A stretch of 64,000 nucleotides of DNA from Xiphydria camelus (taxonomy: Eukaryota; Arthropoda; Insecta; Hymenoptera; Xiphydriidae), in NCBI GenBank assembly GCA_963678675.1, contig OY783197.1, positions 10,357,647 through 10,421,646 of the forward strand, read 5' to 3'. The position numbers and the translations under genes are program-made. Under the pieces are notes generated by a model. The model saw nothing but the letters and a program-made list of their open reading frames with translations. It was not told the origin of the DNA and ran no database searches. Positions 1-64,000 of the stretch are shown in pieces; position 1 is the stretch's first letter; every line of letters starts with the position of its first letter.

Positions 1-130
1 ATATTGATTTTGTCAGAATTCCGGAATTTGTACAAAAAGCGTTACGTACACGGCCTCAAAGATTTCGTTACGTACATACACACATACATACATGGCATCA
101 CAGCGCTTTAGTAAATAGAAATAAAGCAAT

Positions 131-604
131 TTTTCGGCAGAATAAGGCATTGAATTGAAAAATCTAAGTGTATCTACTTCACATGTGGAAAATTGTAATG
201 TTGTTTAACAGTAGGCACATCAGAGAATACTTGGGGAAAAAATTGTATTGTTTGGTTGCGTTTTTTGAATTTTGTTACGAATGGCAAAAAATAAGGAGCA
301 TTTTCGACATATTATGCTTTTTAATTTTTGAAAGGGCAAGAATGCTTCGCGGACGCAAAAGAAGATATGTGATGTAAGTATACGATGAGGGTGCCGCTAA
401 CAATTCCACGTGCCGTAAGTGGTTCAAAAAGTTTTGTGACAAAAACTGTAATGTTTAACAAAATTCGAAGAACACAACCATATAACACAACTTTTCCCCA
501 AATATTCTCTGAAATTCTTACTATTAAAGACAAACATCAAAACCTCACACGTGCGAAGTAGATAACAATTCAGTTTTGCGATGCAATGCCTTCTACTGCC
601 GAAA
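131..604. repeat. palindromic MITE, TIR TTTTCGGCAG
   Basis: The two ends are inverted copies (TTTTCGGCAG, then AAGGCATTG a few bases inside). Inner stretches such as the one around CACATGTG/CACACGTG and around CAGAGAATA also pair, so most of the segment folds on itself. No coding content and no clear target duplication. The short open frames inside are by-products of the fold. Confidence 0.6.
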
Positions 605-706
605 ACGGGGCGGATTTTTGTATCAACCCATACTAATATTTGTAGAAATATTCCGAAGATATTATTAGTCCGTATATTGAGAATATTTAGTGCTACTCGT
701 AACATA

Positions 707-1589
707 CAGGGTGACATTTTGAAAACTTGCCACCCCAATATCTCAGAAAGTTACAGAGAATTTCTAAAAAAGAAAAATACGGTTTCAGCAGTAGAGAGGG
801 GGAACCAAAATGACATAATCGGAGACGCACCCCCTCCAACCCCCTTAGGGGTAGCCCCCCAACTTTGTAATCTTAAATAGCAACCCCCCATGTGTGATAC
901 AGCGTTGGAAAGCTCTTTAAAAATGCTTTACAGCAACACCAAATTTTGGTACCTTTCGATGAGTAGTTTTCGCGCAAATCGAGAAAGAAACTGCCAGAAG
1001 TAAGTGTTGTCAATTTATTTATTAAAGGTCAATTATGTTACAATAAATTTTCGAAGTGATTTCCATTATCTGATCTTAGGCCCTGCGATTTCTTCTTATG
1101 GGGACATCTGAAATCTGTTGTTTTTCAAACTCAACCAACAAGCATTAACCAACTGAAACAGAGAATTATGCAAGAATGTCGCAAAATTTCAAGAACAACA
1201 TTTTAAAAAGTCCGAAAAATCAATGGAAATCATTTCGAAAATTTATTGTAACGTAATTGACCTTTAATAAATAAATTGACAATTTATTTCTAGCAGTTTC
1301 TTTCTCGATTTGCGCAAAAACTACTCATCGAAAGGTACCAAAATTTGGTGTTGTTGTAAAGCATTTTTAAAGAGCTTTTTCCAACGCTGTATCACACATG
1401 GGGGCTTGCTAATTAAGATTATAATGTTGGGGGGGGGGGGGGCTACCCCTAAGAGGGTTGGAGGGGGTGCGTCTCCGATTATGTCATTTTGGTTCCCCCT
1501 CTCCACTGCTGAAACCGTATTTTCTTTTTTAGAAAAGCTCTGTAACTTTCTGAGATATGGGGGTGGCAAGTTTTCAAAATGTCACCATG
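707..1589. mobile_element. mariner-superfamily foldback with transposase remnant
   Basis: Long terminal inverted repeats (about 370 bp per arm) start CAGGGTGACATTTTG and end in its inverse, flanked by TA duplications at 705-706 and 1590-1591. The unique centre (about 1075-1215) still reads, on the plus strand, as the end of a mariner-type transposase: PCDFFLWGHLK, then QLKQRIMQEC, ending in a stop near 1204. Everything upstream of the third catalytic Asp is gone, so this is a non-autonomous deletion derivative. The right arm carries a run of about 14 G. Confidence 0.75.
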
Positions 1590-1696
1590 TATGTATAATC
1601 ATACTTCTACCAATCTGTACTTATTGGGATTTAACAAAGTATTTCACCTCTTATATTATTTTTTATTTTCGTTTAAAAAAATGATCATCAGCTGAA

Positions 1697-2040
1697 TGAC
1701 GTAATAAGAAAAAATAAATTTAAAAACCTTTTCAGTGAATACAAAATACGAGAAAAAATTATAAACTAAATCTGTGATCGTAAGAGTCAGATATTTCTTG
1801 AATTGACATTAAACGATAAAGAGAAAATCCTCTGATTATATATATACAGGCAGGTTTTGTATAGGATTCCTTTCCTCTTGGTTTTGAAAAATTTATATCT
1901 ATATCGAATGTGTGTGACGTAATAAGAAAAAAAAGTTTTAAAGCATTTTCAGTGAATACAATATAAGAAAAAGTTATAAACTAAATTCATAATCGGGAGT
2001 CAGACATTTCTTAAAATGACGTTGAACGGTGATTCGAAGG
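1697..2040. repeat. imperfect direct duplication, about 219-bp period
   Basis: A block beginning TGACGTAATAAGAAAAAA at about 1697 recurs at about 1916. The order of motifs is the same in both (TTTTCAGTGAATACAA, TATAAACTAAAT, AGTCAGA-ATTTCTT). The copies have diverged and nothing suggests coding. Confidence 0.55.
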
Positions 2041-2140
2041 TTTCGTTCTTTTTGTGAAAGAATATCTATTGTTACCTTGAAATAAGAAGAATTTCCGTTT
2101 ATACAAAATTAATTTCGAGAAGAAAATATTATTCAAAGTA

Positions 2141-2455
2141 CAGTAGGATCTCCTCATGGAGCCCCTCTACAACGAACCGTTCCGCTTGATCATCGAGTAC
2201 TGGAACCTTCTCCCACTCCGACGCATCACTTTCGAGTTTAGTCAAGATGTCACCACGTGGCGATCGTGCCGGTAACTTATTTACGCAGCTTGTGTGTGTG
2301 CCCGCTCGCGTTCACCGACACCACCCAACACGCGAGTCAGCTCGAGCTCTGCGCGCAGTATAGTGGGGGTATGCCATTTCTTCTCATTCTATGTACTCCC
2401 TTCACCCTCATTCTATGTACACCCCTCAAGATGACTCCATGAGAAGAACCTACTG
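2141..2455. mobile_element. MITE, TIR CAGTAGGNTCT, TA target duplication
   Basis: The left end CAGTAGGATCTCCTCATGG and the inverse of the right end CAGTAGGTTCTTCTCATGG match except at a few positions. TA flanks both ends (2139-2140, 2456-2457). The interior is GC-richer than its surroundings and has a short duplicated CATTCTATGTAC motif near the right end. No transposase. Confidence 0.7.
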
Positions 2456-4697
2456 TAAATGTTTCTGAACATAGATAATAATGTTACCACATTTACACTC
2501 ATAAAATCGGTAGGTACATTAATTTAAATTTGTACGGAATCACGTACGCTAAAACACTAAACGGTGTATTTTGTAATGCAATTATGTATACATACAATAA
2601 GACGTATATATTTCTCTTGGAAATAAAATGATAATAACGAGTATTAAACTAAGTAAAACTTATTACATTTGTTTAATAATATAAGTCCCAACCAGTAAAT
2701 GTACTTACCAATAAGGGTGTGGTACTTTTTGGTGAATCGTGTGGTGGTTTGAATTCCCATGAGCAGCAGCAGTTTAAAGATGCTCTTTATCCGCGATGAT
2801 GTGGCGAGAACGAAAAATTCCACAGAGCCTTCTCTGATTCTTGCATGCACAATTAGCAACGATTTACACGCACCTCATGCGACACTGTATAATTTGCGCG
2901 GTTCGACAGACGAACGAAAAATTCACATCCATCCGTCTTGTCTTTATACGCAAAGCATCTCGATCTCCCGAGCAAATAATAACATCTTCTTCCCTGCTCC
3001 CTCTTCTTTCTTTATTTCTTTATATAATCGCTGTATTATATATTCTTCCACCTGTCCACCCGCGACACACAAGCAGGTGGGTGCACAATTATGCGGGAAG
3101 GCGAGTCGATCCAAAAATCCGGAAGCCCTAACGCAAATGAATCTCGGCCAACCGGATAACCGTTTCATTGATGATGTATGCACGAGAAGGCGTATTTGGC
3201 ACGAACGTAAGTTTACCTCGAAACGTTCGCGCCCAGCAGGCTACGCGCCGGGGCCACTAAATTCACTCACTCGCGAAAGCGGAGCGAACGCTTCAAAATA
3301 TACGGCACGTCTTTTCAATACAATTTGGATCATTCGGTACGATAAAAGTACTTTAAAGGATCGATATTCGGTTAAGCTTTCACGTTATAAATTTAGAAGA
3401 TATTCGACTCGCTCCTCGTCAGGCTTCGTTATTCGTTCGAATAGTGAAGCTTTGAGAGGAATTGATTCTTCAAAGATATATCCGTACAGGCATACACAAC
3501 CGCTGCACGCGGTTAAATATATCGATACAGAGGCGAAATTACTAAAGAACTCACGGCACAGTGTACATTAAATTGTTATGGTTCGCCGAAGCATTCGCAA
3601 ACTCTTCACCGCCTCTCGGTGAAATTGCACCGGGACGGGGGTACTGTAGTCATGATGCGCGACCGACGACTGGCCAAGGAACGTGGCGTAAACCGCGATA
3701 ACTTTGGCAGCTTTGGACTCGGGCCTATTTTAAAACCGCTGTCCTTCCAACTCGATCAACCGTCGTCGTGCCGCGCTTTAACCGTACAGTTAGTTACTAG
3801 AAGACGTACGCTGGGAGATGGTTCGACGATGTGGGTCGAGATCTTTTTATACATCCAAGAGACATTTCCGATGAGTCAAGTATCGCAAATTTAAATCTCA
3901 TCTGGAAAACGTCTAAAAAATGATACGTTTATTTACACATGCTGGGAAAAATAAATATTAGAAATATAGATGTTTTCCGGATGTTTTATAGTGGAAAGGG
4001 AATTACATATTTTGTTGTAGTGGAAGATGGGTTTTACAACAGGCTATCTATTTAAACTAAGAATAAACTAGCTTTTGGGACAAAAGAAAAAAATTTGCTT
4101 ATGATGAGCAAACTTATTTTTATATTGAGCATCTGCAATTTATTTCGGCTGCGATTGTAACTTTAGGTCAGTTTGTATATGCAACAGAACTGAACATTTC
4201 CGATATACTTAAAATATACTTAAAGATCATAGTTTTATTTTGATTCGTGCGTTTTACCTTTGCGAAAGCTGAGTGCGCATGACCGGTAATCTGTAAGTGA
4301 CATCATCGACGGCATTTCTGCACGAATTAAAATGAAATTACAAATCTCCGTGTATTCTTTCAGCATGGACACGCGGTACACAGGGTAGAATGACTATGTT
4401 GCATAAAATTTCAGAAGTAACAGACTGAGACAGACTTAGTCGTCTCTCAGTTTTAAAATTATGTACTAAGGAATAAATGAAGCTCAATTTCGATGCAGTA
4501 TATAAAAATAGTAATATTTATTTTTCCATAAGAAAGTAAAATATTTAATAAGTGAAACGTAATTCTCATTACTATCTCGCGTAGTTATATCGTTTACTTA
4601 CGTCTATAAAGATAAATGTTTACTTTGTAATAATTTCCTTATTTTAACGAAGTTCGATTACGTTATTTGATATTATCTTACGACGATATTGGCGTTC
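2456..4697. other. region downstream of DTWD2, no supported gene
   Basis: A GC-richer stretch (about 2760-3900) leaves a long open frame on the plus strand at 2759-3571 (270 codons). Its translation has no domain I recognise, and overlapping frames on both strands are also open, so I do not call it a gene. The rest is AT-rich. An AATAAA on the minus strand near 4510 could serve as a polyadenylation signal for DTWD2, whose stop codon is at 4698. Confidence 0.4.
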
Positions 4698-4827
4698 TTA
4701 TAATGGTTCCTCTGCCAGGATGCGGAGCTGTTTAGCAAGCCTTCTGCCTATGAGTTTTGGATACGTCTTTTGTTTAATTAAGAATTCTTTACTTTGATGC
4801 GTCACTGCTCCTTTTTCCAGCTGAAAA
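4698..4827 (-). CDS. DTWD2: DTWD2 exon 5 (C-terminus)
   Basis: Read on the minus strand it gives [16 protein letters not shown] and ends [12 protein letters not shown]. The acceptor is the AG before TTTTCAG. Using the CAG six bases further in would break phase with exon 4, so the earlier AG is chosen. Confidence 0.85.
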
Positions 4828-7800
4828 CTAAATATACGATAAAGGGGTAGTTTAATGGGTAAACACTAATCGCTTCGGTTCTTCCACATTATACTTCCAA
4901 GTATTAGCAGTGTTTCTCCTTGAGCAGAACACACATATATGCTTATAAAGTATGTATTCTGGTATTTAGATTGGAATATTGCTTCACTTCTATTTAAAAT
5001 TTAACTTCTAAGTAAATATCCCTTTCATCATTTGAAATATGTAAGCTCCACCCAGTCTCGGAGCCTGGAGTGAACACCCTGTACGTATGAAAAATTTTTA
5101 AAAATAATTCCGTATTATATTTGGAAAGTTTATAGCCCAAAAATGTTGAATGTAATAAATAATAGATTCAAAATGATAGTAGTAAAAATTCAATTTCCTG
5201 GTAATACAATTCATAACTAAGGGTTAACAATATCATTGATATATTTAATTTCTACATTAAAATATGATGCATAAACAAGAAACCTTGTTTGTTTCATAAA
5301 TTCCAATATGTCACGAGTATGTAACAAATACTACTCTATATTTGTGGTGAACATTTTGCTAAACGGTTACTTTAAATACAGAGAAATTTAGCTTCTACGC
5401 ACGACCTGTATGATATGGTATATTAAAAAAGGAAAACTTCCGTCGGAAAATCTGTTACTACGAGGGGTGTCTCAAAAGTAAGTTCCACTGTTTTTTTAAA
5501 CCCGTTTGGTTTATTTGTCTGTGTGTAGTGCAAGCCCTGTAAAATTCCTATGCGCGTGCATTCATTGCAGCCGCAGTCGCCATGGTGACTCCACTCGCTC
5601 CTACCGCCGATTGTGAAGAGTTCGTGGTGTTATTCGTTTTTTAACCGCAAAAAATAAAAATGTGACTGAAATTCATCGCGAGCTGTGTAGCATGTATGGT
5701 GAAGATGTTATGTCAAGGTCAATGGTTGCTCGTTGGCGCCAATCATTCATTGATGGGAGAAAAACATTGGACGATGAACAACGAAGCGGCTGGCCCTCGA
5801 CCCCCTCGACTTCACGCACTCCGAGTATAGCCGAGCATGTTCGAAGGATCTTGGATTCCAATTGGCGCCTTATGCTTGATGAAATTCTTTATCAACTGAT
5901 TGAATATTGAGATAACGATACCTGAAAACAACAGTGAGATAAACCCCGAACAACCGATTTTGATCTAACTATGTTAAACGTAAGCTAAAACCGGCCTTTC
6001 CACAATGCAATACTGAGATATCTCGGCAAAAATATTTAAAATACTGTCAAAAAGGGAAACTCAGTGTTGTATTGTATAAAGGCCGGTTTTAGCTTATGTT
6101 TAACATAGTTAGCTCAAAAGGTTTATCTCACTGTTGCTTTCAGGTATCGATAAGCCGTGCAACACTTCACAGGATCATTTCTGATGAAAACGAATAACAC
6201 CATGAACTCTTCACAATCGGCGGTAGGAGCAAGTGGAGTCTCCATGGCGACTGGGGCGTGATTGACCTTGCGATGAATGCACGCGCATAGGAATTTTACA
6301 GGGCTTGTGCACTACACACAGACAAATATTCCATCCAAATTTCAAATGTTTCCCACCAACCAAACGGGTTTAAAAAAATAATGGAACTTACTTTTAAGAC
6401 ACCCCTCGTAATCTCAAAATGGGTCAGACCCTATATAATAGTTTAATAAATGTTTAAACCGAAGAAATATATATATTTTTTCGGTTTAAACATTTATTAA
6501 ACTATTTTGATGAATTTTAAAACGTACACATATCGATGCATATTTATGCACTGTAAGCAGTTAACCGATAATTTTACTATGGCTTAAAAAATAATATTTT
6601 GGTCATAGATGATCAACTAAGGGTCTGGGCTCGATTAAGATGTCGATTTTAAAATAGCGGCTTTTTAAACATGTTTTGAAAAATAATTGTAAACAAATGG
6701 TTGATCACAAAGAAAAGTTACTCATAAATATTGTATCGTTCTGGCATACACACAATTTTTTATAACTCTTTTTTATAATTCTCAATTCTAAAAAAAACAG
6801 TATTAGAATGCCTGGAATCAATTCACAAACACATTCCTAAAAGATACTAGTAATAAACAGATCTTCAAAATCTTATCATATAAGATTTTCAGGTCACTAA
6901 TGCCAAATATGCAGGGTGAACTTCAAAATTGAAAATGACAAATTGAATGTAACAAATTAAAACACCAAAATTCAATTGATTCTTGTGAAATTTGCTAAAT
7001 AGAGCTCTCCAACCTCTAAATATCAACCTACAGTTGAAATTTTGAAATATATAGTGGTGGATCCAATATGGTGGACTAAAACGATGAAACTGATGTCTTC
7101 TCTATAGGGAAGATGCACCAACCGGCGAACAATGCCCCCTAGTGAGCGCTACTGGAAAATAGTTGGTATAAACAAAGCATGTCAGTAAAATTGTTAAAGT
7201 CGATGATTTCTTCGTGTAGTGTAATTTTTAAAGTATTTTATGCATGGGTTTCGAAAAATGGACAAAATTATTCGCTATGGGTTTGAAAAAATGTATTTCA
7301 ATAATAAAAGACTATCAGAAGTGCTAAAAGGAAAGAAATTTCGTCTTCAGAGAATTTTCCGTTATGCAAAACAGGCGGCATAACAACTAGGATATTGTCA
7401 TTATTTAAGTTTATCTTTATTCCGGGGAATCCCTTGTCGGCAAGAACCACATCTCCTGGCTCTAACAAATTTAAAAATCCACTATTAACAGTGATATACG
7501 AATCGCTTGCTCTTCCCCCATAGCACTTTGACTTAAAACTTATTAAACCATTTGGTGTTATCCCAATTAGGGCCGGTTTTACCAACAGGTATAAACGCGG
7601 TATAGCGCTATACTGAGAATACCCATAAGGCTTATTGCTGGTTATTCTCAGTATAGCGCTATACCGCGTTTATACCGTGTTGGTAAAACCGGCCCTTAGA
7701 AATCTAAATGTGTAGGCGCTTTTGTAAGAAGAATACATGTATACTCGTTGATCTACTTTTGAAGGCTGCTCTGTTTTAACTTCTGTACAATCAATTAATA

Positions 7801-10800
7801 CACGCGTATCGGGATAGCTTAAACACTTTGGGCATACATTTTTCAATAGAATTTTTCGACGATCAGAAAATTAAATTAGTTTTTTGTCTGTCAAAATTAG
7901 AAGTACATTTGTAAATAACCTGACTACTGTACTTGAAAAAATGGACGTTAAAAATAATTCCCAACTTAATTTTCATTAGAAACAGCAAAAGAACATTTTT
8001 TGAGTTAAAATAGTCGACAGTTATACGAATGAGAACAATTCCAGAAAATAGTTAACTGTTTGTGAATTTACACTAGTGAGATCTCTCAACTGCTTTTCTT
8101 TCTTGAGGCTACTGTAACCGTTATTCACGTCAGGTCCACATTCCTGTTCTTTAACCCTATAATACTAATGTTGTAATTTTTGTGACGCTTACATTAAAAC
8201 TAACGTATAAAGAAAAACATATTAGTATTCTACGGTTAAGAACCACACTTGACAACTTCATTGTTACATTAATATTGCACTGAGTCGAAAAGTTATTTCC
8301 ATCTAAGAAACTTTCAAACACAAAATATTCTTTATTTGTTTCGTAAGAGTCAAAACAACACTGTGTTTCAACACTACTTTTTGTATTCATGGGATGGCTT
8401 ATTCTTTCAAGCTCTTCATCTTCATTGTCAGCTTGTATCACCTGCGTAATTTTAGGACTGAAAACAGTTTTAGATGTGCGATCGGTCCTTTTCATATGTC
8501 TTTCAAAACGAGAAATAGCCTGTGTCACAGAGAATATCGTTGGAATATACGCAGGATGAGACTGGATGGAACTTCGTTGACCTCCGACAAAATTTGCACT
8601 ACATATTCTTGAATATTTTGTTGGTACCTATAAAGAACCATCTTCACTAAAATACTGCAAAATGTGATAATTTTGTTCTCAACGACCAATAAACTAAACT
8701 CACTTTTTTCGGTTAAGAGCTTTTATCCACTGCTGTCGCCTTCCCATTTCGTAGGATTTACCCGGGAATGAGTAAAAGTTAATATTACTGTTTTTGCAAC
8801 ATCTTTCAGTATTTTTACAATTAGTAACACAACAATTTCGCTCCGATTCAGGCATGATTCAGTTTAAAATCACTATTAAACTCTGATACAACCTCATATT
8901 CATACTGTCACGAATTGTTTATACCAATAATGTGCAGAAAATCTCCACCGATGGCGCCACTAATCAACGCGCTGTGGCGATCTACTACCTCGACCGACCG
9001 CCAGGCGGCTACTACAGCGATCCGCCGGCTACCACGGCTCCCGCGCATCTCACGCCCTATCTCTTCGACTTCTCGCTAGTACTCGGACACGACCAGATTT
9101 CTATATATCACCGAGGCTTACCGACACAGCAGGCGGGTAGGCGAGTGGCATCGGCGACGCACACATCATTTAGCTCGCCGCCACATTGGTGACCCCGACG
9201 TGATGGACCAATCAGCAGCATTCAACGCCCACCGCCCTCCGGCAGGAACACCCCTGAGCCGGTAAACACACACCACTGCAGAGCCATCACACGCACACGG
9301 CGCTCCACACACACCACGGCACGCACCGACATATCACAGCGCCGCATCATCATTGCTCCTACCTCACTCCTGGAATGAAGGACCTCTCTCACCACGGGAC
9401 GCCTCATTCGGGACCAGAGCTCTCACACACACATGTACGGCTACGCTCGACCCACGCAGGCAGCAGTCGCATCCTCTCACACATGCACGACTACGCTCGA
9501 CCCACGCAGGCAGCAGTCGCACCATCTCATACATGCACGGCCACGCTCGACCCACAGCAGGCAGCAGCCGCACCAGCATCATCACATGCATGCACGGCCA
9601 TGCTAGACCCACGCAGGCAGCAGCCGCAGTATCATCACTTCGCCACCACTCATCATTCCGCCTGCATCCTGCAGCCGTCACTGGGGGGGAGTGCTGTGGC
9701 GATCTACTACCTCGAACGACCGCCAGGCGGCTACTACAGCGATCCGCCGGCTACCACGGCTCCCGCGCATCTTACGCCCTATCTCTTCGACTTCTCGCTA
9801 GTACTCGGACACGACCAGATTTCTATATATCACCGAGGCTCACCGACACCAGTGGCGGGTAGGCGAGTGGCATCGGCGACGCACACATCATTTAGCTCGC
9901 CGCCACAGCGCTGTGGCGATCTACTACCTCGACCGACCGCCAGGCGGCTACTACACCGATCCGCCGGCTACCACGGCTCCCGCGCATCTCACGCCCTATC
10001 TCTCCGACTTCTCGCTAGTACTCGGACATGACCAGATTTCTATATATCACCGAGGCTCACCGATACCAGTGGCGGGTAGGTGAGTGGCATCGGCGACGCA
10101 CACATCATTTAGCTCGCCCCCACAGTGCATCTTCCCTATAAAATTTGACAGACAAGGGTTTTTCGAATTTTTGTGTACGAACTGATATCTGAAATTAAGA
10201 AATTAAGAATGGAGAATCCAATACATATAACGAATCAAAATGTAAAAATAATCTGACCTTTGTAAAATTAGGCAGAAGCGGGATGTTCGGGTAACTAAAT
10301 ACGAATCTATGGTTGAAGTTCCAAAATTCAAAATGGTGGATCAAATATGACGGTTTAAAATACCAAAATTTATCCGATTCTTGTCAAATTTGGTAGACAG
10401 TGATTTTTTGAGTCTCTGAATATGAATCAATGTTTAAAATTCCGGTATTCAAAATGGCGGACTCAATATGGCAGACTTAAATGTCAAAATTTATCTGATT
10501 CTTATGAAACTTCATAGTTAGCTGGGATTTATAGAGTTTTTGAATATGAATCAATAATTGAAATCCAAAATGGCAGATCCCCAATATGACAGACTGAAAT
10601 GCCAGAACTTATTTAATTCTTGCGAAATTTAAAAAGGTGGGCGAAATATGGCAAACTAAAATGTCGAAACTTATCCGATTCTTGTAAAACTTGGTAGGCA
10701 TGGATTTCCAGTGTCTCTCGGAAAACGAATCGATGGTTACAAAATGCTGGAATTTAAAATGGTGGATCAAATATGATGCACTAAAATACCGACTTATCCG

Positions 10801-13800
10801 ATTTTTATGAAACTTGATAGGCATGGGTTTCTAGTTTTTCTTTGAAGACAAATCGATGGTTGAAATGTCTGAATATAAAATGGTCGATCGATTATGACGG
10901 ACTAAAACGCCGAAACTTATCTGATTTTTATGAAGCTTGGTAGGCAGGGAGTCTAAAGTCGCTGTATACGGGTCTATGGTTAAAATTCCGAAATTTAAAA
11001 TGTCGGCTTCAATATGACGCACTAAAACTATTAAACTCATTTGGTTCTACAACATTGTAAGACTTCAATAATTCGTCAGTTGTGCCAAAAAAGAAGTACC
11101 AAAGAAGTTCAAAAGACCAGGAGGGTTTGTCTATGTCTTATAGTGATTTTTTCTTAAAAATTGCCAAAAACCGCCTCTCTTTTTACGCTTAAAATTCGAA
11201 AAAGTAATAGAAACGATAATAAATAAATATTTCGATAAACAAATTCCAGCCTTTTTAACATTCTCAATTCGAAAAACTGTAGAAGGTACCTACATGAAAT
11301 ATAGTTGTAAAAATTGAAGGAACTTTTGGTATATAATTCTGTACGATATATTTGCAGTACCTAATTCCAGACTTCATAGTGTAGGGATAAAGTAGTTTTA
11401 GGGAAATAAGGACATAATATCACAGAAATGGGGACTTTTAAGGACCATATTCAAAATATTTATACAGATCTCATATAGTTTATACACTATATTGCATAAC
11501 ACTTCTAATCTCTGATACTGATTCATTGCTTTCACAAAATCTGCTGTACTCATTAAGTAAGGATTATTGCCACAAAGCTCCCTGCTAAAAATTTCGGATA
11601 GAAAACGATAGATTATAGGAAAAATGATTTAAAAATATCAGAGCTTGAAATCAATCGTTTTTTTATCATTTTCATATTAAATACTATAAAAACTTATACA
11701 GATCTTATTTTTTTTAATGGTATTTAATGTGGAATTTATAAGAAACGATAAAACTTCTAACTCCATGTATTTTTTAATCTTTTCTACAATTTTCTATTGT
11801 TTTCATTTGAATATTTTTAGCAGGGCTACTTCATTCTTTAATACCTCACTGACAAAGTAACTAAATATACTGATACTGAATCTACATGATACCTATATAA
11901 ATTAATCTACATAAAATAATACTGATTTGAGAAATTGTAGATATTTCGTAATATTATATATTGAAGGTTCGTTTCAATTTTAATTACTTCTGCGGAACTT
12001 GATCTACCATACTATTTTGCCTCTTTTTTTATATTTTTCTGCAATGTATTTAGTGTAATTCTTTCATTTTTTTCTTCCTCTCATAGTCATTCAAAACCAC
12101 TGTACATATGCTGAAATACAGGGTGTAAAAAAAGTCCCGGGACGGTCGAATATTTTGAAAAATACGCGCCGCATAGAAAAACAAAAAAACACGTATTCAA
12201 TAGTTTCAAAAGTTCTATCCAGCCATATCAAACTCGACTCCCCTCCCCCCACCCCCACTGGGGGGCGGGGGGTAACTTCAATATTTTAAATGGAAACCCC
12301 CAATTTTTATTACAGATTCGGGTTTTACGTTAAAAAATAAGAAACTTTTGTCTGAAATATTTTTTTGTATCAAGGGTAGATGGCGCTCCAATCGATGGGG
12401 GAAACATACAAATACGAAACCCTAAAAATTCATGGAAAAAACTTCAAAACGAAAAACAAAAAATACGTGTTCAATAGTTTTAAAAGTTCTATCCAGCCAT
12501 ATCAAATTCGACTCCCCTCCTCCCACCCCCGCTAGGGGGCGGGGGGTAACTTCAAAATTTTTAATGGAAACCCCCAATTTTTATTGCAGATTCGGGTTTT
12601 ACGTTACAAAATAAGAAACTTTTGTCTGAAACATTTTTTTGTATCTTGGGTAGATGGCGCTCCAATCGATGGGGGAAACATACAAATACGAAACCCTAAA
12701 AATTTATGGAAAAAACTTCAAAACGAAAAACAAAAAATACGTGTTCAATAGTTTTAAAAGTTCTATCCAGCCATATCAAATTCGACTCCCCTCCTCCCAC
12801 CCCCGCTAGGGGGCGGGGGGTAACTTCAAAATTTTTAATGGAAACCCCCAATTTTTATTGCAGATTCGGGTTTTACGTTACAAAATAAGAAACTTTTGTC
12901 TGAAATATTTTTTTGTATCAAGGGTAGATGGCGCTCCAATCAATGGGAGAGTGAGAATACGAATGCCTAAAATTAAATTTCATGGTTATACTCCACGATT
13001 TCCCTACTGGATAGATGGGGGCCCTTATCATTTTGGCCACATTTCATTTTCCATTAGAATACTAGATTCACTTTTAGCATTATCCAGGAACAACGACGTG
13101 GACGTAGTGAATTCTGTTCCCTTTGGGGTGCTTGATTTACATGAATCCCCTTGCCCCTCACGTTTTGGGGTGCTTGATTTACGTGAGTCCCCTTGCCCCT
13201 CACGTTTTGGGGTGCTTGATTTACGTGAGTCCCCTTGCCCCTCACGTTTTGGGGTGCTTGATTTATGTGAGTCCCCTTGCCCCTCACGTTTTGGGGTGCT
13301 TGATTTACGTGAGTCCCCTTGCCCCTCACGTTTTGGGGTGCTTGATTTACGTGAGTCCCCTTGCCCCTCACGTTTTGGGGTGCTTGATTTATGTGAGTCC
13401 CCTTGCCCCTCACGTTTTGGGGTGCTTGATTTACGTGAGTCCCCTTGCCCCTCACGTTTTGGGGTGCTTGATTTATGTGAGTCCCCTTGCCCCTCACGTT
13501 TTGGGGTGCTTGATTTACGTGAGTCCCCTTGCCCCTCACGTTTTGGGGTGCTTGATTTACGTGAGTCCCCTTGCCCCTCACGTTTTGGGGTGCTTGATTT
13601 ATGTGAGTCCCCTTGCCCCTCACGTTTTGGGGTGCTTGATTTACGTGAGTCCCCTTGCCCCTCACGTTTTGGGGTGCTTGATTAGGAGTAAAACCAAATG
13701 AAATAAAATTCAGAGTAGATGCTCAAATTGAAAACCTTGAACTTCTTGACAAAGAGCTATTCGATCGTAAAAATTAGTCACAGCTCGTCGGATCAGCTCT

Positions 13801-16800
13801 CTATCAATTAAAGCTGCTTCCTGTAGAATCCGGTTTCGCAGCTCGTCTAAATTTTGTGGTTGAGTTACGTATACTTTACTCTTTAAATAACCCCAAAGGA
13901 AAAAGTCGAGAGGCGTTAGATCGGGGGATCTAGCAGGCCATTCGATTCTTCCTCTCCTCCCAATCCATCTACCAGGGAATTGATCCTGCAAAAATGCTCG
14001 GACAACCCCACCATAATGTGGTGCAGCTCCATCTTGTTGAAACCAAATTTCATGGAAATTATCACCAGCTATTTCTCTGATTCTTGGCACAATTTGATGT
14101 CTGAGAAGATCTAAATATTTTTGGGCATTAAGATTACCATCAATGAAAAAGGGGCCTATTATCGTATCATTCAAGATACCAGCCCAAACAGTCACCTTTT
14201 CTGGATATTGTGTGTGACTCTCCAATATCCAAAAAGGGTTCGTGTCCGTCCAAGATCTACAATTATGTCTATTTACTTCACCTTTTAAAGTGAAAGTGGA
14301 TTCATCAGAAAATAGTATGTTGTATAAAAAGAGAGGATCGTTATCTATTCTGGTCATCATTGTATCGCAAAATTCAATCCGACGATCAGGATCGTCTTCA
14401 TTAAGCTCTTGTACTAGATGAATCTTGTAGGGATGAAATTTTATCCCCCTCAAAATATTTCGTACTGTTTGGTGAGAAACATCATATTCATCACCTGCTC
14501 TACGTAAAGAAAGATGAGGATTTTCAATAAAACCTTGCGCAACTTCTAATTGTTTCTCTTCAGTTGTTTCAGATTTAGGCCGACCAGATCTCGGGAGGTT
14601 TTTAATAGTTCCATGATCCCTAAAGCGCCGAACAGTTCTTTCAACTGTAGACTTTGATATGGGACTTAAATCTTCTCCATTACGAAAAGTTTCATTACAT
14701 AAAATTCGAACTTCATCATAAGACCGCGCTCGATCTCCCCAACCACGCATCATTAATAAAGATATTCTTTCCTGCTCTGAGAGTGTAACATTCTCCATGA
14801 TCTTTCAGTAGCACGCGGCGCTACGTCTCCACTCAAATGCCGTCTGTGGGACGGCACGCGGCGCTATGCCTCTTTAACCCTCTGACTGGAAACTCCTAGC
14901 AATTCCTGTCCGTGTGAGCGTAGTGGGGGGCCAGCCAATCGCGCGCGGTCGCTTCATGTGTTAATGACTGACGGCCCCCCACTCTCATTCAGGCTCGTAG
15001 TTAGCTGTGCGCTGAACAGCACCCAGGCGCCATCTACCCAAGATACAAAAAAATGTTTCAAACAAAAGTTTCTTATTTTGTAACGTAAAACCCGAATCTG
15101 CAATAAAAATTGGGGGTTTCCATTAAAAATTTTGAAGTTACCCCCCGCCCCCTAGCGGGGGTGGGAGGAGGGGAGTCGAATTTGATATGGCTGGATAGAA
15201 CTTTTAAAACTATTGAACACGTATTTTTTGTTTTTCGTTTTGAAGTTTTTTCCATGAATTTTTAGGGTTTCGTATTTGTATGTTTCCCCCATCGATTGGA
15301 GCGCCATCTACCCTTGATACAAAAAAATATTTCAGACAAAAGTTTCTTATTTTTTAACGTAAAACCCGAATCTGCAATAAAAATTGGGGGTTTCCATTAA
15401 AAATTTTGAAGTTACCCCCCGCCCCCTAGCGGGGGTGGGAGGAGGGGAGTCGAATTTGATATGGCTGGATAAAACTTTTAAAACTATTGAACACGTATTT
15501 TTTGTTTTTCGTTTTGAAGTTTTTTCCATGAATTTTTAGGGTTTCGTATTTGTATGTTTCCCCCATCGATTGGAGCGCCATCTACCCTTGATACAAAAAA
15601 ATATTTCAGACAAAAGTTTCTTATTTTTTAACGTAAAACCCGAATCTGCAATAAAAATTGGGGGTTTCCATTTAAAATATTGAAGTTACCCCCCGCCCCC
15701 CAGTGGGGGTGGGGAGAGGGGAGTCGAGTTTGATATGGCTGGATAGAACTTTTGAAACTATTGAATACGTGTTTTTTTTGTTTTTCTATGCGGCGCGTAT
15801 TTTTCAAAATATTCGACCGTCCCGGGACTTTTTTTACACCCTGTATATCAGTTCCTGTAATGTCTTTTTTCTCTGCGATACTTTTTATTACCCTGTTAAT
15901 TTCTATTTGCATTGCTTCCGAAGCATCAGCAGCATTTTTATAAGATTATTGCATATCTCTTAACTCGTTTTTCATTTTCTTAACTGTCCAATTTTGTTTA
16001 TCTAAACTCGAACGTACTGTATTCTATAAGCTATATACCTATATAGGATTAAGGACTTTTAGGATCACTCTTATTTTTATAAACTTTTAGGGGCTTCAAC
16101 AAAAATAGGGACGATAGGGATAATGAGGACATATCTGTGAAGCCTGTAATTTTTTAATTTCTAGGCCAAAATTTTCACTATACCTAGAGGCATCCCTCAA
16201 TCTATTTACTTACCGACATAGATAATGCAGAGGTCCGAGCATCTCCTCTCTCATCCACGGTTTATTCTCCAGTATAGACAACGCGAGCGCGCCGGTTTCG
16301 AGAGTAGACAGGCATCCTTCGGTCGGTTGCGTCCGTATCACGTATTCGCTCGTCGGCACTCCCACCAATTTACACGCTTTGAGGAAGTAAAGTGCCGGAC
16401 TGGAGTGGTATATAGCCTGTTATAAAAAAAATCGTCGTATGGTATAAATTTAAATAGAAATGACCTATTTCGCATTACTATAGGCTCGCTTGATAATTAA
16501 TATACAGGATATTCCGCGTTTACCGAAACACCCGTCAATGGTAAATTCCTTTTAAAAAAACTGAAGCAAATAATTCTAATAAAAAATATCCAGGGATCAA
16601 TATTGTTCAAGTGATAAGCAGTTTGAGTTGACTAGTCTAGCGAATGACCAAGACCAACGCACACAGAACGTTGGAGAAGGTATTTTAGGAGTCTGCTCTA
16701 GTGCGCGTAAGAATGAAATTCAAACAATATATATTAGTATATCTACGGCTATCAGAAAGTATAAAATTTCCCACCATTTCTTTTCCCTTCTCACAAGGAA

Positions 16801-19800
16801 GTGTAAGAATTGGTGGGAAATTCTACACTTTCAGGCCATTAGAGATAACTACACCATCAAAAATCGAATGTACTTAGTGTAGATAAAAAGAACAAACGTA
16901 CTAATAACTTTAAACATTTTCACGCGCACTACAGAAGCAGACTCCCAAAATACCTTCTCTCTCACGCTCGATGTCCGTTACTCCTGGGCGTCTTCTAGAC
17001 TCGACTTTAGATTGATCAATTTAAGATAGTACTATCACAGAATCGTTTATGTCAGAATTTGTTAAAATTTGGCATACGTATTATTGAATATATTGCCCAG
17101 ACATCTACGCAATTTAAGTAACACTAATCATCCCTAAGCCGAAATATTTACACTTGAAGTTGATATGATTTATATGTAACTCATGTACAAACCATACACC
17201 GAAGACACATTATTAATTCTACCATCAAAGCGACGTGTAAGAATTGAATAAAAAGGCTGGAAAATGTTTGAGGGAAATGATATGAATATTTTTAGAAAAA
17301 TTCGAGGATGATTTACCATCTACTTTTGAAGATATACAGGGTCTTCAAAAAGTCCCGTTACGGCTGATTATCTCAGCGGGAAATCATTTTAGAGAAAAAT
17401 GTTCGGAAATTGACGGATTCGTGCCAAATTTTTAAAATTTTGAAATCTGATTTCAGATTCGTGATCAGCGACTCAAAAAGCCCACTTATACCAAATTTGG
17501 TACGAATCCGTCAATGTTCGAAAATCTCGCCCGCCATATTGGATCCGCCATCTTGAATTTTTGAAATCTGACTTCAGATTCGTGATCAGCGACCCAAAAA
17601 AAAACCCTATACCGAATTTGGTTTAAGTTGAATAAGCCATTAAGAATTTTGTCCTTCTAATTAGGTTGGCTGATGGTCGAGGAAGTAAACTTAGGCGCCA
17701 CCAAGCTAAACACCCTTATTTACCGCCTGATTTGAAATATATCAATATGGCAGGAGTCAATGCTTACTTTATAAAGTATAGTAGGCATTGCAGGAGTCAG
17801 AAACGAAAATATAACCTTAATTTATGAATCTGTATGTAGTGAAGTGAATTGAAATAAAAAATTTAATATAAAACGATGGCTGTGGAGCCTCCGCAGCCGC
17901 TTCCCACCAGCGATAGCGGCCGACCCACGACGAGCGACAGTGTCGCCACCACCAGATGACGGAAACAGTTCCTTCTCCCGCGCGAAGAGGACTTGCCGCC
18001 TCAGTTGGAGATCCGCTGAATTCCTTTAACTGTTTCACTTGCATAATTTTTTTACCAGTCACATCAGATACAGTCAAATCTGCAACAATGCAGCATTAAT
18101 AATATATTATAACCGTTTTAATTTGCCCGCGGGTGTTTGGCTCGGTGGCGCCATCTGCTTCAGGTTTGCCCAGCCAACCTAATTAGGAGGGCTGGTGGCG
18201 GATTTAGCAAATTTTGGCGCTAGTGAGAACAACACCGTTTCTGTCGTATTTACCGACCGAGTTGTAACTTTTGAATGAAAAGTTAAAAACATAACCTTTC
18301 ATGAACACAATTACCTTGGGTACTTGTCGACTTTTTGGAGTAAATCTCAAAACAACATGGTTTTTCAGTGTGTAGTTCCAAATTGTAAAAATAAATAAAA
18401 AACAAATACTATCATCTGTCCCTTGTCGAAAACCACTACAGCAGACTGAACACTACAGTGGTCAGTAGTGGTTTCTACAATAGTGGTCAGTAGTGGTTTC
18501 TACAATAGTGGTCAGTACCCAGGTAGCAGTGGCACGTCAAACTCACGTCAATATTTCGTCACTCGATTCGTCGAAATAACGTGATTAGTTCGGTTATAAT
18601 GTCGTCATAAATGACGTGATTATGTCTCGTTAAAGAGACGTCATACTTCGACGTCAATATGTCGTCACTATAGTCACGTTTTATTTACGTTCGTTTTTAT
18701 TGATTCGGGTCGTCATATTGACGTTAAAAGTTACGTGATAATGCCATCCTAAAGACGTCACACTTTAAAATCTTATTCTCAGTGAAAAGCTTTGCAATAT
18801 TATTTAAACTCAAGGAAATTTTAAAGAAGAGTGTAAAAAATGTAAGTAAAGCTCTAGTCGCAATATTGTTAAACAGTGAAATATGATCATTAGAATTACA
18901 ATAATAGGCATTGAAAAATATTAATACACAATTGCATATTCGAGAAATAACATCTACATATATTTGAGAATATACATATATATGTACGTAATACATATTG
19001 TATGTTAAAACTTCTAACGTACGGTATGTGTATAACTTCTAACGTACGTGTTATGTATTTCGGTACTATTGAAGGATATTATACATTAATTATTCCTAAG
19101 TATAAATCGAGTGTATTAAAGGCAACGAAACCCAACAATCTTTATCATTCTTTTGAGTAATAGGTAGAACTAGACATTTAGCAGTAATAACGTTGATAGG
19201 CCATGTTTCATAATCATTTGAAATTCCTGTGATGACATAAATATCTAATTCTTTAGAATCTATTGGATTACAATATAATGATGTATGAAATGAAAATCGT
19301 TTCCCGACTATCGTAAAAGAATTGTTGTGATCCATCAAAATATTATGAATTTGCACAACTGATCTAGATTCTTTTATAAGGCAATACGAATCAGCTTTAG
19401 AATATGCATGGACAGAAATCTGGAAATTCTGCAAGCGTAGTTGTTTAAATTGTTTACTGTTTCTGAAAATAATATTTGTAGGAAGAGGGCCACAGTTATA
19501 TTCAAATTTAGGAATTATTGGTCCTTTTAATTTGATATTTTCATTAATAAATGCACTTTCAATTTCACTTATACGGCGGCAAATTTGCTGTAGTGGTCTA
19601 TTAGGTGACTTCACTAAGCGTTTAATTTGTCCTAAAAAGTTTTCGAAAACAAACGCTGAGAAATTATCCAAAGGTCCATACATTTCTGCATCATCGCTGA
19701 GGTGAGATAACATATGAATATTATGAATTAAAAATTGTTTGCCATACAATTTTTCACAATGCTTAACAAATACGTTTAAAACATTGCCAGCAGTCCTGCA

Positions 19801-22800
19801 GCCGAATGTGGAAATGTGTTTGTATGAAATCAGAATAGTAATAGCAGAATGAAAGAGCAAGAAATGTTCATATATCGAGGGATCTACGATATTTCTTAAT
19901 ACAATCGGACCTAGGTATAATACAAAAGTTCTAAATTCTGTTGCTTTCCAGCGTGGCAATTCTTCCAAGCTGCGGGGTTTGCGGTTAAACTCTACAGGAA
20001 TGTAAAATCGCGATGACAATAAGCGTTCTGATAATAGATGAACTGATCTACTGCCTAGGCGGACTTGTAAAGAACCAGAAATCCAAGTATTTAATAACTT
20101 TTTAGCAACACCTAAACATACATTATGCATATAATCTATGGGGAAATTTGACACTAATCCTATTGTTGGAATTTTCGATAAAGGTGAAACGCCTAAGTGG
20201 TGGTCGCTATCTATTTGTAGAGAGAATGAAGTATCAGTTCTCTTAGGCGCATGAATACCTTGCAATGTAACTCTTCCATCGACATACTCGCCAGATTCTG
20301 TACATTTTTCACAAGAAGAGTATCCGCCATGAGATTTTATACATTTTAAGTATGCCCTAGCTGGAGCATCGCAAACGAAGCTATGTAAAGTGACAATATA
20401 TTTTTTGTTATCAAGTTTAATGCCATTTTCCAATAAATGACTAAGATCATTTACAAAATTTTCTAAAAACTCGGTTAGTGGCTTTGGTTTGCCGTTGCCA
20501 CAAAAAATTCCAACAACAAAAGGTTGACATTTTATTTTTTTTATTAACCCCAAAATAGGCCACAACTGCGTTTTCGAACTTGCAAATAAGGGCAAACCAT
20601 CAACATTGAAACTTATTTCTATTACATTACTAGAAATATCCTTCAGATATGGGGAAATTACTTTTTTAATTCCATTCAATAAACCCAAGTGGCAGTATTC
20701 CCCGTTTTCTAGTTTCTTAGTGTCTATATTTAATTTAGTTACTAATAAACTTCGTGAATCAAGCGGTAAATCTGGATGATAGGGCGAAAGAATGTGTAAT
20801 AGATCATTAACTGTCGAGCGAGGTACATTCCTAGTTATTGCCCAAAGTCTCAGCTTCTGAGAGAGATCAGGTGTTTCAATCGTACTGCTACTATCGGAAA
20901 GCATTTCAAAAGTATCATTGTTATAGACTAATTCTGATGTGGTAGCACTGTCATTCAAAAATACGCGATTCATGTGGGTACTATTTTGAAGTAGCGGTGA
21001 AACATTGCTATCACAATCGCTTCTATATACATTTTCGCTTTTATGATTATGTGCAATAGACTCCTTCGTTACTTGAATTCTATTACTTTCCTGTTTTATT
21101 TCATGTAATGCATTTTCGACAGCTTTTGCAATTTTTCTATTCCGCTGACGTTTCCCTGTAGTTGCATTTGTCGTCTTTCTGCTCATTGTTTAAGGATTCT
21201 GTTTCTTCAATTCTTGAATTTTGTACCGTTGAGGTGCGTGTTTAAGCCAAATTTTGATACTGTCGTTGATTTCTTGTTCTGAACAATCAGTTGAGTTTAT
21301 TGCACCTGGAATTAAACAATTTCAAACAAGTTTGTTAAACATATTGCCACTCAAAATACAAGAGTAATCTGTTCCACCACTCTGATGTGTAATGGGAATT
21401 TGTAGCGGCACGCAGCATAACTCATTCTTCAAAGTATGTCAGAATACTTACGAACGACGGCAGTCTTCAACTTTAGTTGTGAAAAAACTTTCTTATCTGC
21501 ACGCTTGCCAAAGAAACTATATTCTTTTGCGAGATTGTCTGTTATGCATCGACGTAATATATTATTTACTTTGGATGATGTGTTTTTACCGCCCAATTGT
21601 GATAGGTATGTAGACTGAAACAAAACGTTATTCCTTTTTTGTATAGGCTTATTTATGTCTGGAAATATGTTGTGATGTGACTTTTGAAATTGAGTTAAAG
21701 TGATAAATTGAATTCTTGAATTGCGGTATACGTATATGTATGCTATTCATATGATTTACGAAGTATGATAATAAAAAGAAGTAATCAAATATAGAGAAGC
21801 TTGAATCAAATTATATGTCAATATGTTTATAAGTAAAGAGACAATTCTTACGAAGCCAATCAAATTTTCTTTTTCTTCTAAATAACGTTCGAATCCATCT
21901 AGATCATCAGTAGTATTAATCGGTAAATTTGATGGTAAATGTGCTGCTTGACATTGGTTTAACGTGGCAGTTGTTGACTGCTTTTCAATCCATCGAAGTA
22001 TTTGGGTATTTTGTTCTTTTATAATAAAAATTTCTCGTAATAACTTCCGTTGAAACACTACAATAAATTAATCAAAGTATTGGTAAAAATATATAGACAT
22101 ACGTCTGTTAATTTTCCTACATAAAATCTGTATATTAGGTTGGCGGAAACGTTTTGTCGTATTGCAATATGTGCAGGCAATTTTACCCGCACATATTGAA
22201 ATATTGGATTTCAAATATAATTACCATAGGCTTACCGATATTATTAACATTATTTGCTGCTAGGTCATCTAAATCATTATTCAAAGTACCGGTAGATTGC
22301 GATACTTTTGAAAGATGAGAGATCGTTGAATGAGATGGTTGAACTGAATAATCATCATCATTTCTTGTATTAATAGAATGTGGATCGGAATTAACTAAAA
22401 AATATTCAGATCATACATTTCTAATTCATACAAAGATATGATACAAAACTGTTAAATAGCTTATTTCATGTAATAAGATTGCTCGTAATTGTTGGATCAT
22501 GTCCATAAAATGATACAAATCAAGTTTTAAATTTCCTATAATTATTTAATGAAGGCTCAATTTGAAAATCTTCTTAAATTTATCGAAATGCCAGCGCGAA
22601 AAATATAATCAGCCATGTTCATTAATAATTCTTCAGGTGTACGTACCATCCTCTCCCAGTTTCAATCTTTTGCACTCAGAACCAGACTTTTTATAGATTT
22701 CTACCTTCGGTGGTCTAGGAAGAAGACTGATATTTTCTTCGTCACTCGAATCAGACAAAATTTTGCGGGTAGCAGAGACTTTTCTCTTCCACGATTGCTT

Positions 22801-25800
22801 TTTTTTTGGTGTTTCAATACCTGACTGTATATCTGAGGTTACTTCGGCTTGTTTTATTTTATACGAAGCTTTTTCAAAATCATCTGTATAGAAATATAAT
22901 GATTATAGTTTTTTAATATCGAATTGAAGAATCTGATGAAATAAAAAAAAATGTTATCGAACGATATCTCGTGCATTCGTTCAGCGCTCAACCATATCAC
23001 AAAGAAAAGATAATGAGGAGCTCCAAAAATTCGGCTTTACGTTGTTATCCCCCTTTTGTTAAGAAGGAATAAGCATATGTGTGTACTTACCGCACTCAAA
23101 AAAACGACGGCAAATACCATACACTGTCCAGGTCTCCTCATCTGGATTTTCCCCACGTTTTAATAATTTATTGTATTCATTTTGCGTCTTGCATGGTGGC
23201 CACAAGACTTCTTTTTTTCGTGGCGTTAACCAGCGGCTATTTACTACAGCTATGCCGCCTGCACATTCCTCGGAAGCAGAAAACTCGACGCCTACATATG
23301 TCATTATACGCGACGTCTTATACAGTCACTCTTTTTTCGCTCGCTCTCACTTTTATTTTCCTGTCACTTTGCTGCTTTAAGAAATCGTATATGCACTGCA
23401 CTGAAAATGCCACGAATGTTCGAATATCGTTTGAACTGTACGGGACTACCGACGTGACTGAACCGAAATTTTCAAACTCAAAGAAATAAACCGTTTCTGC
23501 CGTGGTGACGGTACGTTAGTATAGGGAAAGACCCACCTCGGTCTACGGCATTTGGTCAGCACATGGAACTCATTAAACGCGGATACCAAGGAAAGTGGCA
23601 GGTAACACGGGTACCCGCAATGCCGTGATTTTCTATTCCGTTGGAGTTCTTGTAAAAAGTATCCCGCAGAGGTATCAAGGGAAAATCCCGTTTATTTCCG
23701 TTATTTGTAATTTTATGAAAATATATTTCAAATAAAATTTGTTTGGTATTGAAAGATACATATGGTAGATGCAACAGATTTTCAATGACACGCATTATTT
23801 ACGAGATATGAAGGTTACTTTCATCTTTTTAAGTGGAATTCGGTATTTTAATTCCTACAAAAGTAGTAGAGCTCGTCAAGATGAACAAAAAAAGGTAAAA
23901 GGTGAAATGTCCATTCGCTGAACCGTTTGTGAGATATTTCCGCTCAAAGTACAAGAGTAAATTTCGCTGGGCGCTGGAAACTTAGTCGCACGCAGCGCAA
24001 TTTACTCTTGTACTTTGAACGAAAATATCTCACAAACTTTTCAACTGATGGGTATTTCATCTTATACATTTCTTACAGTTACACACCTGATTATGCGTAG
24101 GGAAATAATAAATTATGTGACTGTTTCGTCAACAAATTACGTGAAAAAAACGTCATTTCAATGACGTCATAATATGATCTTCAAATAACACGTGATTAAA
24201 ACGTCGAATTTAAGGCATATGACGTCGTCGACGAACAATCACCTTCAAGCGACGTGAATATGACGTGTCACTGCTACCTGGGTAGTGGTATACAGTAGGT
24301 TCGTTCCAACAAGCATTTTAGGACAGTTCTAGAACCGTCCTGGAACTAGTTAAGAATTATTTAATGCGCATGCGCCAGTCAGATGCGTTCTAGAACTGAA
24401 TTCATGGGATGTGTTTTTTCATTTTTTCTCGAAACTATCTTTATGCATTTGTACTGTTCTTGGACTCACCGATTCAAATAGAGCGCGTCTCGCGCCTTAC
24501 TACGCGTGGGCTAGAAAATCGTCCCAACTCAGAACTAGGGACTGGAATTACCGTTCTAGAACCGTTCTGTTACAGTTCGCAGTTTAGTTGGAACGCTCTT
24601 TGGAATCGTTCCAGAACCAGTTCTGTGTTTGTTGGAACGGCTAAGTCAGACTGCGCACACTCCGCCGAGTTCAAAACCAGTTCTCATGTTAATTGGAACG
24701 AACCTAGTGGTGAATAGTGGTCAGTAGTGGTATACGGTGGTGAATAGTGGCATGCAGTGGTACGTAGTGGTAAGAAGTGCTAAGTAGTGCACATGTAATG
24801 GTTATACTTTTTTTTTTTATTGAATCATATAAAAAGGGTACAAAATTTAAATTATACGACGGATGTATCACTTCTGCTCCCGAAAACTCTGCAATCACGC
24901 GAATTGAAGAAAGGTATAATACCTACCTAGATAAATTTAAATGTTACTTATAGAAGACAATGCAATGGTAGATGACTTCTTTGGTTGATATTATTGGATA
25001 CCGTTGAGGTTCTCGCGATTGTAGACCCGTGTGCTTAAATTTTAAATTTAAACTTGCATTTTCTAGTAAAAGAGCGAAGGGAGAACAAAATTTTCCCGAC
25101 GTTTCTATGAGCTTCTATCCTCCTATTAAAAAAGAACTATAATCTAAAATGTGTCGCGCGAAATTACCTAGCAGGGAAAGACTCACTTATAAAAAAAGAA
25201 GAGAGATCTATTAATTTTGATTCTCCAGAGCTTTGACTCAGATAAAATTATAATCATGATTCAATCTCACGCGTGGAAAGCAAGGCTACAATAGCCGTTC
25301 CTCGGAGCACCGTCCGACGCGAATGCTGCGACCCAGAGAAATTGAGCATCATCGAGTTCTTAATCTAGAACGAATCATCGAGCGTCAACGTCGCGGTGGA
25401 ATTTCTACTGTCCGGCGATTGCATTGCGATATATCGTTTGCGTAAGATCTCTTGAAGGTCGTTGCAAGGGCTACTTTCGCGTTTGGCTCGCAAAGGTCTC
25501 TCACCCGGCGATCTGAAAAACACGTTTAAAAGCCCACTGTGAACAAAATCAATCCTTCGCAGCCACGACATTCTGACAATGGGAAACTCGTCTTTGTTCC
25601 TGGCGAATTAAAAGTTTACCGCGATAAAATTGTTTAATCATACCTTGCGACGAGTTTCAATATGACTTTGTCGATGTCTTTCAGTATATCACCCATTAAT
25701 TTCTGGGAGATCAGTGGCGGTTTATGCCGTTCGACGAACTTGTAGTCTTGTAAACTAGCTCTCCTCGCGATGTGAGGAGTCGTCGGAGGTGGCAGAGGTG

Positions 25801-28464
25801 GCGGCATATAATAATAACTAATTAAAAGTTTTAACATTACGATCAAAACGATTACTTACAGTAATTAGCATTGATCCCAAAGCAAGAAATCTTAAAGTTG
25901 GCAATAATTTCGTTGCTGGCTGAATTGCTGCATTTCTTTGCGACCTCGGTGCAATGCGATGTCGTATTTGTCCCAATAATCTCTGACAGGTTTGTTTTTC
26001 CAGACGAAATCAAGTGAAGAGTTCTACATCATTGTATTCTTCGAAATAGTCAACTCTGGAATAATTTTGTATTAGATTTGTTTATAAATTAGTAGGTATA
26101 GGTATCCTTTATTTACTTACCGGGCACGTATTTTCCTAGGATTTCTCATTCTTTGTAAGACGTCAATTTCATCATCAAATGATGATTCGAAAACTGGCAC
26201 ATCAACCAACTCCATTTCACAACTAATAACAATTAGTATGATTCTGTCACGGTTCTGATTCTGTCACGGAAGAATAAAGACGCAAACAAAAAGTTAGGTT
26301 ATACTGAGGATAGCTAGCTTATCCCACGATGAAACTGCCGGATAACTTAAGTTATGTCTGCATTTATTCCAAAGTTTATCCTATTCCAGACTTCTATCAT
26401 ACTTGTAAAACGCTTGCGTACTGGTTATTCTCAGTATAGCGCTATACCGCGTTTATACCGTGTTGGTAAAACCGGCCCTAAATATCACTTTTTGGATCAC
26501 TGCTCACCACCATTGAACCACTACTGACCATCATTGAACCACTGCTCACCACTATTGTGCCACTACTCAGGTTTCCAGTAGTGGTTGAAAATATTCTGTA
26601 GTGTTCTGTAGTGGTTTTCGACACGGGGTATTTGCGCGGTTAAAATGCGGTGTCTATTTCACAGCTGCCATCTACGTCCAGCTTTGGCCAGCCCACCTAA
26701 TTCAAGGAAATTTCCCACTGTGCTCCACTGACCATAAAGGTCACATGAACAAAAAAACAAAACGGTCAACAAAATGGTCAAGGACATATTTGAATGTGCA
26801 ATTTCCCGCTCTTTTAATTTCCGGTATCAAAAATAGGGGTTCGCATTTAAAAAGATCAATTTGACCTTGATATGACCTTGAAAGTCATGGTCAAGGTCAA
26901 ATCAAATATGACCATTGGGTAGCCAGGGAAAAATCCTAAAAGTTTTGCATTAAACATTTTTCTCTAAAATGATTTCCCGCTGAGATAATCAGCCGTACCG
27001 GGACTTTGAAGACCCTGTAGAAATATGACTAGCTATGGCGTAGTGGGGGAAAGGAGCGACGACTATTAGTTCTAGCAAGACATTTACTGCGGCCGGCGTG
27101 ACGAAAATAGATGATATAAGAAATTTCGCTATGGTACATAACACTCGTTGTATTATACGAGAACATTAGTAAGTATCACATCAATATAATGTGATATATG
27201 GGGTCTTCCACTCAGGATAGTCATGCCATTTATTTTCATTATTTGCAATTTCATGAACAAGTCTCTGAAATAAAAGTTGTTTAGTATCAAGGAGGATATA
27301 TGATACATATCCGCCTTCCTCGACACCAAATAACTTTTATTCGAAGGGCTTGTTCTTGAACTGTACAAATAACAGAAATAAACAACATGACTACCCTGCG
27401 TGAAACATCTCATACAAATCTTTCTATGAAAATTTAATTATATTATCAAACTTTAAAACAAGCACACGAACTGAAACATACGGTTGTAATTTTCAGACTG
27501 GTGCTACCTTAAACAGCTTGCCCTTTAAACAATACTGATCCTTTGACATTTGTATTGCTAGAATTATCCACTTAGGTTCTCATAAGGAATTCACCATTAA
27601 CTCATGACCCTAAAGCAGAACTATCCTAACTCCAATTTTAGCGTTTAAGGTTTTATGCTGAACTAGTACATTTTTTTAAGGCGGATTGAATGTAGAACTA
27701 ACGTTTCTACTTTTTTTAACTTTCTATATTAATTAATAAAAACTTCTCAGATTTAACCTAGAAGTTTTTATTGTCAAAATAAAACAAAAAAAACCTTCTG
27801 TAAAACTTGTGTTTTGGAGATAGGCTAGTTCTGCTTTAGGGTGACAAACTGCTTTGCTAAACCTGGGACATCTTCTTTATCATGACACTTTGTCACCTTT
27901 GCCTGTGGCCACGTTCCGTCCAACAGTATCAAGTTGTACGGTTTCTGGCCATCAGTCCCAACTGGAACAAGCTCTTCGATAGCCACAGCATCCCATGTCG
28001 GATAAAGCACGATCGTATCCTTATCATTCAGTATTTCCAGCAACCCTTCATGCTTCGGCGATGGAAATTTCTTTCCCCTAGAAGTTTACATTATAATTCT
28101 TCTCGAAGGAGTCAATACGAATGGAGAACTTTATTTACGTACCTAAAAGTTAGGCATTTGCCGTGCTGTAGAGCCAGCGAAAGCATCGGCGCGGTACGCA
28201 GACATCGCTTCGCTTCCGCCGGGTGTTGTAGGATTATCAATCTTGACGCCGGGCATATGCGTTCCTTTGGAAGTCCCGGACACCAGCATACTGGTACAGG
28301 CCGCCTATTCGAGACTCGTTAGACGAAACACGTTATCGTGACGAAATTTAACCTAAATTTTGCGTTGACTGTTCGTACTTGCATTGAGAACATTTGTCGC
28401 GCATTTCCGGAGGATCCGCCGGTATACCCGCCAATTCTTCCCACGCGGCTTTCTCATTCATCAT
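4698..28464 (-). CDS. DTWD2: DTWD2-type tRNA-uridine aminocarboxypropyltransferase, 5 exons
   Basis: Family knowledge: DTW-domain enzymes transfer the 3-amino-3-carboxypropyl group of S-adenosylmethionine to a tRNA uridine (acp3U). Seen: five exons on the minus strand join in frame, 28464-28379, 28304-28143, 28077-27897, 16416-16214 and 4827-4698, giving 762 nt (253 residues plus stop; human DTWD2 is somewhat longer). The order is CSQC and CWCP (metal-binding cysteines), [20 protein letters not shown], the DTW-box variant [10 protein letters not shown], then [17 protein letters not shown] and a basic C-terminus. Splice phases agree at every junction; donors are GTACGA, GTACGT, GTGACA and GTAAGT. 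ATGATG offers two adjacent starts. Introns 3 and 4 are each about 11.4 kb and full of transposons, yet no exon is damaged, which suggests the gene is functional. Confidence 0.9.
4828..5460. other. DTWD2 intron 4, plain AT-rich sequence
   Basis: Apart from the acceptor region of exon 5 I see no gene, exon or bounded repeat here. Confidence 0.5.
5662..5910 (+). pseudogene. mariner transposase N-terminal fragment
   Basis: About 80 residues with the mariner HTH signature ([23 protein letters not shown]). The frame stops at 5908-5910, where the inserted hairpin begins. No Asp of the DDD triad is present, so the product cannot catalyse transposition. Confidence 0.75.
5913..6152. repeat. hairpin MITE nested in the mariner
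   Basis: A nearly perfect inverted repeat. The outer arms read CGATACCTGAAA and GTGAGATAAACC; the inner arms include CTAAAACCGGCCTTT. No coding content. The AAAACCGGCC core resembles the end of the GGGCCGGTTTTACC hairpins at 7570 and 56501, but the rest differs. Confidence 0.7.
6438..6505. repeat. short perfect hairpin
   Basis: ATAGTTTAATAAATG and its inverse bound a 68-bp palindrome with an AT-dinucleotide centre. It is probably the remnant of a very small foldback element. Confidence 0.6.
6900..7104. repeat. ~120-bp tandem repeat, left segment
   Basis: It contains the same motif series as 10140-11050 (AAAATGGTGG, GGACTAAAA, TTCAATTGATTCTTGTGAAA). It ends where the THAP-DDE element begins, so the array was probably continuous before that insertion. 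Confidence 0.5.
7298..8855 (-). pseudogene. THAP + DDE_4 transposase, broken
   Basis: Exon 1 (8855-8704) starts [15 protein letters not shown] and continues [11 protein letters not shown] and [11 protein letters not shown], a THAP zinc-finger start with donor GTGAGT. Exon 2 begins at 8627 ([10 protein letters not shown], then HPAYIPTIF); the expected C-x2-H histidine reads as Asn. The DDE part lies at about 7860-7699 ([26 protein letters not shown]) and continues, uninterrupted in frame once the hairpin and one TTA are removed, as [22 protein letters not shown] and [13 protein letters not shown]. Stops and frameshifts separate the blocks, so it is not functional. Confidence 0.75.
7570..7695. 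mobile_element. 126-bp hairpin MITE (GGGCCGGTTTTACC family), TTA duplication
   Basis: A near-perfect palindrome with ends GGGCCGGTTTTACC, flanked by TTA at 7567-7569 and 7696-7698. A 3-bp TWA target is the PIF/Harbinger signature. A second full copy of the same length is at 56501 and a half copy at 26417. It interrupts the THAP-DDE transposase and leaves that frame intact on either side. Confidence 0.8.
9187..9204 (+). promoter_or_regulatory. primer binding site, tRNA-Trp
   Basis: TGGTGACCCCGACGTGAT starts one base after the LTR and complements the 3' end of tRNA-Trp. The same site is used by the gypsy element at 47-50 kb (50377-50394). Confidence 0.75.
9425..9645. repeat. four-copy tandem repeat in gypsy leader
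   Basis: Four units of about 50-55 bp share ACATGCACGGCYACGCT, CGACCCAC and GCAGGCAGCAG. They leave several frames open on both strands; I regard those as artefacts. Confidence 0.65.
10140..11050. repeat. diverged tandem repeat, ~120-bp period
   Basis: The phrase TTTATCCGATTCTTGT and its variants recur near 10380, 10500, 10620, 10680, 10800, 10920 and 11040. In between come AAAATGGYGGATC, ATATGRCGGACTAAAA and GAATCWATGGTTGAAATTCC. The array continues the fragment at 6900-7104. It looks satellite-like and non-coding. Confidence 0.65.
11051..12116. other. intronic AT-rich sequence, nothing identified
   Basis: No convincing exon, inverted repeat or coding frame was found between the tandem repeat and the mariner element. 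Confidence 0.4.
12119..12954. repeat. left terminal inverted repeat, three 274-bp units
   Basis: Each unit contains CTATCCAGCCATATCAAA, a C-rich/G-rich pair around GGGGGCGGGGGGTAAC, TGGAAACCCCCAATTT and GTAGATGGCGCTCCAATC. Units repeat 274 bp apart (for example at 12432 and 12706). The outermost unit is the most diverged. Identical 60-codon open frames in successive units are a by-product. Confidence 0.8.
13125..13684. repeat. 42-bp minisatellite, 13 units plus a partial
   Basis: The unit starts GGGGTGCTTGATTTACGTGA and contains a CGTGAG...CTCACG inverted pair. Thirteen exact-length copies differ mainly at one C/T site (TACGTG versus TATGTG). 42 is divisible by three, so long open frames run through both strands; they have no start context or domain and are not genes. 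It abuts the 3' end of the transposase gene. Confidence 0.9.
13710..14798 (-). CDS. DD41D mariner-superfamily transposase, intact
   Basis: A 362-residue cut-and-paste transposase that would bind the element ends and insert at TA. Two helix-turn-helix segments are visible ([12 protein letters not shown] about residues 49-60; [11 protein letters not shown] about 107-117), with a GRPK linker near 73. The catalytic triad is D165 (FSDES), D256 (FQQDGAAPH) and D298 ([10 protein letters not shown]). Residues 256 and 298 have 41 residues between them, the DD41D spacing described for the rosa group, rather than mariner DD34D or Tc1 DD34E. It ends FQFEHLL. The length fits a complete protein, and I saw no stop or frameshift. 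The start is the first Met, about 215 bp inside the right repeat block. Confidence 0.9.
   Translation of the reverse strand: MENVTLSEQERISLLMMRGWGDRARSYDEVRILCNETFRNGEDLSPISKSTVERTVRRFRDHGTIKNLPRSGRPKSETTEEKQLEVAQGFIENPHLSLRRAGDEYDVSHQTVRNILRGIKFHPYKIHLVQELNEDDPDRRIEFCDTMMTRIDNDPLFLYNILFSDESTFTLKGEVNRHNCRSWTDTNPFWILESHTQYPEKVTVWAGILNDTIIGPFFIDGNLNAQKYLDLLRHQIVPRIREIAGDNFHEIWFQQDGAAPHYGGVVRAFLQDQFPGRWIGRRGRIEWPARSPDLTPLDFFLWGYLKSKVYVTQPQNLDELRNRILQEAALIDRELIRRAVTNFYDRIALCQEVQGFQFEHLL
15014..15843. repeat. right terminal inverted repeat, three 274-bp units
   Basis: Inverse of 12119-12954, with the same 274-bp period (frames at 15073 and 15347 are identical except at one residue). The tandem units occur at both ends in equal number, so the expansion was probably copied from one end to the other, for instance by gene conversion. 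Confidence 0.8.
15846..16213. other. intron sequence, nothing identified
   Basis: AT-rich sequence between the mariner element and DTWD2 exon 4. No repeat ends or coding signal seen. Confidence 0.4.
16214..16416 (-). CDS. DTWD2: DTWD2 exon 4
   Basis: Minus-strand translation begins [17 protein letters not shown] and contains [17 protein letters not shown], the most conserved motif of the C-terminal half of DTW-domain enzymes. It enters in phase 0 after AG and leaves in phase 2 at GTAAGT. Confidence 0.9.
16672..16960. repeat. imperfect hairpin element
   Basis: GGTATTTTAGGAGTCTGC (left) pairs with GCAGACTCCCAAAATACC (right). Inside, AAATTTCCCACCATT pairs with AATTGGTGGGAAATT. Probably a small foldback MITE in DTWD2 intron 3. 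Confidence 0.6.
17400..17640. repeat. two-unit tandem repeat inside the outer element
   Basis: The phrase TTTTGAAATCTGA-TTCAGATTCGTGATCAGCGAC occurs at about 17440 and 17560, each followed by a poly-A stretch and an ATACC-AATTTGGT motif. Confidence 0.6.
17663..18180. mobile_element. element with AGGTTGGCTG ends, AATT duplication
   Basis: AGGTTGGCTG at the left and its inverse at 18171-18180 are flanked by AATT (17659-17662, 18181-18184). A minus-strand open stretch (about 17850-18077, with [19 protein letters not shown] preceded by a TTGCAG acceptor) looks exon-like, but I cannot assign it. It may be another captured fragment. Confidence 0.5.
19096..21186 (-). CDS. CACTA/CMC-like DDE transposase, intact
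   Basis: A 696-residue single-exon protein, expected to cut and rejoin the element ends. It has a basic N-terminus (residues 1-30), a Ser/Asn-rich low-complexity stretch to about 110, then the catalytic domain. The likely DDE residues are D196 (FNVDGLPLF), D273 ([11 protein letters not shown]) and E515 ([12 protein letters not shown]). In between are the CEKC cysteine pair (292/295), the MHNVCLGV histidine motif (about 354) and [19 protein letters not shown]. These match transposases of the CACTA-Mirage-Chapaev group. Its ATG follows the stop of the DUF4806 gene by 3 nt, so one transcript could carry both. No stop or frameshift was seen. Assignment to superfamily is inferred from motifs. Confidence 0.85.
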   Translation of the reverse strand: MSRKTTNATTGKRQRNRKIAKAVENALHEIKQESNRIQVTKESIAHNHKSENVYRSDCDSNVSPLLQNSTHMNRVFLNDSATTSELVYNNDTFEMLSDSSSTIETPDLSQKLRLWAITRNVPRSTVNDLLHILSPYHPDLPLDSRSLLVTKLNIDTKKLENGEYCHLGLLNGIKKVISPYLKDISSNVIEISFNVDGLPLFASSKTQLWPILGLIKKIKCQPFVVGIFCGNGKPKPLTEFLENFVNDLSHLLENGIKLDNKKYIVTLHSFVCDAPARAYLKCIKSHGGYSSCEKCTESGEYVDGRVTLQGIHAPKRTDTSFSLQIDSDHHLGVSPLSKIPTIGLVSNFPIDYMHNVCLGVAKKLLNTWISGSLQVRLGSRSVHLLSERLLSSRFYIPVEFNRKPRSLEELPRWKATEFRTFVLYLGPIVLRNIVDPSIYEHFLLFHSAITILISYKHISTFGCRTAGNVLNVFVKHCEKLYGKQFLIHNIHMLSHLSDDAEMYGPLDNFSAFVFENFLGQIKRLVKSPNRPLQQICRRISEIESAFINENIKLKGPIIPKFEYNCGPLPTNIIFRNSKQFKQLRLQNFQISVHAYSKADSYCLIKESRSVVQIHNILMDHNNSFTIVGKRFSFHTSLYCNPIDSKELDIYVITGISNDYETWPINVITAKCLVLPITQKNDKDCWVSLPLIHSIYT
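21190..23304 (-). CDS. DUF4806-domain protein, six exons, intact
   Basis: Exons 23304-23091, 22883-22647, 22394-22236, 22057-21852, 21614-21452 and 21305-21190 join in consistent phase to 1095 nt (364 residues). Each intron is GT-AG with a good donor (GTAAGT, GTACGT, GTAAGC, GTAAGA, GTAAGT). The N-terminus ([40 protein letters not shown]) resembles the small domain that starts many insect DUF4806 proteins. The middle is Ser/Lys-rich (SDSSDEENI) with a possible nuclear signal (KKKQSWKRK). The DUF4806 region runs from [17 protein letters not shown] through [17 protein letters not shown] and [16 protein letters not shown] to [13 protein letters not shown]. The function is unknown; its place in the transposon suggests an accessory DNA- or transposase-binding role. 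Confidence 0.8.
23938..24023. repeat. hairpin within the two-gene transposon
   Basis: CTCAAAGTACAAGAGTAAAT pairs with ATTTACTCTTGTACTTTGA across a GC-rich loop with GCGCTGG/CGCAGCGC. It lies between the DUF4806 gene start and the right end, so it could be a regulatory structure or a small insertion. Confidence 0.55.
24298..24704. mobile_element. MITE with GGTTCGTTCCAA ends
   Basis: GGTTCGTTCCAA and its inverse TTGGAACGAACC are flanked by TA (24296-24297, 24705-24706). Internal copies of GTTCTAGAAC/CCAGAACCAGTTCT-like motifs repeat near both ends. No coding content. It sits just right of the two-gene transposon. Confidence 0.7.
25365..25817 (-). pseudogene. mitochondrial fission regulator (MTFR1-like) fragment, last two exons
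   Basis: Exon 25817-25644 reads [11 protein letters not shown], then [36 protein letters not shown] and KLVA. Exon 25512-25365 continues [30 protein letters not shown] and ends DDSF-stop. Phases match (donor AG|GTATGA, acceptor TTTTCAG). The poly-Pro stretch followed by a DILKDI-K-LK-RSPG-P box resembles the C-terminal half of MTFR1/MTFR2 proteins, which act on mitochondrial division. Upstream exons are absent; a Harbinger fragment takes their place, and both lie inside the 18420-26627 element. I infer DNA-level capture. A living nested gene with far upstream exons is the alternative. Confidence 0.6.
25850..26220 (-). pseudogene. PIF/Harbinger transposase N-terminal fragment
   Basis: A first exon (about 26213-26122) reads [16 protein letters not shown] and [12 protein letters not shown] with donor GTAAGT. 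A second block (about 26070-25855) reads [14 protein letters not shown], a stop, then [12 protein letters not shown] and [13 protein letters not shown]. This is the start of HARBI1-like transposases. It is cut off where the fission-regulator exon begins. Confidence 0.6.
26417..26478. repeat. half copy of the GGGCCGGTTTTACC hairpin
   Basis: The right arm only: GGTTATTCTCAGTATAGCGC through GGTAAAACCGGCCC, followed by TAA as in the full copies at 7570 and 56501. Confidence 0.65.
27190..27420. repeat. hairpin element
   Basis: GGATAGTCATGCC...AATAAAAGTTGTTTAG pairs with the inverse CCAAATAACTTTTATT...CATGACTACCCTGCG. The arms differ at many positions, so it is an old foldback. Confidence 0.5.
27608..27841. 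mobile_element. MITE, CCCTAAAGCAGAACTA ends, TGA duplication
   Basis: The terminal inverted repeat CCCTAAAGCAGAACTA is exact for 16 bp. TGA flanks both sides (27605-27607, 27842-27844). It lies about 50 bp from DTWD2 exon 3. AT-rich interior, no gene. Confidence 0.65.
27897..28077 (-). CDS. DTWD2: DTWD2 exon 3 (catalytic DTW box)
   Basis: It contains [31 protein letters not shown] and [16 protein letters not shown] is the signature box. The donor is GTGACA, weaker than usual. It is the donor of the 11.5-kb transposon-filled intron 3. Confidence 0.88.
28143..28304 (-). CDS. DTWD2: DTWD2 exon 2
   Basis: It reads [17 protein letters not shown], then [16 protein letters not shown] and [17 protein letters not shown] plus the CSQC pair of exon 1 form the probable zinc site. 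Donor GTACGT; acceptor GAATAG. Confidence 0.88.
28379..28464 (-). CDS. DTWD2: DTWD2 exon 1 with start codon
   Basis: It reads [19 protein letters not shown], then CSQC, leaving in phase 2 at GTACGA. The upstream 28465-28587 should contain the promoter; I see no TATA box, and an AT-rich stretch and a hairpin MITE begin at 28588. Confidence 0.82.
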
Positions 28465-28587
28465 AATTACGAGTCGTCATTCACTCACAATATCCTCAAA
28501 AACGTACTATCTATCGTACTCCCGCTTTTTTTCGTGTTTTCTGCGCTCACGTTCCCAAAAAAAATTCGGTACACACGAACTTTCCAG

Positions 28588-28743
28588 TAGGCCTATTCTG
28601 TAACTCGTTACAATCCGTAACGACGGTTGTCGTTAGCATTAGTCCAATCAGGACCCCCATCACAACGGAATACTTGATCCTGATTGGACTAATGCTAACG
28701 ACAACCGTCGTTACGGGTCGTAACGAGTTACAGAATAGGCCTA
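28588..28743. mobile_element. 156-bp hairpin MITE (TAGGCCTATTCTG), CAG duplication
   Basis: A near-perfect palindrome TAGGCCTATTCTGTAACTCG...CAGAATAGGCCTA, flanked by CAG at 28585-28587 and 28744-28746. Two more copies follow, one nested in the other. A 3-bp CWG target is supported by all three (CAG, CTG, CAG). Confidence 0.8.
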
Positions 28744-28938
28744 CAGGTGGAATAATTATTCAATCGCAACTTGGATGCGGGAGAAGGAACGAATGAGATC
28801 GCTTGAAAATATTAAAGATCATCGAGATGGAGTTAGCGAATAGTCAGCTCTACAGCGAAAAACTTTCCACTGGACTCAACCAATTATACATCGAGTTCTG
28901 GAGGAAAGAACCAATGATTCCGTTAAGCCGGGTCTCCA
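28744..28938 (+). other. possible short coding stretch, unassigned
   Basis: A plus-strand frame at 28803-28935 reads IEMELANSQLYSEKLST and LYIEFWRKEPMIPLSR, which looks protein-like and is followed by a MITE. I recognise no family, and there is no clear splice signal. It may be the remains of a neighbouring gene's first exon. Confidence 0.25.
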
Positions 28939-29413
28939 CTGTAGGCCTATTCTGTAACTCGTTACGACCCGTAACGACGGTTGTCGTTAGCATTAGTCCA
29001 ATCAGGACCCCCACCACAACGGAATACTTGATCCTGATTGGACCAATACTAACGACAACCGTCGTTACGGGTCGTAACGAGTTACAGTAGGCCTATTCTG
29101 TAACTCGTTACGATCCGTAACGACGGTTGTCGTTAGCATTAGTCCAATCAGGACCCCCATCACAACGGAATACTTGATCCTGATTGGACTAATGCTAACG
29201 ACAACCGTCGTTACGGGTCGTAACGAGTTAGGCCCGTATTCATAGTCGAACCTCAAGGGATGAGGGTCCCTTGAGGGACGCTTATGTATTTCATAGTCAA
29301 TTTTTCCGCACTTGAGGGTCCCCGAAAGCGCCCTCAACTCAAGGGTAGCCTGTAGGTCCCTCGAGGGCTCGTTGATCACTCAAGGAAACGAAGTGATCGT
29401 AAATTTTGTAAAA

Positions 29414-31053
29414 ATGGAGGAGTTCGATGACTATTATGATAACGATTATGAAGAAATGGAATTGATTGTGCGGTTACCGAAGAGGTATTTTCGTGATTTT
29501 GAAAATCCTCTCGAATTTTATAGGGAAGGTGAATTTCGGCGCAGATTTCGCTTTAGTAAAGATTGTGTGGTTCACATTATATTACCTTTAGTTGTTGAGA
29601 GGTTAGAAAAGGTTAATAATCGTGGGTTACTAATTTTGCCAGTATTGCAACTTTTGATTGCACTTCGTTTTTATGCAACAAACAGCTTTCAGGTAAATTT
29701 TTACTAGTAACTCTTATACGTTATATATTATATCAAACTAAAAGTAATATACAGATATATAGAATTAAAAATTTGTCATAGTAGAGTAGTGTGTTTTTCT
29801 GCATATTTTCGTACAGAGACAGTATGAGAATGAGGTGTTGGAAACCTGGGAGTACGAGTGAGAATACACAGTAACGATACGAGAGTTGCACATAATTTTT
29901 TGGATACGTCGAGACACAGAGACTCTTATGCCGTTGCTGTGTGTTCTTAATCGCACTCACATGTTTTCGAAGTGCCTCATCCTTGTACTCTACCTCGTAC
30001 GTACGTGTGTCCGCGCGCGTGTATGTGTAATGTTGACGAACGTATATGTTTAATGTATAATTAAAAGTAAATGCAACATTTAATACTCTTTATTTACAGA
30101 TTGTACATGGCGACTTAGGATACTTAAGCCAATCTTCCATTTCGAGGATTATTAAGAGCATTTCGATATGTCTGGCGGAACAATTGGGTCAACATGTGTA
30201 CTTTCCCAGAAATGACAAGCATCTTCGTATAAATACTGCCTCATCTTATACAGTGGCACAATTTCCAAATGTCTCTGGGTGTATCGATTGTACACACACA
30301 CACATCCGAATTATTAATCCCGGAGGGCAGAATGGAGAAATTTTTCGTAATAGAAAAGGGTGGTTTTCTTTAAATGTTCAGGTATGTTATCAAGTTTGAA
30401 TCAAATATGATGTCAATAGGCTAATCTGCTTTCCAGTCAGAAGTGAATAGTACATCGACGCCAAACATGCGTTGAATCGATCATTCATTCTTAACCGGAT
30501 AATAGTAGAGTACATACATGAAGAATATGATTACATAAATATATATAATCTTTATTTTAGGCTGTGGTTGGTCCTAAATCGGAAATTCTGGACATTGTTG
30601 TGAGACATCCAGGTTCTACACACGATAACGTAATTTTGATCGAAGTGCACTTAGGGCACGTTTTCAATTAAATCAAATTCCCGGATTGGCGATAATGGAT
30701 ATGCCTGTAAGAATTATTTACTTACACCGATATTAAATCCAAATACAAATGCAGAAAGAAGGTATAACGAAGCTCATATAAGGACGCGAAACGTAATTGA
30801 AAGGTTATTTGGCAAGTGGAAACGTATATTTCCCTGTCTCCATAGTGGGTTAAGAACAAAATTAAGAACCTCAACAGCAATTATTTGTGCAACAGCTGTT
30901 TTGTACAATATTAGGATTCGTTATAATGAAGACTTTGAATTTGAAAATGATGACGATATAAATGACTGTGAAGTCCCAATAGATAATATTCAATTTAATG
31001 ACGCTGCGGGGCTAGCATTTCGCAGAACTTTCATTGAAGCACACTTTCGTTAA
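29414..31053 (+). pseudogene. PIF/Harbinger (HARBI1-like) transposase, frameshifted
   Basis: Three exons: 29414-29692 (MEEFDDYYDNDYEE, RRRFRFSKDCV, LIALRFYATNSFQ), 30101-30381 (YLSQSSISRIIKSI, FPNVSGCIDCTHTHIRI) and 30561-31053 (RHPGSTHDNVI, GDNGYACKNYLLTP, RRYNEAHIRTRNVIER). Catalytic residues D (GCIDCTH), D (STHDN) and E (YNEAH) are all visible. However, the frame slips by one base near 30120, near 30646 and near 30690, each looking like a lost base. Either the gene is dead or the assembly has small indel errors. It ends EAHFR-stop. Confidence 0.8.
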
Positions 31054-31150
31054 TTTGTATATGAAATCAATTGAATATTGATTTCATATACAAATTAACG
31101 AAATTGGGACAAATAGCTGTTGCGCAAATAATTGCTGTTGAGGTTCTTAA
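31048..31150. repeat. inverted duplication of transposase end
   Basis: The last bases of the transposase and the sequence after it form a palindrome (TTTCGTTAATTTGTATATGA and its inverse). It is followed by an inverted copy of 30862-30905 (GCAATTATTTG, AGGTTCTTAA). A local fold-back replication error would produce this. Confidence 0.6.
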
Positions 31151-31496
31151 TTTCAATATTCAATATTCAATTGCATATTATCAGGTAATAATTGAAGGGC
31201 TTATTGGAAAAACGTGACAAGCCACACTCTGTTCACAAATAAACAGTTTACTTTGTAGTAGTCCCCTGCATTTTTTGTTCATACTTTAAGATTATAGAGG
31301 TTAATATATGAGCTAGAATACATCTGTTAAAAACATTCAGGGGTTATATTAATCAAATGTGCATTTTACAGATTATTTTGAAACTTCAAAGCTCGTCTTC
31401 TCAATAAAATGATTTTGTGGTTTGTCACGTTTTTTCAATAAGCCCTTTAATTATATATTCAATAATTTTATTTAACATTAATTTAACTTGTATATA

Positions 31497-31735
31497 CAGG
31501 GTGAGTCGGGAGGATCGAACCAAACTCCAGGAGCGTATTGTACATAAGATAATAATGTAAAAAAACTTATATGTCCTTATCCGATTTTCATTTTTACAGC
31601 ACTAAATAGAAATTATTAATTACGCTGCAACTTGAAAACAAATGAAAATCGGAAAAGGACATAAGTTTTTTTTACATCATTATATAGTGTACAATACGCT
31701 CCTAGAATTTGGTCCGATCCTCCCGACTCACTCTG
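31497..31735. mobile_element. mariner-type MITE, CAGGGTGAGTCGG ends
   Basis: CAGGGTGAGTCGGGAGGATCG and the inverse are flanked by TA (31495-31496, 31736-31737). ACTTATATGTCCTTATCCGA/TCGGAAAAGGACATAAGT pair further in. No coding content. Confidence 0.75.
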
Positions 31736-31962
31736 TATAAACCACGATATATAATTATACTAAAAGCATTAATAGGATACAATAATGTGAAGCAATGCAT
31801 TTATTTAAAATATATTTATTAAACATCTCAATAAAAGAAAATAGTTAATAATTTTTATATTCTTATGCTATTTTTAATTCTTATACTATTAGAAATAGTG
31901 TATCTATTTGGTGTATGTACTTATAAAGAATCTCAATAAAAAAACATTAAACTATACTTTAA

Positions 31963-32315
31963 GAGGCCGACATACCTCCTCGAAACGCATGCAAAACTTG
32001 TCGCAGAAGGGCTACGCTCATTTCGTAACGGGAAACAATGTCCATACCAAACTTATCACACTTTCAGACCAAATATCATTAAAACTCATAACATTACATT
32101 ACAAACATTAGTCTCTATAAGAACTAAATTATATATTTTTGTATAACAACATCTGCATGGATTTTTTTACACAGAAATATATAATTTGGTTCTTATAGAG
32201 GACCTTCAATGATATTTGGTCTGAAAGTGTGATAAGTTTGGTATGGACATTATTTCCCGTTACGAAATGAGCGTAGCCCTTCTGCGACAAGTTTTGTGCG
32301 AGGTATGTCGGCCTC
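31963..32315. mobile_element. hairpin MITE with TTAA duplication
   Basis: Inverted ends GAGGCCGACATACCTC are flanked by TTAA (31959-31962, 32316-32319). The arms continue to pair for well over 100 bp (GCAGAAGGGCTACGCTC, ACCAAACTTATCACACTTTC). TTAA duplications are typical of piggyBac, so I take it to be piggyBac-mobilised, although the end sequence is not a standard piggyBac one. Confidence 0.7.
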
Positions 32316-33324
32316 TTAAGTTATTATAATACTTTTATTAGAAATAACGTTCTTCAGCCTTTAATTGAGCTTCAGCATGTTGAAGTCTTAATATTGCTAA
32401 CTTAGCTTCAGCGTCTGCAGCAATCATTCGTTTTTCATGCAATTCCTTCTGTTGTGCGATAGAATCCTGTATTTTTTAAATCCGTAATGTTCTTTCCTCT
32501 AAATTCCAATCACGATTTGAGTATTTGGAAGATCTCGATGTCCCCATCTCTAATTTTCGTCTCTTTGGCGTTGGAAGTTCATTTCTTAAATCTATTTCTT
32601 CCTCACCACCAGACGAAATTTTGCCTTCGTCAGCTTCCTCAGGAAGTATGTTATTCTGCTTCTCAAAAATTGCATTACTGTCCCACGAACATGGTAATTG
32701 TACGTCGACATGTGGCGCTGCAGCGTCGACAAAATCAAGAACTGGATCATTTGTCACATTAGAAGAAGGTCCACCACCTGTTAATAATTTATTCTGCCTA
32801 TCTGCGGTATTTTGTTTGCGTTTCCTACAATACATACATTATATTAATTCCATATTCTAGCTAAATGAACATCAACAACTGTTCTACATGTCAATAAATA
32901 TTTCGTACTTACCTCCCCAGTTAGCACCAAGTTCAGAAAGACTTCAGAAAGAATTCATTTTTCAGACTTCAATGTGACTTCAAAATTATGAATCCAAAGT
33001 GTAGTCTTTTATCTGACCAGGTAGCTCCAAGTTCAGAAAGACTTCTGAAAAGATTCATTTTCCAGACTTCAATATAACTTCAAAATTATGAATCCAAAGA
33101 GTACTCTTTTATCTGACTTCTAGCGACCTTCTTTTTCAAGACTACTTGGAGAAATTAACCGAAGCAAATAACCTAAAATGTATATTTCATAAACATATAA
33201 TAATTTGACTTATCAAGATGTCCTATAGAAAGGTATTCAGTGATTTATCAAAAAGTCAAAAAAACCGACGCTTAAAAAAAGCAATTATATTAATATTATA
33301 TTTTCAATATTATATTTTAATCCA

Positions 33325-33793
33325 CTGTAAGTGGGAGAGCGTCGAGTCCCGCGAAGATAGGTGCTCGAAAGGGTCGGTAATCGGGGCTATTCTCCACACG
33401 GGGTGTGAATCGCTTCAAGAAACTGTCCGGCTCCTTGTAACGGTACAACACTGCGTCATTCGTACGGGACTCAGGGGACGCCATCCGTCGCGTCGTCACG
33501 ACCGACGCTAGCAATGAGGGTTACACGTCGTGCACCCGCGTTACCCCTTCCGTACTACGATTTTCCGGGGTTTAAAAGCGAGTCGTGGGACCTTCAGTTC
33601 AGTTGCTTTTCCTTACGCCCTTGTAACTCATCGTCGAGCCAGAGTCCCTCGATCGCACCGTCGCGTATCGCCTCATCTGTCGTGGTCGCCTCCCGTGCCT
33701 TCAGTGTAACCATTACGTACGCCGTGATATGAGGCCATCAGTACTCATTTTCACCTCGAGCGCTAATCGGACCATCGTGTCCCCGGGACTTAC
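33325..33793 (+). mobile_element. probable solo LTR
   Basis: TGTAAGTGGG...GGGACTTACA forms a TG...CA unit of 469 bp, GC-rich compared with its surroundings. It has a TTTAAAAG box about 25-30 bp before TCAGTTCAGTTGC, an arthropod initiator-like motif. No convincing target duplication. It lies just upstream of the plus-strand THAP copy. Confidence 0.5.
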
Positions 33794-33804
33794 AACCCCG
33801 CCAA

Positions 33805-34320
33805 AATGTACGAATACTTCTGTGCGAACTCCAGACAAAGTGTTTGTGAATGTGCCGAGAGACTATGACATGAGACGAAAATGGTTTAAAGCGGCCAGAA
33901 GAGACATGCCTAAGTCAAAATCGATATTCCATTGCTGCGAAGATCATTTCAATGTAAGTTTCCTTATACTATAGGTTCATAGGTTATGTTCAATGAATGC
34001 TTTTGGTTGACAGCTTGAAGAGGACATGGAAAATTATTTACAGTAGATACAAGACTATGGGAGGAAATATTTTAATGAAATAAGGAGTTTTGCCTCACAT
34101 CTTCGACTGCCAAAAAGACAGGTAGAGAGCTGCTAGTTAAGCCACCGAGACCACTTCACGAAAAATGTAAGAGGGAATGGTTGATCGAGGAAGTCATGTC
34201 TGCTACCGAGGTTCAACAACAGGCACTATCTCTTCAAGATTAACTAAACAATAGTACTGGTGCCAGTGGACTGGGTCACGAGCAAGTAATTTCCAAAAAA
34301 AAAACGTTCAGTGTTTAAGT
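33805..34320 (+). pseudogene. THAP-domain gene fragment, plus-strand arm
   Basis: It reads NTSVRTPDKVFVNVPRDYD, MRRKWFKAARRDMPK and FHCCEDHFN, then an intron-like break and EEDMENYLQ followed by a stop. The C-terminal cysteine and histidine of the C2CH zinc module are present; the N-terminal cysteine pair is missing because the LTR occupies that place. Confidence 0.65.
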
Positions 34321-34479
34321 ATTTGTATGCAGACTCGAAGTGACGCAGTGCAAACACAAAAAAGATCGTATCGCAGCATAAGAATTCAGTGCCATTTTGA
34401 GCGTAGTTCAGTCGAAACTGCCTGGAGTTTGTCTGAAGTTCGCACTGAAGTATTCATGCATTTTTATGTTTGCACTGCG

Positions 34480-35059
34480 ACACCTCGAGTCTGCATACAA
34501 ATACTTAAATACTGAACCTTTTTTTCCAGAACTTTCTTGCTCATAACCCAGTCCACTGGCACCAGTACTATTGTCTGGTTTATCTTGAAGAGATAGTGCC
34601 TGTTGTTGAACCTCGGTAGCAGACATGACTTTCTCGATCAACCATTCCCTCTTACATTTTTCGTGAAGTGGTCTCGGTGGCTAACTAGCAGCTCTCTACC
34701 TGTCTTTTTGGCAGTCGAAGATGTGAGGTAAAACTCCTTGTTTCATTAAAATATTTCCTCCCATAGTCTTGTACCTACTGTAAATAATTTTCCATGTCCT
34801 CTTCAAGCTGTCAACCAAAAGCATTCATTGAGCATAACCTATAAACCTATAGTATAAGGAAACTTACATTGAAATGATCCTCGCAGCAATGGAATATCGA
34901 TTTTGACTTAGGCATGTCTCTTCTGGCCGCTTTAAACCATTTTCGTCTCATGTCATAGTCTCTCGGCACATTCACAAACAGTTTGTCTGGAGTTCGCACA
35001 GAAGTATTCATGCATTTTGGCACAAAACACGATTTACTGTGTGCTTCTGGTGCATACAT
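34480..35059 (-). pseudogene. THAP-domain gene fragment, minus-strand arm
   Basis: An inverted copy of 33805-34320. Here the start is preserved: MYAPEAHSKSCFVPKCMN, then PRDYDMRRKWFKAARRD and CCEDHF, so the C2CH module is complete (CFVPKC...C-EDH). The downstream block (MGGNILMKQGVLPHIFDCQ in a shifted frame; MSATEVQQQALSLQDK) resembles THAP transposase-derived proteins but needs a one-base shift near 34790. The two arms form a large palindrome. Confidence 0.65.
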
Positions 35060-35442
35060 TTTTAGCCGCTTTCACTACACACTACACCAAAACGACATAG
35101 AAACAACAAACTTTCCGAAACCCAGAAAAACGCTTCAAAAACATAGGCAACTTCGTTTGAAAGTTGTTTGTTTACACGGATCGTGACGTCATAGCCAATC
35201 AGAGCGCGTTTTGATTTTGCTCAGTTGCCAAGTTGCACCGCGGCATTTTTTACTTTAATTTATTGCGAATTTGTCTGTTTTTGGATACTTTTGAACAATG
35301 ATACGTGCAACATAAATCCTTTACTTCACTGTATACTGCAATTACGCAACATTCGTAACTAGTGCACACACCCAATTATTACTTATATACCTCTATATTT
35401 CTTTATAAATTAATTTTCATTTATTCCATTCTTTGTTTATAG

Positions 35443-36151
35443 CGGCATGCCGGAAACAATTTGATGTAATCATTCGGAAACTCGATTTACTGACCATTGC
35501 TGTGAATGAGCTCACTAATTATAAAGGTTCCCATATGGGCGTTGAAGAGAGAAGTGAATTACCACCATTCCCCATTCAAAATACGGATGATTTGAAAGAA
35601 CTGGAGACAATTTTGAATACTAATACTGCAGCATGCTCTCAATATGTAAATATTTATTCTATTTTCACAATTTTTCTTCCATGCCTATTTCATTTTGCTT
35701 TAACGAAAAGTCTGCCAATTTAGCTACGTTAAAGCAATTAACATCATCTGTCTTATACTCTATTTAGTCAAGCATTTATTTCATTCACAGATGAAAACAA
35801 CGCAATTGCAAGGAGGGAAAGACTATAAAAAACATGTACGGGATGTACTTAATGTGCTCCTGACAGATGAGTTGGCGTGTTTATTGTCGTGGAGCGGTCA
35901 AAAACATACTTTCGGAGTTAAAAATATGAAATTTACCAAACTTCTGACAGGTATACAAATTTCTTAAATTTGAAGTTTATTAAACTGGAAGTTTGAAAAT
36001 TATTGAACGCTAATTGAAATGTTTGATTGTTCCAGAGTCCATAGTATCTATTCGCAAAGACTGCACCATTTATGACGTTGAAGCAGTAATTAAAAATTGG
36101 CTTCAGCACGCTTCCGACCGAGTGAAATATAATGCAAAGAAGCATTTGTAA
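35443..36151 (+). CDS. DUF4806-domain protein, C-terminal exons
   Basis: Exons 35443-35645 (IIRKLDLLTIAVNEL, LPPFPIQNTDDLKELETIL), 35791-35950 (DYKKHVRDVLNVLLTDELAC, FGVKNMKFTKLLT) and 36036-36151 (YDVEAVIKNWLQHASDRVKY-NAKKHL-stop) join in phase with GT-AG junctions. This is the same domain order as the 21190-23304 gene but clearly diverged. The N-terminal domain and earlier exons were not found; they may be lost, or fused to the THAP exons upstream. Function unknown. Confidence 0.65.
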
Positions 36152-36989
36152 TTTGATCTAACTTGGCATCTTTATGTATATGGATATGTATATGTAAAAA
36201 ATAAAGAAAAACCTTTATTTCTTTAAAATTCACTTTTTTGGAATTATTATATTAATGATTACTACATTTAATTAGGAATTATCCAGCAAAAGATATCCTG
36301 CAGATGTCTAAATAAGGTAGTCTTAAAGAACTCAGAAATAAGAGCTGTTTAGGAATTCGCTCAATTATCATGAAAAACAGTTCCGAAAGAATTCATTTTT
36401 CGGTTGTCTTAAACACTTCTTGAAGTGGCGCATTGGACATCCTTCTGAATACATTAGGAATTCTTTCTGAAGATAAATCGGACGTCCTAATCTGAAATAA
36501 GACCTCTTCAAGAATTCCTTAAGAACTCATAATGCTTACTGGGTCTGTTTAATGTTTTCCCAGCATTTACGAAGCTGTTTAACGGTTCTTGTAGAAAGCC
36601 CTTGACTGCTAAACGCTGTTGTTATTTTATCCCAAATTATATATTTTTCTTTACTTGTTGTGGCGTCAGTCTTCTTATTTTCAATAATATCAGTGTGTTG
36701 TGATACTAACTGCACGAGCAACAGTTTTTCTCGTTCGCTGTATAATATTTTACCCTCCATTATATTTTAGCACTGTTTTCTGGCGCTCTCTTGCTGGTAT
36801 TTTAATCCTATGCAAACCTATGACTACCAAATTCTCTAGAAATCAGACCCTCGAGTAAGTATTTGTCTATGAAATGTACGGTTACCTGAGGGCGCCTCAG
36901 GCCCTCACTCGAGGATCCCTCCACCCTCAGCTTGAGGTTCGACTATGAATACGGGCCTTACAGAATAGGCCTACAGAATAGGCCTACTG

Positions 36990-37632
36990 CGCGAAATTCT
37001 ACGCGAAACTGTTGCGCGAGTCATGTCCCTCTTTTTCTCGCGCTCCCTCTTCTCACTCATTCTCTTTTTCGCGAAACAGTTTCGCGACCACTCGCAACAT
37101 CGAAACGTATAACGTATCTTGTGTATTATTTGGCGGGAAAGTGAAGTTTGTAAAGTGAGTTGAAAGAAGTGTTAATTGAAAGGAAAAAAAATTGGCGAAG
37201 GTAAATAAAAGGTAATAGATGATGAACAATATAATTCATAGTATTAAATGATAAGGTTCGCCAAACAATTTAGACTGAGCAAAGCTGTTGTACATAACTT
37301 CATAAAATAACCTAAAATATTATATTTGCTTACTCTGTCAATTGTATATATAATATATATATATATCTCCTTGGGGCTCGCGAAAAAATGTAACGCTGTT
37401 AGTACCTATGTATGCATATATGCATACATCAACATTCAGGCACATGTAATACTGGAACAATTTTTTGTTCATTTCTCTTGCCCAAACAATTTCCGTTCTA
37501 TTTCACGGACAAACATTTTTAAGGGATCTTACAGAAAGAATTTTTATTTTTAATTTTGACCCCCCGAGGAGATCTAGTCTTGATCGCATGGTTCCAACTA
37601 ATAATTTTATTAATATATATATTAATCTTATA
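36990..37632. other. intergenic, possible promoter-like GCGAAA repeats
   Basis: GCGCGAAATT, CGCGAAACTGTTGCGCG and TCGCGAAACAGTTTCGCG cluster at 36990-37100, partly as inverted pairs. The rest is AT-rich with TA-dinucleotide runs. No exon recognised. Confidence 0.35.
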
Positions 37633-39577
37633 CCGTATGTCCAATGGCTAGTCGAGCAGGTGCAGCGACCTGAATTTTCCTGAAACTTGACTTCGGCAGT
37701 GTTTTAGTTAAAGGTGGCTTTGGAAGATGGCGCGCATACGAGCGAAACGTTTGAAATATCTAATTTCCCGATAGGTAAAAGCGGGAGGTAGATAAATGCG
37801 GGAGATCGAAGTGTAACCTCAAAATTGTGAATGCTGGAATAATGGTGAGTAATTGTTTGAAACTATAAGACATAATAATTCGGGTTTTTTTCGATTTCAA
37901 CTAAATAACACGACTGATACCTAATTGCAGAGAGAAGCGACTGGCAGTCGTGGAGGAAGGGACTACCGTCAACGTGATCCTCGTCAGAGTGGTCGAGCTC
38001 TGCCTCGGCGACGAAAGGTGCAATTAAAATGAAATGAAAGCCTGAGTCAAGGTGAAAATTGGAAGGCGTGGAAAGAAAACGCGGCAGAGTCGCCAACAGA
38101 AGGAGTGAGTGAAGTGCGAAAGAAAAGTGCAGTGGCGCCGAAAAACGTCGCATGTAGAAGACAGTGACGAACAGCAGCAGCAGCTGGTCGACACTGCTCA
38201 ACTCCGCACCAGCTCCTGAATGATATCTCGCCGATCGCGATACGCGGCAGCTCCTGTGGACAACGATTCCAGACACTCGAGTCGTAGTCGCAGCAAGGAC
38301 AGCAGCAGCAGCAGCGTCGACAGCAGGGCCACCGTTGGAAAGCGAAGGCAATCCAAGACCGACTCGGATAGCTGTAAGAGAAAGACACATCGGCGGAAAC
38401 ATAAAATATCGAAGCAAGACTTGCAATGAGAGTGTGGTAAGAGGAAGAAGAAAAATGACAGAGACAAGGCGACGAGACGGAGGAGGAAGTCGTCACCACG
38501 AAGGGTTCCTTAGCTGTCACTACCACCGCCAACACTGCTTCTTCCTTTTTCAGTGAGGCTCCCGTTCTTCTCCACCGTTTACACTCCTGACGTGATGCCG
38601 CTGTCGGGTGTCACAGGAATTCGGCATGATTTACGACTGGGTGTAGACGGCCTGTTCTCTGGAACTGTTCGCACGGTGCTAGTACTGCTACCGTTTCAGG
38701 AACCCTTCGTGGTGACGACTTCCTCCTCCGTCTCGTCGCCTTGTCTCTGTCATTTTTCTTCTTCCTCTTACCACACTCTCATTGCAAGTCTTGCTTCGAT
38801 ATTTTATGTTTCCGCCGATGTGTCTTTCTCTTACAGCTATCCGAGTCGGTCTTGGATTGCCTTCGCTTTCCAACGGTGGCCCTGCCGTCGACGCTGCTGC
38901 TGCTGCTGTCCTTGCTGCGACTACGACTCGAGTATCTGGAATCGTTGTCCACAGGAGCTGCCGCGTATCGCGATCGGCGAGATATCATTCAGGAGCTGGT
39001 GCGGAGTTGAGCAGTGTCGACCAGCTGCTGCTGCTGTTCGTCACTGTCTTCTACATGCGACGTTTTTCGGCGCCACTGCACTTTTCTTTCGCACTTTACT
39101 CACTCCTTCTGTTGGCGACTCTGCCGCGTTTTCTTTCCACGCCTTCCAATTTTCACCTTGACTCAGGCTTTCATTTCATTTTAATTGCACCTTTCGTCGC
39201 CGAGGCAGAGCTCGACCACTCTGACGAGGATCACGTTGACGGTAGTCCCTTCCTCCACGACTGCCAGTCGCTTCTCTCTGCAATTAGGTATCAGTCGTGT
39301 TATTTAGTTGAACATCGAAAAAAAACCCGAATTATTATGTCTTATCGTTTCAAACAATTACTCACCATTATTCCAACATTCACAATTTTGAGGTTACACT
39401 TCGATCTCCCGCATTTATCTACCTCCCGCTTTTACCTATCGGGAAATTAGATATTTCAAACGTTTCGCTCGTATGCGCGCCATCTTCCAAAGCCACCTTT
39501 AACTAAAACACTGCCGAAGTCAAGTTTCAGGAAAATTCAGGTCGCTGCACCTGCTCGACTAGCCATTGGACATACGG
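37633..39577. mobile_element. 1.9-kb palindromic element, TA duplication
   Basis: Arms 37633-38509 and 38699-39577 (about 880 bp each) are nearly identical inverted copies around a loop of about 190 bp. The ends are CCGTATGTCC and TA flanks both sides (37631-37632, 39578-39579). This fits a mariner-superfamily foldback. The arms carry gene-like sequence (next entry), so mirror-image open frames occur on both strands. Confidence 0.75.
37846..38500 (+). pseudogene. Ser/Arg-rich gene fragment captured in the palindrome
   Basis: Gene-like order: ATG followed directly by GTGAGT (about 37852), a short intron with ACCTAATTGCAG, an exon reading REATGSRGGRDYRQRDPRQS, then broken frames. The frame at 38220-38429 (MISRRSRYAAAPVDNDSRHS, KRKTHRRKHKISKQ) continues past a TGA as KRKKKNDRDKATRRRRKSSP. 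An SR/RS-rich nuclear protein is suggested, but I cannot name it. The same sequence is mirrored at 38708-39370. Confidence 0.4.
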
Positions 39578-39639
39578 TATATATATATATATATAGTAGA
39601 TAGGTAATTAATAAATAATACATATTATTAATTAAAGGT

Positions 39640-39960
39640 ATGGCGGAATTAGACGATATAATTCATGCGGTTGTATTGGATGGAATTAAAGAAGTGGAAG
39701 CTGCTGCGCAACAACCGCCAAGAAGAGTTTTTGGCAGACAAATAGATGTATTCGATGAGTTTACCGACAGGCAACAAATTCCGCTGCTCCTCCGTCACAT
39801 TTACGGTGCGCTTCTTTTTTTCACTGGCTAGATCGGCTAGATTCATTTTAAACGATGTTTCTAACACTGTTCACAGAATTCGAATGCACTTATTTACAGG
39901 ATTTCCGATGAAATGGGCTCTGAAAACTCCCTCCTCCAAACCCAAGACTTGGAATGGTTA
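39640..39960 (+). pseudogene. collapsed Harbinger two-gene remnant
   Basis: On the plus strand, MAELDDIIHAVVLDG and PPRRVFGRQIDVFDEFTDRQ resemble the N-terminus of HARBI1-like transposases. On the minus strand just beyond (39867-39760), MNLADLASEKKKRTVNVTEE resembles the start of the Myb-like partner. An internal deletion has brought the two opposed starts together. Confidence 0.45.
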
Positions 39961-39971
39961 ATTGTTTTAAG

Positions 39972-40691
39972 CTAGGAATCCACTACACTCGACTCGACTC
40001 GACTCGACACGACACGACTCGACACGACACGGTGACAAAAATTTGCGTGGTGTGTCCACTGGAATCGACGCGACACGACTCGACGCTACTCGACACGATG
40101 GTAGTGCTTCGTCCTTTTAAATTTTAACGTACAAGGATGCATCGTGTATGGCTCTATAATTTTTCCAATTATTGCTTCTCTGTAACATCTATACAGATAG
40201 AAATTTACTATATACCTATTTTTATGTTTACTTGGTCTATTCAAGGCTTTTGAGATTTCTTCTCAAGCTTTGTTGCGTATATTTTCGTCTCTATATTTCA
40301 AACTATGTATATTTTACAGCATCTCATTGCTCTAACTTTATTAATGAGATCCTCCTCCATTCCTCTGCGAAATTAATGTAAAATCTTCGAACTGTTCTTC
40401 TCGACTCTTTCCAAGCAAGACTGCCGCAATTCAACTGTTCGCTCATCGGTCCATATCTCGATGTGCACGCAAACCGTGTCCACTAGGTTCGACTCGACTC
40501 GACGCGACAAATTTCTGGCCAGTCAGAAAAGTGTCATGTCGAGTCGAGTCGAGTCGAGTCGTGTCGAGCCTAGTGGATTTCTACGCCATTTAAATACATG
40601 GAAAATCATGCGATCAGAAACGCGTCGTGTCGAGTCGTGTCGTGTCGAGTCGAGTCGAGTCGAGTCGAGTATAGTGGATTCCTAGCTTTAT
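39972..40691. mobile_element. MITE with TCGAC pentamer arrays in its ends
   Basis: Inverted ends AAGCTAGGAATCCACTA are followed inward by runs of TCGAC and CACGACTCGAC (39990-40040) and by GTCGAGTCGAG at 40622-40670. A smaller inverted pair, CCACTAGGTTCGACTCGAC/GTCGTGTCGAGCCTAGTGG, lies at 40480-40575. No coding content. Confidence 0.65.
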
Positions 40692-41384
40692 GATTACAAT
40701 TCCAAACACATGCTCTTTACCAGAGTCGGCTTCTCCGTGGTAGCATCGTCTGCAGTATTTGTACGCTCAACTGAATAAAGTAGGAATAAGTAATATAAGG
40801 AATATTTCATTTGGTACGAAGAGATTGTAGTTTTTATATATGGGGATAAAAATATTCATTAATGTAACTTCGCCGTGGACTTTAATAAAGGATTTGTTTT
40901 GCGTGACTATTGGTTTTATAATAAGGTGTTTTAATTATAAGATAGAGATAATATTCATTAGTACTCATTCGCTATTCTTACTTAAACCAAGTTTGTTATT
41001 TTTTATGAATCACATAATACATTGTAATTGAAAAATGAATAGGTTTCCACACAATTTAATTTTTCATGTTGTATTACACACATCGATAATATATATTATA
41101 AAATTGGAGGAGGCTATAACTTCCCCTTATTATAGACATTTTAATGTTTATATCATTATACCACATATGCTGTTATTCCAGTTTCTTACATTCATATAAA
41201 AAGAAAATTCGGCGTTTCGCGTCTTGTCTTCTTTTCTGAGTGCTTATATGTATATGTACATATTTTATTTGGTGTGCGTCGCTTATTAATTCTAAGATAG
41301 ATATTCTACATTAATAAATGTCTTATACTTTGGACACTTATTGATTTCGCGCAATTTGAAAAATGTTCAAACTCCGTTGTGTAT
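40692..41384. other. AT-rich intergenic sequence, nothing identified
   Basis: No element ends and no convincing exon seen. Confidence 0.4.
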
Positions 41385-41880
41385 ATCCAAAGGCTATAGC
41401 AGGATAAGCATGGTCAATCTGCCTTGGAATGAAATCTTTTCGTAAATAAGAGTCCTTTGAACATCTCGTTGAAAAAAAAATTTGACCAAAATTTCAGCTC
41501 CCCACCTCAAGCAGTTCCTGAGAAATTGTGAAAAACGTGATTTTTTATTTATTATTTTTCTCTCGGCCGCTATTGCAGATACTCTTACAAAAAAAAATGT
41601 GGTTGCAAAGTATGTCAAACCGTACTTGAAAAAATACTTGTTGACTTATTTCGCGCTATTCCCGATTTTTAAAAAATTCCTAAAATTTTCAAAATTTCTT
41701 TTCTCGCGTATACGAAAAAACGTTACCGCCAAAAATTGGAGAATGTGTATTTCATCAAAATACTCCTCTTCAAATTTTTTCAGAATTTTTAAAAATACAC
41801 TTTTTGAGAAAAAACGAAAAATCGCCTTTTTCGGCTTTTTTTTGAGGTTTCACTTCTTTATATATAGGATATTTTTATTT
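41385..41880 (+). repeat. dispersed repeat, copy 1 (inverse of 55500-55930)
   Basis: GCAGGATAAGCATGGTCAAT, GGAATGAAATCTTTTCGT, CAGCTCCCCACCTCAAGCAG and CGGCCGCTATTGCAGATACT appear in this order. The same series occurs inverted at 55500-55930. The copies differ by scattered substitutions. Probably the end region of an unidentified transposon. Confidence 0.65.
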
Positions 41881-41977
41881 TCTCACAATATATCAAATGG
41901 AACATGGAACACCTCTGAAGGTTTCTATTATATTCTGCCGTAGTTTGTAGCGTGGTTAATAGATGGCGCCACGTGAA

Positions 41978-42420
41978 TCGTATATGTGGCGAAAACCACC
42001 GTATGCCTAGCAGACCATAATTGTATAATTAATTAGGAATTACTCCTATCGTTTGGAAATAGTTTGGGGATATTTAGGAAATTAGTTTCAGATTTTGGGA
42101 AACGTTAATTAATTTATTATAAATTATTTTTTACTTGACCGTATACCGTATGTATCATGCCAAATTAAACAAGCAAATATACCGACATTGCTGAAACTTT
42201 ACCGACGGTCAAGAATTTTATAGTTAGAGTTGGCTTGAGAAGAGTGCGCTGTGTATGCTGCGTCAGAGCGACCACCGTATGCCTAGCAGACCATAATTGT
42301 ATAATTAATTAGGAATTACTCCTATCGTTTGGAAATAGTTTGGGGATATTTAGGAAATTAGTTTCAGATTTTGGGAAACGTTAATTAATTTATTATAAAT
42401 TATTGTTTACTTGACCGTAT
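41978..42420. repeat. direct duplication of about 150 bp, 292 bp apart
   Basis: ACCACCGTATGCCTAGCAGA through TTTACTTGACCGTA occurs at 41978 and again at about 42270 with only one or two differences. Confidence 0.7.
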
Positions 42421-43705
42421 TAGGTAGATAGCGAATATTAATTAGAAATTGTCAAATTACAGACGAATCAATTAGAAATCATTTGGGGAATCGAACCCTA
42501 TTGTTAATTTCATTTGGGAAATAATACTTAGGTAATTAATAATTATAATTATCGTTCCACAGTGAAAACTGTTTTATCAATATATAATAAATACGTTGAC
42601 GGTTACAGACCGTTAGATACCGACCTGCGACTCGGATTCTGTCGCTGGTGACTTTTTTAAACGTTACTTTTAAATGTACTAACCAATGATGAGGGCATGA
42701 GTATTAATTGTTCATTGGCTAGTATGTTTAAAAATGATACTTTAGAAAGTCACCAGCGACAGAATCCGAGTCGCAGTGGTATTTTGCTCTATTTTGAAGG
42801 TCACCCTGCTCTAATTAAAAACCCAAGTAATTCAATTTATTTATTAGTAAATAATGTGGGTCATAAATTGATTACCACTGCGACTCGGATTCTGTCGCTG
42901 GTGACTTTCTAAAGTATCATTTTTAAACATACTAGCCAATGAACAATTAATACTCATGCCCTCATCATTGGTTAGTACATTTAGGTACCCAGATAGCAAA
43001 GTGGCGCCACCGTGACTGCACACTGCTTTCACGCGGTGTATTCGAGTGCATGCACTGGGGTGTCCATCTGTCTGTGCACCGTGAAGCCACGCTGCAGTCA
43101 CGCAGTGTGAGCACCGAGTGGAAGCACTGTGGCATAACAGGGTGACTCCACAGTGCTTGTACTGTGAGATGATGGTGTAGACCCAGTGGCTTCGCTGTGA
43201 AGTTATCATATGGACTACAGGGATGTATTCTAATAAAATATTTATATTAAAAAACAACATATCTTTTACTATTCCATTTATTAAATGAACATATTGTAGC
43301 TGGAGATCTTAATATTAACATATCAAAATGTATTATCCGTCAATTCCCGGGAAAATTTATAATTAATTAAAAACTATCGAAGTTTTGGCCCTAAGCCACT
43401 TTATAGTATAGTCTTATTAGATATTCGCGAAACAATTTATTAGTGTCAGGATAAAACCGGTACCAATCGATAGGAAAAAATCTCCTGAATGACATATAGA
43501 AATGGGTAATCTTCAAATTGACGAGAAATAATGTAATTAATTAAAAACTACCTGTCAAAATCACATGCCAACAAATCGCGAAGCTATATTTTTTCTGTAA
43601 CCAATTTCATAAATAAAAATATCCCAATGTACAGGAGAAAATTCTTTACAAATTTCAAGTCGGAACTTATAGTCTACGATGCACCGTTTTTGTGTAATAA
43701 ATTAT

Positions 43706-43876
43706 TATACATATCGATACCTTACTTTGAAAACCTCGTAAGTGCAATTTTGGACAAAAATGCCATTTATAGCTTACTGCGTTAAGATTTAAAATCTGAA
43801 CACAGTAAGCTATAAATGGCATTTTTGTCAAAAATTGCACTTACGAGGTTTTCAAAGTAAGGTATCGATATGTAAT
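43706..43876. repeat. near-perfect hairpin, about 170 bp
   Basis: ATATCGATACCTTACTTTGA through GCCATTTATAGCTTACTG, then the inverse. Few mismatches, so a recent foldback insertion or duplication. Confidence 0.7.
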
Positions 43877-44116
43877 TCAAATTGGCTTAAATCGATCAGC
43901 TGATCGTTACGCGACGCTCCTTTATTACGCGTGCAACTAACGGAGGAAAGCGCGTTCCGCAATCTATTCAAATTTATACTCTTTTTCCTGGGCATCCTAG
44001 ATTTACTCGATCAAAAAAATGAAGCTACCAATTTGTAGCGGGGAAAATTTACTATGAAATTGATGCAAGAACCTACTTGACAAAATGCACGGTTAATTTA
44101 TATTAATTTTTTGAAA

Positions 44117-45073
44117 GTCCCGGTGTACGAAAGTACAATAAGCTGCGCATGGCGCGTTTTACGTGGTCGCCATGAGAACAGCTGATTGCTTGGCGAAACA
44201 TGCTCAGGGGTGCTATTCTCGACGCGTGGGAAATGCTTTTCGTGGACGAAATATTTTTCGTTAACGGACGTAAAATTTCGTCGATCACTTTCGTTAACGA
44301 TTCGAATAGCCCTTCCAAGATAGATCTCGTCAACGAAATTAATTTTCTCACACGAAAAATGTATTTACATCCCTTATAGCGACGTCTGCTTTTTAGAATC
44401 TCGTTTAATCACTTAGCAACGACCCGTCGCATCGGCCCACCACCTCGTCATGCAACTCACCGGCATACAAATACCAAACAACATTCGTTGACGAAAACAG
44501 CGAGAACGACGAATGACAATTTCGTCAACGAAAAAAGTAATTTCGTTAACGAAGGAGTTTCGTATGGGAAAAAATTCCGTGTACAAAATTTCTCAAACGA
44601 AATAATAATTCCGTTCACGAAATCGTTTCTGACGTGTCGAGAATTGCCCCCCACAGGGGCAATTGCGTTTTGGTTGAGAAATTTTGTACGCGAAATGTTT
44701 TCCCATACGCGCGAAACTCCTTCGCTAACGAAATTACTTTTTTCGTTGACGAAAGTGTCATTCGTCGTTCTCGCTATTTTCGTCAACGAATGGGTTTGGT
44801 ATTTGTCCGAGGCGGTGGGCCGATGCGACGGGTCGTTGCTAAGTGATTAAACGAAATTCTAAAAAGAAGACGTCGCTAAGGGATGTAAACACATTTTTCG
44901 TGTGAGAAAATTAATTTCATTGACGAGATCTATCTTGGAAGGAATTTTCGAATCGTTAACGAAAGTGATCGACGAAATTTAAATCCGTTAACGAAAAATA
45001 TCTCGTCCACGAAAAGCATTTCCCACGCGTCGAGAATAGCCCCCCTGAAATTACTTTCGTACACCGTGTTCAT
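44117..45073. mobile_element. foldback MITE with TTCGTTAACGAA arrays
   Basis: Outer inverted ends CGGTGTACGAAAGTA; inner arms GGTGCTATTCTCGACGCGTG at 44212 and the inverse ending near 45047. About a dozen copies of the self-complementary motif TTCGTYRACGAA are spread through both arms. It ends exactly where recognisable kinase sequence begins, so it interrupts the kinase exon. No clear target duplication. Confidence 0.6.
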
Positions 45074-45074
45074 T

Positions 45075-46227
45075 TTCCGCATGTCTCCCTTGAGCTTCTC
45101 CATCACCACGAATATCCTCTCCGGCGTCTCGAACATCCTCTCGAGATTAACGACTCCGTTCTGGGAGAGATTCTGCAGGATGGCTACTTCGTTCTTGAGC
45201 TGGGCCTTTTGCTCGGTGGGAAAACGCAGCTTGTCGATCGCCTTTATCGCCATTGCGCGGCCGGTCTTGCGATGAACTCCGCCGTAGATGATATCAAATT
45301 AACCCGAGCCAAGAACTTCGTCCGGGAAGATGTGATAGAGCTGCGACATGTCGGTTACGCGTTCCTCTGGCTCGGTTGTCGACTGCTCCTACCGACCTGT
45401 GGAAAACGACGCGTGTTTTTCGGTATAGCGTCGGTACGCGTTCGCGCGCACACTCGCGAGCTCTGAACGTACTTGCCGATCCGGAGGTGACGGGCATCAA
45501 TGCTTCCTGATATTCGTTTTCCAGGTCCTCGCCAAGTGAGCGCCAACGCCACTTTCCGGCGGTGGAAGCTGACCACTAGCACCTCCATAGAGGGGATCTT
45601 CGCCGACGTAGTAATCGACGTTGGCCGTTCTCAATTCGAAACAATGCATCGTGCCTGGAAGGAGAGAACACGCGCGTTGTACATCGACTAAACGCGCACA
45701 GACAATTTCTAACGATATACATATGTACTCACGAGAATGTTGTTCCCTGGCGGCGGCGACGACTAGAATTTCAGCCAACGGAATCTCTTTGAAGTACTTG
45801 GAACTGCTGTCGCTTTGGAACAGAATTATGGCCTTTGTGTCCAATCGCCAGTAGTGTCTCTTCCTCTGAAAACACGCGCACCTTAATGATGGGGGAAGCG
45901 AAACCGAATCAACGCCACGTCGTCAACCTACCATCGGATCGCGATTCGTCGAGTGCACCATCCATCCTTCCTTCAGGATCTTGGAGCCGCGTCGTTTCAT
46001 GTGCTTGGCGCTTTGAACTATTCACATCAGCGGTATATTGTTACTCGGCGATGAGCTGCACCTGCGTTATCGCGTACGAGGTACCAAGTGTGACGGAGGG
46101 AGTGATGGAGAAGAAAAAAAGAAAGTATCGCAAGTGTCGAGATACGACGTTGATTGAATAATTACCTCGATGGTCTGGAATTTTGAAATTCGTCGGAAGA
46201 TGCGTCGTCATGGCACGGAACGAGGTC
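45075..46227 (-). pseudogene. protein kinase D fragment with introns
   Basis: Exons on the minus strand: 46227-46166 (linker); 46017-45932 (KRRGSKILKEGWMVHSTNRD) and 45865-45733 (RKRHYWRLDTKAIIL, KYFKEIPLAEIL), the PH domain; 45654 to about 45497 (HCFELRTANVDYYVGEDPLY, SGVGAHLARTWK); and 45396-45075 ([49 protein letters not shown]), the start of the kinase domain. The order and spacing match PRKD. Two lesions: the Gln of the GSGQFG nucleotide loop is TAA (45299-45301), and one base is missing near 45510. The zinc-finger and catalytic-loop parts are absent. Introns are retained, so this is a DNA copy, not a retrocopy. Confidence 0.85.
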
Positions 46228-46288
46228 CTACGGAAATATCATACGCCTAAAACGATTCTTAGTGCGCTTTCCTCGTGTTTCCTTGTGT

Positions 46289-46615
46289 TTATGCGATTAG
46301 AGGGGGGATGATGACAGGTTGGCTTATTGTCACTTCGCTGTAGACTCCCAGCATAGCTCGGTCGTTCGCAAGGGCCTCTTCGGTGTCCCGGAGCTCCCGA
46401 GGCGGTTTCTCGCGAGGGTCGCTCGTCTGGTGTCTTTCTGCTGGCCTTTGCGGTCTTTCGTCAACCGACGCTATGTAGAGGCGGCCATGATGGCGTTCGT
46501 GCCACGAGGGAACTCGATACGACAGACTTCTTAATCGTCGAATACTGCCTAAACGCCGGCCTCGCCGCACTTCCATTTCACTTATTCGCACTGCTCCGCG
46601 AACACCACCATGCAC
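46289..46615 (-). other. open frame upstream of the kinase fragment
   Basis: A 108-codon open frame (MHGGVRGAVRISEMEVRRGR, RHQTSDPREKPPRELR, YSEVTISQPVIIPPL). It is on the same strand as, and just upstream of, the kinase exons, where the linker between zinc fingers and PH domain would be. I cannot confirm that it belongs to the kinase. Confidence 0.3.
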
Positions 46616-47338
46616 TTTTTATCGCACTCACTCGCGAAAAACCCGACTAAAGTTCCGAATTTCGTGTAGGAGCGATCCGCCACACGTCCGCACTGCTCGA
46701 CCACCGAACCTTTAAATTTAATTACGAACACGTTCCCTGCGTATTAAAATGATTGAGTTAACCCCCGTACTAAAATCTTGAAATTTGCGTAAAACTATGT
46801 TGGCGTGCCGCGGGAGCTGCGTGTTCCACAGCGAATTCATTAATTCGTTAACAATTTTGTGAAGACAGTGAATTTACCGATATTCATGGTCGGTAAATTT
46901 ACGAAATATGCACGTCGAAATGGCACCGTGACTGCATTGAGTGTAACCACTGTGTCTTTATCCTGTGAACCACTCAGTGTGCTCACTGTGTAGCCACGGT
47001 GCTTTTAGTTTGTGTACGCCACGCGATCACGCCACGGTGAGACCACAGTGGTGCCACTACGTGGCAGCACTGCGTGCGGCTAGCGTGTAAATCCACGCTT
47101 TGCTGTCGGGGTACAAGTAACATTTAAAAAAGTCACCAGAGCGACAGAATCCGAGTCACAGGTCGGTATCTAACGGTCGGTAACCGTCAACGTATTTATT
47201 ATATATTGATAAAACAGTTTTCACTGTGGAACGATAATTATAATTATTAATTACCTAAGTATTATTTCCCAAATGAAATTAACAATAGGGTTCGATTCCC
47301 CAAATGATTTCCAATTGATTTCCAATTGAGAATGGGCG

Positions 47339-49363
47339 TATATCCGTCGTAGCGACGTCGCAGTAAATGGCCTGGTGGTCTGGACCGTGTGTGAGTTTCT
47401 GCAACCGCAGGGATGAGTTTGTGTCATTGATGAGATCTCTGAGCTCGGGATCCTGTGACTGGGTTTGCACCAGTTCGTCGAAATCGATGGTTGTAGGCAT
47501 TCTGAAGGCGTCGATGCGTGAAAACGCGTCGGCGACTTCATTCGAAGGGCCTTCGATGTAGCGGATGTCTGTCGTGAACTCGCTGATGAAGGAAAGTTGC
47601 CTCAGCTGCCGTGGTGATGCTTTGTCTGAGCGCTGCTGAAAGGCGTAAATGAGTGGTTTGTGATCTGTGAAAATCGCAAATTCTCTTCCTTCTACCCATT
47701 GTCTAAAGAATTTGATAGCTTCGTAGATCGCTGTAAATTCACGATCATACGTGCTATAGTTGCGTTGCTCTGGCGAGAGTTTCTTCGAAAAGAATCCGAG
47801 AGGTTCCCAGTCGTTGTTGTTGACGCTTTGTTCCAGAGCGGCGCCAATTGCGGAACTCGACGCATCGGTGGTTAGACGGAGTTCGGCTGCCTGCCCCGGA
47901 TGAGCTATGATAGTAGCGTCGGCGAGCTGCTGTTTGATGTTCTCGAAGGCTGCCTCTGATGCAGGTGTCCATGGAACGGGTCGCTTGTCGTTCTTTTTGG
48001 ACTCCTTAAGCATGTCGTTCAATGGTGCTTGAACGGTGGCAGCGTTCCTGAGGTGTCGGCGATAAAAGTTGATAGCGCCGATGAAACGTCTGAGCTCTAC
48101 AATTGTTTGAGGTTTTGGAAACTCTTGCAGCGCTTTGATGCGCTCTGTGAGCGGCTGTGAGCCTCTAACTGATAATTGGTAGCCCAGGAACTGCACGCTT
48201 TCTTTCCCCAGTACGCATTTTTTCGTGTTTAAGCATAGGCCGAATTTTACTAACCGCTGGAAGACGGTGTCGAGACGGCGTTCGTGTTCTTATTCAGATG
48301 TCGAGGCGATCAGCAGGTCATCGATGTAGGCGAATACAAAATCCAAATCGCCAATGACTTCGTGAATGAATCTCTGGAAGGTTTGAGCTGCATTTCGGAG
48401 CCCGAATGGCATGCTCGTGAATTCAAACAAACCAAACGGGGTAATCACTGCGGTCTTCTGGATGTCGTCTTCGGCTATCGGGATGTGGTAGAATGCTTTG
48501 CGCAGGTCCAGCGTGCTGAAGATCGTCTTACCTGCCAAATTGGCGGTGAAGTCCTGGAGAAGGGCCACTGGGTAGCGATCAGGGATCGTCTGCTTGTTAA
48601 GTCTCCTGAAATCGCCACACGGTCTCCAGTCCCCATTCTTCTTTTTTGCCATATGGAGTGGACTGGCCCATGGACTCGTAGAAGGCCTGGCTAAACCCAG
48701 TTCAATCATGGCTCTGAACTCCTTGGCGGCCTTGAGTCGATCGGGTCTAAGTGGCCTGACTCGCTCAGTGCACGGGGGTCCAGTAGTGTTGATGAAATGT
48801 TTGGTTGAATGAACAGCTGTCGCAGTGTTTGATGGACTTCCAAGAAGTGTCGGATACTTCTTGAGAATCGTCCAATATTTGCTGTTCTGATCGTTGATTG
48901 CGGTGATGGAGTTGATGGGTGCTGGAGCCATCAAACCGGTGCTCGAAAGTCCAGTATCTCTGCTGGTGATTCGTCCATTCTTGAGATCGACGATTAGTCC
49001 GTGGTGGTGGATCAAGTCAGCGCCAATAATGGGATATGGCACATCGGCTTTACAAAAGGTCCATCTGAGTGGGCGTCGTAAACCGATGTTGATCGTCAGC
49101 GTTTTTTCGCCGTACGTTTTAGTTTTAGTGTTGTTGGCGGCATATAGAGTGAGTGTTCCTTGTCTTGCCTTATCCTTGAGCGTGGCCTGGATGACCGATA
49201 CATCCGCGCCGGTGTCGATCAAAAACTTGTAGTTGGAATACGTGTCGAGGATGAGAAGTCGGCGAGGAGCGTCTTGGCCACCGCTAGTCGCCGAGTCTAG
49301 TGGCGGATACTCGCGTTTCCCTGGTTCTGGATAGGGGTAGGGTACGAGCAGGGTATTGTACAC
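47339..49363 (-). pseudogene. gypsy pol: protease, RT, RNase H (integrase missing)
   Basis: Protease FLIDTGADVSVIQ (active-site Asp present), RT from DRYPVALLQDF through FAYIDDLLIAS, RNase H at LTTDASSSAIGAAL, FTDHKPLIYAF and SNEVADAFSRID. A TAA at 48287-48289 interrupts the RT just after the YIDD box; the frame continues without shift after it. The last codons (IGNQLEIIWGIEPYC) come from the neighbouring repeat, not from pol. Confidence 0.8.
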
Positions 49364-49404
49364 CTCGTTGCGTTGTCACCAAAGCGCCTGTGATAATAAC
49401 AAAC

Positions 49405-50322
49405 TTAATCGTTCGCTTGCGGATTGCTAGCAAATGTGCGCGTCGCACCTCTCTGTGAACGACCGCGTCTGCTGCGGGAGTAGCTGCGTGAACGACGCTG
49501 TTTTGCTGAACGGGCCACCTCGTCCAGTTTAGCGGCTAGATCTTCCATTCTAGCGCTTAGTTTTTCCTGATTAGTGCTAAGATTGCCTAGTTGGACACTG
49601 AGGGCGTCGACCTTCCGAGCAATGTCGTCGTTGTCCCTCGATGAAATTGGCATCACTTGGTTACTGTTTCTCGTTGCTATTGGCATTACTTGGCTATTGT
49701 CCGTGCTTACCGCTATGTCTGCGATGCGGTCAGCCAGGCGCGACAAGGCCTCTAATGCGAGGCCATCGGCAGCGGTGAGCGCCACTTGGATGTGAGCTGG
49801 CAAGCGGTCCATCCATAGCGTCTTAATTACGGCATTGTCTAACAGGTTACCTCCGAGGCGGTTGATTTCCGCTAATAGTTCTGAGGGGCGCTTACAGCCG
49901 AGCTCGAGCCCCGAGACGAGCGTCCTTATGCGCTTCTCTTGTGAAAGCGAATAATGATCGAGTAAAGCCTCCTTGATTTGGCGATATTTATTGTGGGCCG
50001 GAGGGTTTGTAACGAGGTGTTCCACGACCGATAAGACGTCTTGACTGAGTCGATTTATTACTGCGTGGTACTTAGCGCTGTCTGATAAAGTGCGCCGAGC
50101 AACGAATTGAGACTCGATGGCGGTGAACCATAGACCAACCTTCTTGTCCCAGAATGGTGGTAGTTTTCCCCTTTCCGTCGCGTATACATCGTCCTCTTGA
50201 TGTGCGACCGGCTCCTGGTTCCGTGGTTCGCCGGCTTCCTGACGACGTAGTGCATCGGCGTTCTCGGCGTCTCGTGGGGGAGTCGGCGAACGGTTTACCG
50301 GCATGGCGTATTGGCGTTCCAT
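49405..50322 (-). CDS. gypsy gag-like protein
   Basis: 305 codons open from ATG. LPPFWDKKVGLWFTAIESQF and SQEKRIRTLVSGLELGCKRP are typical of the capsid region of CsRn1-type gag. The C-terminus is Arg/Ser-rich (SRSYSRSRRGRSQRG) in place of a CCHC zinc knuckle, and would bind RNA. It is separated from pol by about 40 nt. Confidence 0.75.
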   Translation of the reverse strand: MERQYAMPVNRSPTPPRDAENADALRRQEAGEPRNQEPVAHQEDDVYATERGKLPPFWDKKVGLWFTAIESQFVARRTLSDSAKYHAVINRLSQDVLSVVEHLVTNPPAHNKYRQIKEALLDHYSLSQEKRIRTLVSGLELGCKRPSELLAEINRLGGNLLDNAVIKTLWMDRLPAHIQVALTAADGLALEALSRLADRIADIAVSTDNSQVMPIATRNSNQVMPISSRDNDDIARKVDALSVQLGNLSTNQEKLSARMEDLAAKLDEVARSAKQRRSRSYSRSRRGRSQRGATRTFASNPQAND

Positions 50323-50376
50323 TGTTCGTACGGACTACGGGCGCACGCGTTCACTTTCACTGGCTTCTTTCTCCAA

Positions 50377-50394
50377 ATCACGTCGGGGTCACCA
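50377..50394 (-). promoter_or_regulatory. gypsy primer binding site, tRNA-Trp
   Basis: On the minus strand TGGTGACCCCGACGTGAT, six bases after the LTR end. Identical to the site at 9187-9204. Confidence 0.75.
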
Positions 50395-50400
50395 ATCTTA

Positions 50401-50596
50401 TGTGGGGGCTATGCCACATAAGGAGAGCAAATCGATAGATCGTGGAATAAACTGCGTTTATTGAACAAAGGAGCACAAAGAGCATAAAGAGCATACACGT
50501 GATCGCGTCGCGAGAGAGACTCCTGCCGACTGTGTAGTCTCGTGACTACACCTCTTCTCCGCGTGGAGCACTGGCGGTGTGTGTCGGGTCCCCACA
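50401..50596 (-). repeat. gypsy 5' LTR
   Basis: TGTGGGGACC...AGCCCCCACA on the minus strand, 196 bp. A polyadenylation signal AATAAA lies at about 50450. No second copy exists in the window. Confidence 0.75.
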
Positions 50597-52604
50597 CATT
50601 CTAACTTCTAGAGATAAAGTATAATGATGTTAATGATTGTAGCAATAAAAACAGCTAGTCAAACGGTTTTTTAATAAAAGTAATTATTTATATTTTCTAT
50701 GAAAAAGTAGTGAATAGTTTACAAAATCGAATATGGTAAATACATAACTGAGACTAATCTTCGTCACTATCCTCTTCGATGATTGGTTCAACTTGCTCGA
50801 CATCAAAAATCTTCGTTAGTATCTCTGCTGGTCTAATGAGATTGATGATAAATATCTGGCACATGACAAGTAGTGAATAACGGAAGCTAGATGTGAACAA
50901 CAACCAATTGTTATTAATCCATTAGGACAGTCTCATGTGTGTACCGTAAAATTCCAGCACGACCAATAGAATTCGGTTTGTACTCAATGTAGCACTTATA
51001 TGACTTTCTATTTACATGTCGTGACCTGACTTCGAACTTAATTATACCGGGTGTTAGGCTATGTTGTGGCCATAGGACGATATGGTACGTAGCGATTTGT
51101 AGACTCTAGATTATACGCTATTGGTCGGAGACGCAAGCACGCCGAACGATTGGCTCTGCTATCGACGGCTGACGGCAATCGTCGCGAGAGAAGTTCCCTA
51201 GGGCGTAGGCACCTAGCAGACGAGAAAGTATGGCGGTTGACGCGTATGATTGTTTACAAAGTGGAATTTTTCGGAGCAATTGTATTTTTTGGAAATAAAA
51301 CGTGGTTTTCAAAGTTAATAAAATATTTCCATTCACGAAACGATTTCCTTCGAGTTTATTTCGATCCTCGGACGCGCTTATTAATAAAAAAGTAAAAATA
51401 CAGTTAAATCGGAGTAATGAAGGAAGGGTGATAAATCTTAGGATAAATGTAAAATAATTAACGAGTTGTAGAGGCAAGTGAACCGACGTGGAAGATTACA
51501 GTGACCAGGTAGTTCTCAGGATTTTTGAGTAGGGTAAGTGTAACGATAAATCAAGAGGAATAACAAAAATGAATTGTTTTGAAGTCATTCAATTTCTTTA
51601 TACTTTACAAAGGCAATAATGTTACAAAAATTATTCGTAGAATTAGAGAAAGTGATGAATTCTTCATGGAAATGACTTCGACTATGGACGAAGCAACACG
51701 ACGCTAAACCAATGGATGACGGAAGAGTTCGACGATGTGCATCAGCCTCCATGGAGAAATGTACCAAAGACGAAGGACGATTGGTGTGCCGCTCATGAGT
51801 TTGAAATAAATGAAACGTAAGATATTATTCATACAGAAAAAGAATGTAGTGCAGGTATTTATTTACCAGTACGACTCACATTACCATCCGCTAACCAACT
51901 ATATGGAATATTTCAGCAAGTATCGATAACCAGGACCATGGTGAATGACTATGTTTCGCAAGTGTGCCTGCGATCAGGAACCTGATCGAGTGCTTTGTAA
52001 GAGCCTGGGTTGGTGCCTCCCGCAGTAGTGTCAGATTACTCCCGACTGTAATCCTCCCTCATTTCACTCTGTGTCATTCAACAATGAGCATCAACTCCCC
52101 CGGAGGACACGAAAAGCTGTAAGACCAGGAAGACCGTGAAAGGTTAATAAAATTATGGAAAGCGATACCACGAATGTAAGCAAATCCTTTTCATAACATT
52201 TTGTAGAAAACTCACCATTGCTTCATCTTTACAGGAGACGTTCTAAATGATTTCCTTGCTCAGCCGAGCAATAATCCAAACGATCGTGGAATGCTGAGGT
52301 CGCAACAAGGAGCATCAACTCCCCCGGAGGACACGAAAAGCTGTAACACCAGGAAGACCGTGAAAGGTTAATAAAATTATGGAAAGCGATACCACGAATG
52401 TAAGCAAATCCTTTTCATAACATTTTGTGGAAAACTCCTTGAAATTTGAACGGCCAGATGTGTCTCGACATTCTGAGATATTTAGTAATACCGTTGCTTC
52501 GAAACATCGAAGAAGAAGTAAGTATTAGTAGAGCGCAGAGTCACGTTATTACAGTCCCGTGGTAAGCTATTGAAAATCGACAATTTAATTACTGTTACTT
52601 ACAG

Positions 52605-52760
52605 ATCGGAGCCCAGATGTATTTTCAACATGACGGCGCTCCCGCGCACTCGACGATATGAGTCCGGCGATTCCTGGACGGGGAATTCCCCAACCGTTGG
52701 TCAGGAAAAGGGGTCCAATTCCGTTGCCGCCGCGATCGCCCAACCTGACGCCGATGGATG
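52605..52760 (+). pseudogene. mariner-type transposase core fragment
   Basis: After an ACAG acceptor: IGAQMYFQHDGAPAHSTI, stop, VRRFLDGEFPNRWSGKG, then in a shifted frame PLPPRSPNLTPMD. This is the second-Asp to third-Asp block of mariner-superfamily transposases. A stop and a frameshift make it dead. Confidence 0.75.
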
Positions 52761-53568
52761 TTACAGCTTTTTGCATCCTCCGGGGGAGTTGATGCTCGTT
52801 GTTGCGATCTCAGCATTTCACCAACGTTTGGATTATTGCTCGGCTGAGCAGGGAAATCATTTAGAACGTCTCCTGTAAAGATGAAGCAACGGTGAGTTTT
52901 CCACAAAATGTTATGAAAAGGATTTGCTTACATTCGTGGTATCGTTTTCCATAATTTTATTAACCTTTCACGGTCTTCCTGATGTTACAGCTTTTCGTGT
53001 CCTCCGGGGGAGTTGATGCTCGTTGTTGAATGACAGAGTGAAACGAGGGAGAATTTCAGTTGGGAGCAATCTGACATTACTGCGTGAGGCACCAACCCAG
53101 GCTCTTACAAAGCACTCGATCAGATTGCCGATCGCAGGCACACTTCCAAAACATAAAGTCTTTCACCATGGTCCTGGTTATCGATACTTGCTGAAAAATT
53201 CCATATCGTTGGTTAGCAGATGGTAATGTGAGTCGTACTGGTAAATAAATACCTGCAATACATTCTTTTTCTGTATGAATAATATCTTACGTTTCATTTA
53301 TTTCAAACTCATGAGCGGCACACCAATCGTCCTTCGTCTTTGGCACATTTCTCCGTGGAGGCTGATGCATATCGTCGAACTCTTCCGTCATCCATTGGTT
53401 TTGCGTCGTGTTGCTTCGTCCATAGTCGAAGTCATTTCCATGAAGAATTCATCACTTTCTCTAATTCTACGAATAATTTTTGTAATATTATTGCCTTTGT
53501 AAAGTATAAAGAAATTGAATAACTTCAAAACAATTCATTTTTGTTATTCCTCTTGATTTATCGTTACA

Positions 53569-54547
53569 CCCAGGTAGCACATCAATGTCGAAATGACGTT
53601 TTTTGAAGGTCAGTTCTTACGTCAGATGACGAAAAATATGACGTTATTTTAACGTCGCAAAGACGGCTTAATTGCACATCCACACGACGTCAGAAAAATC
53701 ACGTCATAATGATGTTCTACCGGACGTTGTGATGACGTAAAAAATAACGGTTCTAAAAGGTTGGGTCTGTCGTATATCTTTTCATCGTGAGCGGTCACCC
53801 ATCCAACTAGTGTCCGCACTTTTCGCTGCTTAACTTCGTTGATCGGTCGGTATCCTCGAGTCCTCATCTGCTACACGCTCTTGTGGTTAAGAATATTATT
53901 ACTATTGGTGTTCATATGAAGTTTGATGAATAAATGTATATTGCTTTTCCTATCAATAAGAAAGAGCTTGAATAAATAAGATTTTATAGTTGTATTATTC
54001 TTTTCTCAACATTTTTCTAAATTTATGATTGTATCTTTTGATAAATATTCTTGCATAGACGCAAATTAATATTAATATAAATTTGCGTTTATGCAAGATA
54101 TAAATAATAAATAAATATAAATAAATAAATAATTATATGAATATTTATTCATCCTACATTAATTGATTGTCTTTCATTTACTTTAATAATATGTGCTTTT
54201 TAATAAACAGTATAGTTTATAACTTGCTCAACATACTCTGGAGACTCAAAATGAAATAATTTATTGATTTAATAATTGAACAAATTACAATTTTTGTCCA
54301 TTTATTCACAAATAAATTTTCAAGTCCCTTTACCTATATGCAGGAGATCGAAATTTGTCTAAGTCTCGTTCGTCATTAAAAATGACGGAAAAGTTCCGTC
54401 AAAAAGACGTTGAATTTTGACGTCCAAGGTACGTCGTAAATATGACGTCACTGTGACGTTAATATTACGACAACTGACGTCTGAAACCCTATACTGACCA
54501 AAAAATGACGTTTGAGACGTTATTCTAACGTTAGTGTGCTACCTGGG
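53569..54547. mobile_element. non-autonomous CCCAGGTAGCA element, CA duplication
   Basis: 979 bp with ends CCCAGGTAGCACA and TGTGCTACCTGGG. CA is at 53567-53568 and 54548-54549. Subterminal ACGTCA/TGACGT motifs are plentiful (53590-53740, 54380-54540), as in 18518-24282. No gene. The left arm of the host palindrome (about 51515-51560) holds the same flanks joined with a single CA, which is the empty site. Confidence 0.85.
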
Positions 54548-55499
54548 CACTTACCCTACTCAAAAATCTTGAGAACTGCCTGGTCACTGTAATCTTCCAC
54601 GTCGGTTCACTTGTCTCTACAACTCGTTAATTATTTTACATTTAACCTAAGACTTATCACCCTTCCTTCATTACTTCGATTTATCTGTATTTTTACTTTT
54701 TATTAATAAGTGCGTCCGAGGATCGAAATAAACGCGAAGGAAATTGTTTCGCGAAAATGGAAATATTTTATTAACTTTGAAAATCACGTTTTATTTCCAA
54801 AAAATACAATTGCTCCGAAAATTCCACTTTGTAAACAAACGTATGTGTCAACCGCCATACTTTCTCGTCTGCTAGGTGCCTACGCCTTAGGGAACTTCTC
54901 TCGCGACGATTGCCGTCTGCTGACGATAGCAGAGCCAATCGTTCGGCGTGCTTGCGTCTCCGACCAATAGCGTACAACCTAGAGTCTACAAATCGCTACG
55001 TACCATATCGTCCTATGGCCACAACATAGCCTAACACCCGGTATTTGGTTGCTCTATCACATAATTAACATTAATATTACCATCATCGTCCATCATTTCT
55101 GCTAGATAGGATATTGTTTGAGAAAGTTGGTAAGAGCCGGTAAAAAAGATCTTCAATTCCTGTTCTGTGATTTCTGGGAAATCCTCTAAATCAGCCGATT
55201 TTAACAACTTGAAGGTCTTTTTCCTCCTACTCCATTTTGCCTCCATCACTTCGATAGCTAACGTGTTTTCAACAGCTTTTCTAGAGTTTATCTGATGTAC
55301 AATTTCTCGAAATAAACCTTTATCTGAATTCAATCGGCGATCAGAGTTTCACAAATTCATAATTTCGAGGTTAGACGCTTCGATCTCCCGAATTGACACC
55401 AACTCTAACTACCGACTCGACTTCTACCGGTATTAAATGACTCAAGTACCGACTAAGCCTCCCCGAAGGTAACTTCAAACTGGCCAATATAGAGTGGGA

Positions 55500-55930
55500 C
55501 ATACGGTATAAAGAAGTGAAACCTCGAAAAAAGCCAAAAAGACGATTTTTCGTTTTCTCTCAAAAAGTGTATTTTTATTTTTTGGCGGTGACGTTTTCTC
55601 GTATACGCGAGAAAAAAAATTTTGAAAATTTTAGGAATTTTTTAAAAATCGGGAAAAGCGCGAGATAAGTCAACAAGTATTTTTTTAAGTACAGTTTGAC
55701 TTACTTTGCAGCCACATTTTTTTTTGTAAGAGTATCTGCAATAGCGGCCGAGAGAAAAATAATAAATAAAAAATCACGTTTTACACGATTTCTCAGGAAC
55801 TGCTTGAGGTGGGGAGCTGAAATTTTGGTCAAATTTTTTTTTCAAAGAGATGTTCAAAGGACTCTTATTTACGAAAAGATTTCATTCCAAGGCAGATTGA
55901 CCATGCTTATCCTGCTACAGCCTTTGTTGT
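55500..55930 (-). repeat. dispersed repeat, copy 2 (inverse of 41385-41880)
   Basis: The same motif series as at 41385-41880, inverted. Its left boundary has GGACATACGG followed by TA, the same end sequence as the 37633-39577 palindrome, hinting at one family. Confidence 0.6.
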
Positions 55931-56500
55931 ACGCAAATAGCTCTATCTGTTTAAAAGTTATCGCATAAAAATTTGGAACTTTTGCAGATAACATCTTAAA
56001 AAATTATCTAATCAGGATCAAATTCAATAGTGTATAAAACAACAAAGTCACCACCTATTTTTACAGAATTTCAAATAAAATATATAAAATCCTTTCGACA
56101 AAAATATAATAGCAGGAAATTATAAAGAAAGTTTGATTACATTATTAAGATGTGAATGTTTTTAAAATAAGTTGTTAATGGACGGTTGGACGGATAAGCA
56201 AATATTATAAGTATCCAAAGGACACTAATAGAAATATATATATTTATATGTGTATCGTGTGATACGTAATAAGAAAAAGTATTCAAAACTACGCGCTAAA
56301 AGCATGTCATAAGAAGTAAACCAATATATTCTGAAAATCTAGTATCATCTACTCCATATTTATTCAACTGTTAGTACATCCTACAACGTTGCCAAGCGTT
56401 AAGCACTCGCAAAAGAAACGTATACGTTTCCAGAGTTACGAGTACTCGCAACTCCCGCTCGAGAAAGCCACTGCGAAGGCCACCATAGATGAATTACTAA

Positions 56501-56626
56501 GGGCCGGTTTTACCAACACGGTATAAACGCGGTATAGCGCTATACTGAGAATAACCAGCAATAAGCCTTATGGGTATTCTCAGTATAGCGCTATACCGCG
56601 TTTATACCTGTTGGTAAAACCGGCCC
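56501..56626. mobile_element. 126-bp hairpin MITE (GGGCCGGTTTTACC family), TAA duplication
   Basis: Full copy with the same length and sequence type as 7570-7695, in the opposite orientation. TAA at 56498-56500 and 56627-56629. It lies about 150 bp upstream of the PRMT7 start. Confidence 0.8.
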
Positions 56627-56774
56627 TAAAACTTTTACTTATAGAAACGTATACGTATCTTAGACCGCTCGCATCGTGCGTATACGCAACTTTGTGAGTG
56701 GTTTGAGAAAGGGGCCCCTGAGTACCTATCTATACCGGTATAACGGGTAGAACGTATTCAAGTTTGAGAGGTTA

Positions 56775-57495
<721 letters not shown>

Positions 57496-58414
57496 GTATG
57501 CACACTTTTTTTTGATTCATTGAACTTATGATTTATGTGATCAGGATAGCTCGCCTCATTTCTCAAATTATCAGTGTAAAGCGCATTACAGAATAAAAAG
57601 AATGAAGGGTAAGATTCTGATTGATCGGAATTTTATTCCGCATTTCTTATTTCTTATTTCAACCAATTGACATCGTATTTTCTGTCTCTTATTTTTTTAT
57701 TTTTATCATTCTGTAGTGAGGGAGAGACTTGAGAAAAAGAATTTCGCTAACAATATAAACAGCTTCTAAATACTTAAATATTTATCAGAGAAATGCGTTT
57801 GCAATTTTTGGTAGCATTATTTAGAATAAAAATGCAATTAAAAGTTTCATTTCAAATGCTGGTAAATACAAACTATGATTGGTCGCACACTTTTTACGTG
57901 ACTCGTATAATAGTAACGTCCAATTATGCTCTTGGCAGTCTTGATGTAGGTCTTAAAGCTTAAAGTTCAATAACTATGGAAATATTGATTTCTTATCAAA
58001 ACACTTTTAGATGCAGAGAAATACTGATCTATATCTAAACTAATTCTATAAAAAACAAATGTTCTTGTCTCTTCTCTTTAGGCTTAACTTTAATCGACTT
58101 TGTAGCAGAAGGGTAAAGCTCATTACAGAATGACAAGAATAAGGAATAATACATGAGATTCTGATTAGTTGGCATAAGGAATAAAAAATAAGGAATAAAA
58201 TTTCAACCAATCGGAATTTTATTTCTTAGCCCTTAACGAACGAGCGCATAGGTATTTATCATGTCGCAAATATGGCCGCATTCGTTCGTTAAGGGTTAAT
58301 CCATATACAGGGTGAGGCGGTGAAAGGGTATGATTTAAAAAAATCGCAAAAAATAGATTAAAAAAAAGTTGTTTTATTTTAGCATAAATCAGGTCTACAT
58401 TAGTGAAATGTAGG
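57496..58414. other. PRMT7 intron 3 or downstream sequence, no exon seen
   Basis: No continuation of PRMT7 was recognised. A CAGGGTGAGGCGG motif at 58308 after TA resembles a mariner-type end without a partner. Confidence 0.4.
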
Positions 58415-59329
58415 CCGCTGTCTCACGGGTCGGTGTGGTTTCGGCGCAGTAAGTATACGGTAAATGTACCGATTCTTCACTAGCCAGCCTCGCTTACAGC
58501 GTCGGTATGCTGGCGGCGCGACGCCGGCGAATTTTATTTCGTGTCATCCCGACGCGGAAAGTAATAGAAAACATGTCTGCGTCTAGTGATTCGAGTGATG
58601 AAGATATTATTGTAATTTATAATTATTTAAGAAATCGAAGAAAAAATAGATTTTGGGTCCATCCATACATTGAACGCAACTATGGTAGCAGACTATTTAT
58701 AGCAGCAAGAGAATTGAGTGAAAATGATAAGTTTAAGACAATGTATAGAATGTTAAAAACAAAACGTGTGGCCGCCACGCGTGAAGGAAGTGAAACTTCA
58801 ATACCAGTTTCTTTGAATTTGATTCCGGTGGTATTAGTTTCAATTGGCTCTATACAAGTCTTTTACAATGCTTCTCTTCGTAGAGTCAATTGAAACTAAT
58901 ACCACCGGAATCAAATTCAGAGAAACTGGTATCGAAGTTTCACTTCCTTCGCGCGTGGCGGCTACACGTTTTGTTTTTAACATTCTATACATTGTCTTAA
59001 ACTTATCATTTTCACTCAATTCTCTTGCTGCTATAAATAGTCTGCTACCATAGTTGCGTTCAATGTATGGATGGATCAAAAATCTATTTTTTCTTTGATT
59101 TCTTAAATAATTATAAATTGCAATAATATCTTCATCACTCGAATCACTAGACGTAGACATGTTTCCTACTACTTTCCGCCGCGGAATAGCACGAAATGAA
59201 ATGCGCCGGCAAGCGTCGCGCCGCCAGCATACCGAGGCCGTGAGCGAGGCTGGCTAGTAAAGAATCGGTACGACATTTACCGTATACTTATTGCGCCGAA
59301 ACCACACCGACCCGTGAGAGACCGCGCTT
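58415..59329. mobile_element. Harbinger-derived foldback with two inverted gene starts
   Basis: The arms start GCCGCTGTCTCACGGGTCGG and end in the inverse (GCGCCGAAACCACACCGACC near the right end). Each arm carries the N-terminus of a PIF/Harbinger transposase (58573 plus strand and 59160 minus strand: SSDSSDEDI, IYNYLRN, HPYIERNYGSRLFIAARELS). No DDE core is present. Confidence 0.65.
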
Positions 59330-59334
59330 ACTAG

Positions 59335-59478
59335 CCAGCCTCGCTTACAGCCTCGGTATGCTGGCGGCGCGACGCTTGCCGGCGCATTTCATTTCGTGCT
59401 ATTCCGCGGCGGAAAGTAGTAGGAAACATGTTTACGTCTAGTGATTCGAGTGATGTAGATATTATTGTAATTTATAAT
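59335..59478 (+). pseudogene. third partial copy of the same Harbinger start
   Basis: AGCCAGCCTCGCTTACAGC through SSDSSDVDIIVIYN repeats the left arm of 58415-59329 in direct orientation. It ends at the copia LTR, which therefore inserted into it. Confidence 0.6.
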
Positions 59479-59694
59479 TGTTAGCAAAGTACGATCAGAC
59501 GTGCCCGCGAGGGAATAAAACACGAAATACGCCTCTATATATATGTATATATTGGAAATACAGCGATGCTCGATTGCCGGCCAAAAAGCGACTGACTACT
59601 GGGCAGGAAGCGCTAAAAGACAATGGCAGTATTGCACGCCATCTAGGTGCGGATACAGGGGTTGGATCGATCAGACCGGTCGATAATTCCAACA
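59479..59694 (-). repeat. copia 3' LTR
   Basis: On the minus strand TGTTGGAATTATCGACCGG...GCTAACA, 216 bp, preceded by the purine tract CTCGAGGGGAAG. Confidence 0.75.
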
Positions 59695-62552
59695 CTTCCC
59701 CTCGAGACAACCGCTGGATCCCTCATCGATGTCCTCGACAGTCCCAGGAGTCCAACACACCGTTCGTGTTTGGGTTTCGGCAACGGCTTTGTTAAGACGT
59801 CTGCAGGCATGTTCTCGGATGCCACATGTTCCAGGGTCACTTGACCCGACTCGACGATTTCGCGCACGAAATGGTGCCGAATGTCGATGTGTTTCGTCCG
59901 CGCATGGTACACCGGATTGGTTGCCAATCTCTGTGCGCTAAAGTTGTCGTTGTACAGCTTCATGCGTTCAAGATCTATCGCTCCAAGCTCCCTCAGGAAT
60001 CGTTGAACATGTACGGCCTCCTTGGCCGCCTCGCTCAAGGCCATATACTCGGCCTCCGTCGTCGACAAGGCAACGGTTCGCTGCTTCCTTGAGTCCCAGA
60101 CGATGGGTCCGCCGTTCATCATAATTGCGTATCCTGTGTAGGAACGTCGATCCTCCACCGAGGCTCCCCAGTCAGCGTCCACGTAGCCCGCTAAAGAGTC
60201 TTCGTTGCTCTTGTAGTAGATTCCCAGGTCAGCGGTTCCTTTGAGGTATCGAAGTACTCTCTTCGCTGCGTTCCAATGCGTCTTGTTGAAACAATCGTTG
60301 AATCGACTCAACGTGCTCGCTGCATGAGCGATGTCCTGGCGCGTCGCCACTGACAGGTATAGTAGACACCCGACTAACTCTCGGTAAGGGGGCTTTTCTC
60401 CGTCAGATTCAGACCATGAGTCGCCCTTAATGAGCTTCGTCCCGACGTCCAGAGGAGTCGTTACCGAGTTGCAGTCCTGCATCTCGAATCGCTGAAGGAT
60501 GTCCATGACGTACGTCTTCTGGCTGATCAGGATTCCCTCATCGCTCCGTGAAAAGTCCATCCCCAAGCAACGCCTAAGGTCTCCAATATCCTTTATCTCG
60601 AAGAGACTTGCCAGCTTTTCTCCGAAACTCGCGATTGCTTCCGAGTCTCGATACATCACTAGGATGTCGTCGACGTAGATGACTATGATCATCGGTTCAT
60701 CCCCTTCTTGATCCAAGTAGACGCAGGGGTCGCACTTCGAAGGTTTCGCTCCTAAAGCTTGTAACTCCCTGTCTAGACGTCTATACCAGGTTCGACCAGC
60801 CTGCTTCAGACCATACAGGGCTTTCTTCATGTGACAGACGTTCTCGCCGATGGCCAACTCGTTCAGCATAGCCTTGGCTTTATCGATCAGCGGATCTCCG
60901 CTTCTTTTCTGCTTGACGATGTATTTCAGAACGTCCTCCATCCAGTCGGGCACCTCCATGAAAACTTCTTCCTCGAGCTCCCCGTTGAGGTATGGCGTTG
61001 CTACGTCGTACTGCCGAATGTGCATTCCCTTTGCGATGGCGAACGCGATCGTCGTTCGAATGGAACCTAAACGCGCAACTGGCGCGAATGTCTCGTGGAA
61101 ATCCTTGCCGTACTGTTGAGAGTACCCCTTCGCCACGATTCGTGCTTTGCGTTTTTCCAGGATGCCATCCACACCGTATTTGTTTCGAAGAACAAAACGA
61201 CTGCCGATTGCCTTTGAAGCCTTTGATCTGTGCACTAGATCCCATGTGTCCTTCGCGAGGATTGACCTTACCTCATCAGTCATGGCTGCCCTCCACTCGT
61301 CGGATTCCTGGCTGCCCATCGCTCGATAGACAGGAATCTCCGCCAGAAAAGCGAAATCCGCTCCGGCTTCGTTGGCATAACTGGTCATGTTGTAGTTTTT
61401 CCTCGGCCTTCCACGTTTTCCCGTGCGTACTGTACGTGACCGACCTGAAGCTCGTTTCTCGACGTTTGCTACATCGCTAGAAGGTCCTGGACGATCTTCT
61501 TGGTTTTCGTTGAACGTTCCCCGCAAGTCGCTTGGAGGAAACCCCGGGAAATCCTCTTCGTCGGATTCCTCTACGCTGTCGCTGTTGGGTTTCTCCTCCG
61601 CATCCTTGCCGACTTGGTCAGAGTCGCGTTTATTGTAAAAATCGACCTCGATGAAAATATCATCGCTCGCTTGCGGACGGAAATCTTCCTCAGATTCCCT
61701 TGATCCAATCGGTGAATCATCCAGAAAACTCACGTCCCTGGACACGATGATCTTTCTGTCCTCCGGCAGCCAAATCTTATACGCCTTAGACTCCGAGCTG
61801 TATCCCACGAAGGCGCCCTTCTTTGATCTCGGCTCAAGCTTCCCCTTGCTCGGTGATCTGTCTACAATGAATACCTCACCGCCGAAACGCCTGAATTCGG
61901 CTACATTCGGAGGCTTTCCGAACCAAGCTTCGTACGGGGTCTTCCCGTTGAGCTTGCTTGTTGGTGATCTGTTGCGTATGAAGTTGCCCGCGTTGACAGC
62001 CTCAGCCGAAAATGCCGGTGGCAATCCCGACTGGATCAAAAGACATCTCGCTGTATCAGTCAGCGTCCGATTTCTTCTTTCCGTAACACCGTTCTGCTCC
62101 GGGGTGTACGGAGCCGTCAATCGTCGTGATATTCCGTGCTTCTTGAGAAGTTCTTCGAAATCCCCGTTGACGTACTCTTGCCCGTTATCAGATTGCAGGT
62201 ATTTAATCTTCCTACCTTGTTGCGTGCTTATGAAGGCTCTGAAGTCATCGAACTCCCTCTGTACTTGGTTCTTCTGTTCGATGAACCTCACCTCGCACCA
62301 ACCGGAGAAATCGTCTATGAAGGTGACGAAATAACGCTTCTTCCCGTGTGAAGGGACGCGCATTGGGCCGCATACATCAGAATGTATCAGCTCGCCCACT
62401 TTCGTAGCCCTTTCGGACGATCTAGGGAAGGTAGGTCGACACATCTTCCCCTGTGAAGAGACAGACACTGCATTCAAAATGTTCGTTGATGCCCTTGACT
62501 TCGACTCCTTTGATGGAACCCGTCTTAATGGCTTGACGAAGAGACTGAACAT
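59643..62552 (-). CDS. copia pol: integrase, reverse transcriptase, RNase H
   Basis: Integrase core at HSDVCGPMRVPS, YLQSDNGQEYVNG and PYTPEQNGVTERRN (D, D, E). RT at YSQQYGKDFHETFAPVA through IVIYVDDILVM (YVDD box) and GMDFSRSDEGI. RNase H at GYVDADWGASVEDRRSYTGY and LSTTEAEYMALSEA. The frame is open throughout. The first roughly 35 codons overlap the gag block in another frame; the true junction is near 62460, where one base must be gained or lost to pass from SVCL to QGKMCRPTFP. The last codons run into the LTR. Confidence 0.85.
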   Translation of the reverse strand: MFSLFVKPLRRVPSKESKSRASTNILNAVSVSSQGKMCRPTFPRSSERATKVGELIHSDVCGPMRVPSHGKKRYFVTFIDDFSGWCEVRFIEQKNQVQREFDDFRAFISTQQGRKIKYLQSDNGQEYVNGDFEELLKKHGISRRLTAPYTPEQNGVTERRNRTLTDTARCLLIQSGLPPAFSAEAVNAGNFIRNRSPTSKLNGKTPYEAWFGKPPNVAEFRRFGGEVFIVDRSPSKGKLEPRSKKGAFVGYSSESKAYKIWLPEDRKIIVSRDVSFLDDSPIGSRESEEDFRPQASDDIFIEVDFYNKRDSDQVGKDAEEKPNSDSVEESDEEDFPGFPPSDLRGTFNENQEDRPGPSSDVANVEKRASGRSRTVRTGKRGRPRKNYNMTSYANEAGADFAFLAEIPVYRAMGSQESDEWRAAMTDEVRSILAKDTWDLVHRSKASKAIGSRFVLRNKYGVDGILEKRKARIVAKGYSQQYGKDFHETFAPVARLGSIRTTIAFAIAKGMHIRQYDVATPYLNGELEEEVFMEVPDWMEDVLKYIVKQKRSGDPLIDKAKAMLNELAIGENVCHMKKALYGLKQAGRTWYRRLDRELQALGAKPSKCDPCVYLDQEGDEPMIIVIYVDDILVMYRDSEAIASFGEKLASLFEIKDIGDLRRCLGMDFSRSDEGILISQKTYVMDILQRFEMQDCNSVTTPLDVGTKLIKGDSWSESDGEKPPYRELVGCLLYLSVATRQDIAHAASTLSRFNDCFNKTHWNAAKRVLRYLKGTADLGIYYKSNEDSLAGYVDADWGASVEDRRSYTGYAIMMNGGPIVWDSRKQRTVALSTTEAEYMALSEAAKEAVHVQRFLRELGAIDLERMKLYNDNFSAQRLATNPVYHARTKHIDIRHHFVREIVESGQVTLEHVASENMPADVLTKPLPKPKHERCVGLLGLSRTSMRDPAVVSRGSVGIIDRSDRSNPCIRT

Positions 62553-63900
62553 TCAGATGTCCCATACGGATGTGCCAATCCTCGAGAGAATTTTTCCTCG
62601 GCACCTTCGTCTCGACTTCGGTTTCTGAAACATTTCTGCATTCAGCCTCGATTGAATCGTGAAAATAATACAGACCATTTTCTCGCTTTGCGATGAGCAC
62701 CATGTTCCCGTCGCGATCAACCACCTCGGCGGTCTTGTCGCGGAAGATAACCTCGTATCCTTTATCAGTAATCCTACTGACCGATACGAGATTCGCGCGT
62801 AAATCCGGAACGCGCGCGTATAAAGTGTCTCTAAATTCGACCGTCTTTCTATTATCGTTCACGTTCACTGCAGCTAACGCAGTACCGGTCCCTTTCGATT
62901 CGGTACTAGCTCTGCTGGCTAATTTAACCGTTCCTCGATCACGGTTTTGATCGATCTTCGCGAACGATTCGATATCCTTGCACATGTGCGCTGTGCATCC
63001 ACTATTGAGACACCAACCGCCCCGATCCGCATCTTTCCCGGTTCGAAAAGTCTCACGTACCGGCGTGCCCGAAGTTACGAGCAAACATACGTTTTCGGCA
63101 CTGCTCGCGGATTGCGCGTTTGATTTTTTCGCGTTTTTACAGTTTTTTGCCCAATGCCCGATCACGCCGCACTTAAAACACTTCCTCTTCGAGTCTTTAT
63201 TTGCGGTATCGTCTTTTTCAGGCTTTCCATGCCAGTTTCGGTTATTTCGGTTTCCCGTTTTTCCCGCAAACATTGCATTTTTCACTGGACTTCGGTTTTC
63301 CCCTTTTCGAGCGTCGAACTCCTCCGTGATTTTTACTCGCAAGAATTTTACCGACGGCAATTCGTCGCGCGACGCCATTGCATACCTGAAACTTTCGTAT
63401 TTCTCCGGAAAACTTCGCAGCAACATGACTGCCAACACCTCATCGTTGAATCCGACGTCCAGTTCTGCCAACTTGTCCACCGTATCGGAGAAATGACGCG
63501 TGTGTTCGCACGGGTCGTCGCCATCTTGCATCTTCAGGGACATCAAATGATTTAGCAGGGCTGCCTTCCGCGCCGGGCCCTTGGATTGGAATGTTTGTTC
63601 CAATTTTGCCCAAATTTCATGCGCGGTCTTGCACGTCCTTATCCTTTTTATTTCAGACGGATCCATCGCGAGGACTATATCCGACTGAGCCTTCAAATCA
63701 TTCTGCGTCCATTCTTGAGCGGCTTTCTTCGATGCGTCGTCGTTTTCTTCCGCCTCGGGTTTTGGAATCGTTCCGGAGACATATCCCCACGCGTCGTTCT
63801 TTATGAGAATTGCGCGCATTTGGAACTTCCACGTGTCGAAGTTGTCCTTATTAAGGACTTCAAACTTCACACCGGTCGCGTTCATCTTGACGATGCTCAC
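62422..63900 (-). CDS. copia gag, protease and pre-integrase domain
   Basis: 492 codons. The gag region has the DNFDTWKFQMRAIL and AHEIWAKLEQTFQSKGPARK motifs. A CCHC knuckle follows (CFKCGVIGHWAKNC). The protease box reads WCLNSGCTAHMC, with Asn where copia proteases have the catalytic Asp (LDSG). The pre-integrase part contains WHIRMGHLNVQSL and ECSVC. It terminates at the frameshift shared with pol. The start is the first Met of MSIVKMNATGVKFEVLNKDN. Confidence 0.85.
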   Translation of the reverse strand: MSIVKMNATGVKFEVLNKDNFDTWKFQMRAILIKNDAWGYVSGTIPKPEAEENDDASKKAAQEWTQNDLKAQSDIVLAMDPSEIKRIRTCKTAHEIWAKLEQTFQSKGPARKAALLNHLMSLKMQDGDDPCEHTRHFSDTVDKLAELDVGFNDEVLAVMLLRSFPEKYESFRYAMASRDELPSVKFLRVKITEEFDARKGENRSPVKNAMFAGKTGNRNNRNWHGKPEKDDTANKDSKRKCFKCGVIGHWAKNCKNAKKSNAQSASSAENVCLLVTSGTPVRETFRTGKDADRGGWCLNSGCTAHMCKDIESFAKIDQNRDRGTVKLASRASTESKGTGTALAAVNVNDNRKTVEFRDTLYARVPDLRANLVSVSRITDKGYEVIFRDKTAEVVDRDGNMVLIAKRENGLYYFHDSIEAECRNVSETEVETKVPRKNSLEDWHIRMGHLNVQSLRQAIKTGSIKGVEVKGINEHFECSVCLFTGEDVSTYLP

Positions 63901-64000
63901 TCGAACTTTCTCGAGACGCCGACCACGAATACCACGCCCGAGTCGTCCACTTTGCGATTTTCGCCACGCCTAGTATTTTCGCGCACCTGGATTCGTATCT

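Follow-up and report, generated by a model that had tools for sequence, protein, structure and literature searches.

A two-gene DNA transposon of Xiphydria camelus, probably of the animal TRC group, carries a DUF4806 gene beside its transposase

The window analysed here is a stretch of 64,000 nucleotides from the hymenopteran Xiphydria camelus (assembly GCA_963678675.1, contig OY783197.1, positions 10,357,647 to 10,421,646). As an earlier reading of the letters alone (the sequence-only reading) had proposed, it holds a complete two-gene DNA transposon (Table 1), with perfect 14-bp matched ends (CCCAGGTAGCAGTG and its reverse complement), a 2-bp target duplication and two intact genes. The termini of the element are CCC..GGG and begin CCCAGG. 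The sequence TACCCAGGTAGCAGTG was found 3 times in the window at up to 3 mismatches, twice exactly, where 0.17 occurrences were expected. When the two flanks were joined and one TA was removed, they matched the adjacent unit of the 25-bp tandem repeat at 22 of 25 positions; an empty site is therefore visible next door.

Table 1. Features of the transposon and of its insertion site (positions in the window)
Feature	Positions	Strand	Remark
Complete transposon, 5,765 bp	18518..24282	.	TIRs and TSD
Left TIR, CCCAGGTAGCAGTG, 14 bp, perfect	18518..18531	+	
Right TIR, reverse complement of CCCAGGTAGCAGTG, 14 bp, perfect	24269..24282	-	
Target-site duplication, left copy, TA	18516..18517	.	
Target-site duplication, right copy, TA	24283..24284	.	
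Host 25-bp tandem repeat harbouring the element	18452..18517	+	Adjacent unit shows empty site
Left subterminal array, 7 ACGTCA, both orientations	18534..18760	.	
Right subterminal array, 5 ACGTCA	24150..24266	.	
DUF4806 exon 1, N-terminal domain, ATG at 23304	23091..23304	-	
DUF4806 exon 2	22647..22883	-	
DUF4806 exon 3	22236..22394	-	
DUF4806 exon 4, helix, then start of BEN-type domain	21852..22057	-	
DUF4806 exon 5, core of BEN-type domain	21452..21614	-	
DUF4806 exon 6, conserved WLKHAPQR motif, stop TAA 21192-21190	21190..21305	-	
Spacer ACA, 3 nt, DUF4806 stop to transposase ATG, same frame	21187..21189	-	Identical in 40/40 copies read
Transposase ORF, 696 aa, one open frame	19096..21186	-	RAG1/Transib-like core
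D196, proposed catalytic	20599..20601	-	Invariant in 45/45 aligned sequences
D273, proposed catalytic	20368..20370	-	Invariant in 45/45 aligned sequences
E515, proposed catalytic	19642..19644	-	Invariant in 45/45 aligned sequences
Predicted BAH-like fold, transposase residues 556-687	19126..19521	-	

The duplication had been described as TA, and TA does stand on both sides of the window copy, but the family is not confined to it. Both ends and a perfect 2-bp duplication were present in all 39 further copies fetched, and 17 of these carry something other than TA (22 TA, 4 AA, 4 GA, 3 TG, 2 CA, 2 CT, 1 AC, and 1 AT); TA is in excess because the query by which the copies were ranked itself carried TA. 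The target duplication is 2 bp, without restriction to TA. Plant CACTA (En/Spm) elements have CACTA ends and 3-bp duplications. The present element differs from them in both respects, as had been claimed, since its ends are CCCAGG and a 3-bp duplication would also fit in only 1 of the 39 further copies.

The transposase frame is undamaged, as described in the sequence-only reading. Between the second D and the E of the proposed triad lie a C(2)C motif (C292-x2-C295), invariant in 45/45 aligned sequences, and an H(3)H motif (H491-x3-H495), both columns of which are invariant, in line with the label "CMC-like" that the protein had been given. Its structure model superposes on the RAG1 and Transib cores. 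Fold and conservation together suggest a DDE transposase whose core is of the RAG1/Transib type. The Transposase_21 profile (tnp2, PF02992) had no match in the window transposase and was matched by 8 of the 45 aligned sequences (best E 2.5e-6); DUF4218 was matched by 37 of the 45 at E 0.01, the window protein itself scoring 24.5 bits, under the cut-off of 27. The C-terminus is a predicted BAH-like domain, called by its fold, and gave no BAH match against Pfam or PDB sequence profiles at E up to 10. As expected for an insect element, no relatives were confirmed in viral contigs or prokaryote genomes. The BFVD viral structures returned nothing at E <= 0.001.

The DUF4806 gene lies upstream of the transposase in the same orientation. 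Its six exons are joined at GT-AG junctions with consistent phases, as had been read from the letters, and encode a product of 364 aa, which matches PF16064 at 27.6 bits (cut-off 25). The same profile was matched at E 0.01 by 22 of 24 aligned relatives (24 used of the 28 listed). A BEN fold was seen in the structure model of a beetle relative, P0121, which is 39% identical to the window protein, with a best Foldseek E-value to BEN of 0.059; neither BEN nor BAH was found by sequence profiles among solved structures. The window protein is predicted to be BEN-type by this fold, the model coming from P0121 rather than from the window protein. The sequence-only reading had called DUF4806 a domain of unknown function; it is not wholly so, for DUF4806 is already published as a subtype of the BEN DNA-binding domain (Pan et al. 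2023, as cited in the available text of PMC11075544), with the same PF16064 and the same BEN fold, an identity that the model of the relative reproduces here.

The dense subterminal ACGTCA motifs that had been noticed are present. The left 300 bp hold 7 of them and the right 180 bp hold 5, while the rest of the window, both of its elements excluded, has 0.23 per kb. Over the whole window there is no enrichment (38 occurrences, 30.9 expected, 38 being reached by 17 of 100 shuffles), and the enrichment at the ends of the element is therefore local. Subterminal motif arrays are found at both ends of En/Spm as well. A relative at 53569-54549 has ACGTCA arrays on both flanks, and no gene was seen inside it.

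The host genome contains 79 exact left ends; 71 of these are paired with an exact right end and 8 are not. The paired copies range from 5,045 to 5,793 bp, and 67 of the 71 measure 5,765-5,769 bp; no short deletion derivatives occur among these exact-end copies, copies with mutated ends being invisible to the exact-end search. We read 40 copies, the window copy included. They are nearly identical, 10 being identical to the window copy. The transposase frame is intact in 40/40. No full-length copy without the DUF4806 gene, which the sequence-only reading had singled out as telling against its claim, was seen among them: the gene is present in all 40, intact in 38 and damaged in 2. Copy L024, where a 305-bp deletion removes 57 bp of DUF4806 exon 3, is accordingly not among the 38. 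Only 1 of the 10 distinct substitutions among the copies is coding, in an element that is 55% coding (p 0.004, from few events in very young copies). The element amplified very recently and is probably active. Searches of the host genome for other families were filled by copies of this one (64 scored of 662 candidates; 65 of 671).

We think it probable that this DNA transposon is autonomous, moves by cut-and-paste and belongs to the animal TRC group, within the CACTA/EnSpm branch of the CMCT clade, with DUF4806 as a TnpA-like partner. Of the features given for the CMCT clade in the available text of PMC12730594, it has the DDE/D triad (D196, D273, and E515, in a RAG1/Transib fold), the C(2)C and H(3-4)H motifs between the second D and the E, and a duplication within 2-5 bp (2 bp in 39/39 copies). 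It lacks the CA..TG termini, having CCC..GGG, although that text states these termini for "most cases" and so allows exceptions. TRC (Transposon Related to CACTA) elements have ends starting with CCC in Schistosoma, Tribolium, and Aedes, and 2-bp direct repeats are stated for Tribolium and Aedes (DeMarco et al. 2006, PMC1636069, as far as its text was available); both characters are found here, the repeats in 39/39 copies. The Tribolium TRC end begins CCCTAGTAGCA, close to CCCAGGTAGCA of this element (available text of PMC1636069). The novelty first attached to the termini consequently does not hold. An assignment to Mirage, Chapaev or a separate superfamily, outside the CACTA/EnSpm (TRC) branch, would fit the CCC ends in place of CACTA, the duplication of 2 rather than 3 bp and the lack of a Transposase_21 match in the window protein, and our placement included no Mirage or Chapaev references. 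We regard it as highly improbable, given the matches of aligned sequences to Transposase_21 and DUF4218 at E 0.01 and the ends and repeats shared with TRC.

Within the TRC group, the likeness to SmTRC1 and to its counterparts in Tribolium and Aedes, which measure 4.5-9.2 kb, extends to the CACTA-type transposase. SmTRC1 makes more than one product by alternative splicing, whereas this element has two tandem ORFs, the accessory gene first; parts other than Transposase_21 are described as not detectably conserved, and the available text names no DUF4806 or BEN gene, such as this element has (PMC1636069). The same text gives maize En/Spm two proteins from one unit, TnpA and TnpD, from tandem ORFs as here; unlike in maize En/Spm, the accessory gene of this element is upstream of the transposase. 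The Hydra element Spongebob_HMa / EnSpm-4N1_HM likewise has CCC ends and a 2-bp TSD and is assigned to TRC, its transposase not being recoverable and DUF4806 not being mentioned in the text available (PMC4298943). RAG1-RAG2 / Transib is also a two-gene element with a RAG1/Transib core and a chromatin-reader-type domain (PMC4411706, in part). Its reader is the PHD of RAG2, whereas here a BAH-like domain is predicted on the transposase itself; its partner is a kelch-PHD protein rather than a BEN protein, and its genes stand head to head, whereas ours are in tandem, with a 2-bp TSD.

The pairing of DUF4806 with such a transposase recurs in five other insect species from several branches, and in fused gene models the DUF4806 part comes first. 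One of the 6 DUF4806 proteins tagged in Aquatica and one of the 3 in Pyrocoelia have a listed transposase neighbour; most DUF4806 proteins listed, in zebrafish likewise, have no such transposase in view. The DUF4806 part of P0014, used as query for long fused models, returned only P0014 and P0147; the search missed the other Rhamnusium models and therefore says little. P0147 is a gene model that fuses a THAP4-like heme-binding domain with a DUF4806 protein. Distances of the two proteins were not correlated in any of four selections of 6-8 pairs (r from -0.11 to 0.18, exact p 0.31-0.61), and co-inheritance is unsupported by this test. One of each near-duplicate Rhamnusium pair (P0089, P0114) had been dropped, and some pairs were incomplete, with the N-terminal part alone in Cyphomyrmex and a short stretch of the transposase in Brassicogethes. 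A host BEN-type gene that was captured and is carried without a role would account for this lack of correlation, for DUF4806 genes without a visible transposase and for damage in 2 of 40 copies where the transposase frame has none; TET/JBP passenger genes are described in related elements, fungal EnSpm and Plavaka (available text of PMC12730594). We nevertheless judge such a passenger improbable, considering the recurrence of the pairing in several branches with DUF4806 first in fused models, the gene kept intact in 38/40 copies and the scarcity of coding substitutions. The earlier suggestion that DUF4806 is, at least in part, a transposon gene in insects is supported. The pairing of DUF4806/BEN with such a transposase was not found in the literature covered (open-access papers, the DUF4806 passages of the mosquito paper PMC11445403 excepted), and within that coverage it is what is new here, the termini and the BEN subtype being known before.

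We propose that the transposase would cut at the CCC ends and insert with a 2-bp stagger, as its fold and conservation suggest, and that its predicted BAH-like domain may contact chromatin. The DUF4806 protein, with its N-terminal domain, possible coil-forming helix and BEN-type DNA-binding domain, would play the part of TnpA in maize En/Spm; TnpA is not known to be a BEN protein. Through binding to the ACGTCA arrays, the DUF4806 protein would pair the two ends for the transposase, and it would perhaps also regulate the promoter of the element; the arrays could instead be bound by the transposase itself or by a host bZIP factor. With 3 nt between the DUF4806 stop and the transposase ATG, we suggest that both proteins come from one transcription unit, the second possibly through reinitiation or alternative splicing. 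It is also conceivable, if unlikely, that the DUF4806/BEN protein stays outside the cutting complex and aids expression as a regulator or anti-silencing factor on the promoter or chromatin of the element. BEN domains are mostly those of chromatin and transcription factors (PMC11075544, in part), and roughly 1 kb separates the DUF4806 start codon from the right end, so that the right array could be promoter-proximal. However, the arrays stand at both ends and not on the promoter side alone, and they also flank the relative in which no gene was seen.

The end-binding role would offer a likely job for DUF4806, an unexplained family that is expanded or enriched according to the available text of the Trypodendron and Hydra genome papers. 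Tentatively, a great part of the extensive, lineage-specific set of DUF4806 genes in insects, and perhaps in Hydra too, might be the accessory gene of TRC/CACTA elements, a BEN-type TnpA-like end-binder beside a RAG1-fold, BAH-reader transposase. If this were true, transposons would feed BEN-family expansions, in parallel to RAG1-RAG2. Joining a RAG1-like core and a BAH-like reader to a BEN partner, the element would parallel the RAG1-RAG2 pair independently. The element is an animal CACTA-type transposon with dozens of near-identical copies and apparently recent or current activity, and the cut-and-paste reaction of the group could therefore be assayed directly.

The element is bounded by perfect 14-bp terminal inverted repeats (CCCAGGTAGCAGTG), and the likeness of its two ends persists inward of them, with 29 of the 32 outermost positions identical. 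TA flanks it on the left and on the right, and the insertion site lies within a 25-bp tandem repeat. When the flanks were fused with one TA, a repeat unit was obtained that agrees with its intact neighbour in 22 of 25 positions, so that the insertion and its duplication are visible within the window. Seven ACGTCA motifs were counted in the left 300 bp of the element and five in the right 180 bp, against a background of 0.23 per kb elsewhere in the window (both elements of the table excluded). The motif is dense at the ends but shows no excess over chance across the whole window, and the enrichment is therefore local. Matched ends, a TA duplication of this copy and dense subterminal motifs, as proposed by the sequence-only reading, were thus all recovered. 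A weak TIR-like match (CCCAGATAGC) with TA directly before it was also seen at window position 42988.

The undamaged transposase and the six-exon DUF4806 gene of that reading likewise held. The introns of the DUF4806 gene are all GT-AG with agreeing phases, and the match of its product to DUF4806 exceeds the Pfam cut-off. The transposase is an intronless ORF of 696 aa on the minus strand, in the same frame as the DUF4806 gene and open in 40 of 40 copies. At 21184-21192 the sequence reads TAA ACA ATG, so that one codon separates the stop of the DUF4806 gene from the start codon of the transposase in all 40 copies read; such an in-frame gap would suit reinitiation or read-through. When 45 sequences were aligned (the window's and 44 from the list of 120 relatives), the M at position 1 did not vary and R13 and R17 hardly did, which supports the ATG of the 696-aa ORF as the real start. 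Upstream of the DUF4806 gene lies a palindrome (23888-24074; 87-nt arms, 82% complementary, 13 nt between them), and pieces resembling it occur in intron 5 of this gene (21341-21429); it is possibly a nested small element or a promoter hairpin.

Features of the two elements in the window
Feature	Position	Strand	Size	Remarks
Transposon	18518-24282	both genes minus	5,765 bp	
DUF4806 gene, six exons	23304-23091, 22883-22647, 22394-22236, 22057-21852, 21614-21452, 21305-21190	minus	364 aa	
Second element	53569-54549		981 bp	ends CCCAGGTAGCA, 2-bp duplication CA

In the host assembly (357 Mb, 38 contigs), exact matches to the first 32 bp of the left end number 79 (reversed-pattern control, 0) and those to 32 bp of the right end 71 (control, 0). 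All 71 right ends are paired with a left end at a spacing of 5,045-5,793 bp (5,765-5,769 bp in 67 pairs), and 8 left ends are without an exact right end. Of 662 candidates from a protein search, 64 loci were scored, and every one of these encodes the 696 aa at 100% identity with no stops; with six more among the fetched copies, the transposase follows at least 70 of the 79 left ends. Beyond the window's copy, 39 copies were read that ranked highest against a query of 285 bp from the left end, a selection that biases the sample to left ends that are intact and, since this query included TA, favours TA targets. All 39 carry both ends and a perfect 2-bp duplication, and 10 of them are the same as the window copy across all 5,765 bp. 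The sequence-only reading had made its claim depend on full-length copies carrying the DUF4806 gene, and its exons and splice sites are intact in 38 of the 40 copies; the exceptions are L019, whose exon 1 carries a 10-bp insertion, and L024, in which a 305-bp deletion has removed the greater part of intron 2, including the acceptor, together with 57 bp of exon 3. Two full-length copies, L017 and L016 (host genome G000, C22:14195347 and 14207890), lie 12.5 kb apart in opposite orientation with their right ends about 1 kb apart, a possible local hop.

Single-base differences from the majority of the 40 copies number 28 (about 0.012% per site) and arise from 10 distinct substitutions, one of which, at 22125, is common to 17 copies. 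The insect mutation rate is about 3e-9 per site and generation, and at this rate the copies would be roughly some tens of thousands of generations old or less. One of the 10 distinct substitutions is coding, though coding sequence makes up 55% of the element (p 0.004); this scarcity is suggestive only.

The pairing of the two genes was explored in 148 proteins, namely 120 listed of 912 transposase relatives and 28 DUF4806 relatives. Seven gene models contain both parts: five from Rhamnusium bicolor, including two near-duplicate pairs, one from Brassicogethes aeneus and one from the ant Cyphomyrmex costatus, which retains only the N-terminal part of the DUF4806 protein. A DUF4806 protein and a transposase also carry consecutive tags in Aquatica leii (RN001_002793/002794) and Pyrocoelia pectoralis (RI129_012829/012830). 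Among the matches listed, this concerns one of six tagged DUF4806 relatives in Aquatica (three tagged transposases) and one of three in Pyrocoelia (one tagged transposase); at an assumed 13,000 genes per genome, about 0.003 and 0.0005 are expected by chance, respectively. Most DUF4806 proteins among the matches listed have no partner in view, with 120 of the 912 transposases listed. On a tree of 122 transposases with 10 paired rows, the window's included, the paired label needs 8 changes, at least 7 of them forced by well-supported branches. Shuffles were as low as 8 in 11 of 500 cases (mean 9.8), so that the label is slightly clustered; there are near-copies among the paired rows. Given the recurrence in several species and the forced changes, the pairing is not one recent event. 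The pairwise distances of transposase and DUF4806 protein showed no correlation, and this result, like the many listed DUF4806 proteins with no partner in view, stands on the other side. In the domain table of PMC7642931, DUF4806 is entered 69 and 54 times for two Hydra species and 0-6 times for five other species, the pattern expected if DUF4806 were largely a transposon gene. A further A. leii relative, RN001_001495 (P0147), is a gene model fusing a THAP4-like heme-binding domain with a DUF4806 protein, either an annotation fusion or a host capture.

CCC ends and 2-bp duplications are described as marks of TRC elements (Transposon Related to CACTA; DeMarco et al. 2006, PMC1636069), and CCC ends with a 2-bp duplication are on record for Hydra EnSpm-4N1 (PMC4298943). 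The present element is like both in these features, which are therefore not new, and the novelty earlier claimed for the termini gives way to the TRC record. What may be new is the joining of a DUF4806/BEN gene to a CCC-ended, 2-bp-duplicating element; the combination was not found in the literature searched, and Repbase, outside that search, may hold such families. Judging from its fold, the transposase would cleave at CCC, and it would join with a 2-bp stagger, as the duplications show. The ACGTCA arrays would be binding sites of the BEN-type protein, which, like TnpA for En/Spm, would unite the ends of the element. The second element, in which no gene was seen, has 12 ACGTCA in its outer 400 bp and 0 in its interior; its left 201 bp has at least 40 further genome matches at up to 98% identity (40 scored of 708 candidates), and it is probably an older, non-autonomous relative. 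Since this element keeps both, ends and arrays seem to travel together without the genes, as expected of binding sites, which is one supporting hint that the BEN-type protein may bind the arrays.
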